A DNA stretch of 37,938 bases. It comes from Acidobacteriota bacterium. GTDB taxonomy: Bacteria; Acidobacteriota; UBA6911. Shown here one piece after another: positions 1-37,938 of this stretch. Both the position numbers and the translations under genes were made by a program. The notes beneath the pieces are model-generated. The model had not been told where the DNA came from. It saw only the letters and a list, made by a program, of their open reading frames with translations, and ran no database searches. Within the stretch, counting starts at the first letter, position 1; every line of letters starts with the position of its first letter. Location of the stretch: NCBI GenBank assembly GCA_012719355.1, contig JAAYAM010000095.1, positions 1-37,938 on the forward strand, written 5' to 3'.

Positions 1-2744
1 ACGATGCCGAACAACATCATCAATCCTATGGCGCTGTACACATTGATCGTCATCCCCATCATCATCAGTGCGAACAGGCCGCAGGGAAGGCTCAGCGGAA
101 TCGCCGTCATGATCGTGAGCGGGTGGATGAAGCTGTTGAACTGCGAAGCCAGCACCATGTATATGAAGATGACGGCGAGGATGACCGCCATCAGGAAGTC
201 ATTCGACGCCTCGCTGAGCATTCTCGCGCCGAAGCCGAAAACGACCGTATAACCCGGCTTGAGACGCATCTCGTCTACCTTCTTCTGGACCTCGTCAATT
301 GCGGTTTGCAGAGGAATCCCGTCAAGGTTGCCATTAAGTGAGATCTGGCGCTGACGGTTATAGCGATCGATGCTTCCCGGCCCGGGTTCTGTCGAAAGAT
401 GCGCCACGTCGCTTACTTTCAGCGGGCGTCCCCCGGCCCCGGGAATCAGCAATCCGGCCATGTTGGCAGGATCGTTACGGAACTGCTCATCCAGCCTCAG
501 CTTGACGGAAAACTGATCGTCCCCTTCCCTGTACTTGGAAACTTCGTCGCCGCCAACGAGGAGCCTCAGGCTGGATGCAAGGGAATCGATCGAGACCCCG
601 AGATCCGCGGCACGGGTACGGTCTATCCGGACACGCAGTTCCGGAGCAGTGGCCTCGAAATTGGTGTCAGCGTCCACGATTCCCGGAATAGTACGGACCT
701 TTTCAAGCAGTTCGACGACGTAAGCCTGGAGCTGCTCGATATCCGGGCCCTGAATCAGAAGCTGAACGCGGTTGGCTCCCCCTCCGCCACGACCTCCTGT
801 CGATGAGCCGGAAATATCCGTGCCTCCCGACACGCTTATCCTCGCCTCCTTGTACTTACTGAGGAAAGCACGCGCCTCCCTCATCAGTTCCTGCTGCGAG
901 ACGTCGCGTTCTTCCAGCGGCGTAAGGCCGATGTAGAAGTTGGCGCTCCCCGGATTGACCGTCGCGAAGACGGTCTGGACTTCCCGCATCTTCCGCAGGC
1001 TCTCCTCTATCGGCTTTATGTATTCATCGGTGCGCCGGAAACTTGTCCCTTGAGGCAGCCGCACGTTGACGCTGAATTCCGACTGATCGTCATCGGGAAC
1101 CAGTTCCTTGCCGACTCGCTGGAAGAGAAAAACCGCTGAGACCACAACCACCGCGGCAATCGAGACCACGATTGCCCTGTGGCGCATGCTCCACAGCAGC
1201 ATCTTGCCGTAGCTCCAGTCGATAGCGGTATAGAACCCTTGCGACTTTGACGTCTTCCTGTGCGCGTCGGTGGGCTTAAGCCACCGGCTGCAAAGGGCCG
1301 GCGTCAGGGTGAAAGAGATGAACATCGACAGCAAAAACGCAGCCGCCGAGACAATTCCGAAACTGAAGAAGTACCTTCCGACCTGTCCCGTCATGAACGC
1401 GACGGGCAGGAAGATGACGACAAGCGAGAGTGTCGTCGCCATCACGGCCAGTCCGATTTCGTTTGTAGCCTTGGATGCGGCTTCAAAAGGCGCAACCTTT
1501 TTCTCTTCGATGTAGCGGAAGATGTTTTCCAGCACCACGATTGCATCGTCGATCACGATGCCGGTCGCCAGCGACAGCGCAAGCATCGTCATGTTGTTCA
1601 GGGTGAATCCAAGAGCATTCATGACGGTGAAGGTGCCGATGATCGATGTCGGGATCGCAACCGCCGCTATCACGGTGGTGCGGAAACTGCGCATGAAAAG
1701 GAGCACGACAATGCTCGCCAGCAGGCCTCCCAGGACGAGGTGGTGCTGGATTTCATTGAACGACCGACGGATGAAAAGCGACTGGTCGCGGGTTGTGTAT
1801 ACCGTGATATCGGGCGGGAGGGTCTCCTTGATTCTCTCGAGCCGCGCCATTACATCGTCGACCACCTGGACGGTATTGGTTCCCGACTGCTTCCTGATCG
1901 AGAGCGAAACCGCTTCACGGCCGTCCAGCCGCGATACGCTGCGCGGTTCTTCAACCGTATCCAGTACGCGGCCGATGTCGCCGAACGTGATCACCGAACC
2001 GCTCTTGTAGGCAATGATGATCTTATTGAAATCCTCAACGTTCAGGATGCGCCCCATGGTGCGCAGGGAAATTTCAGCCTCTCCGGTGAGAAAACTTCCG
2101 CCGGGAATTTCCACATTCTGTCGCTGCACGGCGCTGCGGACCTGGTCAACCGTCAGACCGTAGGCGTTCATGCGGTTCTGGTCAAGCAGGAGCTGTATCT
2201 CGCGTTTCCTGTCGCCCGTGAATGTCACTTCTCCCACGTTGGGGACCGTTTCCAGGATCTGCTTGATCTGCTTGTCGACAATCTCGCTGATCTCTTTCTG
2301 GGAACGGTTCCCGGCCACCGCGACTGTCAGAATCGGACTCGCGTCAGGGTCTATTTTCTGGATTACCGGCGGGAGTGTTTCGCGGGGAAACCGGTTGGTT
2401 ATGGTAGCCACCTTGTCGCGAACGTCCTGGACCGCCGACTCGATTTCTCTTTCCAGGACGAACGTGATCATGACCCTGGAACTCCCCTGCTCGGAAGCGG
2501 AACGGAGTTCATCAATTCCCGCAATTGTGTTTACCACCTCTTCGATCGGCTTGGTGATCTGGCTCTCGATCTCTTCCGAACTCGCTCCCGGAAGGCTCGT
2601 CCTGACTACTACTACCGGGAGATCGGTCTTCGGCATAAGATCCAGACCGAGCCTGGTGTAGGAGGCGATGCCGAGTACGACAATCGCCGCCGACATCATA
2701 AACGCGAAGACGGGGCGCCTGATGCTTACGTCGGCAATCTTCAT
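1..2744 (-). CDS. RND efflux permease, AcrB/MdtB type (3' end outside window)
   Basis: Inner-membrane proton-driven pump subunit of a tripartite efflux system. About 914 codons are present and translate without interruption; the family usually runs to about 1030-1050 residues, so only the last C-terminal helices are missing beyond base 1. The protein opens with the typical cytoplasmic/TM1 sequence MKIADVSIRRPVFAFMMS. Around residue 400 is the TM4 motif GIVIDDAIVVLEN, whose paired Asp residues carry protons in the hydrophobe/amphiphile-exporting (HAE1) branch; a related TM10-11 region (LASQFNSFIHP, GLMMLFGI) sits at the cut end. The periplasmic porter domains lie between. The start codon overlaps the stop of the upstream adaptor gene in an ATGA, so the two are translationally coupled. 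Substrate cannot be told from sequence alone; no TolC-type gene is visible, but one could lie beyond the edge. Confidence 0.95.
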   Translation of the reverse strand, partial: MKIADVSIRRPVFAFMMSAAIVVLGIASYTRLGLDLMPKTDLPVVVVRTSLPGASSEEIESQITKPIEEVVNTIAGIDELRSASEQGSSRVMITFVLEREIESAVQDVRDKVATITNRFPRETLPPVIQKIDPDASPILTVAVAGNRSQKEISEIVDKQIKQILETVPNVGEVTFTGDRKREIQLLLDQNRMNAYGLTVDQVRSAVQRQNVEIPGGSFLTGEAEISLRTMGRILNVEDFNKIIIAYKSGSVITFGDIGRVLDTVEEPRSVSRLDGREAVSLSIRKQSGTNTVQVVDDVMARLERIKETLPPDITVYTTRDQSLFIRRSFNEIQHHLVLGGLLASIVVLLFMRSFRTTVIAAVAIPTSIIGTFTVMNALGFTLNNMTMLALSLATGIVIDDAIVVLENIFRYIEEKKVAPFEAASKATNEIGLAVMATTLSLVVIFLPVAFMTGQVGRYFFSFGIVSAAAFLLSMFISFTLTPALCSRWLKPTDAHRKTSKSQGFYTAIDWSYGKMLLWSMRHRAIVVSIAAVVVVSAVFLFQRVGKELVPDDDQSEFSVNVRLPQGTSFRRTDEYIKPIEESLRKMREVQTVFATVNPGSANFYIGLTPLEERDVSQQELMREARAFLSKYKEARISVSGGTDISGSSTGGRGGGGANRVQLLIQGPDIEQLQAYVVELLEKVRTIPGIVDADTNFEATAPELRVRIDRTRAADLGVSIDSLASSLRLLVGGDEVSKYREGDDQFSVKLRLDEQFRNDPANMAGLLIPGAGGRPLKVSDVAHLSTEPGPGSIDRYNRQRQISLNGNLDGIPLQTAIDEVQKKVDEMRLKPGYTVVFGFGARMLSEASNDFLMAVILAVIFIYMVLASQFNSFIHPLTIMTAIPLSLPCGLFALMMMGMTINVYSAIGLMMLFGI

Positions 2745-4060
2745 GGCTGCCCTCCTTCACTCGAAGGAGCCGTGTTGGCGGCGCGGGAGATCTTTACCGG
2801 GACTCCCGTGGCAAGCAATGTCAGATTGCTGGCAGCCAGAACTTCATCCCCTTTGAGCCCTTCGAGGAGCTCGTACATGCCGTCGATCTTCGTGCCAATT
2901 GTAACCTGCTGCTGCCGGACTTTCCCCCCTTCGACTACGTAGACGTTGGATACGCCCGCAAGCGTCGATACCGTGTCCTCGGAGATCGCCAGGACGTTTT
3001 CATCTCGATGCGTGAAGATTACTCCTTTTGCAAAAAAGCCCGGCTTGAGCCTCCGGGACGCATTGTCCACCATGACTTCCACCGGGAAAGTTCTGGTGGA
3101 CAGATCGACCGAAGGGCTTATGTATGCCACTTTGCCGCGAAATGTCTGGCCGGGGGCCGATTCGACCGCAAATTCCACCGACAGCCCGGTGCGCACAAGG
3201 CCGGCATGGCGTTCCTGAATTGCCGACCTTATCTTGAGAGGGTTTATCTGGACTATCCTGACCACAGGCGTGTTCTCTCTGATGTATTCTCCCTGCTGGA
3301 CCAGCCGCTCCGCGATCTGGCCGGAGATAGAAGCGCGGATGACTGTGTCGTTCAGTTTCTTCTGCGCAAGTTCGACCGCATGGCGCCTTTCCTGCAATGT
3401 GGCTTTGAGGCTCCGGACCGATTCCAGCGCCGCCTGATAGTTCGCCTCCATAACCTTTACCCTGGTTTCGGCGGCATCAAGATCGGCCTGCGGCAACAGA
3501 TTCTGACTTCTGAGCCTCTGGGCCCGTTTCAGCTGGGCGAGTGCATCGTCGCGGTTGGCCATGGCCAGCCGGACTGACGAAATCTGTTCGTCCGGCGGCG
3601 GTTCTCCGTATTCGAGTCCGTTGATGCCGAGCTGTGCCTCGGTCTGCCTCAACTGGCTCTGTGCCCGCTGCAGCGCAAGTTCCAGTTCGCGGGGGTCAAG
3701 TTTGACCAAAACCTCTCCTGCAGAGACTTCCTGCCCCATTTCGACGAACACCTGTCGTACTACTCCGGCGACCTCGCTGCTCACCTGGGCCTCGTCCTGC
3801 GGAATCAATGATCCGGAGAGATCAATCTGCCGCTGGATGGAGATTCTTTGCACGCCGGCAGTCTGAATGGTGACTTCTGCAGTTCGTCCGCCCCTGCCTC
3901 CCGGCCCTTTTGGTCCGACAGTGCTGTTCGCATCCGTGTTGGAGTTGCCGGCTGTTCCGCATCCGGCGGTGAGGGCTGCAAACAAAAACAGCGCAGCCGT
4001 TGCAGACCAGAATAGGCGCTGGGTCGCCACATTTTTCTTCGCTGTTATCATGATCACCAT
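2741..4060 (-). CDS. RND efflux periplasmic adaptor (membrane fusion lipoprotein)
   Basis: Bridges the RND permease to an outer-membrane channel. The 439-residue product has an N-terminal hydrophobic stretch ending in LTAGC with Cys about 34, a lipoprotein signal, so the mature protein is probably lipid-anchored in the inner membrane. It then shows the order typical of AcrA/MdtA proteins: barrel-sandwich (lipoyl-like) half near 75-110 (VSSEVAGVVRQVFVEMGQ), a helical hairpin about 115-220 rich in Gln, Leu and Ala, the returning lipoyl half (GQIAERLVQQGEY), and a beta-barrel plus membrane-proximal domain (RLKPGFFAKGVI). An ATG nine bases inside (4051) is a possible alternative start. Its stop overlaps the permease start (ATGA, 2741-2744), giving an operon. 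A low-complexity Gly/Arg stretch (GPGGRGGR) follows the lipobox, presumably as a linker. Confidence 0.93.
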   Translation of the reverse strand: MVIMITAKKNVATQRLFWSATAALFLFAALTAGCGTAGNSNTDANSTVGPKGPGGRGGRTAEVTIQTAGVQRISIQRQIDLSGSLIPQDEAQVSSEVAGVVRQVFVEMGQEVSAGEVLVKLDPRELELALQRAQSQLRQTEAQLGINGLEYGEPPPDEQISSVRLAMANRDDALAQLKRAQRLRSQNLLPQADLDAAETRVKVMEANYQAALESVRSLKATLQERRHAVELAQKKLNDTVIRASISGQIAERLVQQGEYIRENTPVVRIVQINPLKIRSAIQERHAGLVRTGLSVEFAVESAPGQTFRGKVAYISPSVDLSTRTFPVEVMVDNASRRLKPGFFAKGVIFTHRDENVLAISEDTVSTLAGVSNVYVVEGGKVRQQQVTIGTKIDGMYELLEGLKGDEVLAASNLTLLATGVPVKISRAANTAPSSEGGQP

Positions 4061-4249
4061 CTTTCAATAAACGTCGTAATGTAAGGCAGAGGTTTCCCTG
4101 CGAGAGCTCCTATATTAATACGCACGTCGCCTTTTGCGGCTACAATAATTTGAAAGCGACGGCTTACCGGGAAAAGTTGAGCTATTTGCTGCTTGTGTCT
4201 GTAGATATCATGCCGTAACATGGCGTTTTCGGTTCCCCCGGGAGCCATG

Positions 4250-4354
4250 ACGGGCCTCGGGCCCTGTGCAATACAACCCTCGAACCATGTCAGGTCCGGA
4301 AGGAAGCAGCATTAAGAGGTTCACTGTATGTGCAACAGGCATCCCGAGGCTCGA
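4250..4354 (+). ncRNA. ffs: Signal recognition particle RNA (small bacterial 4.5S type)
   Basis: RNA core of the SRP, bound by Ffh and used to deliver inner-membrane proteins co-translationally. The diagnostic domain IV is present: GTCAGGTCCGGAAGGAAGCA with the GGAA tetraloop at 4298-4301 and the asymmetric and symmetric internal loops on either side. The ends pair over a long helix: GCCTCGGG (4254-4261) with CCCGAGGC (4343-4350), then CCTGT with ACAGG. The size of about 100 nt fits the 4.5S class without an Alu domain. It lies immediately upstream of dnaX, an arrangement seen in many bacteria. Exact ends are inferred from pairing and could be off by a few bases. Confidence 0.93.
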
Positions 4355-4365
4355 CCCATCTTCTT

Positions 4366-5967
4366 ATGCAATATCAGGTTCTTGCTCGCAAATGGCGTCC
4401 TCGAAATTTCCATGAACTCGTCGGGCAGGAGCATGTCTCACGCACCCTTTTGAATGCGCTGCAGAGCGGCCGCCTTGCCCATGCTTTTCTTTTCTCAGGT
4501 CCCAGAGGGAGCGGAAAGACCACAACCGCAAGGATTCTGGCAAAGGCCCTGAACTGTCATGCAGGCAGTCCGGGCGAGCCCTGCAGCAACTGCCCGGCAT
4601 GCATCGAGATTGCGGCGGGAAACTGCATGGACGTCCTGGAAATAGACGCCGCATCCAACCGCGGCATAGACGAGATACGGGAACTGAAGGAAAAGGCCAG
4701 GTACAATCCCGCGCGGGACAAACATAAAGTCTTCATCATTGATGAAGTGCACATGCTTACTACCGAGGCTTTCAATGCGCTGCTCAAGACATTGGAAGAG
4801 CCGCCGCCACACGTGGTCTTTATCCTGGCAACCACCGAGTACCACAAAATCCCGGCAACCATTCTTTCACGCTGCCAGCAGTATACCTTCAAACTGATCA
4901 AGTATCCTTTGATCATGGCTCGCCTGCGCGAGATTGCCCAAGAAGAGGGAATCCGGATCAGCGCTGCAGCGCTGGACCAGGTCGTCTTCTCCAGCGGTGG
5001 AAGCATGCGCGATGCCATGTCGGCTCTCGACCAGGTGATCGCTTTCAGTGGTGCCGAGGTGCGTGACGAAGACGTCACGGTGCTGCTGGGGCTCGTGGAA
5101 CCCAGGATACTCGGCCAGACAGTCCGGGCGATCGCCGCGAACGATCTCCCGACGCTGCTCAGGATTGTGGCAGACCTCGTGGAATCGGGTCAGGACCTGA
5201 ATAATTTCTGCCGCCGTCTGTCTGCGCAGTTCAGAAACCTGATGGTCCTGAAGACGGGAATATCGGACCCGGCGCTCCTGGGTATAGCGGAAAGCATGCT
5301 TCCGGATCTTACAGAACAGGCGAATCTGTTTTCAAAGGAAGACCTGATGCGCCTGTTTGATGCCTTCCAGCGTATCGAAGCGGGAATGAAATACGCGACC
5401 CAGGTGCGTTTCCAGCTCGAAATGGGATTGATAGAGCTGGCCCATATCACAAGACTGCGACCGCTGGAGGAGGTGATAGCGGAGTTATCCGCGATGAGCT
5501 CAGGTGAGGAACCCCGGCCCCGTCCGGTCGTTCAAAAGCCCGCCTTATCCAAAACAAGTCCGTCGGCGGAAGAGACTCCTGCTGACCCGAAGGCTCTCCT
5601 TCTCAGGATAGCGTCGGCCGTCGGGAGGGAATCGCTGGAATCGGTTCTTCAGAATCTTGCCGGAGCGCGTCTGCAGGGCGGGAAAGTGATCCTTGATGCC
5701 GGCGGCGCAAGCGAATTCGTGCGGAAACAGGTCGGTGCCAATCTCCCCCTCATCGCCGAGGCCGCTTCCAGCGTCATTGGTACCGCCGTCTCGGTATCGG
5801 TGGCGGGAGAAATCCAGCCGAATCAGGCGCGTGCCAGGCGCGAGAAGACTCCCCCACCCCCACCGCAGGAAAACGATCTCCTCGAGAAGGTGAAAAGTGA
5901 ACCTGTGGTGAAATCCTTTCTCGACGTCTTCCCTGGACCGGTTGAAGCGAAAAAGATAGATTCATGA
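4366..5967 (+). CDS. dnaX: DNA polymerase III subunit gamma/tau
   Basis: ATPase of the clamp loader that opens and loads the beta sliding clamp at the replication fork. From the ATG at 4366 the product is 533 residues: Walker A GPRGSGKT at 45-52, a four-Cys zinc site (Cys64, 73, 76, 79), Walker B with FIIDEVH about 123-129, and the sensor-type SRC motif about 168-170. Domain III follows and the C-terminal 150 residues are variable and Pro-rich. I prefer 4366 over an in-frame GTG at 4330 because that GTG lies inside the SRP RNA and because [12 protein letters not shown] is the normal family start; no clear Shine-Dalgarno precedes it. It is shorter than the 643-residue E. coli tau, with no convincing frameshift site. 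The stop overlaps recR in an ATGA. Confidence 0.97.
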
Positions 5968-6563
5968 GCGATTATGCGGAGCCAATCGAAAGACTGATCG
6001 ACGAATTCCGCAGGCTTCCCGGAATCGGGGCGAAAAGCGCCCAGCGGCTGGCCTACAGCGTTCTTCGGCGCAGCCGCGAAGACGCGGAACGCCTCAGCAG
6101 GGCGATCATCGAGGTCAAGGAGAAGATCCTGTACTGTTCGCGCTGCAACAATTTCTCAGACCGGGATCCATGTCACTACTGCAGTAACGCCGCCCGCAGC
6201 AGTGACACCATATGCGTGGTCGAGGAGCCGCACGATATTCTCTCGATCGAGAAAACCCGCGAATACCATGGGCAGTACCATGTCCTGCACGGGGTTCTTT
6301 CGCCGATAAACGGAGTGGGCCCGGAAGAGCTCATGCTCAAGAACCTGCTGGAACGATTGCGCGAAGGTGCTGTGAAGGAGATCATTCTGGCGACCAACCC
6401 GAACGTAGAAGGGGAGGCGACCGCGATCTACCTCGCCAGGCTCCTGAAGCCGATCGGGGTTAAGGTGAGCCGGATCGCTCTCGGGGTGCCGGTCGGGAGC
6501 GACCTGGAGTTTGCCGACGAGGTCACCATGTCAAAGGCTCTCGAGCACCGTCACGAGTTGTAG
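5964..6563 (+). CDS. recR: Recombination mediator protein RecR
   Basis: Works with RecO (and RecF) to load RecA on SSB-coated single-stranded DNA in gap repair. The 199-residue length is standard. It shows the N-terminal helix-hairpin-helix ([14 protein letters not shown], about 18-31), the zinc finger Cys58/61/70/73 ([16 protein letters not shown]), and the Toprim domain from about 81 ([21 protein letters not shown]). The ATG overlaps the dnaX stop, so it is translationally coupled to dnaX. The small DNA-binding gene ybaB, usually found between dnaX and recR, is absent here. It converges on moaE, with only 11 bases between the two stop codons and no terminator visible. Confidence 0.97.
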
Positions 6564-6574
6564 GTTGAACGGGC

Positions 6575-6985
6575 CTAATGCGCTCCCTCGATCCAGACCT
6601 CGCCGTCTTCGTAGAATTCCTTCTTCCAGATCGGAACGATCTTCTTGATCGTATCGATGGCGAACCGGCACGCGTCAAAGGCCGCCCCCCGGTGGGCCGA
6701 CGCCACCACGATCACCGCGCTGCATTCTCCGATCTGCATGTGTCCCAGCCGGTGCACGATTGAAATGTCCCTGATGTCGAACTCGTTCTTTGCGCGCAGC
6801 CCGATCTCTTCGATCTTCTTCAGAGCCATCGGCTCATACGCCTCGTATTCCAGGAACCGAACCGGCTTGTCATTGGAGTGGTTGCGCACCACGCCCTCGA
6901 AAACGACAATGGCACCGTCTTCCGGCTTCCGGATGTCTTCGGCTGTTTTTCTGATGTCGATGGGTTCGCGTACAAGACCAAACAC
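6575..6985 (-). CDS. moaE: Molybdopterin synthase catalytic subunit MoaE
   Basis: Large subunit of MPT synthase; transfers sulfur from the thiocarboxylated MoaD tail to precursor Z (cPMP) to make molybdopterin. Family signatures are visible: GAIVVFEGVVRNHS, LEYEAYEPMA, HRLGHMQIGE, VASAHRGAAFDAC and the Lys-rich IKKIVPIWKKE that contributes active-site lysines. I choose the GTG at 6985 because GGAGG lies exactly five bases upstream, and the resulting MFGLVREPIDI start matches family length (136 residues). An upstream ATG at 7030 would add 15 residues overlapping moaD and is the main alternative. The gene sits directly after moaD and is the last of the dacB-moaD-moaE run. Confidence 0.93.
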   Translation of the reverse strand: MFGLVREPIDIRKTAEDIRKPEDGAIVVFEGVVRNHSNDKPVRFLEYEAYEPMALKKIEEIGLRAKNEFDIRDISIVHRLGHMQIGECSAVIVVASAHRGAAFDACRFAIDTIKKIVPIWKKEFYEDGEVWIEGAH

Positions 6986-6986
6986 A

Positions 6987-7232
6987 TCAGCCTCCACTGA
7001 CTGGCGGGAAAAAAGCAATCTCATCGCCATCCCTAACGGGGGAGTCAGGACGGGCGAATTCGGAATTCAAAGCAAAAAGGACGGAAGCGCGGTGCGACTC
7101 GAGCAGAGGGCGTTCCTTCGCACATTTCTCGAATACCGAATTCAAATCGGTGAGAGATGCCGGTTCCAGGATCAGCTCGCGTGTCCCCGCAGCCTCCGCG
7201 AGCGAAGCGAAAAAGAGTACTTTTATGCTCAT
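6987..7232 (-). CDS. moaD: Molybdopterin synthase sulfur carrier subunit MoaD
   Basis: Ubiquitin-fold (beta-grasp) sulfur carrier of MPT synthase. The product is 81 residues and ends in Gly-Gly (FFPPVSGG), the tail that is adenylated by MoeB and thiocarboxylated before it enters the MoaE active site. The N-terminus MSIKVLFFASLAEAAG and the DGDEIAFFPPVSGG end are both typical. Its ATG shares one base with the dacB stop (TGATG, 7230-7234), so translation is probably coupled to dacB. The Gly-Gly codons GGA GGC also form the likely Shine-Dalgarno of moaE. Confidence 0.93.
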   Translation of the reverse strand: MSIKVLFFASLAEAAGTRELILEPASLTDLNSVFEKCAKERPLLESHRASVLFALNSEFARPDSPVRDGDEIAFFPPVSGG

Positions 7233-8740
7233 CAGTAGAGATTAACAAACAGCGAACAGATTTCGTCTATGGTTTTTTTCACGCGCGCGGTTGCATTGAC
7301 ACGATTTGCGAAAATGCTGAACACCAGGTTCTTTCCCGATTTCGTCGTCATATATCCCGAAAGGGTCGTTACGCCGTTAAGCGTTCCGGTCTTTGCATAG
7401 ATGGACCCCTTCAGGTGGCTGGACGCAAGGCGGTTCTTCAGAGTGCCGTCCGTGCCACTGACCGCAAGGGTATTCAGGAACAATTCAAAGTAGGGCTGCT
7501 TCAACAGAAATTCCAGAAGCGAAGTCTGAAACCGGGGAGTCAGAAGGTTATCCCGGGAAAGGCCGCAGCCGTCGTTCAGCTTGATCTTTTCACTGTCGAT
7601 GCCTGCTTCGACCAGGAATTCCTTTACTACCTGCAGTCCCGCTTCGTCCGTTCCATTCCCCTTGATTTCGGCTCCAAGGGTCCTCAGCAGCATTTCAGCA
7701 TGCAGATTCTGACTCCGCTTATTGATGATTTCGAGGGCCCTTATCAGCGGCGGCGAGACATGCTCTGCGATCAGTTGCCATTCCGCCCGTTCTTCGCCGG
7801 AGACGTCTCCTCTGTGATAGGTGGAAATCCCGCCATGCACCTTGATACCGCGCTTCTGCAATTCCTGTTTGAGCATGTCCGCCGCGACCTCCGCCGGCTT
7901 CTCAAGCAGTATGTACTGACTGTGGGTCTGGTTGGACCGGACAGTCCCGGAGACGACGATCCTGTTCGTCCCCTTTATCAGACGAGCGTTTACGGTACGT
8001 TTTGAACGTCTGGTTCCGGTCACCGCCTGATTGCGTATCTGGAAGTACGATGTATTCGGCTCGAGGCCGACCCGGGCTGCCTTCTTGTATTTTGTCGGGC
8101 GTACGTGCACCCACAGAATGTTGTTGTTGACGCTTAGTGCATTGATCGGAGCGCCGTAGGCTGACCTCAGATCCCTGGCAGTCCAGCCTTTGCCCGATCG
8201 CTGCTCATCAAAGTAGCTGTCGTCGCCGATGATGTTGCCCTGAATAACCTTGATCCCCGCTTCCTCGATCTTTTCGGCCAATTCCACGAAAGCCGACTTT
8301 TCGAGCAGTTCGCCATTAGGGTCCGTGAGGTTCGGATCTCCGCGTCCAACCAGTATGAGGTCCCCTTCTACCGTGCCGTCAGGTTCCACGATGCCGCTGG
8401 TGTATACCCCGGTGCGGTACCTGTAATCGGGGCCGAGCTTTTCCAGGGCGGCAGACGTCGTGATCACTTTCAGGACCGATGCCGGCAGGAAAGTCTGGTC
8501 AGGGTTTATCTCCAACAGCACCTGCCGGGCTGAAGGATCCAGGATCTGAATCCCCCAGTGCGCGGAACTGACGCCGGGGCGCTTCATCGCCTGGGTGATT
8601 TTCGCCTGGATTGTTTCCAGCGGTCCGGCCTGAGCGTCAAGGGGAAGAGAAGATAGAAGAAGGGTAAAGAGTGCAAGTACCGTCAACGGTTTGCGCAAAA
8701 AGGTCGACAAAGCCTCACTGCCTCCCAAGCTTGAAACCAC
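7232..8740 (-). CDS. dacB: D-alanyl-D-alanine carboxypeptidase/endopeptidase, PBP4 class (peptidase S13)
   Basis: Periplasmic penicillin-binding protein that trims or cleaves peptide crosslinks of peptidoglycan. It has an N-terminal signal (LTVLALFTLLLSSLPLDAQA, then GP), the SxxK box PASVLK with Ser about 88 and Lys about 91, the S13 region GCGLSRDNLLTP, and KTG about residue 450 (AKTGTLNGVTTLSGY). The long insertion between SxxK and the second motif is typical of class C PBPs. The upstream GTG at 8740 is used here. A TTG at 8710 preceded by GGGAGG is a reasonable alternative that would give a more compact signal peptide. moaD follows with a one-base overlap, an unusual pairing of cell-wall and cofactor genes that probably reflects simple packing. 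Confidence 0.92.
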   Translation of the reverse strand: MVSSLGGSEALSTFLRKPLTVLALFTLLLSSLPLDAQAGPLETIQAKITQAMKRPGVSSAHWGIQILDPSARQVLLEINPDQTFLPASVLKVITTSAALEKLGPDYRYRTGVYTSGIVEPDGTVEGDLILVGRGDPNLTDPNGELLEKSAFVELAEKIEEAGIKVIQGNIIGDDSYFDEQRSGKGWTARDLRSAYGAPINALSVNNNILWVHVRPTKYKKAARVGLEPNTSYFQIRNQAVTGTRRSKRTVNARLIKGTNRIVVSGTVRSNQTHSQYILLEKPAEVAADMLKQELQKRGIKVHGGISTYHRGDVSGEERAEWQLIAEHVSPPLIRALEIINKRSQNLHAEMLLRTLGAEIKGNGTDEAGLQVVKEFLVEAGIDSEKIKLNDGCGLSRDNLLTPRFQTSLLEFLLKQPYFELFLNTLAVSGTDGTLKNRLASSHLKGSIYAKTGTLNGVTTLSGYMTTKSGKNLVFSIFANRVNATARVKKTIDEICSLFVNLY

Positions 8741-8899
8741 GAATCCTGTCTGTTGATTGTTCGATCATTGATAACTACGAATACATCATCGGCAAGAGCA
8801 TTCGAGAACTTCAACGCCGCGCGAATAATACCACAGTCCTAAAAAGATGTGCAATTCATCACAGCGAATCACAATGCGAAAAACCGCGTCAGGATGCGG

Positions 8900-11071
8900 T
8901 CAGAAGATGCTGTCCTGTCCCCGGATATTTCCGAAACTTCCGATCCCCTTGAGCGTGAAGGAGAAACTGAACCTCGTCTCGGATCTGTATCCAAGATCGA
9001 ACTGGTCGAATTCCACGGCTATGCCGCAGCAATCCCACGTATAGTTCGCCCGAGACCGGCTGTTCAGGAGCTGAGAGGTACGAAGGTTGTACCTGAGGGT
9101 AACGCTCGAGAAGAACCCGCGTGCCGTGGAGCCGTAACTGACCTGTCCCTGCACATTGTTTCCGTTGAGTGCCCCATCTTCGATCGCCATGGTTTTGAAA
9201 TAAGTACCGGAGAGAGAGATCTTTCCCTGCCGCCACACTGTCGAAAGGCTTGCATTGCGCCAGCGCCCGAGCCTTGTATCGTAATCGAGCCTGAGATCGT
9301 TATGGATGCCTCGTCCCGGTGACGCCTGGACTATTGCGCTGAGGGGCGAGACGGTGCTCAGAAAGCCGGTCTGATAAAGCCCCGTGACGGAATTCAGCGG
9401 ATAAAACGAATTGATCTGATCGGGCTTGAACGCGCCGCCAAAAGTCGGATCGAAATAATACTTCTGGATCAGACCGATAGACATGAATTCGTACTTCTCA
9501 CCGGCTTTGTTGTTGCTGAAGAAGCGGTTTACGATTCCGTACTCGACTTCGTTTGTGTCTGCAATGACATCCTCCTCGTCGAAGCGGATGATCCTGTCGA
9601 AATCCTCTATTCCATGGATTCTGCGATATGTCGCATAAGGTTCGATCCTGTGCTGCATCTCTCCGAACTCCCGTTCCAGCCCAGGAGTCCTCAACTCGAC
9701 GCTGAGGTCGAAATAGCGGCGGTGCAGTCCGGTATTGGAGACGCCGGACGGTTCATCGGGAGCCAGTTGAGCCCCGTAATAAGTTTCCCGCACCGCGGCG
9801 GTCGGTATGAGGGAGAAGCCCGCAAATTCCGGAAGCCTCACGGTGAGGCTCGGCTGAAAATCGAGCCGTTGCACAAGCTGCTGTGTCTGAATTGCGATGT
9901 CGGTCCGTGACACACCGTCGAGCGAAGCACGGAAATTCATTATGAAAGGTGAACGGCCGATAGGGGTACCGAGCGAGAGAAACTCAAGCGAAGGGATCTT
10001 TCTGATAACGAGAGGGTGCCTCGAAAAAAACACTTCGTCCCGGCCGAAAGCTATGTTCGTGGAGACGCTTTCGTGATTGCGCGTCAAAAAGACTATCGCT
10101 TTCTCCTGCGAGACGGTCGCGGATCTGAAATTGTCCGAAAAGACCTGCCGAAATCTGAAGTTGGAGCTGATGTTGGCCCGGGCGACGGCACGCCAGTCGT
10201 TCCTGAGCAGTGACTCGCCGTCGACCACCAGATGTACGCCACTCGCTCGCGCTTTCTCGTTTTCGAATTTGTCTTTGATGCCGTATGCCTCAAGGTGAAA
10301 ACGCGTTGACGGATTCGGCCTCGCCCTGAAGACACCCCCCACTCCAAGGCCCCGGAGTGTGAAATAGTCTCCGTATACCATCACGTCGGCACTTTTCCCG
10401 AGCGTCTGGTAATAACCTTCACTGATAACTCGTCCTTTGGAAGTAGACGTCCCGGTCCTGAAAGGCACGAAACCGCTGCTGCGCACCTTCTTTTCCAACG
10501 GAACGATCATGTAGGGGGAATAGAAGACGGGAATCCCCTTCAGCTTGAACGTGGTGTTGCGAAGTCGCGCGGTACGGTCGAGGCGGATCGTCGCGCTCGA
10601 GGCAGAGAAAGTCCATTTGGGGCTTTCGGGCTGACATGAAGTGACCAGTGAATCCTCGATCTTGTACGTCTCGGGGCCTGTCTTGCGGATCGTCTTTCCT
10701 GTAATCCAGAATTCCCGGTCGGTATATCCGGTGGCATCGAAAAACACTCCTGTCTGGTTGCTGAAATCGAACTCGACGCGTGAGCAGGACAACCACTGTT
10801 CCTTTTGGCTGAACCGGACATTTCCGGTCAGGAAGCCTTCGCGACTTTCCTCATCATACTCGGCCTCATCCCCCGAAATCACCGTGTCCTGGAATGTGAT
10901 AACGACGTCCCCTGTTGCCTTGTACCGGGTCCTGGTTACCCGCTCCTGAACGTCGGAGACGATCGTGACCGTTCCGTCATGGTACGGGATTTCGGAACGG
11001 ACTCTTTCCGGACTCGAGATTGCCGTAGCCGCCAGCGCCAGCACGAAGGTCACGCAAATCCAAAAACGCAT
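8900..11071 (-). CDS. lptD: LPS-assembly outer-membrane protein LptD (OstA/Imp)
   Basis: Beta-barrel that, with LptE, inserts lipopolysaccharide into the outer leaflet. From the ATG at 11071 the product is 723 residues: a signal peptide (MRFWICVTFVLALAATAISS), an N-terminal LptA-like beta-jellyroll about 30-180 (TVTIVSDVQE, SGDEAEYDEES, YKIEDSLVTSCQP), then a long barrel with alternating aromatic strands. It ends in Phe (GQDSIF), as outer-membrane proteins recognised by the BAM machine do. An in-frame ATG at 11116 would put 15 residues before the signal peptide and is less likely. Only a few Cys residues are seen, so the disulfide pattern of E. coli LptD is not obviously conserved. The gene shows that this organism probably makes LPS. 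Confidence 0.93.
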   Translation of the reverse strand: MRFWICVTFVLALAATAISSPERVRSEIPYHDGTVTIVSDVQERVTRTRYKATGDVVITFQDTVISGDEAEYDEESREGFLTGNVRFSQKEQWLSCSRVEFDFSNQTGVFFDATGYTDREFWITGKTIRKTGPETYKIEDSLVTSCQPESPKWTFSASSATIRLDRTARLRNTTFKLKGIPVFYSPYMIVPLEKKVRSSGFVPFRTGTSTSKGRVISEGYYQTLGKSADVMVYGDYFTLRGLGVGGVFRARPNPSTRFHLEAYGIKDKFENEKARASGVHLVVDGESLLRNDWRAVARANISSNFRFRQVFSDNFRSATVSQEKAIVFLTRNHESVSTNIAFGRDEVFFSRHPLVIRKIPSLEFLSLGTPIGRSPFIMNFRASLDGVSRTDIAIQTQQLVQRLDFQPSLTVRLPEFAGFSLIPTAAVRETYYGAQLAPDEPSGVSNTGLHRRYFDLSVELRTPGLEREFGEMQHRIEPYATYRRIHGIEDFDRIIRFDEEDVIADTNEVEYGIVNRFFSNNKAGEKYEFMSIGLIQKYYFDPTFGGAFKPDQINSFYPLNSVTGLYQTGFLSTVSPLSAIVQASPGRGIHNDLRLDYDTRLGRWRNASLSTVWRQGKISLSGTYFKTMAIEDGALNGNNVQGQVSYGSTARGFFSSVTLRYNLRTSQLLNSRSRANYTWDCCGIAVEFDQFDLGYRSETRFSFSFTLKGIGSFGNIRGQDSIF

Positions 11072-11205
11072 AAACCACAACCGATCCCTGATGTGATTGG
11101 GTGATACCGCTGCCATTCCTTTTGTACACCTTTTCCCGAAGAAGGATCATAAAAAACGACTCCAGCCGAGACCGAACGACGACAGCGGAATCGTGGAAAG
11201 GGTCT

Positions 11206-12471
11206 TCAGACCGATCTGCCCGGATCGCGCATCGACTGTATACACCGGCGTGCGGCAGACTCGTTGCCACGGAGGCGCTCGAACAGACAGAATTGCGCTA
11301 TTGCACGGGTCCTGTTCAGTTCCGGCGGGTCGTCGTGGCCGAGCTGGAAATAGCTGTCGCCGCGCAGGTAGTCCGCAAGGAAACGCACTCCCAGTTCCAG
11401 TGCGATCATCTGTGGAGCTGCGGCCATCAGTTCGATTTCTCGGTCGTCTACGGTGCGGACCGTGCTGAGAAAGCCCCGGGCAATCGCATCGAATATGTCC
11501 ATGTCGACCGAGATCCGGTCAGGATCCTCTTCCCGCTCTCCGGCGATGTTAACCAGCGAACGCACCATATCGCCCCAGTCCGAAAGCCACGTGTGCGGCA
11601 TTATGGTGTCCAGATCAACCAGCGCTTTGACGTGCCCTGTCTTCTCGCTGAAGAGGAAATTCTCCAGTTTTGTGTCGCCGTGGATCACCACTTGTCTCAA
11701 TTCTCCCGAGGCGAGCCCGTTTGCCAAGGTCAGTCCAAAGTCCTTCGATGCGCCCGCCAGGTCGATGAAGCGCCGCAATTGCGGGTCATTCAGGCGCCGG
11801 TGGTAAGCTTCGGGTTCGAGCCGGATGAGGAAGTAGTCTTTCGTGCTTCGCAGGACGGACGGATCTTCCGGGAGATACGGTTCCGCTTCAGCCACGCTCC
11901 GGCACCCCGATAGAACGGATGCAAGCTGATTATAATAAAGTCGCGTATCCCGATAGCCTGCAAGGGGAGGAACGATCGACGACGGATCCATCCCCGAAGT
12001 CAGGATCCCGAAGATGGCGAGGCCTCTACCCGCCTGCTCCGCTATACGGACGCGCGATTCCGGCCGGGAAATTTCCTGCAGACTTCTGAAGCTCAGCGAA
12101 TCGGCTATCCTCGGCATCATGCGCCAGCATTTGATTCCGGTCTCTTCGATAATCCGGAGATACTCGTCGCCCTCACGAGTCGGAACAAGCCCGGGTGGTT
12201 CCCACCCTACAGTCTGCAGGGCCCCTTCAGACAGCGCCTTTCGCTGCGCCTTTATGCACAAAATCATCGATCTCATGACAGCCTCGGGGTCCCTGAAAAC
12301 GTCGGGGTTGAGGAGCTGGAGGAGATACTCATTCCGGCTGCCGGGCGGGCCTGCCTTCACGAGGTAAGTCTGCCGGTTTATGTTGCCTCTGCCGCTGAAA
12401 ACGGAGACCTCCAGCGGTTCCGGCACATCAAACAGTGATGCAATATAGTGAGGATCCTGCAATCTGGTCAT
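11206..12471 (-). CDS. Phosphotransferase of the APH/choline kinase fold, NahK-like
   Basis: Probable small-molecule kinase. The 421-residue product carries the aminoglycoside-phosphotransferase catalytic loop VVIHGDTKLENFLF near 265-278 (catalytic Asp in HGD) and the metal-binding LVDLDTIMPHTWLSDWGDMVRS that follows. The form HGDTKLEN...DLDT.MP...DWGD resembles N-acetylhexosamine 1-kinases (NahK) more than true aminoglycoside enzymes. The N-terminal lobe has GNINRQTYLV and YLLQLLNPDVF, the nucleotide-binding sheet. I infer phosphorylation of a sugar or amino sugar at C1, but the substrate cannot be read from sequence. It lies upstream of lptD on the same strand with 134 bases between, so an envelope or glycan link is possible. 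A nucleotidyltransferase that could use its product lies 19 kb away. Confidence 0.8.
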   Translation of the reverse strand: MTRLQDPHYIASLFDVPEPLEVSVFSGRGNINRQTYLVKAGPPGSRNEYLLQLLNPDVFRDPEAVMRSMILCIKAQRKALSEGALQTVGWEPPGLVPTREGDEYLRIIEETGIKCWRMMPRIADSLSFRSLQEISRPESRVRIAEQAGRGLAIFGILTSGMDPSSIVPPLAGYRDTRLYYNQLASVLSGCRSVAEAEPYLPEDPSVLRSTKDYFLIRLEPEAYHRRLNDPQLRRFIDLAGASKDFGLTLANGLASGELRQVVIHGDTKLENFLFSEKTGHVKALVDLDTIMPHTWLSDWGDMVRSLVNIAGEREEDPDRISVDMDIFDAIARGFLSTVRTVDDREIELMAAAPQMIALELGVRFLADYLRGDSYFQLGHDDPPELNRTRAIAQFCLFERLRGNESAARRCIQSMRDPGRSV

Positions 12472-12673
12472 TCCTCACGAGTATAGAAGATCGACGATGC
12501 GGCAGGCAATCGCCTCGTGCGCACCTCTTTCTTCAAAGAACGTCCGGTGCCTTGCGCGACGCACTGGAACTGGCCGGTCATCAGCGGGAGGGGTATACTG
12601 GAACAAACGGGAGCGTTTGGAATGATCTGACACTTCCCCGCAGATAATCGTCCAGTAGGCCCCAGTAATTGGC

Positions 12674-12679
12674 TATACT
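12674..12679 (+). promoter_or_regulatory. Possible -10 element of the glycolytic operon
   Basis: TATACT matches the sigma-70 -10 consensus at five of six positions and lies 36 bases before the gap start codon. At the expected -35 position (about 12651) there is only TCCAGT, a poor match, so either activation is needed or the match is chance. The gap start itself has a strong Shine-Dalgarno (GGAGG, with a short spacer). The rest of 12472-12714 shows another TATACT at 12594 but nothing else I can name. Confidence 0.3.
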
Positions 12680-12714
12680 AAAGCTTCTCAAATAAACTAT
12701 CCGGAGGAATTACA

Positions 12715-13710
12715 ATGTCAATCAAAGTCGCTATCAACGGATTCGGACGAATTGGCAGAAATCTGGTCCGATGTTCAATCCAGGATCCAAAACTCGAGAT
12801 CGTAGCAATCAACGACATAACCAAACCGGAGACTCTTGCGCATCTGCTGAAATATGATTCCGTGCTAGGACGATTTGATGGCAGCGTGGAAGTCAGGAAT
12901 GGCGACCTGGTCATAAACGGCAAACCAATCAAGGTGTTCAGCGAAAGAGAACCGGTCAAGCTTGACTGGAGTTCGCTCGGCGCGAAAGTCGTCGTCGAGT
13001 CTACGGGGCTCTTTACCGAGATGGAAAAGGCAAAAGCTCACCTGCAGGGGACAGTCAAGAAAGTCATCATCTCAGCACCTGGGAAGAATGTCGACGGAAC
13101 GTTCTGCATCGGCGTAAATATGGACGGGTATGACGCTGCCCGCCACCACGTAATCTCCAACGCTTCGTGCACTACCAACTGTCTTGCGCCGCTTGCCAAG
13201 GTTCTTGATGAGAATTTCGAGATCGAGCGCGGCTTCATGACCACCATTCACAGCTACACGAACGATCAGAATCTCCTGGATCTGCCGCACCGTGACCTGC
13301 GCAGGGCGCGGGCCGCGGCCATCAACATGGTTCCGAGCACGACGGGTGCCGCAAAGGCGATCGGGCTGGTTCTCCCCAGGCTGGCGGGGAAGCTGGACGG
13401 ACTTGCGATACGGGTTCCCACCCCGAATGTCTCGCTGGTGGACCTGGTTGTCGACGTCAAAACGGCGCCGTCCAAGGAAGAAGTGAATAAGGCTCTCAAA
13501 GAAGCTTCGGAAGGTCCCCTCAAGGGAATCCTCGGGTACTCAGAAGAGCCGCTTGTTTCCTCCGACTACATGCAGAGCGATTTTTCGGGAATTGTGGATG
13601 CCGAGCAGACCAAGGTCATGGGAAACATGGTCAAAACCATGGCTTGGTACGACAACGAGTGGGGGTATTCCTGCCGCTTGCGCGACATTGTGAAGTTCGT
13701 TGGTGAATAG
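12715..13710 (+). CDS. gap: Type I glyceraldehyde-3-phosphate dehydrogenase
   Basis: Oxidises and phosphorylates glyceraldehyde 3-phosphate to 1,3-bisphosphoglycerate with reduction of NAD in glycolysis. The 331-residue protein has the Rossmann motif [10 protein letters not shown], Asp34 at the end of the second strand (AINDI), which favours NAD over NADP, the catalytic [12 protein letters not shown] with Cys152, and His179 in [10 protein letters not shown]. The C-terminal WYDNEWGYS is typical. It is the first gene of a gap-pgk-tpiA-secG-tRNA run; pgk starts two bases after its stop. A strong GGAGG lies just upstream of the ATG. Confidence 0.98.
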
Positions 13711-13712
13711 AT

Positions 13713-14894
13713 ATGGCGAAACTGACAATTCAGGATTTGGATTTGAAAGGCAAACGCGTCTTTGTCAGGGTGGACTTCAATGTGCCGATCAAAGACGGGA
13801 AAGTGACCAACGACCTCCGGATCAGAGAGGCAATTCCGACGATAAGACACGGGATCGAGCAGGGCGCGATTCTCCTGCTCGCTTCCCATCTCGGGAGACC
13901 GAAGGGTAAGGTAAAGCCTGAGTTCTCCCTTGCTCCCGTCGCCGTAAGGCTGTCAGAACTTTTGGGGAGGAAGGTGGTTTTCGCAAATGACTGCATCGGT
14001 CCGGAGGCCGAACAAGCAGCCGATGCCGGTCAGCCGGGCGATGTGATTCTGCTCGAGAACCTGCGCTTCCATCCCGAGGAAGAGCAGAATGACGCGGATT
14101 TCTCGCGGCAGCTGGCATCCCTGGCAGAGCTGTACGTAAACGATGCATTCGGAAGCGCGCACCGCGCCCATGCTTCCACCGAAGGAATCACGCAGTTCGT
14201 GAAGCAGTCCGCCGCCGGGTTTCTTATGGAGAAAGAACTGCGGTACCTTGGAGGAGCCCTGGAATCGCCTGAGCGTCCCTTCATTGCGATACTCGGAGGA
14301 GCGAAGATTTCCGACAAAATCGAGGTGATCGAGAACCTGCTGGGAAAGGTGGACCGTCTTCTCATCGGCGGAGCCATGACCTTCACGTTCCAGAAGAGCC
14401 AGGGAATCGGGATCGGGAAATCGTTGTGCGAGGATGATAAGCTGGACCTTGCGCGGGATCTTCTTGCAAGGGCCGGCTCGCCGTCGCGCATTCTGCTCCC
14501 TGTGGATGCGGTTGTAAGCACCGGCATCGAGCACGAGGCGGCGGCTCACGTCGTCCCCTCCGACCGGATTCCCGATGATGAGCTGGGTCTGGATATAGGC
14601 CCCGCTACCTGTTCTGAATATGCGAAAATCATCAGTTCAGCCAAAACGATAGTATGGAACGGCCCGATGGGCGTTTTCGAAAAGGATGCTTTCGCTTCAG
14701 GGACGATCGCCGTCGCCAAAGCTGTCGCGGATTCAAGCGCCGTCTCGATAATCGGCGGAGGGGATTCCGCAGCTGCGGTCGCCAAGGCGGGAGTGGCTGA
14801 GCGTGTAACACACGTTTCTACCGGAGGAGGGGCTTCACTGGAGTTCCTCGCGGGACGGACTCTTCCGGGTGTGGCGGCCTTGACCGATAAATGA
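13713..14894 (+). CDS. pgk: Phosphoglycerate kinase
   Basis: Transfers the acyl phosphate of 1,3-bisphosphoglycerate to ADP, the first ATP-forming step of lower glycolysis. The 393-residue length is normal. Substrate-binding motifs [24 protein letters not shown] and [13 protein letters not shown] lie in the N-terminal domain; the nucleotide-binding C-terminal domain has [18 protein letters not shown] and GGGDSAAAV. It starts two bases after gap with no separate promoter visible, and tpiA follows after ten bases, so all three are surely co-transcribed. Confidence 0.98.
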
Positions 14895-14904
14895 GGAGTG
14901 CTCT

Positions 14905-15657
14905 ATGAGGATACCGCTCATTGCCGGAAACTGGAAGATGCACAAGACGGCAGGCGACGCACGTGAACTGGCCAGGGCCGTGAAAGAGGGTGCCGTCGAT
15001 GTGAGTGACCGCCAGATCGCGATGGCACCGCCGTTTACTGCCCTGGCGGCTGTAGCCGAGGAAATCAGGGGGAGCCGGCTCATCCTGGCCGCCCAGAACG
15101 TGCATTGGGAGCAGAAGGGTGCCTTTACAGGTGAAATCAGCGTACCGATGCTGGAAGATGCCGGATGCGGAATGGTGATCATCGGGCATTCCGAACGCAG
15201 GCAGTATTTCGGCGAAACCGACGCGACCGTAAACCGGCGGCTGCGCGCGGTGCTGGCTTCGAGACTTCAGCCGATCGTCTGTATAGGAGAAACGCTGGAG
15301 CAGCGTGAATCCGGCAAACATCATACTGTAGTGCAACAACAACTTGCGGGCGGATTGGATGGCTTGACACGACCCGGCCTCTTGCGTATTATTCTCGCCT
15401 ACGAGCCGGTTTGGGCAATTGGAACGGGTCGTACAGCATCGCCGGAAATAGCCCAGGAAATGCACAGCATGGTCCGCGGCTGGCTTTCAGGAGAGTTCGG
15501 CGATGAGGCGCAGGAAGTCAGAATACTCTATGGCGGCAGCGTCAAACCCGATAATATCGACGATTTGATGCGGCAGCCGGACATAGACGGCGCACTGGTT
15601 GGTGGTGCATGCCTGGAGCCCGACAGCTTCCTTCGCATAATCCATTTCCGGCCGTGA
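14905..15657 (+). CDS. tpiA: Triosephosphate isomerase
   Basis: Interconverts dihydroxyacetone phosphate and glyceraldehyde 3-phosphate. The 250-residue TIM barrel shows AGNWKMHK (active-site Lys11), GHSERRQ with catalytic His95, and AYEPVWAIGTG with catalytic Glu167. The phosphate-gripping loop is complete and the C-terminus has YGGSVKP and the GALVGGACLEP glycines. Third gene of the glycolytic run; an adequate Shine-Dalgarno (GAGG) precedes the ATG. No unusual features. Confidence 0.98.
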   Translation: MRIPLIAGNWKMHKTAGDARELARAVKEGAVDVSDRQIAMAPPFTALAAVAEEIRGSRLILAAQNVHWEQKGAFTGEISVPMLEDAGCGMVIIGHSERRQYFGETDATVNRRLRAVLASRLQPIVCIGETLEQRESGKHHTVVQQQLAGGLDGLTRPGLLRIILAYEPVWAIGTGRTASPEIAQEMHSMVRGWLSGEFGDEAQEVRILYGGSVKPDNIDDLMRQPDIDGALVGGACLEPDSFLRIIHFRP

Positions 15658-15685
15658 GCCGGCGGAAAGTCAGGTCTCAGATATT

Positions 15686-16093
15686 ATGCTTTTTTATGTC
15701 ATGACAACGCTTCACGTGCTCGTGTGCGTTATCCTGGTTCTGGTTGTGCTCCTCCAATCAGGGAAGGGTGCGGATCTGGCGGGAGCTTTCGGTGGTGGCG
15801 CCACCCAGACCGCCTTCGGAAGCAGAGGACCCGCTTCATTCCTTTCCAGAATGACGACCGCAGCTGCCGTCGTTTTCATGTTGACCAGCATAGGACTGGC
15901 CTTGATCTCAACCAAAGCCCAGCCCCGGTCGATCCTAGAGACTACCGGAACCTCGCAGCCTGCCCGGCAGGCTCCGGCTGCCAGCGAACCGAGTCAGCCC
16001 ATGCCGACGCAGGAAGAGATTCAGCGCAAGCTCGAAGAACTGCAGAAACAGAACCAGGGAAAAGCTGCTCCCGCGGAGCAGCCCAGCAGGTAG
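15686..16093 (+). CDS. secG: Preprotein translocase subunit SecG
   Basis: Small auxiliary subunit of the SecYEG channel. The 135-residue product has two membrane helices (about 5-22 and 57-76) separated by the conserved LLQSGKGADLAGAFGGGATQTAFGSRG loop region, of which LLQSGKG and FGSRG are the clearest parts. After the second helix comes a hydrophilic tail of some 60 residues rich in Gln, Pro, Ala and Glu, longer than in E. coli SecG but common in other phyla. It follows tpiA by 28 bases, the order gap-pgk-tpiA-secG found in many bacteria, and the tRNA-Leu gene starts 20 bases after its stop. Confidence 0.95.
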   Translation: MLFYVMTTLHVLVCVILVLVVLLQSGKGADLAGAFGGGATQTAFGSRGPASFLSRMTTAAAVVFMLTSIGLALISTKAQPRSILETTGTSQPARQAPAASEPSQPMPTQEEIQRKLEELQKQNQGKAAPAEQPSR

Positions 16094-16113
16094 CATAGTT
16101 GACATGCTTTAAT

Positions 16114-16198
16114 GCCGAAGTGGTGGAACTGGCAGACACGCCATCTTGAGGGGGTGGTGAGGAAACTCGTGGGGGTTCGAGTCCCCCCTTCGGCACCA
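16114..16198 (+). tRNA. tRNA-Leu (anticodon GAG)
   Basis: Acceptor stem GCCGAAG (16114-16120) pairs with CTTCGGC (16188-16194), followed by the discriminator A and an encoded CCA (16196-16198). The D arm contains GGTGGAACTGGCAGACAC, the anticodon stem is CCATC/GGTGG with loop TTGAGGG giving GAG, and the T arm has GGGGGTTCGAGTCCCCC. The long variable arm (GAGGAAACTC) is class II, as required for leucine. It reads CUC and CUU codons. A TTGACA at 16099 is too close to be its -35, so it is probably processed from the secG transcript; a strong terminator follows at 16208. Confidence 0.97.
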
Positions 16199-16207
16199 TC
16201 GAGTTGT

Positions 16208-16243
16208 AAAGGCCGTGAGCCCTTACGGGTCACGGCCTTTTTT
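16208..16243 (+). terminator. Rho-independent terminator after the gap-secG-tRNA operon
   Basis: The stem AAAGGCCGTGA(g)CCC pairs with GGGTCACGGCCTTT around a TTAC loop with a single bulged G, followed by a run of T. It sits ten bases after the tRNA-Leu CCA end and closes the glycolytic operon. Confidence 0.9.
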
Positions 16244-16459
16244 CATTCCGTCGATGATAGCCACGGTTTGTGTCCCATTCTGGAAACGGTCGCACATGCG
16301 AGTTGCGTTTCGGAAGCTTTGGATGATCGCGTCTGTACGGCACGCGTGATTATGAGTGTTGCGCCGTTGGTTGACACCACATCCGACCGTGGCACCAATA
16401 CGGAACGTTCTTGGCAGCTGAGTAGCGAGAGAACCACTGCCAACGCGTCCCGATCGTAG

Positions 16460-16535
16460 CCCGGCACGGAAGTGCCGGGGAACCGGGGAAGCGAGAGAGG
16501 CAAGTCCTGTCAGGGACGGCCGAACAATCCGTCCC
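16460..16535 (+). repeat. REP-like hairpin element, copy A
   Basis: The hairpin CCCGGCAC-GGAA-GTGCCGGG (16460-16479, perfect 8-bp stem) is followed by GTCCTGTCAGGGAC and the 13-mer GGGACGGCCGAAC (16513-16525); GGGACGG then pairs with CCGTCCC at 16529-16535. The same order of parts and the same 13-mer recur near 34303-34367, so this is a dispersed repeat family. It fills the gap between the tRNA-Leu terminator and the DUF302 gene and may also end transcription of the latter, whose stop is at 16557. The remaining gap bases, 16244-16459, hold nothing I recognise. Confidence 0.7.
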
Positions 16536-16556
16536 GTCCAGCCCTGACCGGCCATG

Positions 16557-16970
16557 TCAAATGCCGGCGATCACTCGCTGCAGCTTTTCGTTTACCTGGC
16601 GCGCGACCGATTCGAGAGCAGGGTTCCCGACTACCGAGAGCATCTTCGCCGCATCGATGGCGACCACAAACGTCTTTCCGTCTTTCTCGTATACCACGAC
16701 GTTGCAGGGAAGCAGGAGTCCCAGGTTTACCTCCTGCTGCAGGGCCATGTGGGCCAGCGGCGGATTGCAGGCTCCGAGTATGAGGTAATTCGTAAAGTCG
16801 ACGCCGAGCTTCTCCCTTAATTTCTCCCTCACGTCGATTTCACACAGCACGCCGAACCCCTCGGCATTGAGCGCTTCGCGGGCGCGCTGAGCTGCTGATT
16901 CAAAGGGCATGTCCATCATACGGCCATATCCATAACCGACGTTGATCATCGAGCGGGTTGTCGGATTCAT
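16557..16970 (-). CDS. DUF302 domain protein
   Basis: Small protein of unknown biochemical role in the DUF302 family. From the ATG at 16970, with GGAGG eight bases upstream, it is 137 residues. The DUF302 core is recognisable: [29 protein letters not shown], then [37 protein letters not shown] and the final [15 protein letters not shown]. Cys in GACNP and PCNV are family-typical. Some family members bind or respond to redox-active ligands or metals, but this is not established for the family as a whole. It is divergent from the small lipoprotein gene at 17076 and shares the 105-base promoter region with it. Confidence 0.85.
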
Positions 16971-17075
16971 CGTTGTCACCTCCATGGATGAAGTAATAGT
17001 ACAGCCGGGAGGGGATTTAAAGTTTTGAAACATCCGGCACCTGCGCGCATTCTAATAATGCACGGAGAATTTTGT

Positions 17076-17447
17076 ATGCGACTGGAAAGATTACGTCATT
17101 TCATATTGCTTGCGGGTGCGATGTTCGCAGTGCTCGTCATGACGGGATGCGAGCATAAGACCATAAACGAGATAAAAGCCGATCCAGGCCGTTACGCCAA
17201 CAAGGAGATCGCCATTACCGGGGTCGTCACCGAGAGCGCCTCCATAATGGGGAGGGGCGGCTACGAGATCGATGACGGGACCGGAAAGCTGTGGATCATT
17301 TCCAGCCGTGGTGTTCCGCGCGAGGGCGCCAGGGTGACCGTGAAGGGAACTATAAGGGATGGGTACAATCTCTCTTCTCTTGTTAACCTTCCCGAGCAGG
17401 TAAGCAGCGGCCTCGTGATGATCGAGGACTCGCACAAGGCCCGGTGA
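17076..17447 (+). CDS. Small lipoprotein with an OB-fold-like domain
   Basis: Exported lipoprotein of 123 residues. The signal is MRLERLRHFILLAGAMFAVLVMTG followed by Cys25, a usable lipobox (VMTGC). The mature part has the look of a five-stranded OB fold: NKEIAITGVVTESA, GGYEIDDGTGKLWIIS, GARVTVKGTIRDG, similar to small periplasmic nucleic-acid-binding-like or CcmE-like barrels. Function is unknown. The ATG at 17076 has GGAG eight bases upstream and gives a clean signal peptide; an upstream in-frame ATG at 17025 is unlikely. The last 65 bases overlap the 3' end of truA on the other strand. Confidence 0.8.
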   Translation: MRLERLRHFILLAGAMFAVLVMTGCEHKTINEIKADPGRYANKEIAITGVVTESASIMGRGGYEIDDGTGKLWIISSRGVPREGARVTVKGTIRDGYNLSSLVNLPEQVSSGLVMIEDSHKAR

Positions 17448-18255
17448 CGCTACGTCCGCCTGCATTTGATGGTCCTCCGTGGCGAAACATGACTGCCGGT
17501 ATCAGCGGGCCCGGCGCTCCTTCTCCAGGATACCTGACATATTCCAGAAAGAGTCCTGAAGGAGGAGCTGTCATGCGCGCTATGTCTGACGCCGGCAGTT
17601 TCCTTGCCTGGTCCGGCCGGAGGTTTCCCCTTCCGACTTCAACAAGGACGCCGGTGATGCGCCGGACCATTTTCCAGAGGAAATGCGACGCGCCGATACG
17701 GAACAGGATCAGATCGGCGTACGCTCCCAGCTCAACGTCTGTCACTTCGACTATGCTGCCGGTGCCATCGCCTGCTTTATCACGGTTGTCACGGTAGGGG
17801 CTGAAGTCGTGCCTGCCGAGGAAAGAAGCTGCCGCCTCCTTCATCGCATCGATGTTGAGCCGGTCTTTTACCCACCAGACAAAACGCTTCCCGAATGCCG
17901 TGCGACGGGTTGATATCTGATACAGATAGAAGCGCTCCTCGGCATGATGTCGTGCGTGGAAACCGGGAGAGGCTTCATCAATTCTGCGTACGCAAATGTC
18001 GGCAGGGAGCCGGTCGTTGATCTGCCGGCGCAGAACCGTGGCATTGACGGTACCTGACGAACGCAAATGCGCCACCTGGTAGAGCGCATGTACCCCGGCA
18101 TCCGTCCGGCCCGAACCGGCGATTTCCACTTCGGTTCCCAGGAAGTCTTCTGCGGCTTTGCGGATCTCTCCCTGCACGCTGCGGGCATTCTTCTGCTCCT
18201 GCCATCCTCGATAGCGCGTCCCTTCGTACTCGATCACCAGCTTCCATTTCGGCAT
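17383..18255 (-). CDS. truA: tRNA pseudouridine(38-40) synthase TruA
   Basis: Isomerises uridines 38-40 in the tRNA anticodon arm. Motifs seen are KLVIEYEGTRYRGWQEQ, the catalytic GSGRTDAGVHAL with Asp52, FHARHHAEERFYLYQI, HDFSPYRD and HFLWKMVRRITG. The usual family end, PPSGLFLEYVRYP, is reached about residue 247; here some 43 extra residues of low-complexity Ala/Gly/Pro/Arg follow, with no resemblance to the family, running into the opposite-strand lipoprotein gene. Upstream metH ends 12 bases before the start, so metH and truA are probably one operon. Confidence 0.95.
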   Translation of the reverse strand: MPKWKLVIEYEGTRYRGWQEQKNARSVQGEIRKAAEDFLGTEVEIAGSGRTDAGVHALYQVAHLRSSGTVNATVLRRQINDRLPADICVRRIDEASPGFHARHHAEERFYLYQISTRRTAFGKRFVWWVKDRLNIDAMKEAAASFLGRHDFSPYRDNRDKAGDGTGSIVEVTDVELGAYADLILFRIGASHFLWKMVRRITGVLVEVGRGNLRPDQARKLPASDIARMTAPPSGLFLEYVRYPGEGAPGPLIPAVMFRHGGPSNAGGRSVTGPCASPRSSRGRCLPAREG

Positions 18256-18267
18256 TTGTCCAGTCCT

Positions 18268-21200
18268 TCAGCTCATCCCGGTGACTTCCCGTTCATAGGC
18301 CAGGTTTGCCGACAACCAGCGCTCCACCGTAGCAATTTCCATCTGTTTGCGCGCTGCATAGTCGGCGACCTGATCCCGGCCGATTTTGCCGACGGCGAAA
18401 TACTGCGACTGGGGGTGAGCGAAATAGAATCCGCTGACGGAGCTCGCGGGGAGCATTGCGAAGTTCTCCGTCAGTTCGATCCCGGCGCGCGCGTCGGCAT
18501 TCAGAAGATCGAAGATCAGGCGCTTCTCGCTGTGATCGGGGCACGCGGGATATCCGGGAGCCGGTCGAATCCCTCTGTAGCGTACGTGAATCAGATCCTC
18601 CATGCTCAAGTTTTCATCTTTCCCGTACGAGCAGTCTGCGCGTGCCTGTTTGTGAAGCAGTTCGGCGAAAGCTTCCGCCAGCCTGTCCGCGAGTGCCCTG
18701 GTCATTATGGCGTTGTAGTCATCATTGTCTTCGAGAAATCTTCGGCACAACTCTTCCGTTCCTATCCCGGCAGTGACGGCAAAGCATCCTATGTAATCGA
18801 CGATACCGGTTTCTTCGGGAGCGACGAAATCGGCGAGAGCGAGGTTGAACTTGCCTTCAGCCCTTTCGTTCTGCTGCCGCAGCGTATGGAATACGCCAAG
18901 CGTCTTCGAGCACGATTCGTCTTCAAACAGCTTTATGTCGTCTCCGGCGGATCTGGCAGGGAAGAATCCGTAGACCGCCGACGCCGTAAGGAGTTTTTTT
19001 TCCACGATCCGGGTCAAAAGGCTCTGCGCGTCATCGAAGAGCTCCCGCGCCCGCTGATTGTTTCTCTCATCGTCAAGAATCTGCGGGAACCGGCCCCGTA
19101 ACTCCCACACATGAAAGAACGGGGTCCAGTCGATGTAAGGAACGATCTCCTCCAACGGGAATCCCTCCAGGGCCCTGACTCCAAGGAAGGATGGCCTGGC
19201 AATCCCGGTCGTGGTCCAGTCGATGGACAGGCGTCGCCTCCTCGCTTCCTCCAGAGAAAGCAGGGTTTTCTGCGCCTGCCTGGATTTGTGATCGATCCTG
19301 ATGCGCTCCTGTTCGTCCCGGTTGTCCTGAACGAAGCCGGAGGTTGAGCTCCCTGTGACAAGCGTGCGCACGATGCCGGCCGCTCGTGAAGCGTCGGCAA
19401 CGTGAACCACAGGTCCGCTGTACGCCGGCGCGATCTTTACTGCGGTATGGACACTGCTGGTGGTAGCGCCGCCGATCAGAAGAGGTACTGCAAACCCTTC
19501 CCGCTCCATCTCACGTGCCACGTGAACCATCTCGTCGAGTGACGGGGTGATCAGGCCGCTGAGTCCGATAAGGTCCGCGCCTTTATCGCGGGCCGTCTTG
19601 AGAAGCCTGTCGCACGGTACCATCACTCCAAGATCCTCGACGTCGTAGCCATTGCACCCCAGCACTACTCCTACGATGTTTTTCCCGATGTCATGCACGT
19701 CCCCTTTGACCGTCGCCATCAGAATCTTTCCCGACGAGCGTGGAGCACTACGGTGTTTACCTGCCTGCATGAACGGGAGCAGATAGGCCACGGCCTTTTT
19801 CATTACGCGTGCGCTCTTGACCACCTGAGGGAGAAACATTTTTCCGGAACCAAACAGATCTCCCACGATGTTCATGCCGTCCATGAGCGGGCCTTCTATG
19901 ACGAGCAGGGGATCGCCGAGCTTGCACCTCGCTTCCTCGGCATCGACCTCGATATGGTCGACAATTCCTTTTACGAGCGAGTGTGTGAGCCGCTCCTCGA
20001 CGGTACCTGAACGCCATTCGTCCTGCCTGGCTTTCTCTTCCTCCGGATGCTGCTGCATTGACTCGGCAAACCTGATAAGCCGTTCCGTGGCATCCGGCCT
20101 GCGGTTGAGAACCACGTCCTCGACCAGTTCCAGGAGGTCGCGCGGGATCTGTTCGTACACCGCGAGCTGACCCGCATTGACGATTCCCATATCAAGCCCG
20201 GCCTTGATCGCATGGTAGAGGAAAACCGAATGCATCGCTTCCCGCACGCGATTGTTGCCGCGGAAAGAGAATGAAATATTGCTCACCCCTCCGCTCGTTT
20301 TACACAGAGGAAACCTCTCTTTGAGAATCCGGACAGCTTCGATGAAACTGACTGCGTAATTGTTGTGCTCTTCGATTCCGGTGGCTATTGTGAGGATGTT
20401 GGGATCGAATATGATGTCCTGGGACCGGAATCCAATCTCGGTGGTAAGAATCCTGTGGGCTCGCGCGCAGATGTCAACCCTCCGGGCGGTAGTCACCGCC
20501 TGGCCTTCCTCGTCGAACGCCATTACTATGACGGCCGCGCCGTAGTGCCGTATCAGGCGCGCACGTTCCCTGAAGATCTCTTCCCCCTCTTTGAGGCTTA
20601 TCGAATTGACGATTCCTTTTCCCTGAAGGGATTTGAGTCCGGCTTCCAGTACCGACCACTTCGAGCTGTCCAGCATGACCGGCAGCCTGGCAATGTCCGG
20701 TTCCGACGCGATCCAGTTCAGGAATTCGGTCATCGCCCTTTCCGAATCGAGCATCGCCTCGTCCATGTTGATGTCGATAATCTGCGCGCCCCCTTCGACC
20801 TGGTGGCGTGCCACGGCAAGCGCTCCCTCGAAGTCACCGCTCAGAATCAGCTTGGCAAACTGAGGTGACCCTGTAACATTGGTGCGTTCGCCTATGTTCA
20901 CGAAATTCGTCTCGGGCCTTATCGTCAACGGCTCGAGGCCGCTCAGGCGGGTGAACGGAGGCGGCGACGGGGGAATTCGCGGAGTCAGATTCGCGACCGC
21001 TTCGGCTAACGCCCGTATATGATCGGGCGTGGTCCCACAGCAGCCGCCGGCGATGTTTATCCACCCGCTTCTCGCGAAGTCCTGCATGATCGAGGCCATA
21101 TGTTCCGGGGATTCGTCGTATTCGCCGAAGGCATTCGGCAGACCCGCATTGGGGTAGCAGCTGAGATACACGGGAGTCAGTCCGGAGAGTTCCTGAATAT

Positions 21201-21969
21201 AAGGCCTCATTTCCTCAGGACCCAGAGCGCAGTTGATACCGACGCTCAACAGATTCGCGTTGGAGATCGAGTTCCAGAAAGCCTCCGGGGTCTGGCCCGA
21301 GAGGGTGCGGCCGCTGGCGTCGGTTATCGTCACCGAAACCATCACCGGCAGCCTGATGCCGTGATGAGCGAAATAGTTCTCGATCGCGAACAGAGCGGCC
21401 TTGCAGTTCAATGTGTCAAATACCGTTTCGACCAGGAGAAGATCGACTCCCCCTTCGATCAGGCCGTGTACCTGATCGTGATAGGCGGCTGCAAGCTGGT
21501 CGAATGTTACGGCCCTGAACGCAGGCTCCTGCACCCTTGGCGAAAGAGACGCCGTCTTGTTGGTCGGCCCCAGCGCTCCAGCCACGAATCGTGGACGGGA
21601 AGGGTCAGCGGCCATCGCTCTCCCTGCAGCGTCGCGCGCGATTCGCGCCGCCGCGAGGTTCAGTTCGTGAACCAGTCCCTCCATGTGATAGTCAGACATC
21701 GAGATGGCATTGGCGTTGAACGTATTGGTCTCGATAATGTCTGCGCCCGCGTCGAGATAAAGGCGGTGAATCTCCCCAATGATCTGCGGTTGCGTAAGCG
21801 AGAGCACATCGTTGTTCCCCCGCAAATCGAACTGATAGTCGGCAAAACGTGCGCCGCGGTAGCCCGCTTCGTCGAGGTTGTGCTTCTGGATCATGGTTCC
21901 CATCGCACCATCGATCACCAGGATGCGTTGCCTCAACAACAGTTCAATCGGATGCTCCGGACTCTTCAT
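18268..21969 (-). CDS. metH: Cobalamin-dependent methionine synthase
   Basis: Transfers methyl from 5-methyltetrahydrofolate through cob(I)alamin to homocysteine. All four modules are present in 1233 residues: the homocysteine domain (about 10-330) with zinc Cys in GINCALG (about 246) and GGCCGT (about 309-310); the pterin domain ([14 protein letters not shown], about 355); the cap and B12 domains with DVHDIGKNI whose His near 759 is the lower axial cobalt ligand; and the AdoMet reactivation domain with [15 protein letters not shown] near 1136. It is thus a complete self-reactivating enzyme. The 122-base gap to the divergent HPt gene is too short to show a full cobalamin riboswitch, and I see none. 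truA follows in the same direction. Confidence 0.98.
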
Positions 21970-22021
21970 GCGACAGCCATCCCCTCTCTCCCGCCTTAAG
22001 AAAGTTATAGGCTCTATGGCT

Positions 22022-22051
22022 TTGCTTCAATATCGTACTGCGTGGTAGGCT
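22022..22051 (+). promoter_or_regulatory. Possible sigma-70 promoter of the HPt-kinase-regulator operon
   Basis: TTGCTT (22022-22027) and TAGGCT (22046-22051) are separated by 18 bases and lie about 40 bases before the HPt start. Both boxes are imperfect, so this is a weak call. On the opposite strand TATAAC near 22000 could serve metH. Confidence 0.25.
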
Positions 22052-22091
22052 GAGGTTCCGTACGGGCGCAGACTGCAGAGTGGAGAATTGT

Positions 22092-22457
22092 ATGAGTTCA
22101 GGGGAATCCGTGAGGACTTTGGATCGGGCTGTCGCGCTGATCCATGTCGACGGCGATGTTCAGCTGCTTTCGGAACTGGCTGCTCTTTTTCTGCAGGATT
22201 ATCCGCGCCTGATCGGGCAGATTCGCACCTCGATCAGAGAACGCGACTGTGAGGTGCTGGAGCGGGCAGCCCACACCCTGAAAGGCCGTCTGGCCTTCTT
22301 TGGTATCACGAAGTTCCAGCAGCAGTGCTTCGAACTCGAAAGGATGGGACGGGAGAAGGATCCCGGCGGAGCATTGCAGCTGCTGGTGGAGATCGAACCT
22401 GCACTGGAGGCGATGCTTCCCGAGTTCGAAACGCTCGTGCATGAGCAGTCAGGCTGA
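22092..22457 (+). CDS. HPt domain phosphotransfer protein
   Basis: Free-standing histidine phosphotransfer protein of 121 residues. The HPt helix carries AAHTLKGRLAFFG with the phosphorylated His61, set in a four-helix bundle (DVQLLSELAALFLQDYPRLI, FQQQCFELERMGRE, EIEPALEAMLPEFETLV). It has no kinase or receiver domain. The ATG at 22092 is preceded by GGAGAATTGT and is preferred to a GTG at 22080. The histidine kinase and a single-domain receiver follow closely on the same strand, so it probably relays phosphate in that pathway or between it and a remote regulator. Confidence 0.9.
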   Translation: MSSGESVRTLDRAVALIHVDGDVQLLSELAALFLQDYPRLIGQIRTSIRERDCEVLERAAHTLKGRLAFFGITKFQQQCFELERMGREKDPGGALQLLVEIEPALEAMLPEFETLVHEQSG

Positions 22458-22487
22458 GAGGATTCCGATGCAGCGGGAGATGTTTTC

Positions 22488-24344
22488 ATGATGGCACATC
22501 TGCATACATCGTACGAATCCGCGGAACTGACGCGACCGCCTATTCTGAAACTGAGCCGCGCCTACTGCGTGCTCGCGATCGGCGCCGCCCTCCTGATATC
22601 GGTCTGCTTCTATTTCAACTCGGCGTCCCTGGGAGATAACGCGGGTTTCGGTCGCTTCATCATTGTCCTGAACTGGGTCGGGCTCATTATGCTTGTGGGT
22701 GCGATCATTTACGGCTTCAGGATGGCCAGGCAGGCAAAAGTGGACGCCGCCCGCAACGCAGAACTGCTGCAGGAAGCGAAGCAGCGTACGATGGAAATTG
22801 CGGCGCTGTACGATACGTCCCAGGACGTAGCGGTGAAAAATGAACTGACCGCAATGCTTGAAGTGATCCTTGAAAGAGCCAAGACGCTGCTGGGCGCCGC
22901 CGGCTGCGCGATTTTTCTTTACGACAAGGAGCACGACGATTTCCAGATTGCGGTCGAGGTCGGAGTCGGGATGCCCATAGGGACGCATCTTTCCCGGTAT
23001 GAAGGACTCGCCGGACGGGTTGCGGAGAACCTGGGGCCGCTGATCATCAACGATTACCAGACCTGGCCTTTCCGCTCGAAAACGCTTATGCAGCTTCCGA
23101 TCCGGGCAGTGGTGTGCGTTCCGATGGTGCGCGGCGGTGAACTCATCGGCGTGCTCGGCGTGCACGAAGTCGGCGGAACAGTCCGGACCTTTACCGAAGC
23201 CGATGCGCGATTGTTGTCCATCTTCGGCGACAACGCGGCGGGAGCTGTTCATAATGCAAGGCTGCTCGATGCTCTTCACAACTCGGAGGAGCGGTTTCGC
23301 ATAGCCGCCGGCTGCGCCAGCGACATCGTCTATGACTGGGATTTGACCGCCGACAGGGTCGACTACTTCGGAGTCCTGTTTGAGCGTTCTCGTGCGAACA
23401 ACACGATCATCGCACGTACCCGCAAGGAATACTGGGACCTTGTGCATCCTGAAGACCGGCAACGTGTCCAGGATGCACTCAGGGAGCATTTCGAGACAGG
23501 CAAACCGTTTTCACAAGAGTACCGGATCGGAATCGGCAAAGGGACGTACTTCAACGTGTCGGATCGTGCGACGGCTATCCGCAACCAGAAAGGGCATCCT
23601 ATCAGGCTGATCGGGGCCGTCAGCGATATTACCGCGCGCAAACAGGCCGAACAGATGAAGTCGGATTTTGTCTCATTTGTCACGCACCAGTTGCGTACAC
23701 CTCTTTCCGGGGTCAAATGGCTGCTTGAACTGGCAACAGACGTTATCGACGATCCCGAGGAAGTGAAGTCGCTGATCCAGGATGCCCGCACTTCGACGGA
23801 ACGCCTGATCAGGCTTGTCAATGATCTCCTTGACGTCTCGAGACTCGAGCGCGGCAAGCTGCAGCTCAACTACACAAACATCAACCTCGCGGATCTGACT
23901 GCTGACGTGGTGAACGAAATGATGCCGCTGATAGCCGAAAGGAGGCAGAATCTGTCGACGGAATCAGCGCCAGGCCTCCCGTTGGTTAGGGTCGATTCAC
24001 AGATGCTCCGCCAGGTGATGCTTAACCTGATATCCAATGCCATGAAGTACACGCCGTCGGGAGGAAAAATCGATATCCGGATAGACCGTAAGAACGATTT
24101 GGCGGTCTGGTCGATACGGGACACGGGAATCGGAATACCGACAACCGAGCGGGGAAAGCTGTTTGAAAAGTTCTATCGCGCCGGAAATGTCCTGGCCGTC
24201 GAAACCGAAGGCACCGGGCTGGGTCTCTATCTGGTTCGCCTCATCGTCGAGAGGTTCGGAGGCAAAGTCTGGTGCGACTCGGAAGAAGGAGTAGGGTCAA
24301 CTTTTCTATTCACACTTCCAATTTCTGATCAGAGGTCAACATGA
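22488..24344 (+). CDS. Membrane-bound sensor histidine kinase with GAF and PAS domains
   Basis: Two-component sensor, 618 residues. Two membrane helices lie near 28-45 and 60-80 with a very short loop between, so sensing is probably cytoplasmic. A GAF domain follows (about 115-265: ALYDTSQDVA, GLAGRVAENLGPLIINDYQ), then a PAS/PAC unit (about 275-385: IVYDWDLTADRVDYFG, YWDLVHPEDR, GAVSDITARKQAE). The HisKA dimerisation helix has FVTHQLRTPLSGVKW with His400; the HATPase domain shows N box LISNAMKY, DTGIGIP, and G box GTGLGLYLV. The GAF ligand is not predictable. The stop overlaps the next gene (ATGA), which is its likely partner receiver. Confidence 0.95.
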   Translation: MMAHLHTSYESAELTRPPILKLSRAYCVLAIGAALLISVCFYFNSASLGDNAGFGRFIIVLNWVGLIMLVGAIIYGFRMARQAKVDAARNAELLQEAKQRTMEIAALYDTSQDVAVKNELTAMLEVILERAKTLLGAAGCAIFLYDKEHDDFQIAVEVGVGMPIGTHLSRYEGLAGRVAENLGPLIINDYQTWPFRSKTLMQLPIRAVVCVPMVRGGELIGVLGVHEVGGTVRTFTEADARLLSIFGDNAAGAVHNARLLDALHNSEERFRIAAGCASDIVYDWDLTADRVDYFGVLFERSRANNTIIARTRKEYWDLVHPEDRQRVQDALREHFETGKPFSQEYRIGIGKGTYFNVSDRATAIRNQKGHPIRLIGAVSDITARKQAEQMKSDFVSFVTHQLRTPLSGVKWLLELATDVIDDPEEVKSLIQDARTSTERLIRLVNDLLDVSRLERGKLQLNYTNINLADLTADVVNEMMPLIAERRQNLSTESAPGLPLVRVDSQMLRQVMLNLISNAMKYTPSGGKIDIRIDRKNDLAVWSIRDTGIGIPTTERGKLFEKFYRAGNVLAVETEGTGLGLYLVRLIVERFGGKVWCDSEEGVGSTFLFTLPISDQRST

Positions 24345-24724
24345 AAGACATCCGAGTCCTCTTAATCGAGGATGACCAGTTCCTCCGCAGAGCGTGCGAA
24401 GTCAGTCTGAAGAAAAGAGGATTCACGGTCATGACCGCCGTCGACGGAGAGGAGGGATTGCAGCAGGCAAGGACAGCGACCCCGGATATCATCCTGCTGG
24501 ATATGCTCATGCCGAAGCTGTCAGGGCTCGATACACTGAAGAGACTCAAGAATGATGAAAGGACGCAGCGCATTCCCGTTGTTATCCTGTCCAATTCGGC
24601 AGCGGAATCAAACATCCAGAAAGCCAGTGAGCTTGGGGCCGCCGGCTACATTGTAAAGGCATCCATTTCGCTTCGTGAACTCGGCGACCGCGTGGTGTCC
24701 TATATTCATTCGGCGGACCGTTAA
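24341..24724 (+). CDS. Single-domain response regulator (CheY-like receiver)
   Basis: A 127-residue receiver domain and nothing else. The acidic pocket is IEDD at 9-12, the phospho-acceptor Asp54 is in ILLDMLMPKLSG, and the conserved Lys106 is in AAGYIVKAS. It has no DNA-binding or enzymatic output domain, so it must act by binding a partner or by passing phosphate to the HPt protein two genes upstream. The ATG overlaps the kinase stop, showing translational coupling. Confidence 0.95.
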   Translation: MKDIRVLLIEDDQFLRRACEVSLKKRGFTVMTAVDGEEGLQQARTATPDIILLDMLMPKLSGLDTLKRLKNDERTQRIPVVILSNSAAESNIQKASELGAAGYIVKASISLRELGDRVVSYIHSADR

Positions 24725-24772
24725 ACGCTTTGGGTGGGCATGGTTCCAGGAAAGGGGAGGGAGGTTCACCAG

Positions 24773-25288
24773 ATGGAATTTCGTGAGATCGCTTCAACCC
24801 GTAGGTCGGTCCGGAGTTTTTCCTCTCAGCCGGTCGAAGAGGAGAAGCTGAGCAGGATTCTCGCAGTGATGAACAGTGCCCCTTCTGCGGGGAATCTGCA
24901 GGCGTTTGAAGTCTGTGTCGTGCGTGATGCCGCGAGGCGCAAAGCGCTGTCCGAGGCTGCCCTTTCGCAGGGGTTCCTTGCTGCAGCACCCGTGGTTCTG
25001 GTCTTCTGTGCGAATAAGATCAGGTCAGCAACCCGGTATGGCGAGCGTGGCGAAGAGCTCTATGCCTGCCAGGATGCCACCATTGCGTGCACATACGCGA
25101 TGCTGGCGGCGGCGGACGAGGGATTGGCGACCACCTGGGTGGGCGCCTTCGATGACGATGCCGTCTACCGCATTATCGGCTCACCGGAGGGGCTCCGGCC
25201 CGTTGCGATGCTGCCTCTCGGCTATGCCGCCGAGAACCCCGGGGTTACGAGCCGCCGCAGGCTTCTCGAGCTCGTGCGCTTTCTGTAA
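24773..25288 (+). CDS. Nitroreductase family protein
   Basis: FMN-dependent NAD(P)H oxidoreductase of the nitroreductase fold, 171 residues. Seen are the N-terminal FMN-phosphate site STRRSVRSFSSQPV, the SAPSAGNLQAFE loop, and the C-terminal VAMLPLGYAAENP with the family's Pro/Gly pattern; GLATTWVGAF is the usual buried strand. The start at 24773 is supported by GGAGG eight bases upstream and by the MEFREIASTRRS opening. It follows the receiver gene by 48 bases, possibly still in the same transcript. The physiological substrate is not known. Confidence 0.9.
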   Translation: MEFREIASTRRSVRSFSSQPVEEEKLSRILAVMNSAPSAGNLQAFEVCVVRDAARRKALSEAALSQGFLAAAPVVLVFCANKIRSATRYGERGEELYACQDATIACTYAMLAAADEGLATTWVGAFDDDAVYRIIGSPEGLRPVAMLPLGYAAENPGVTSRRRLLELVRFL

Positions 25289-25301
25289 AGCTCATGTTTG
25301 C

Positions 25302-25307
25302 TATACT
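25302..25307 (+). promoter_or_regulatory. Possible extended -10 giving a leaderless mRNA
   Basis: TATACT here is preceded by TGC, forming an extended -10 (TGnTATACT). The likely transcription start about seven bases downstream falls on the GTG at 25314 that begins the hydrolase. The -35 region is poor. This is an inference from spacing only. Confidence 0.3.
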
Positions 25308-25313
25308 GAGTTC

Positions 25314-26078
25314 GTGACTATCGGAGTTCCGCCCGGCTTCATACCGTCAATACGCGAAGAAAAAACTTCTGCTGAAGGTAGATTCTTTTCCCTCACTTTC
25401 AACTGGAATGGAGAGCCGATTCCGGGCGTATTCCTCCTTCCCCACAGACAAGAATCGCCCGTTCCGGCGGCGCTGCTGCTGCACGGTTTCAGCCTCAAGA
25501 AAGAGTACATGGCGTCGACGGTGGGGGCCGAACTGCTGTCGGGTGGAATTGCGAGCCTGGCGATCGATCTGCCGTTGCACGGAGAGCGTTATACGGCGCG
25601 GTTTGTCCCGCCCAATTCTCCCTTTGAGCTTATGGACCGCTGGCGGACGGCGCAGCAGGAGTGCAGCATTGCACTGCAATTCCTCGCCGGACATCCGGAG
25701 ATTGATGAGAGGCGCCTGTCTCTCGCAGGCTACTCCCTTGGCGCCTTTCTGGGATTGAAAGTCGCGTCGGACGAAGTACGGGTACGGTCGGTGATTCTCG
25801 CGGCAGGGGGAGATCTGCCGAACTACATCCCTTTTCTGGCAATGGTAAGGATGGTTGCGGATCCAATTCAATGGGTGCGCCGCTTGAAGCGTCCGCTCCT
25901 CATGCTTCACGGCCGGCAGGATACGATCATCACTCCCGACCTGGCACAGCGCCTTTTCGATGCGGCGCGCGAACCAAAGAAGCTTCTCTGGTATGACTCC
26001 GGCCACATCCTTCCGAGGGAGGCGCTGACAGGGGCGGCCCACTGGCTCACCGTTCAATGCAGTATTACGCAGACCTGA
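25314..26078 (+). CDS. Alpha/beta hydrolase (serine esterase/peptidase-like)
   Basis: About 254 residues with the complete alpha/beta hydrolase plan: oxyanion-loop LLLHGFSLKKEY, nucleophile elbow GYSLGAFLG (Ser), acid HGRQDTIITP (Asp) and DSGHILP (His). The N-terminal strand pair FFSLTFNWNGEPIPGVFLLP resembles dienelactone-hydrolase or prolyl-peptidase-like members. The frame is open further upstream, but that part overlaps the nitroreductase gene in another frame; the first sensible start after it is the GTG at 25314, which has no good Shine-Dalgarno. The next internal ATG would remove the HGF loop. It converges on the aldehyde oxidoreductase, stops five bases apart. Substrate unknown. Confidence 0.87.
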   Translation: MTIGVPPGFIPSIREEKTSAEGRFFSLTFNWNGEPIPGVFLLPHRQESPVPAALLLHGFSLKKEYMASTVGAELLSGGIASLAIDLPLHGERYTARFVPPNSPFELMDRWRTAQQECSIALQFLAGHPEIDERRLSLAGYSLGAFLGLKVASDEVRVRSVILAAGGDLPNYIPFLAMVRMVADPIQWVRRLKRPLLMLHGRQDTIITPDLAQRLFDAAREPKKLLWYDSGHILPREALTGAAHWLTVQCSITQT

Positions 26079-26083
26079 CGGCG

Positions 26084-28135
26084 CTACCCGAGTCTGCCGC
26101 GCTTCTGCAGCGTGTCGGCGACTTTCCTGAGTCCGAGTTCTTCCAGCGTCTTTCTTTTCGGCCAGCCGCTCGAGGTGTCCCAACCCTCAAACTCGTAGAA
26201 CTTCGTCTTCCACTCCTCAAATCTGGTTTTATCCAGCGTCCGGCCTGCATTCGTCTCCCATGCCCATTTGCCGTTTCTGTAGACGGGCATTACGTGCGCT
26301 GCAGACGGCTTGCTGTGCACGTAGTCGGGGAAGACTTCCTGATTCCGGTGCCTCCCCTGCAGGACCCAGATTGACTTGTCGAGGTTCCATATCTTGCGTC
26401 CTGTTTCCATACCGTCTGCAAAGCTCATGTTCTTTCCGGTCACCGCGTTATAGAACTTCGGTTCCGCTTCGGGAGTGGCGCCTTTCCTGTCGACGGTGTT
26501 GTTGGTAAAGAACATCGGCCATCGCCAGCCGCAGAAACCGGTGCAGTCTATCCAGAACCTCTCGTAGTGCCGGTGCCATGCCACCTGTTTGACCTTGTGC
26601 TCTGAATAGATCCCCGTCGGGCCTTCGCCGTAGTCCATCATAAACACGTCTCCCTGGTACGGGATCATGGTGGCGGCCACCATCTCCACGGCCTTCTCCG
26701 CCGTGAGGTACGGTTCCACTCCGGCATTCATCATTGCCATCGGCATCCAGTGCAAAGGATAGTTGAAGCTGTGCATCATGATATCCCGCTCGCCGAGAAG
26801 CGAACCATAGCCCCACTCCACTTCGACCCTCGGGTCGTAGTGTTCGTAGGAACCCCAGTAGGCCAGGGGGAGAAGACCGCTGGCGGTATCCTCTTCATAT
26901 CTGCCCCATTTGATTGCCGCCCTGGCGAGACCTTCGCTCAAGTCGTCTCCGATCCCTTCGCGTGTGGCCATCCTGCGCATCAGGGCCTCGACAAATTCCA
27001 ACTTTCCATGCTGTTCAAACGGGAGGTCGCACTCAATCTTCTTCCCGCGTCCAAGCACGCCCAGCTTATACAGTCCATAGACATAGTCGACCGGTCCGTG
27101 GACATGCCAGTGATTGATGCCGTAGGAGTGCAGCAGATCGGTTGCCCTCATCCTGTCGATGCGCGGGCTGTTGAGATTCATGAATGAAACGGTAGCAGCG
27201 CAGGTCGCTTCGTTGCTCTTTCCCCCGGCCAGCCGCATGCGACAGGCCCTGGGGCAGGAGGCACAGGCGGCTGCGCGCGCAGGTTCAAGCGGCAGGCTGT
27301 TGTTCAGGACGTTCCCGCCGCTCGGAGCGCCATTGAAAAGCATGAAAGCCCTGGTTTCCATCTTAGGGTCGATTGGTTTGTCTACATTCCACTGGAAGTG
27401 ATTGAACCAGGTCCTCGCTTCCATCAGGGCTTTGGGATCGGCCACAGGAACACTGCCGGTTCCGATTACGCTTATCGCCTTGAGTCTCTTTGCGCCCCAG
27501 ACTCCGCCGAATCCGCCCTGTGCGGCACTGCTGCCGGCACCGTGTACGATCGAAGCGACGCGACTTCGGTTTTCCCCCGCGAGCCCGATGCAGGCGACCG
27601 CCGGCATCTGGGTAGTGTAAGTGCTCCCTGCTTCGGCCCACTCGGCGAACTTCGCCCCAGGCAGCACGCGCCTGCAGATTTCTTCCTGGGTGGAGGGAAC
27701 ATCCAGTCCCCACAACCCTTCGGCACTTTCGAAAGAAACCTTGTCATTTATGATGTTGATCCAGACGGGTTCGTCGGAGACCCCTTCGATGACGATTCCA
27801 TCCCATCCCGCGTATTTTAATTCCGCGGTAAAGTGTCCGCCCCAGTTGCTGCGATTGAACCATTCGATCGGATGGTACATGGGAGCGAGCCCCTGTACCT
27901 CGCATCTCCCCGAACCGGGAACGAGTGTTCCTGAAAAGGGAGCGGTCATTATGGTGATCACGTTCCTGGGATCGAAGGCGTCGAAAGGGAGTTGATCGCC
28001 GACAAGATCAAAGAAAATGGCTGAGCCGATTCCGTGTCCCCCTCCGAATTCCTCGTACTGCTCTGTCGCGATCGTGCCGGTCGATTTTCCTGTAAGATCG
28101 AGCCGCAGGATTCTGCCCGTATATCCGCCTTTCAT
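26084..28135 (-). CDS. Tungsten-type aldehyde ferredoxin oxidoreductase (AOR family)
   Basis: Enzyme with a bis-pterin tungsten (or molybdenum) centre and one 4Fe-4S cluster, oxidising aldehydes or, in some branches, reducing acids or acyl-CoA. The 683-residue product starts MKGGYTGRILRLDLTGKS, typical of the family. Cluster ligands are CASCPRAC near 288-295 and Cys in FWIDCTGFCGW near 530, matching the known 288/291/295/494 arrangement in spacing and order. Pterin-binding surroundings include GPGSGRCEV-like (VPGSGRCEVQG) and GGFGGVWGAKRLKA. I take the ATG at 28135, with GGAGG nine bases upstream, over a start at 28222. No ferredoxin or partner subunit gene lies next to it, so the electron acceptor must be encoded elsewhere. 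Confidence 0.93.
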   Translation of the reverse strand: MKGGYTGRILRLDLTGKSTGTIATEQYEEFGGGHGIGSAIFFDLVGDQLPFDAFDPRNVITIMTAPFSGTLVPGSGRCEVQGLAPMYHPIEWFNRSNWGGHFTAELKYAGWDGIVIEGVSDEPVWINIINDKVSFESAEGLWGLDVPSTQEEICRRVLPGAKFAEWAEAGSTYTTQMPAVACIGLAGENRSRVASIVHGAGSSAAQGGFGGVWGAKRLKAISVIGTGSVPVADPKALMEARTWFNHFQWNVDKPIDPKMETRAFMLFNGAPSGGNVLNNSLPLEPARAAACASCPRACRMRLAGGKSNEATCAATVSFMNLNSPRIDRMRATDLLHSYGINHWHVHGPVDYVYGLYKLGVLGRGKKIECDLPFEQHGKLEFVEALMRRMATREGIGDDLSEGLARAAIKWGRYEEDTASGLLPLAYWGSYEHYDPRVEVEWGYGSLLGERDIMMHSFNYPLHWMPMAMMNAGVEPYLTAEKAVEMVAATMIPYQGDVFMMDYGEGPTGIYSEHKVKQVAWHRHYERFWIDCTGFCGWRWPMFFTNNTVDRKGATPEAEPKFYNAVTGKNMSFADGMETGRKIWNLDKSIWVLQGRHRNQEVFPDYVHSKPSAAHVMPVYRNGKWAWETNAGRTLDKTRFEEWKTKFYEFEGWDTSSGWPKRKTLEELGLRKVADTLQKRGRLG

Positions 28136-28320
28136 TTTCCGTGCCCTCCGTCGGCTCGATCCTCTAACACTTCCGGACCGGATGTCAACGGCTACGGCGG
28201 GAACATTGTTCCTGAAAGGCATGCCATGGCCGGAGGTTTACGCGGGCGAGATCCTCCCGAACGTGGACGGCTCTCAGTCCCCGCGTCGATAGAAGCTATG
28301 TTCAACTCCGGCGACTGCGT

Positions 28321-28680
28321 TCAGAATCTGTGTCGCTGGCGTCCGTCATTCCCCTCATGAGGTCCGCCCCGACGGCCCGGTCGGCGGCTGCGGTCAAATC
28401 CTCCACCACCTTCTCCGAACTCGCGCGGCTTCTGCTTGCGAGCCTCGTTTACGGTCAACGGGCGCCCCTCCAGCAGTTTCCCGTTAAGCTGAGTGATGAT
28501 GGCTTCCATGTCTGCTTCGGGCCCGAGTTCCACGAAAGCGAATCCACGGGAGCGGCCGGTTTCGGCATCCCTCATGATCCTGATGTTCGCTACAGGGACG
28601 TTCATGCTGCTGAAAAAATCGCTCAGCCCGGCGTCGGCGATGTTGAAAGGGAGATTTCCGATAAAAAGCTTGTTAGCCAT
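28321..28680 (-). CDS. RRM-type RNA-binding protein
   Basis: Single RNA recognition motif of 119 residues. RNP2 is LFIGNLPF (about 5-12) and RNP1 is RGFAFVEL (about 45-52); the helix-turn ALS...FFSSM and the EARKQKPRE end complete the fold. A Gly/Arg-rich tail (EGGGGFDRSRRPGRRGG) follows, like the cyanobacterial and proteobacterial Rbp proteins. Such proteins bind RNA and often change with temperature, but no particular target can be inferred. GAGG lies a few bases upstream of the ATG. The 277 bases upstream, to 28957, hold no gene I recognise and must contain its promoter. Confidence 0.93.
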   Translation of the reverse strand: MANKLFIGNLPFNIADAGLSDFFSSMNVPVANIRIMRDAETGRSRGFAFVELGPEADMEAIITQLNGKLLEGRPLTVNEARKQKPREFGEGGGGFDRSRRPGRRGGPHEGNDGRQRHRF

Positions 28681-28957
28681 ATGGCCTCTGATAGGTTGAA
28701 AGTCAAAGAAGAGAAGAAAAGGGGACCGGCCAGTCCGGATTCCCTTGGAAGACTGAGCTGAACCGAAGCCGGGGCCATTCCTATCCCGCAGGAAAGGTAT
28801 GGTGACCGGCCTATCCTGCTATGTGTTGCGTGTATGAATGAACACCCGGAGTTGCCTGATCAGGCTGCCTCTAACTCAAGTAACAGCCGCGCTCGTGTTG
28901 CCAGAATCTGTGAGAATACTAGCCCACGGGTCAGGGGATTACAAGCCCGGCAGTCTG

Positions 28958-29392
28958 TCAGGGGAGCCTGATGTTGTGTATCGTGCTGGCAACACTCCGT
29001 CCGGTGAAGTAGCTGCGGGCCCCGATAACCGACCACTTGCAGAGCTTCGACGTTTCGCATTTGCCATAGGCGAATTCCAGGATCAGGTTAATCACAAACG
29101 TCTCGCCGTGCAGCAGGGCGGATCTGGAAACCGTCGCCGGGCTGTTGCGCGCGATGAGCAGGTTGTCGAGAGGATTCCTTTCCACGTACCCTCTCTCGAT
29201 CGCTCTTGACGTCGAATATGCATCCGCGTGAGCAGCTGCGAACGACAGGGGTTTGGAAATCAGCCAGAACATGTCGGTCGTGCTGCGGGCTTCGCTGAAA
29301 TAGGGGGAGATCAACATCCTGGCGTCCTGTGCGGAGGCGGGGCGGGGATACACTGCGACCAGGACGAGCGCGAAAGTAAGAGCTGCTTTCAT
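28958..29392 (-). CDS. Small exported protein of unknown function
   Basis: A 144-residue protein with a clear signal peptide (MKAALTFALVLVAVYPRPASA, then QDAR). The mature part has HADAYSTSRAIERGYVERNP followed by a moderately hydrophobic segment (FVINLILEFAYG) and a Cys pair (KCETSKLC). The D..ST......G..E.NP pattern recalls a class of small bacterial membrane proteins, but I cannot name a family with confidence. The ATG at 29392 has GGAAA about eight bases upstream. It sits alone between the CHAD-HD gene and the RRM gene, all on the minus strand. Confidence 0.65.
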   Translation of the reverse strand: MKAALTFALVLVAVYPRPASAQDARMLISPYFSEARSTTDMFWLISKPLSFAAAHADAYSTSRAIERGYVERNPLDNLLIARNSPATVSRSALLHGETFVINLILEFAYGKCETSKLCKWSVIGARSYFTGRSVASTIHNIRLP

Positions 29393-29534
29393 CAAATGTT
29401 TCCAGTTGCCTCATTACGGGGGATTGTGAAGGGCGAAGGCTGATACCGACAAACACCTGCAGAAATATACGCCGGAGGGAGCAGGGGAAAAATGGCTGGA
29501 AAGTGCCGCCACCGTCAGGGGAAATATGGGCGAT

Positions 29535-30980
29535 CTACTGCTCTGCAGGAGCCTGCCGTATCAGGATCGGCACCTGGCAGGTAATTTCGAGAAGGTGGCG
29601 GGCCGCCGCGATTTTCTCGGCGGACTTGTCTAGTGACAAGTACTTCGGAGCATTGATATACAGGACGTTGCCGGATCTTTCGATCCCGATTTTGCCCCCG
29701 GCAAGTGTGTCGGCGAGAGCATTCGCCAGTCGCAGGATTCCCGCCAGCCGTATGATTTCACCGCGTTGATATTCCGCCGTTTCCGAGAAAGCCTTCTGGT
29801 TCGATCGGGGGAGTCCACCGCAATGGAATCGGGTCGTGAGCGCAATCTGCCTGATCATTTCGCTGTTACAGCCGACCATGGGAGCAAGTCTCCGGATAAG
29901 CCTGTAGGATGCTACCTGGTGTTTCTTCCCGGCCCTGATTTTGCCCGTATCCTGTACCAGCGCGGCGGCATGCAGGATCCATCTCGGGTTGGCGACGGCC
30001 GTAGTGGAGGAGATGCCGGCGGCTTCCATCGAATCGTAGATCTGAAGAGCCAGTCCTGCGACTCGCTTTGAACGCAGGAAATCGGGATCCCGGAAAGAAG
30101 CCCATGCTTCTATCCACGCCAGGGCGGTTTCGGGGATGTGATCCGGGCCCGGGAGCTGGAGTCTCCAGGCGGGAAACAGCGAGTGTGGGCCTGACATTTT
30201 CTGACGGTAACGTGCGAGGCGTTCTTCGACCTCTGCCGAGATCCGGCGCTTCCAGCTGTGTCGCAATTCCTGCCCCTGAATAGCCCTGATCGAAAGGCCG
30301 GTGCGCCACAGGACATGCAGATCGTGGACTTCACCGAGCAGATCCTGCAGCGCTTTCAATTCTTCTCCCCAGAGTTGATGGCGCGTCGGAAGAAAGTTTT
30401 CCAGGGTATAGCGGAATTTCTTCAGTGCTATGCGCAACCGGTGATAGGCCGCGTAGCTCCGGTTGCGCATGGCCTGCCGGTGCATCTCGTAAGCTTCATT
30501 CCAACGCTGAAGGGCAAGATGCTCAAACGCCATGCTCTCGGAGGCGATGAGCATGGTGCGGGCCGGAAGAACCGAGATCCACGAATTCCATTGTTTCCCG
30601 TCGAAGTTCTGCAGTGCCTCCGCTGCTCTTACGGCGAGGCGTGTTTCCTGGAGCGAGAGGTGCTTTTTCAGGAGGAGAAAGGACCGGTCATGCGTGAAGG
30701 GCAGGTGTTCGAGCCATTCCAGCATCATGTGGGTGTCGCGCAGGTCGCCAAGGGCATGAAAAAGCCTCTTTCCCTCATCCTTCATCAGCTTCCAGGAAGG
30801 ATGGGGATCAAATGCCATGAACCCTTCGGCGATGGATCTGCACCGCCGCAGGGCTACCCGCAGGTTGTGAACCGGTTCAGGAGCGAAATCATGCCGGACA
30901 CGTTCGCATTCCCTGACTACTCCGGCCATCCAGTGTTCCAGGCCGGCCCCAATCACTTCGTTTATGGGATATCCCGGCAT
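29535..30980 (-). CDS. CHAD domain protein fused to an HD-like domain of Ppx/GppA type
   Basis: A 481-residue fusion. Residues about 10-285 form a CHAD domain, a helical bundle with conserved His and basic residues (VHNLRVALRRCRSIAEGF, LGDLRDTHMMLEWLE, YHRLRIALKKFRYTLENF, LGEVHDLHVL) that in known members binds polyphosphate. Residues about 315-475 resemble the helical HD-type C-terminal domain of exopolyphosphatase/GppA proteins (WILHAAALVQDTGKIRAGKKHQVASYRLIRR, RLAGILRLANALADT). The ASKHA phosphatase core is absent, and the HD pair is QD. It is therefore more likely a polyphosphate-binding or scaffold protein than a phosphatase. No polyphosphate kinase is nearby. Confidence 0.85.
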   Translation of the reverse strand: MPGYPINEVIGAGLEHWMAGVVRECERVRHDFAPEPVHNLRVALRRCRSIAEGFMAFDPHPSWKLMKDEGKRLFHALGDLRDTHMMLEWLEHLPFTHDRSFLLLKKHLSLQETRLAVRAAEALQNFDGKQWNSWISVLPARTMLIASESMAFEHLALQRWNEAYEMHRQAMRNRSYAAYHRLRIALKKFRYTLENFLPTRHQLWGEELKALQDLLGEVHDLHVLWRTGLSIRAIQGQELRHSWKRRISAEVEERLARYRQKMSGPHSLFPAWRLQLPGPDHIPETALAWIEAWASFRDPDFLRSKRVAGLALQIYDSMEAAGISSTTAVANPRWILHAAALVQDTGKIRAGKKHQVASYRLIRRLAPMVGCNSEMIRQIALTTRFHCGGLPRSNQKAFSETAEYQRGEIIRLAGILRLANALADTLAGGKIGIERSGNVLYINAPKYLSLDKSAEKIAAARHLLEITCQVPILIRQAPAEQ

Positions 30981-31143
30981 GGGTTTAGAATATCACATTC
31001 CCGACGGGTTCCGGCGCGCCCGGGAGGAAGGGGGAGCGACGGTGAGGCATTGCATTTGCGTACAGATCGCTCTTGCTTTCAACAATCAGATAATGTAGAC
31101 CTTACAGCCTCTCGTTGTATGGTCCTCTAGAGGTGCGGATTCT

Positions 31144-31959
31144 ATGAACAAGGTTGAAAAAGCCGTTATTCTTGCCCGCGGGCTGGGCACCCGGATGCGA
31201 AAGAGCGACGCCTCGGCAGCGCTGGACGAGAAGCAGACGGAGGTAGCGAGTTTCGGGATCAAAGGCATGATCCCGATCGGACGGCCGTTTCTCGATTATG
31301 TCCTCAGCGGATTGGCCGATGCCGGCTACTCCCGTGTGTGTCTTGTGATCGGCCCGGAACATCAGATCGTGCGTGACTACTACCAGAGCAATCCTCCCTC
31401 GCGGGTTCAAGTGGAGTTCGCGATCCAGGAAAAGCCGCTGGGGACCGCCGACGCTGTACTGGCTGCGAGAAGTTTTGCCGGATCAGACCACTTCCTGGTG
31501 ATCAACTCCGACAACTACTACCCTGTGGATGTGCTCAAGGCGCTCCGCGAGCTGGGACAGCCCGGAGTTGCGCTCTTCGACCGAGAACGGCTGGTCGTCG
31601 AGAGCAACTTGCCGGAAGAACGTGTCTTGAAATTCGCACTGGCAAAACCCGACAGCGAAGGCAACCTGGAGCGCATATATGAAAAACCGTTTGAGGACAT
31701 GATCCGGGCGCTCGGACAGCAGGTCTATGTCAGCATGAACTGCTGGACATTTTCTCCTGCCATATTCCGGGCATGCCTGAGCATCCGTCCTTCTGCGCGC
31801 GGGGAATTGGAGTTGACGGAGGCGGTTCAGTATGCTGTTGACGTGCAAAAGGAACAATTCAGGGTGTTGACATTCCGAAGCCCTGTGCTGGATTTGTCCA
31901 GCCGATCGGATATTGCGATCGTGGCGGAAAAACTCAAGGACATTAATCCGGTCCCGTAA
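31144..31959 (+). CDS. Nucleotidyltransferase family protein (sugar-1-phosphate type)
   Basis: A 271-residue enzyme of the NTP-transferase fold that would form an NDP-sugar or similar from NTP and a phosphorylated substrate. The signature loop is LARGLGTRMRKSD (family consensus LAGGxGTRL), with the family's KGMIPIGRPFLDYVLSGLADAGY, EKPLGTADAVL, the metal-binding VINSDNYYP and YEKPFED. An Ala-rich insertion (DASAALDEKQTEV) separates the GTR loop from the Lys. There is no hexapeptide-repeat acyltransferase domain. GAGGTG lies eight bases upstream of the ATG. The SHMT-like gene follows after 27 bases in the same direction, so the two act in one operon. The substrate is unknown. Confidence 0.87.
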   Translation: MNKVEKAVILARGLGTRMRKSDASAALDEKQTEVASFGIKGMIPIGRPFLDYVLSGLADAGYSRVCLVIGPEHQIVRDYYQSNPPSRVQVEFAIQEKPLGTADAVLAARSFAGSDHFLVINSDNYYPVDVLKALRELGQPGVALFDRERLVVESNLPEERVLKFALAKPDSEGNLERIYEKPFEDMIRALGQQVYVSMNCWTFSPAIFRACLSIRPSARGELELTEAVQYAVDVQKEQFRVLTFRSPVLDLSSRSDIAIVAEKLKDINPVP

Positions 31960-31986
31960 TCCGGCTTCGGACATTGGAGAATACGA

Positions 31987-33435
31987 ATGAATTCATTGGA
32001 ACAGAAACTCAGCGAGCTGGCTGAAAGGGTTGTGGAGAACAACCGCTGGCGTCAGCGGAAATGTTTTAATCTCATTCCTTCCGAGAATACGCCTTCCCTG
32101 TTCGTAAAACTGTGCGAAATAGGCGATGTCTCGGGCAGGTATGCCGAGCACAAGACCGCCCTAAAGAAGGAGATTGAATCCCTGTCGGGTACAGGAGCGC
32201 TCAAGGGGAATCAGGTCTACTACTACCAGGGAGCAGACTTCATCTACCGCGTCGAAGACGAGTTGAAGGCTGAATTTGCGCGGTTCCTGGGGGCGGACCA
32301 AGTCGAGACCAGGACCATCAGTGGCCAGATGGCGAACGAAGTCGTGTTCAAAGGGCTGGTCAAGTTCCTAAGTTCCAATCCAGAAGGCTTTCCTTCTCTG
32401 AGTTCCACCGGACGGCTGAAATGCGTCATGAACAACAACCTGAATTACGGTGGGCACCTTTCGGCCCAGCCCTACGGAGCTCTGTTCAATTTCGCCGAAG
32501 ACAACGTCATCAATTTCCCGATCGATGAAAAAAACCACTACAAGCTCGATGCGCCCAGACTGGTCGAGCTTGTTGACCGGAATCGTCCTGCGCTGGTGGT
32601 TTTCGGCAAGAGCATGTTCCTTTACCCGGAACCTGTCAGTGACTTGAGAGCATTCCTCCGGACCGTTCCTGATTATCGTCCGCTGGTCATGTATGATGGA
32701 GCCCACGTGCTGGGAATTCTGGGGTCGCTCTTCCAGGATCCGTTTTCCGAAGGGGCGGAGATCGTGACCGGATCTACCCACAAGACGTTTTTCGGGCCGC
32801 AGAGGGGAATCATTGCTGCAAAGCTTCCTGAACGATCCCAGAGGTTGTGGAACGAGATTGTGGCGCGCACATTTCCCGGCTCCACCAGCAATCACCATCT
32901 CGGCACCCAGTTGGCAATGCTTGCCGCCACCATCGAGATGAATGCGTTCAAGGATCAGTATCAGGCGCAGGTGCTTGCCAACGCCAGGGCTTTCGCCAAG
33001 GCATGCGCGGCTGTGGGAATCCCTGTCGAGGGAGAGGAAGAAGACGGTTACACCCGGACGCACCAGGTGCTCATAAAGGTTTCTTCCTTCGGAGACGCCA
33101 GGGAAATTGCATCGCGCCTGGAGTCAAACAACATCATCACTAACTATCAGGCGCTTCCCGAAGACGAGACTTTCTATCATCCGAGCGGCATCAGGATGGG
33201 TGTGCAGGAGATGACGAGGTTCGGAATGAAGGAGCGTGACTTTGACGCTCTGGCCGGTTTCCTTGCGGACGTGATCCTGCGGAAGAAGAATGTCGCGTCG
33301 GAAGTTGCAGAATTCCGGAATCGCTTCCAGACCATGGAGTACTGCCTCAGTATTGAACAGACTCTCCGGCTGGCGCCCCGGCTGCTCGAAAGCATATTCC
33401 CCTCGGGATTTGCCGACTCCCTCAAGATGGGGTAA
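31987..33435 (+). CDS. Divergent SHMT-fold PLP enzyme
   Basis: A 482-residue fold-type I PLP enzyme related to serine hydroxymethyltransferase. The Schiff-base Lys is about 266 in GSTHKTFFGPQRG, after the PLP-anchoring MYDGAHVLG; NLIPSENTPS and GHLSAQ also match SHMT. It departs from true GlyA: the usual NKYAEGYPGKRYYGG stretch is replaced by SGRYAEHKTALKKEIE and VYYYQGADFIYRVE, and the C-terminal 50 residues are novel. It could act on a different amino acid or aldehyde, or serve an activated-sugar pathway with the nucleotidyltransferase directly upstream. A conventional glyA is expected elsewhere in the genome. The ATG has GGAG eight bases upstream. Confidence 0.87.
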   Translation: MNSLEQKLSELAERVVENNRWRQRKCFNLIPSENTPSLFVKLCEIGDVSGRYAEHKTALKKEIESLSGTGALKGNQVYYYQGADFIYRVEDELKAEFARFLGADQVETRTISGQMANEVVFKGLVKFLSSNPEGFPSLSSTGRLKCVMNNNLNYGGHLSAQPYGALFNFAEDNVINFPIDEKNHYKLDAPRLVELVDRNRPALVVFGKSMFLYPEPVSDLRAFLRTVPDYRPLVMYDGAHVLGILGSLFQDPFSEGAEIVTGSTHKTFFGPQRGIIAAKLPERSQRLWNEIVARTFPGSTSNHHLGTQLAMLAATIEMNAFKDQYQAQVLANARAFAKACAAVGIPVEGEEEDGYTRTHQVLIKVSSFGDAREIASRLESNNIITNYQALPEDETFYHPSGIRMGVQEMTRFGMKERDFDALAGFLADVILRKKNVASEVAEFRNRFQTMEYCLSIEQTLRLAPRLLESIFPSGFADSLKMG

Positions 33436-33552
33436 AAGGTTCAGCATTCTTCCGGGCGTGCCGGTCTTCAACAATCGGGCGGCGCGTCCGGAAATCGCCA
33501 AGTCAGCGGAAATAAAACACGGGCCGGCGACACAAAAGGGAGCAGGAGGCAG

Positions 33553-34071
33553 ATGATGCGATGCGACCCTTTTCCCGGCTGCGGGATTCTTCCAGCGCTC
33601 AGCGTTCCACACCAGATCGTCACCCTTCGATTAGCGGCTGCACTTCTCGCCCATGTTGAAATCAGGAAACTAGGGCACCTGCTGTTTGCGCCCTGCAACG
33701 TCATCTTCAGCCGGGACACCATGGTCCAGCCGGACATTTTTTTCGTGCGCAAAGAGAGGAGCGGACTCATCGGCGAAATGAGCGTGCAGGGAGCGCCCGA
33801 CATGGTGATCGAGGTCCTTTCACCGCAAAGCCACGAACGGGAACTGCGGTTCAAGACGAGCGTCTATTCCCGCTTCAGCGTGCATGAATACTGGATTGCA
33901 GATCCTGGCAACCGCACCATCGAGATACTTGTCTGGAGCGAAATCGGCTACATCTCAGCGGGATTGTTCGGCGCGACAGATTCTCTTCAGTCGATATCCT
34001 TCCCTAAACTCGTGCTCCCGCTACGCAAGGTTTTCCGGAATCTCGGGACACGGAAGGGGGTGAATGGATGA
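33553..34071 (+). CDS. Uma2 family protein (PD-(D/E)XK nuclease fold), short N-terminus
   Basis: Member of the Uma2/DUF820 restriction-endonuclease-like family, 172 residues. The core is clear: HQIVTLRLAAALLAH, VQPDIFFV, MVIEVLSPQSHERELRFK and YSRFSVHEYWIADP, giving the PD and E-x-K positions of the fold. The usual beginning (a YELIDGEL strand-helix with another conserved Glu) is missing; the protein begins MMRCDPFPGCGILPALSVPH, so it is truncated or recoded there. GGAGG sits upstream of two successive ATGs (33553, 33556). These genes are often many-copied in their hosts, of unclear function. A cluster of hairpin repeats follows, the first perhaps ending its transcript (GTCCC-TCC-GGGAC then a T-rich run at 34079-34107). 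Confidence 0.82.
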   Translation: MMRCDPFPGCGILPALSVPHQIVTLRLAAALLAHVEIRKLGHLLFAPCNVIFSRDTMVQPDIFFVRKERSGLIGEMSVQGAPDMVIEVLSPQSHERELRFKTSVYSRFSVHEYWIADPGNRTIEILVWSEIGYISAGLFGATDSLQSISFPKLVLPLRKVFRNLGTRKGVNG

Positions 34072-34078
34072 TCGGGCC

Positions 34079-34161
34079 GTCCCTCCGGGACTCGGGTTTT
34101 TATTTTACGGACCTATCCCGGCACTTCCGTGCCGGGATATTCTCAATCGTCCCTATGGGAC
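34079..34161 (+). repeat. REP-like hairpin element, copy C (inverted)
   Basis: Three hairpins in a row: GTCCC-TCC-GGGAC (34079-34091), TATCCCGGCAC-TTCC-GTGCCGGGATA (34114-34139, perfect 11-bp stem) and GTCCC-TAT-GGGAC (34149-34161). Read on the minus strand the middle one is CCCGGCAC-GGAA-GTGCCGGG, the same core as copy A. It is thus inverted relative to copy B at 34303, about 140 bases away. Confidence 0.65.
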
Positions 34162-34302
34162 GGGGCCGTGGTTAATCGTTTCCCCGTCGCGGTATCGGCA
34201 ATGATCCGTTATTGGGATCGGGCGTCTTCCGGGACTGATCTGTGCGGGCGTTGATGGCCTGATGGATTACGCGGGTGTTTTTCCACAGGCATGGAAGAAC
34301 CA

Positions 34303-34367
34303 CGGCACGTGAGTGCCGGGAACACATAGGAAGAAAGAAAAATCAAGCCCCATCGGGACGGCCGAAC
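34303..34367 (+). repeat. REP-like hairpin element, copy B
   Basis: CGGCAC-GTGA-GTGCCG (34303-34318) is followed after an A-rich spacer by CAAG and the 13-mer GGGACGGCCGAAC (34355-34367), in the same order as copy A at 16460. With copy C it forms an inverted pair in the 34072-34394 gap, which otherwise contains nothing I recognise. Confidence 0.7.
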
Positions 34368-34394
34368 GCCCAACACCCATGTCACGCATCACCG

Positions 34395-34619
34395 TCATTC
34401 ACGCTTGACGGCGGCTTCTGCGGCCTGAAATCCTATACGGCCGTGGGCTCCGTCGCAATACGGCTTGGTCTCTGATCCGCCGCAGCGGCACAAAGACAAT
34501 GTGGTTTTTCCCGCAAGATCGTAAATGTTGCCGTCTGCATCGACCAGTTCCAGCGTCCCTTCAGGAGCTTCGATGCGGTAGGGCCCGTTCTTTCTTACCG
34601 TTATCCTGACTGTCGCCAT
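34395..34619 (-). CDS. CDGSH iron-sulfur domain protein
   Basis: A 74-residue protein with the CDGSH-type cluster motif CRCGGSETKPYCDGAH, supplying three Cys and one His for a labile 2Fe-2S cluster (CDGAH replaces the canonical CDGSH). The N-terminal strands MATVRITVRKNGPYRIE precede it. There is no membrane anchor, so it is soluble. Roles of such proteins in bacteria include redox or cluster transfer but are not settled. AAGGAG lies seven bases upstream of the ATG. It lies downstream of the MoaF/SnoaL-like pair on the same strand but is separated by 161 bases with hairpins. Confidence 0.92.
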   Translation of the reverse strand: MATVRITVRKNGPYRIEAPEGTLELVDADGNIYDLAGKTTLSLCRCGGSETKPYCDGAHGRIGFQAAEAAVKRE

Positions 34620-34735
34620 AGGACATCTCCTTAGAACCTGTTTCCTGTCCCCGATTGTACCAAGACAGAACCCATAGTCCCATTCCTTGAAACGGGTGCA
34701 ATGACGTGGTGGGTGAACACCCAGAGGCGGGCGAA

Positions 34736-34764
34736 TCCCGGGGTTGATCTGCTCAACCCCGGGA
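34736..34764 (-). terminator. Perfect hairpin after the SnoaL-like gene
   Basis: TCCCGGGGTTGA pairs perfectly with TCAACCCCGGGA (12 bp) around a five-base loop, 16 bases beyond the stop codon at 34781. There is no strong T run after it on the minus strand, so it may block exonucleases or act as a weak terminator. Confidence 0.45.
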
Positions 34765-34780
34765 AAGGTACTTCGTCAAA

Positions 34781-35512
34781 TCAGACGAGGCTGTCGGGCC
34801 CGACCGGATCGTCCGGATACGTCTTTGAGAACCTCGCCGCCGGGACGCCTTCCGCCGATTGCATCGTATGCCATGCTGCCCTGTACTCGAGCTTCTTGAT
34901 CTTCCAGGCTTGCCCTTCCTTCACATACTCAGCTTCGCAGACACCGCCTTCGCGCCAGCGTGCGAGCCCTTCCCCGTGCAGGCGGGCCATGTCGATCAGA
35001 GAAGACTCTCCCTCCAACGGGGTTCCGGCTTTGATCGAGTATGGGAAACGCGCCTTTGCAGAGAGGCGGTCGGACGCAACCTCGATAGTCTCCTGCTGCT
35101 GATCGGGATCCAACTGCACCCCTGCGGCGAGTTCAGTCTTCCTGCCGGTGAGGGTGCGGCTGAGGTTGTCTACGTAGAGACGGCGGATTCCCCTCTCTTT
35201 CCCTGCGAAGAGACCGCCATTGAACGATACTTCACAGTCGTCGGTGAACAACCCGACTATTTCTTCATAGGCGCCTTGTTCCAGATGGTGTTCGTAGGTG
35301 TGGTGCAGGCTGCGTATCGCATTTGCATCCTGCAGGTGCGCGATCTGGCGTGAAAGCCGGTCGATCTGATCCTTGTCGCCGTTGTCGGTCCTCGGTTTGG
35401 CAACGCCTGCAACTGTCGAGGCGACAACCGCCGAAAGAGCTACTCCCGTCTTGCGGATAAAGGATCGGCGTTCGACCTCCGGCTTCGGATTCTTCTTCGA
35501 TTGTGTCTTCAT
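34781..35512 (-). CDS. Tat-exported protein of the NTF2/SnoaL-like fold
   Basis: A 243-residue protein with a twin-arginine signal (VERRSFIRKTGVALSAVVASTVAGVA) and then an NTF2-like domain about 60-200: ALHHTYEHHLEQGAYEEIVGLFTDDCEVSFNGG-type sequence (observed IRSLHHTYEHHLEQGAYE) and VEYVKEG-like C-terminal strands (AEYVKEGQAWKIKKLEYRA). The fold is used by cyclases, dehydratases, isomerases and as a binding scaffold. The Tat signal implies export of a folded, perhaps ligand-bound protein, which is unusual for this fold. The ATG at 35512 with AGGAG five bases upstream is preferred to a GTG at 35518. It starts 29 bases after the stop of the MoaF-like gene and belongs to its operon. Confidence 0.82.
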   Translation of the reverse strand: MKTQSKKNPKPEVERRSFIRKTGVALSAVVASTVAGVAKPRTDNGDKDQIDRLSRQIAHLQDANAIRSLHHTYEHHLEQGAYEEIVGLFTDDCEVSFNGGLFAGKERGIRRLYVDNLSRTLTGRKTELAAGVQLDPDQQQETIEVASDRLSAKARFPYSIKAGTPLEGESSLIDMARLHGEGLARWREGGVCEAEYVKEGQAWKIKKLEYRAAWHTMQSAEGVPAARFSKTYPDDPVGPDSLV

Positions 35513-35541
35513 AATCACTCCTGTCCAGTATGTTCAGTCGA

Positions 35542-37326
35542 CTACGCCAGTTTCGGTTCGATCAGCTTTCTCTTTTTCGGACCGAAGAATCTCTGCACGT
35601 CATATTTCCCGATAAGGCGGGCGATGGCTCCGACGAGGCCAAGATTCACACCTCTGGCTCCTCCGGAGAATCCGAAGCCGCAGTCGTGCATGATCTTGGT
35701 GTTGATCACGACGCAGGTTTCGGCGCCGTTGCAGGCCTCTTCGCACAGGTCGAAAATGTACACGCCATCGCGGAGTTTGACATAGATGCAGGGGGCGCAC
35801 CACTGCATCCCCATAGTCTGGTTTTCCGTAAATATCGTCCAGGAGGAAGAATGCGGCGTGGTGTACAGGTGCATGGAAGTCATGCTGTCAGAATAGGACC
35901 ATGAATACGCGTGTCCTACGAGTTCATCAGTGAAGCAGTGGCGCACGTACTTGGGAGCTTCCAGCCCTTTCATTTCGGCGGCGCCGAAAATGGCGTTGTA
36001 GGAGACTTCGTTCCCGTAATAGGGAGTGCCCATCTTTGATGTGATGCAGGTGGTGAGGCCGTTATTGAGGTCGAGCGCGATTTTCACACTCTTGCGGGGC
36101 CTGCTTCCCGAATGCAGATGAGCAAAAAACACCAGCTGATCGTCGGCTTCAAAGGCCCTGTAATCTTCTTCCCGCCATTGAGTCTCGCCTTCATTCTTCC
36201 ACCGGAGCTTTTTCGAGTCGATGACCCTGTAGTTGTAGACAGGCCCTCCATTGTCATAGCGCAGCGTGAATTCCTTACCAACCAGAAGATCGGTGAAGGG
36301 CATGCTGTTGCCTGCCATCATCTGCGGAGTGTCTTCCCTGCCTCCGAAAGACGTGGTGGTTTTTTCCGCGGCCTGATGGACCTCTTCTTCGGTCATATTC
36401 CTGAAAGTCCTGGCAGGACGGTAGGCCATTCTCTCGCCTTTCTGAGGGGTCCCGGGCTGCTGTTTGGGAGCCTTAGATGATGTCACGCTGAGCGATTTGC
36501 CATGATCGTTGAAGGGTTCAAGGTAGGCAAGCTGGCCTACGACCTCTCCGGTTCCCTTGTACATGTAGTACTCGAGCTCGTCTTTCTCATTGAAGCCGAG
36601 CCGCACGCCCGCCTGTTCCATGGTAAACAGGTCCATGGCGTACATCGTATGGATGCCCGAGAATTCGCATTCGGTCCTGTCGTAGATGAACAGGTTATCA
36701 TTTATCAAAACGTAATCCGATGGAGAGCAATAGCTGAGGTCGTCGACATGCCGTGTGAGTTCGACGAAATTTGAAGAGATGACCGAAGGATAGAAATCGA
36801 GCGTTTCAATGCCTGTGTCCTGGATCCAGTGGATGCCTTTCCCCTCGAGCCTGTTGGTGAGGTGGTGACGCTCCTTGGGCGGCTCCTTGCCGGTGTCGAC
36901 ATAGCCGAAATAGATCTGGCGCTGAACTTCCCTGTCATCGAGAACCGTACCTCCCGGGTCCTTGCCGCCGCAGAACCATACTTCGAAGACCGTAACGAGA
37001 TTCGTTTTGAGATCTAGGATTACGTTGTAGCCCTTTTCGGTCTTCGGGAGCATATGTGAGAAGACGACGAGCGGCTTCAGGACGAGGGCGCCGTAACCGG
37101 ATTCGACCGAAGCTCCGGATCCTTCCTTGAGAGTAAGCCTGTTCTTGCTTGTGAAGGTATAGTTGAGGACCGGGCCATCGTCGGTCACGATCTTGAGTGA
37201 TTTTCCCGCAAGGACGTCCGAATAGTCCGAGGCGCATTTGGGGCCGGCCGCGGCTGCGGCAAGTTTCTGGTCTATCTGCGCTTTGGTAAGTTTGGTGTAC
37301 TTGAAGCGATGCATTGGCTCATTCAT
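35542..37326 (-). CDS. Tandem MoaF-like protein (duplicated MoaF N and C domains)
   Basis: A 594-residue protein made of two copies of a MoaF-type lipocalin-like module. Copy 1 (about 40-275) begins LAGKSLKIVTDDGPVLNYTF; copy 2 (about 325-575) begins LVGKEFTLRYDNGGPVYNYR, each followed by a second half with HHLTNRLEGK/RHCFTDELVGHAYSW and MYAMDLF/YIFDLCEE. Ordinary MoaF proteins have a single such pair and about 250-300 residues. Despite the name, MoaF has no demonstrated catalytic role in molybdenum cofactor synthesis. There is no signal peptide, so this partner is cytoplasmic while the SnoaL-like protein downstream is exported. GGAG lies eight bases upstream of the ATG. A Cys-rich C-terminal stretch (CEEACNGAETC) may bind a metal. 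Confidence 0.85.
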   Translation of the reverse strand: MNEPMHRFKYTKLTKAQIDQKLAAAAAGPKCASDYSDVLAGKSLKIVTDDGPVLNYTFTSKNRLTLKEGSGASVESGYGALVLKPLVVFSHMLPKTEKGYNVILDLKTNLVTVFEVWFCGGKDPGGTVLDDREVQRQIYFGYVDTGKEPPKERHHLTNRLEGKGIHWIQDTGIETLDFYPSVISSNFVELTRHVDDLSYCSPSDYVLINDNLFIYDRTECEFSGIHTMYAMDLFTMEQAGVRLGFNEKDELEYYMYKGTGEVVGQLAYLEPFNDHGKSLSVTSSKAPKQQPGTPQKGERMAYRPARTFRNMTEEEVHQAAEKTTTSFGGREDTPQMMAGNSMPFTDLLVGKEFTLRYDNGGPVYNYRVIDSKKLRWKNEGETQWREEDYRAFEADDQLVFFAHLHSGSRPRKSVKIALDLNNGLTTCITSKMGTPYYGNEVSYNAIFGAAEMKGLEAPKYVRHCFTDELVGHAYSWSYSDSMTSMHLYTTPHSSSWTIFTENQTMGMQWCAPCIYVKLRDGVYIFDLCEEACNGAETCVVINTKIMHDCGFGFSGGARGVNLGLVGAIARLIGKYDVQRFFGPKKRKLIEPKLA

Positions 37327-37820
37327 TTGCTCATCTCCTCAAATCAGTTGGTATCGATGCGATTGGAGTGGCGGATTCCCGTTGATGCCGGTATAAGAAC
37401 CCGATAATTGCGCCGCCACCCCCAGGGCAACCCAATCAGCTCTATATGGAAAGCGTCGAGCGATCTTACTACGAAGGAGTTCCCGGTTTCCAGTTCAGCT
37501 TTGCCCAGCTGGCGTTTTGCGGCAGTGCGGGATACGGCTCTGGGGCCATCAGATCCGAAATGGCTTGATAATCGACGAATTCAGACCTGCGGGAGAACCG
37601 GAGGTATTCAATCAATCGAAAGTGATTTCCCGATAGCATGGCAAAAGTTCCCGGAACGAATACTGCAAATCGAGTCAAAGCCTGAGAAGTGCTGACAGTC
37701 AGCAGCCGGCGTTCCGCGTCCAGAACCAGTTCCTTCCCACAGCATTGCCGCGTTATTTCGAGATGTCGTGTAACGAAATAGTGTTGAATAGTACAGAAAC
37801 AAGTGACAGGAGGTGATTGG
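37327..37820. other. Intergenic region between the MoaF-like gene and an ECF sigma gene
   Basis: 494 bases with no gene I can support; short open frames on both strands lack recognisable motifs and ribosome sites. It must hold divergent promoters. One inverted repeat, TATTTCG (37754-37760) and CGAAATA (37774-37780) around a 13-base spacer, lies 40 bases before the sigma-factor start and could be an operator. TGTAACG just before the right arm could be a -35-like element of an ECF-dependent promoter, but this is speculative. Confidence 0.5.
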
Positions 37821-37938
37821 TTGCAGGATTTTGAGGAGCTTTACCGCCGGTACGCAAAACAGCTGCTTCGATACCTGGTCTGTCTGAGCGGAGACAGGCA
37901 GTTGGCGGAAGAACTCCTTCAAGAAACCTTCTATCAGG
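37821..37938 (+). CDS. ECF-type RNA polymerase sigma factor (5' end only)
   Basis: The first 39 codons of an extracytoplasmic-function sigma-70 factor. FEELYRRYAKQLLRYLV followed by GDRQLAEELLQETFYQ is the start of region 2, which contacts core polymerase and the -10 element. The start is a TTG, chosen because AGGAGGTG lies seven bases upstream and an in-frame stop (37785) lies a little further up; a GTG at 37803 has no ribosome site. The gene runs off the window edge, so the class and any anti-sigma partner cannot be seen. Confidence 0.9.
   Translation, partial: MQDFEELYRRYAKQLLRYLVCLSGDRQLAEELLQETFYQ

Follow-up and report, generated by a model that had tools for sequence, protein, structure and literature searches.

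A gene pair on an acidobacterial contig raises the question of why a duplicated MoaF-like protein should be followed directly by a SnoaL-like protein with a twin-arginine (Tat) signal, and whether the two proteins act together. The window, as we call the whole stretch of DNA analyzed (37,938 nucleotides), is an entire contig of a 4.57-Mb draft genome. Both genes of the pair are preceded by a ribosome-binding-like sequence, and the AGGAG of the second gene sits just 5' of its ATG, 29 bases past the MoaF stop. The SnoaL open reading frame spans 34781-35518 on the minus strand, with the ATG at 35512 as the likely start and a GTG at 35518 as an alternative. The coordinates of the two genes and their 29-base spacing agree with the initial annotation. 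The features of the locus are as follows.

35542..37326, minus strand: tandem MoaF-like protein of 594 aa with two MoaF modules (open reading frame, Pfam, half-versus-half profiles, alignment; best Foldseek match, MoaF 4q51)
36412..37326, minus strand: N-terminal MoaF half, residues 1-305, diverged and without the HxY histidine (Pfam, profiles, alignment)
35542..36411, minus strand: C-terminal MoaF half, residues 306-594, canonical (passes both MoaF cut-offs in Pfam; alignment)
35513..35541, minus strand: 29-base intergenic gap with AGGAG ribosome-binding-like sequence (sequence)
34781..35512, minus strand: Tat-signal SnoaL_4/LdpA-like protein of the NTF2 family, 243 aa (open reading frame, Pfam, LdpA homology)
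35405..35512, minus strand: predicted twin-arginine signal region, RRSFIRK followed by a hydrophobic stretch (motif; TatC in the genome)
37821..37938, plus strand: beginning of an ECF-type sigma factor truncated at the contig end; a neighbor outside the conserved pair (Pfam)

The full 594-aa protein matched the MoaF model PF10703 in three stretches (90.1 bits against a gathering score of 23.3, E = 1e-25) as well as MoaF_C (PF17409, E = 1.9e-7), and its two modules exceed the size of a single one (about 270-330 aa). Scanned alone, the C-terminal half scored 72.3 bits with PF10703 and 31.5 bits with MoaF_C (cut-off 22.1), whereas the N-terminal half remained slightly below the PF10703 cut-off (22.0 bits against 23.3) and had no match to MoaF_C. 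Yet profile-profile comparison aligned the N-terminal with the C-terminal half over 254 columns (99.4% probability, E = 5.8e-22). The duplication, which had been proposed from the sequence at the outset, is therefore real, although of the halves scanned alone only the C-terminal one passed the Pfam cut-offs. The protein probably folds into four calycin-type barrels. Its AlphaFold model had a mean pLDDT of 55, with values of mostly about 75-90 in the first barrel of each half, and the top solved-structure match to this model in Foldseek was the crystal structure of MoaF from Burkholderia cenocepacia (4q51, E = 7.9e-9). Open frames of 885 aa at two homologous loci (L037 and L039) were considered as domain fusions and rejected, as these frames extend spuriously 5' of the true starts, MNVPMHRF and MNIPMHRF.

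The two halves differ at a position that characterizes the family. In an alignment that included the single MoaFs 4q51, those of Azoarcus and Rhizobium, and two further ones (L050 and L051), the HxY histidine (H486 equivalent) is kept in the C-terminal halves and in the single MoaFs but is replaced in the N-terminal halves; the duplication is therefore asymmetric. The C-terminal half, where the HxY and TxELxG positions of the MoaF family are present, has stayed canonical, while the N-terminal half has lost a residue that other MoaFs keep. The tandem protein departs from the family in having two modules per chain, a diverged N-terminal half, and multiple copies per genome. It may represent a MoaF pseudo-dimer within one chain, with a single functional pocket that would lie in the C-terminal half. 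At L050 (6508-8131), two MoaF-like genes of 290 and 248 aa adjoin each other, the second only weakly MoaF-like (E = 0.0027); together they may correspond to the tandem protein in split form.

Each of the 10 genomes sampled from this little-studied genus carries the tandem MoaF, with a maximum of four copies per genome; 50 relatives from outside it have none. The close relatives in the collection are MAGs under the labels Acidobacteria or Vicinamibacteria; their isolate names contain Zod_Metabat, and they probably come from Zodletone spring. The MoaF family as such was absent from 28 further genomes searched in the class, so within its class the tandem form is restricted to the genus, and among 396 genomes of the phylum only three others had a member of the family, one of them below the cut-off. 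Plasmids yielded only distant single MoaFs (about 25% identity). In the MoaF tree, the copies are old paralogs common to several species rather than recent within-genome copies. We conclude that the head-to-tail duplication of an ancestral MoaF predates the diversification of the genus.

The same genome carries a second pair on contig 185 (73% and 50% identical), and the search for genomes with the same arrangement found them. A SnoaL gene lies immediately downstream at 10 of the 16 tandem MoaF loci whose downstream flank is long enough, at spacings from overlap to about 60 bases and in varying surroundings. One further MoaF (L036) follows such a pair in the order MoaF-SnoaL-MoaF, and five tandem MoaFs have no SnoaL neighbor (L035, L037, L039, L041, and L044). 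One genome (G003) showed no SnoaL relative whatsoever, though a contig end truncates one of its MoaF loci. Conversely, all ten Tat-SnoaL copies of the subfamily are paired, while weaker relatives are unpaired. No third gene recurs generally beside the 10 paired loci. Distances among the MoaFs correlate with those among their SnoaL partners (Mantel r = 0.50, P = 0.003), to which species phylogeny may contribute in part. Functional coupling of MoaF and Tat-SnoaL is thus well supported. The suggestion that neither architecture is routine also stands: the tandem MoaF and its pairing with a Tat-SnoaL are unusual, and the pair is a real, recurrent, architecturally unusual version of known families.

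The partner was assigned to the NTF2/SnoaL fold family as initially proposed (SnoaL_4, PF13577, 49.8 bits against a gathering score of 24, E = 4.4e-13). Among solved structures, its closest relatives proved to be 8abu, 8abt, and 8abv (E about 1e-21 to 1e-22), the last of which is named LdpA in PMC11476836, and the homology is near full-length (8abu residues 10-201, E = 1.3e-22). LdpA belongs to the NTF2 superfamily and acts as a deformylase on lignin dimers (PMC12997858, PMC11323797). About 195 residues are homologous, including a C-terminal P-x-x-P-x-G-P-D tail, but the paired SnoaL proteins differ from this gamma-formaldehyde lyase in their Tat-type signal and in an extra conserved insert ahead of the WWEGG motif. 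GYY[IM]D, an H/Y-G segment, and YEN are common to LdpA and the unpaired single-domain copies of the genus (L087-L091), whereas the ten paired copies mostly lack them, with partial retention in one (L007); the lost positions are deduced from conservation and not from the published active site of LdpA. By these comparisons, the partner is an exported-type SnoaL_4 and a relative of LdpA in which most residues common to LdpA and the unpaired copies have been lost. The AlphaFold model of this protein was too poor for use (pLDDT 39).

The unpaired single-domain SnoaL_4 proteins belong to the same Pfam family, do not adjoin MoaF, and keep most of the residues shared with LdpA. In three genomes, such a gene adjoins an SDR-like gene (L089:6651-8161, L090:2357-3874, and L091:4227-5762), and these three could be real lyases.

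Taken together, we tentatively favor, at somewhat less than an even chance, the explanation that the pair is a genus-restricted module whose two functionally coupled parts handle a small molecule, probably an aromatic or hydrophobic one. The two folds make small-molecule handling a reasonable assumption, and an aromatic or hydrophobic ligand would agree with the nearest fold relatives, LdpA and the phenolic acid decarboxylases. The secreted SnoaL may serve as a binding protein or as an enzyme of changed chemistry, and would act outside the cytoplasmic membrane on the same ligand as MoaF or a related one. A more specific version, which we regard as possible but doubtful, is a previously undescribed two-protein small-molecule system across the inner membrane: a MoaF pseudo-dimer, fused and asymmetric, would work with a Tat-exported SnoaL without LdpA-type residues, and the system would have been amplified into several specificities in one acidobacterial genus.

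Where the two proteins reside bears directly on this explanation. The Tat motif of the window's SnoaL protein, RRSFIRK, falls below threshold in a generic Tat HMM (13.5 against 16.7 bits), but RRSF is kept in all 10 paired homologs and the genome encodes TatC (E = 9e-69), so that the predicted twin-arginine signal was borne out. No signal peptide was seen on the tandem MoaF of the window. However, the strict division into a cytoplasmic MoaF and an exported SnoaL that had been envisaged is not supported: a diverged tandem MoaF (L044:7848-9791, 39% identity), which adjoins an SDR-like gene, carries its own twin-arginine signal, so that the tandem protein is not always cytoplasmic. Alternatively, MoaF could fold with SnoaL in the cytoplasm and be exported as a hitchhiker on the Tat signal of its partner, which would place both proteins in the periplasm. 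The presence of TatC, the overlap or 1-base spacing of the genes at several loci, and the signal on a tandem MoaF that has no adjoining partner are consistent with such a complex, but four other solo tandem MoaFs (L035, L037, L039, and L041) have neither a signal nor an adjoining partner, and we consider this alternative rather unlikely.

A two-step enzyme pair acting on phenolics, in which the C-terminal MoaF half would be a phenolic-acid-decarboxylase-like lyase and SnoaL a re-tooled lyase or dehydratase, also seems rather unlikely to us. Far below 4q51, Foldseek listed phenolic acid decarboxylases, which have a calycin-type barrel, on one barrel only (probability 1.0, E about 6e-3); LdpA is itself a lyase of the NTF2 superfamily (PMC12997858), and a single MoaF of Azoarcus has an SDR oxidoreductase and a DUF1302/DUF1329/RND cluster as neighbors. 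Against this, the tandem MoaF does not hit the phenolic acid decarboxylase family in a Pfam listing up to E = 1, the paired SnoaL proteins lack most positions common to LdpA and the unpaired copies, and aromatic pathway genes do not recur beside the pair.

Control by an ECF sigma factor, making the pair an envelope stress or signalling unit, is very unlikely. The divergent gene noted initially does start at 37821 (sigma-70 region 2, 23.0 bits, slightly below the cut-off of 24, cut by the contig end), but its linkage to the pair was ruled out, as no such gene is conserved beside the other pair loci. No shared motif upstream of the pair was found, nor any known RNA immediately before the gene. 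Least probable of all is LdpA-type catabolism of lignin dimers with an exported gamma-formaldehyde lyase: the near full-length homology to LdpA stands, but since the RPE65-family lignostilbene dioxygenase (PF03055) is absent from all 10 genomes of the genus, the lignin pathway was rejected, and because most LdpA-shared residues are also lost in the ten paired copies, an LdpA function of the paired SnoaL appears unlikely.

MoaF is an annotated family, but in the literature searched, we found no established function for it and almost nothing relevant. The conserved, recurrently linked partner and the fused asymmetric duplication narrow the search for such a function, and the expansion of both fold families throughout the genus points to importance for the ecology of this lineage.

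The genus also encodes multi-domain SnoaL_4 proteins of 650-716 aa with signal-like N-termini (L092:5874-7853, L094:5022-7118, L097:5440-7587, L099:5071-7221, and L100:6098-8050). The first two contain three SnoaL_4 stretches each (E = 1e-76 or better), and the other three gave repeated partial matches. Within the window, a CDGSH iron-binding zinc finger protein is encoded just downstream of the pair (34395-34619, minus strand), and a match to the Acido-Lenti-1 RNA family lies at 34117-34162 on the plus strand (37.4 bits; gathering score, 37).
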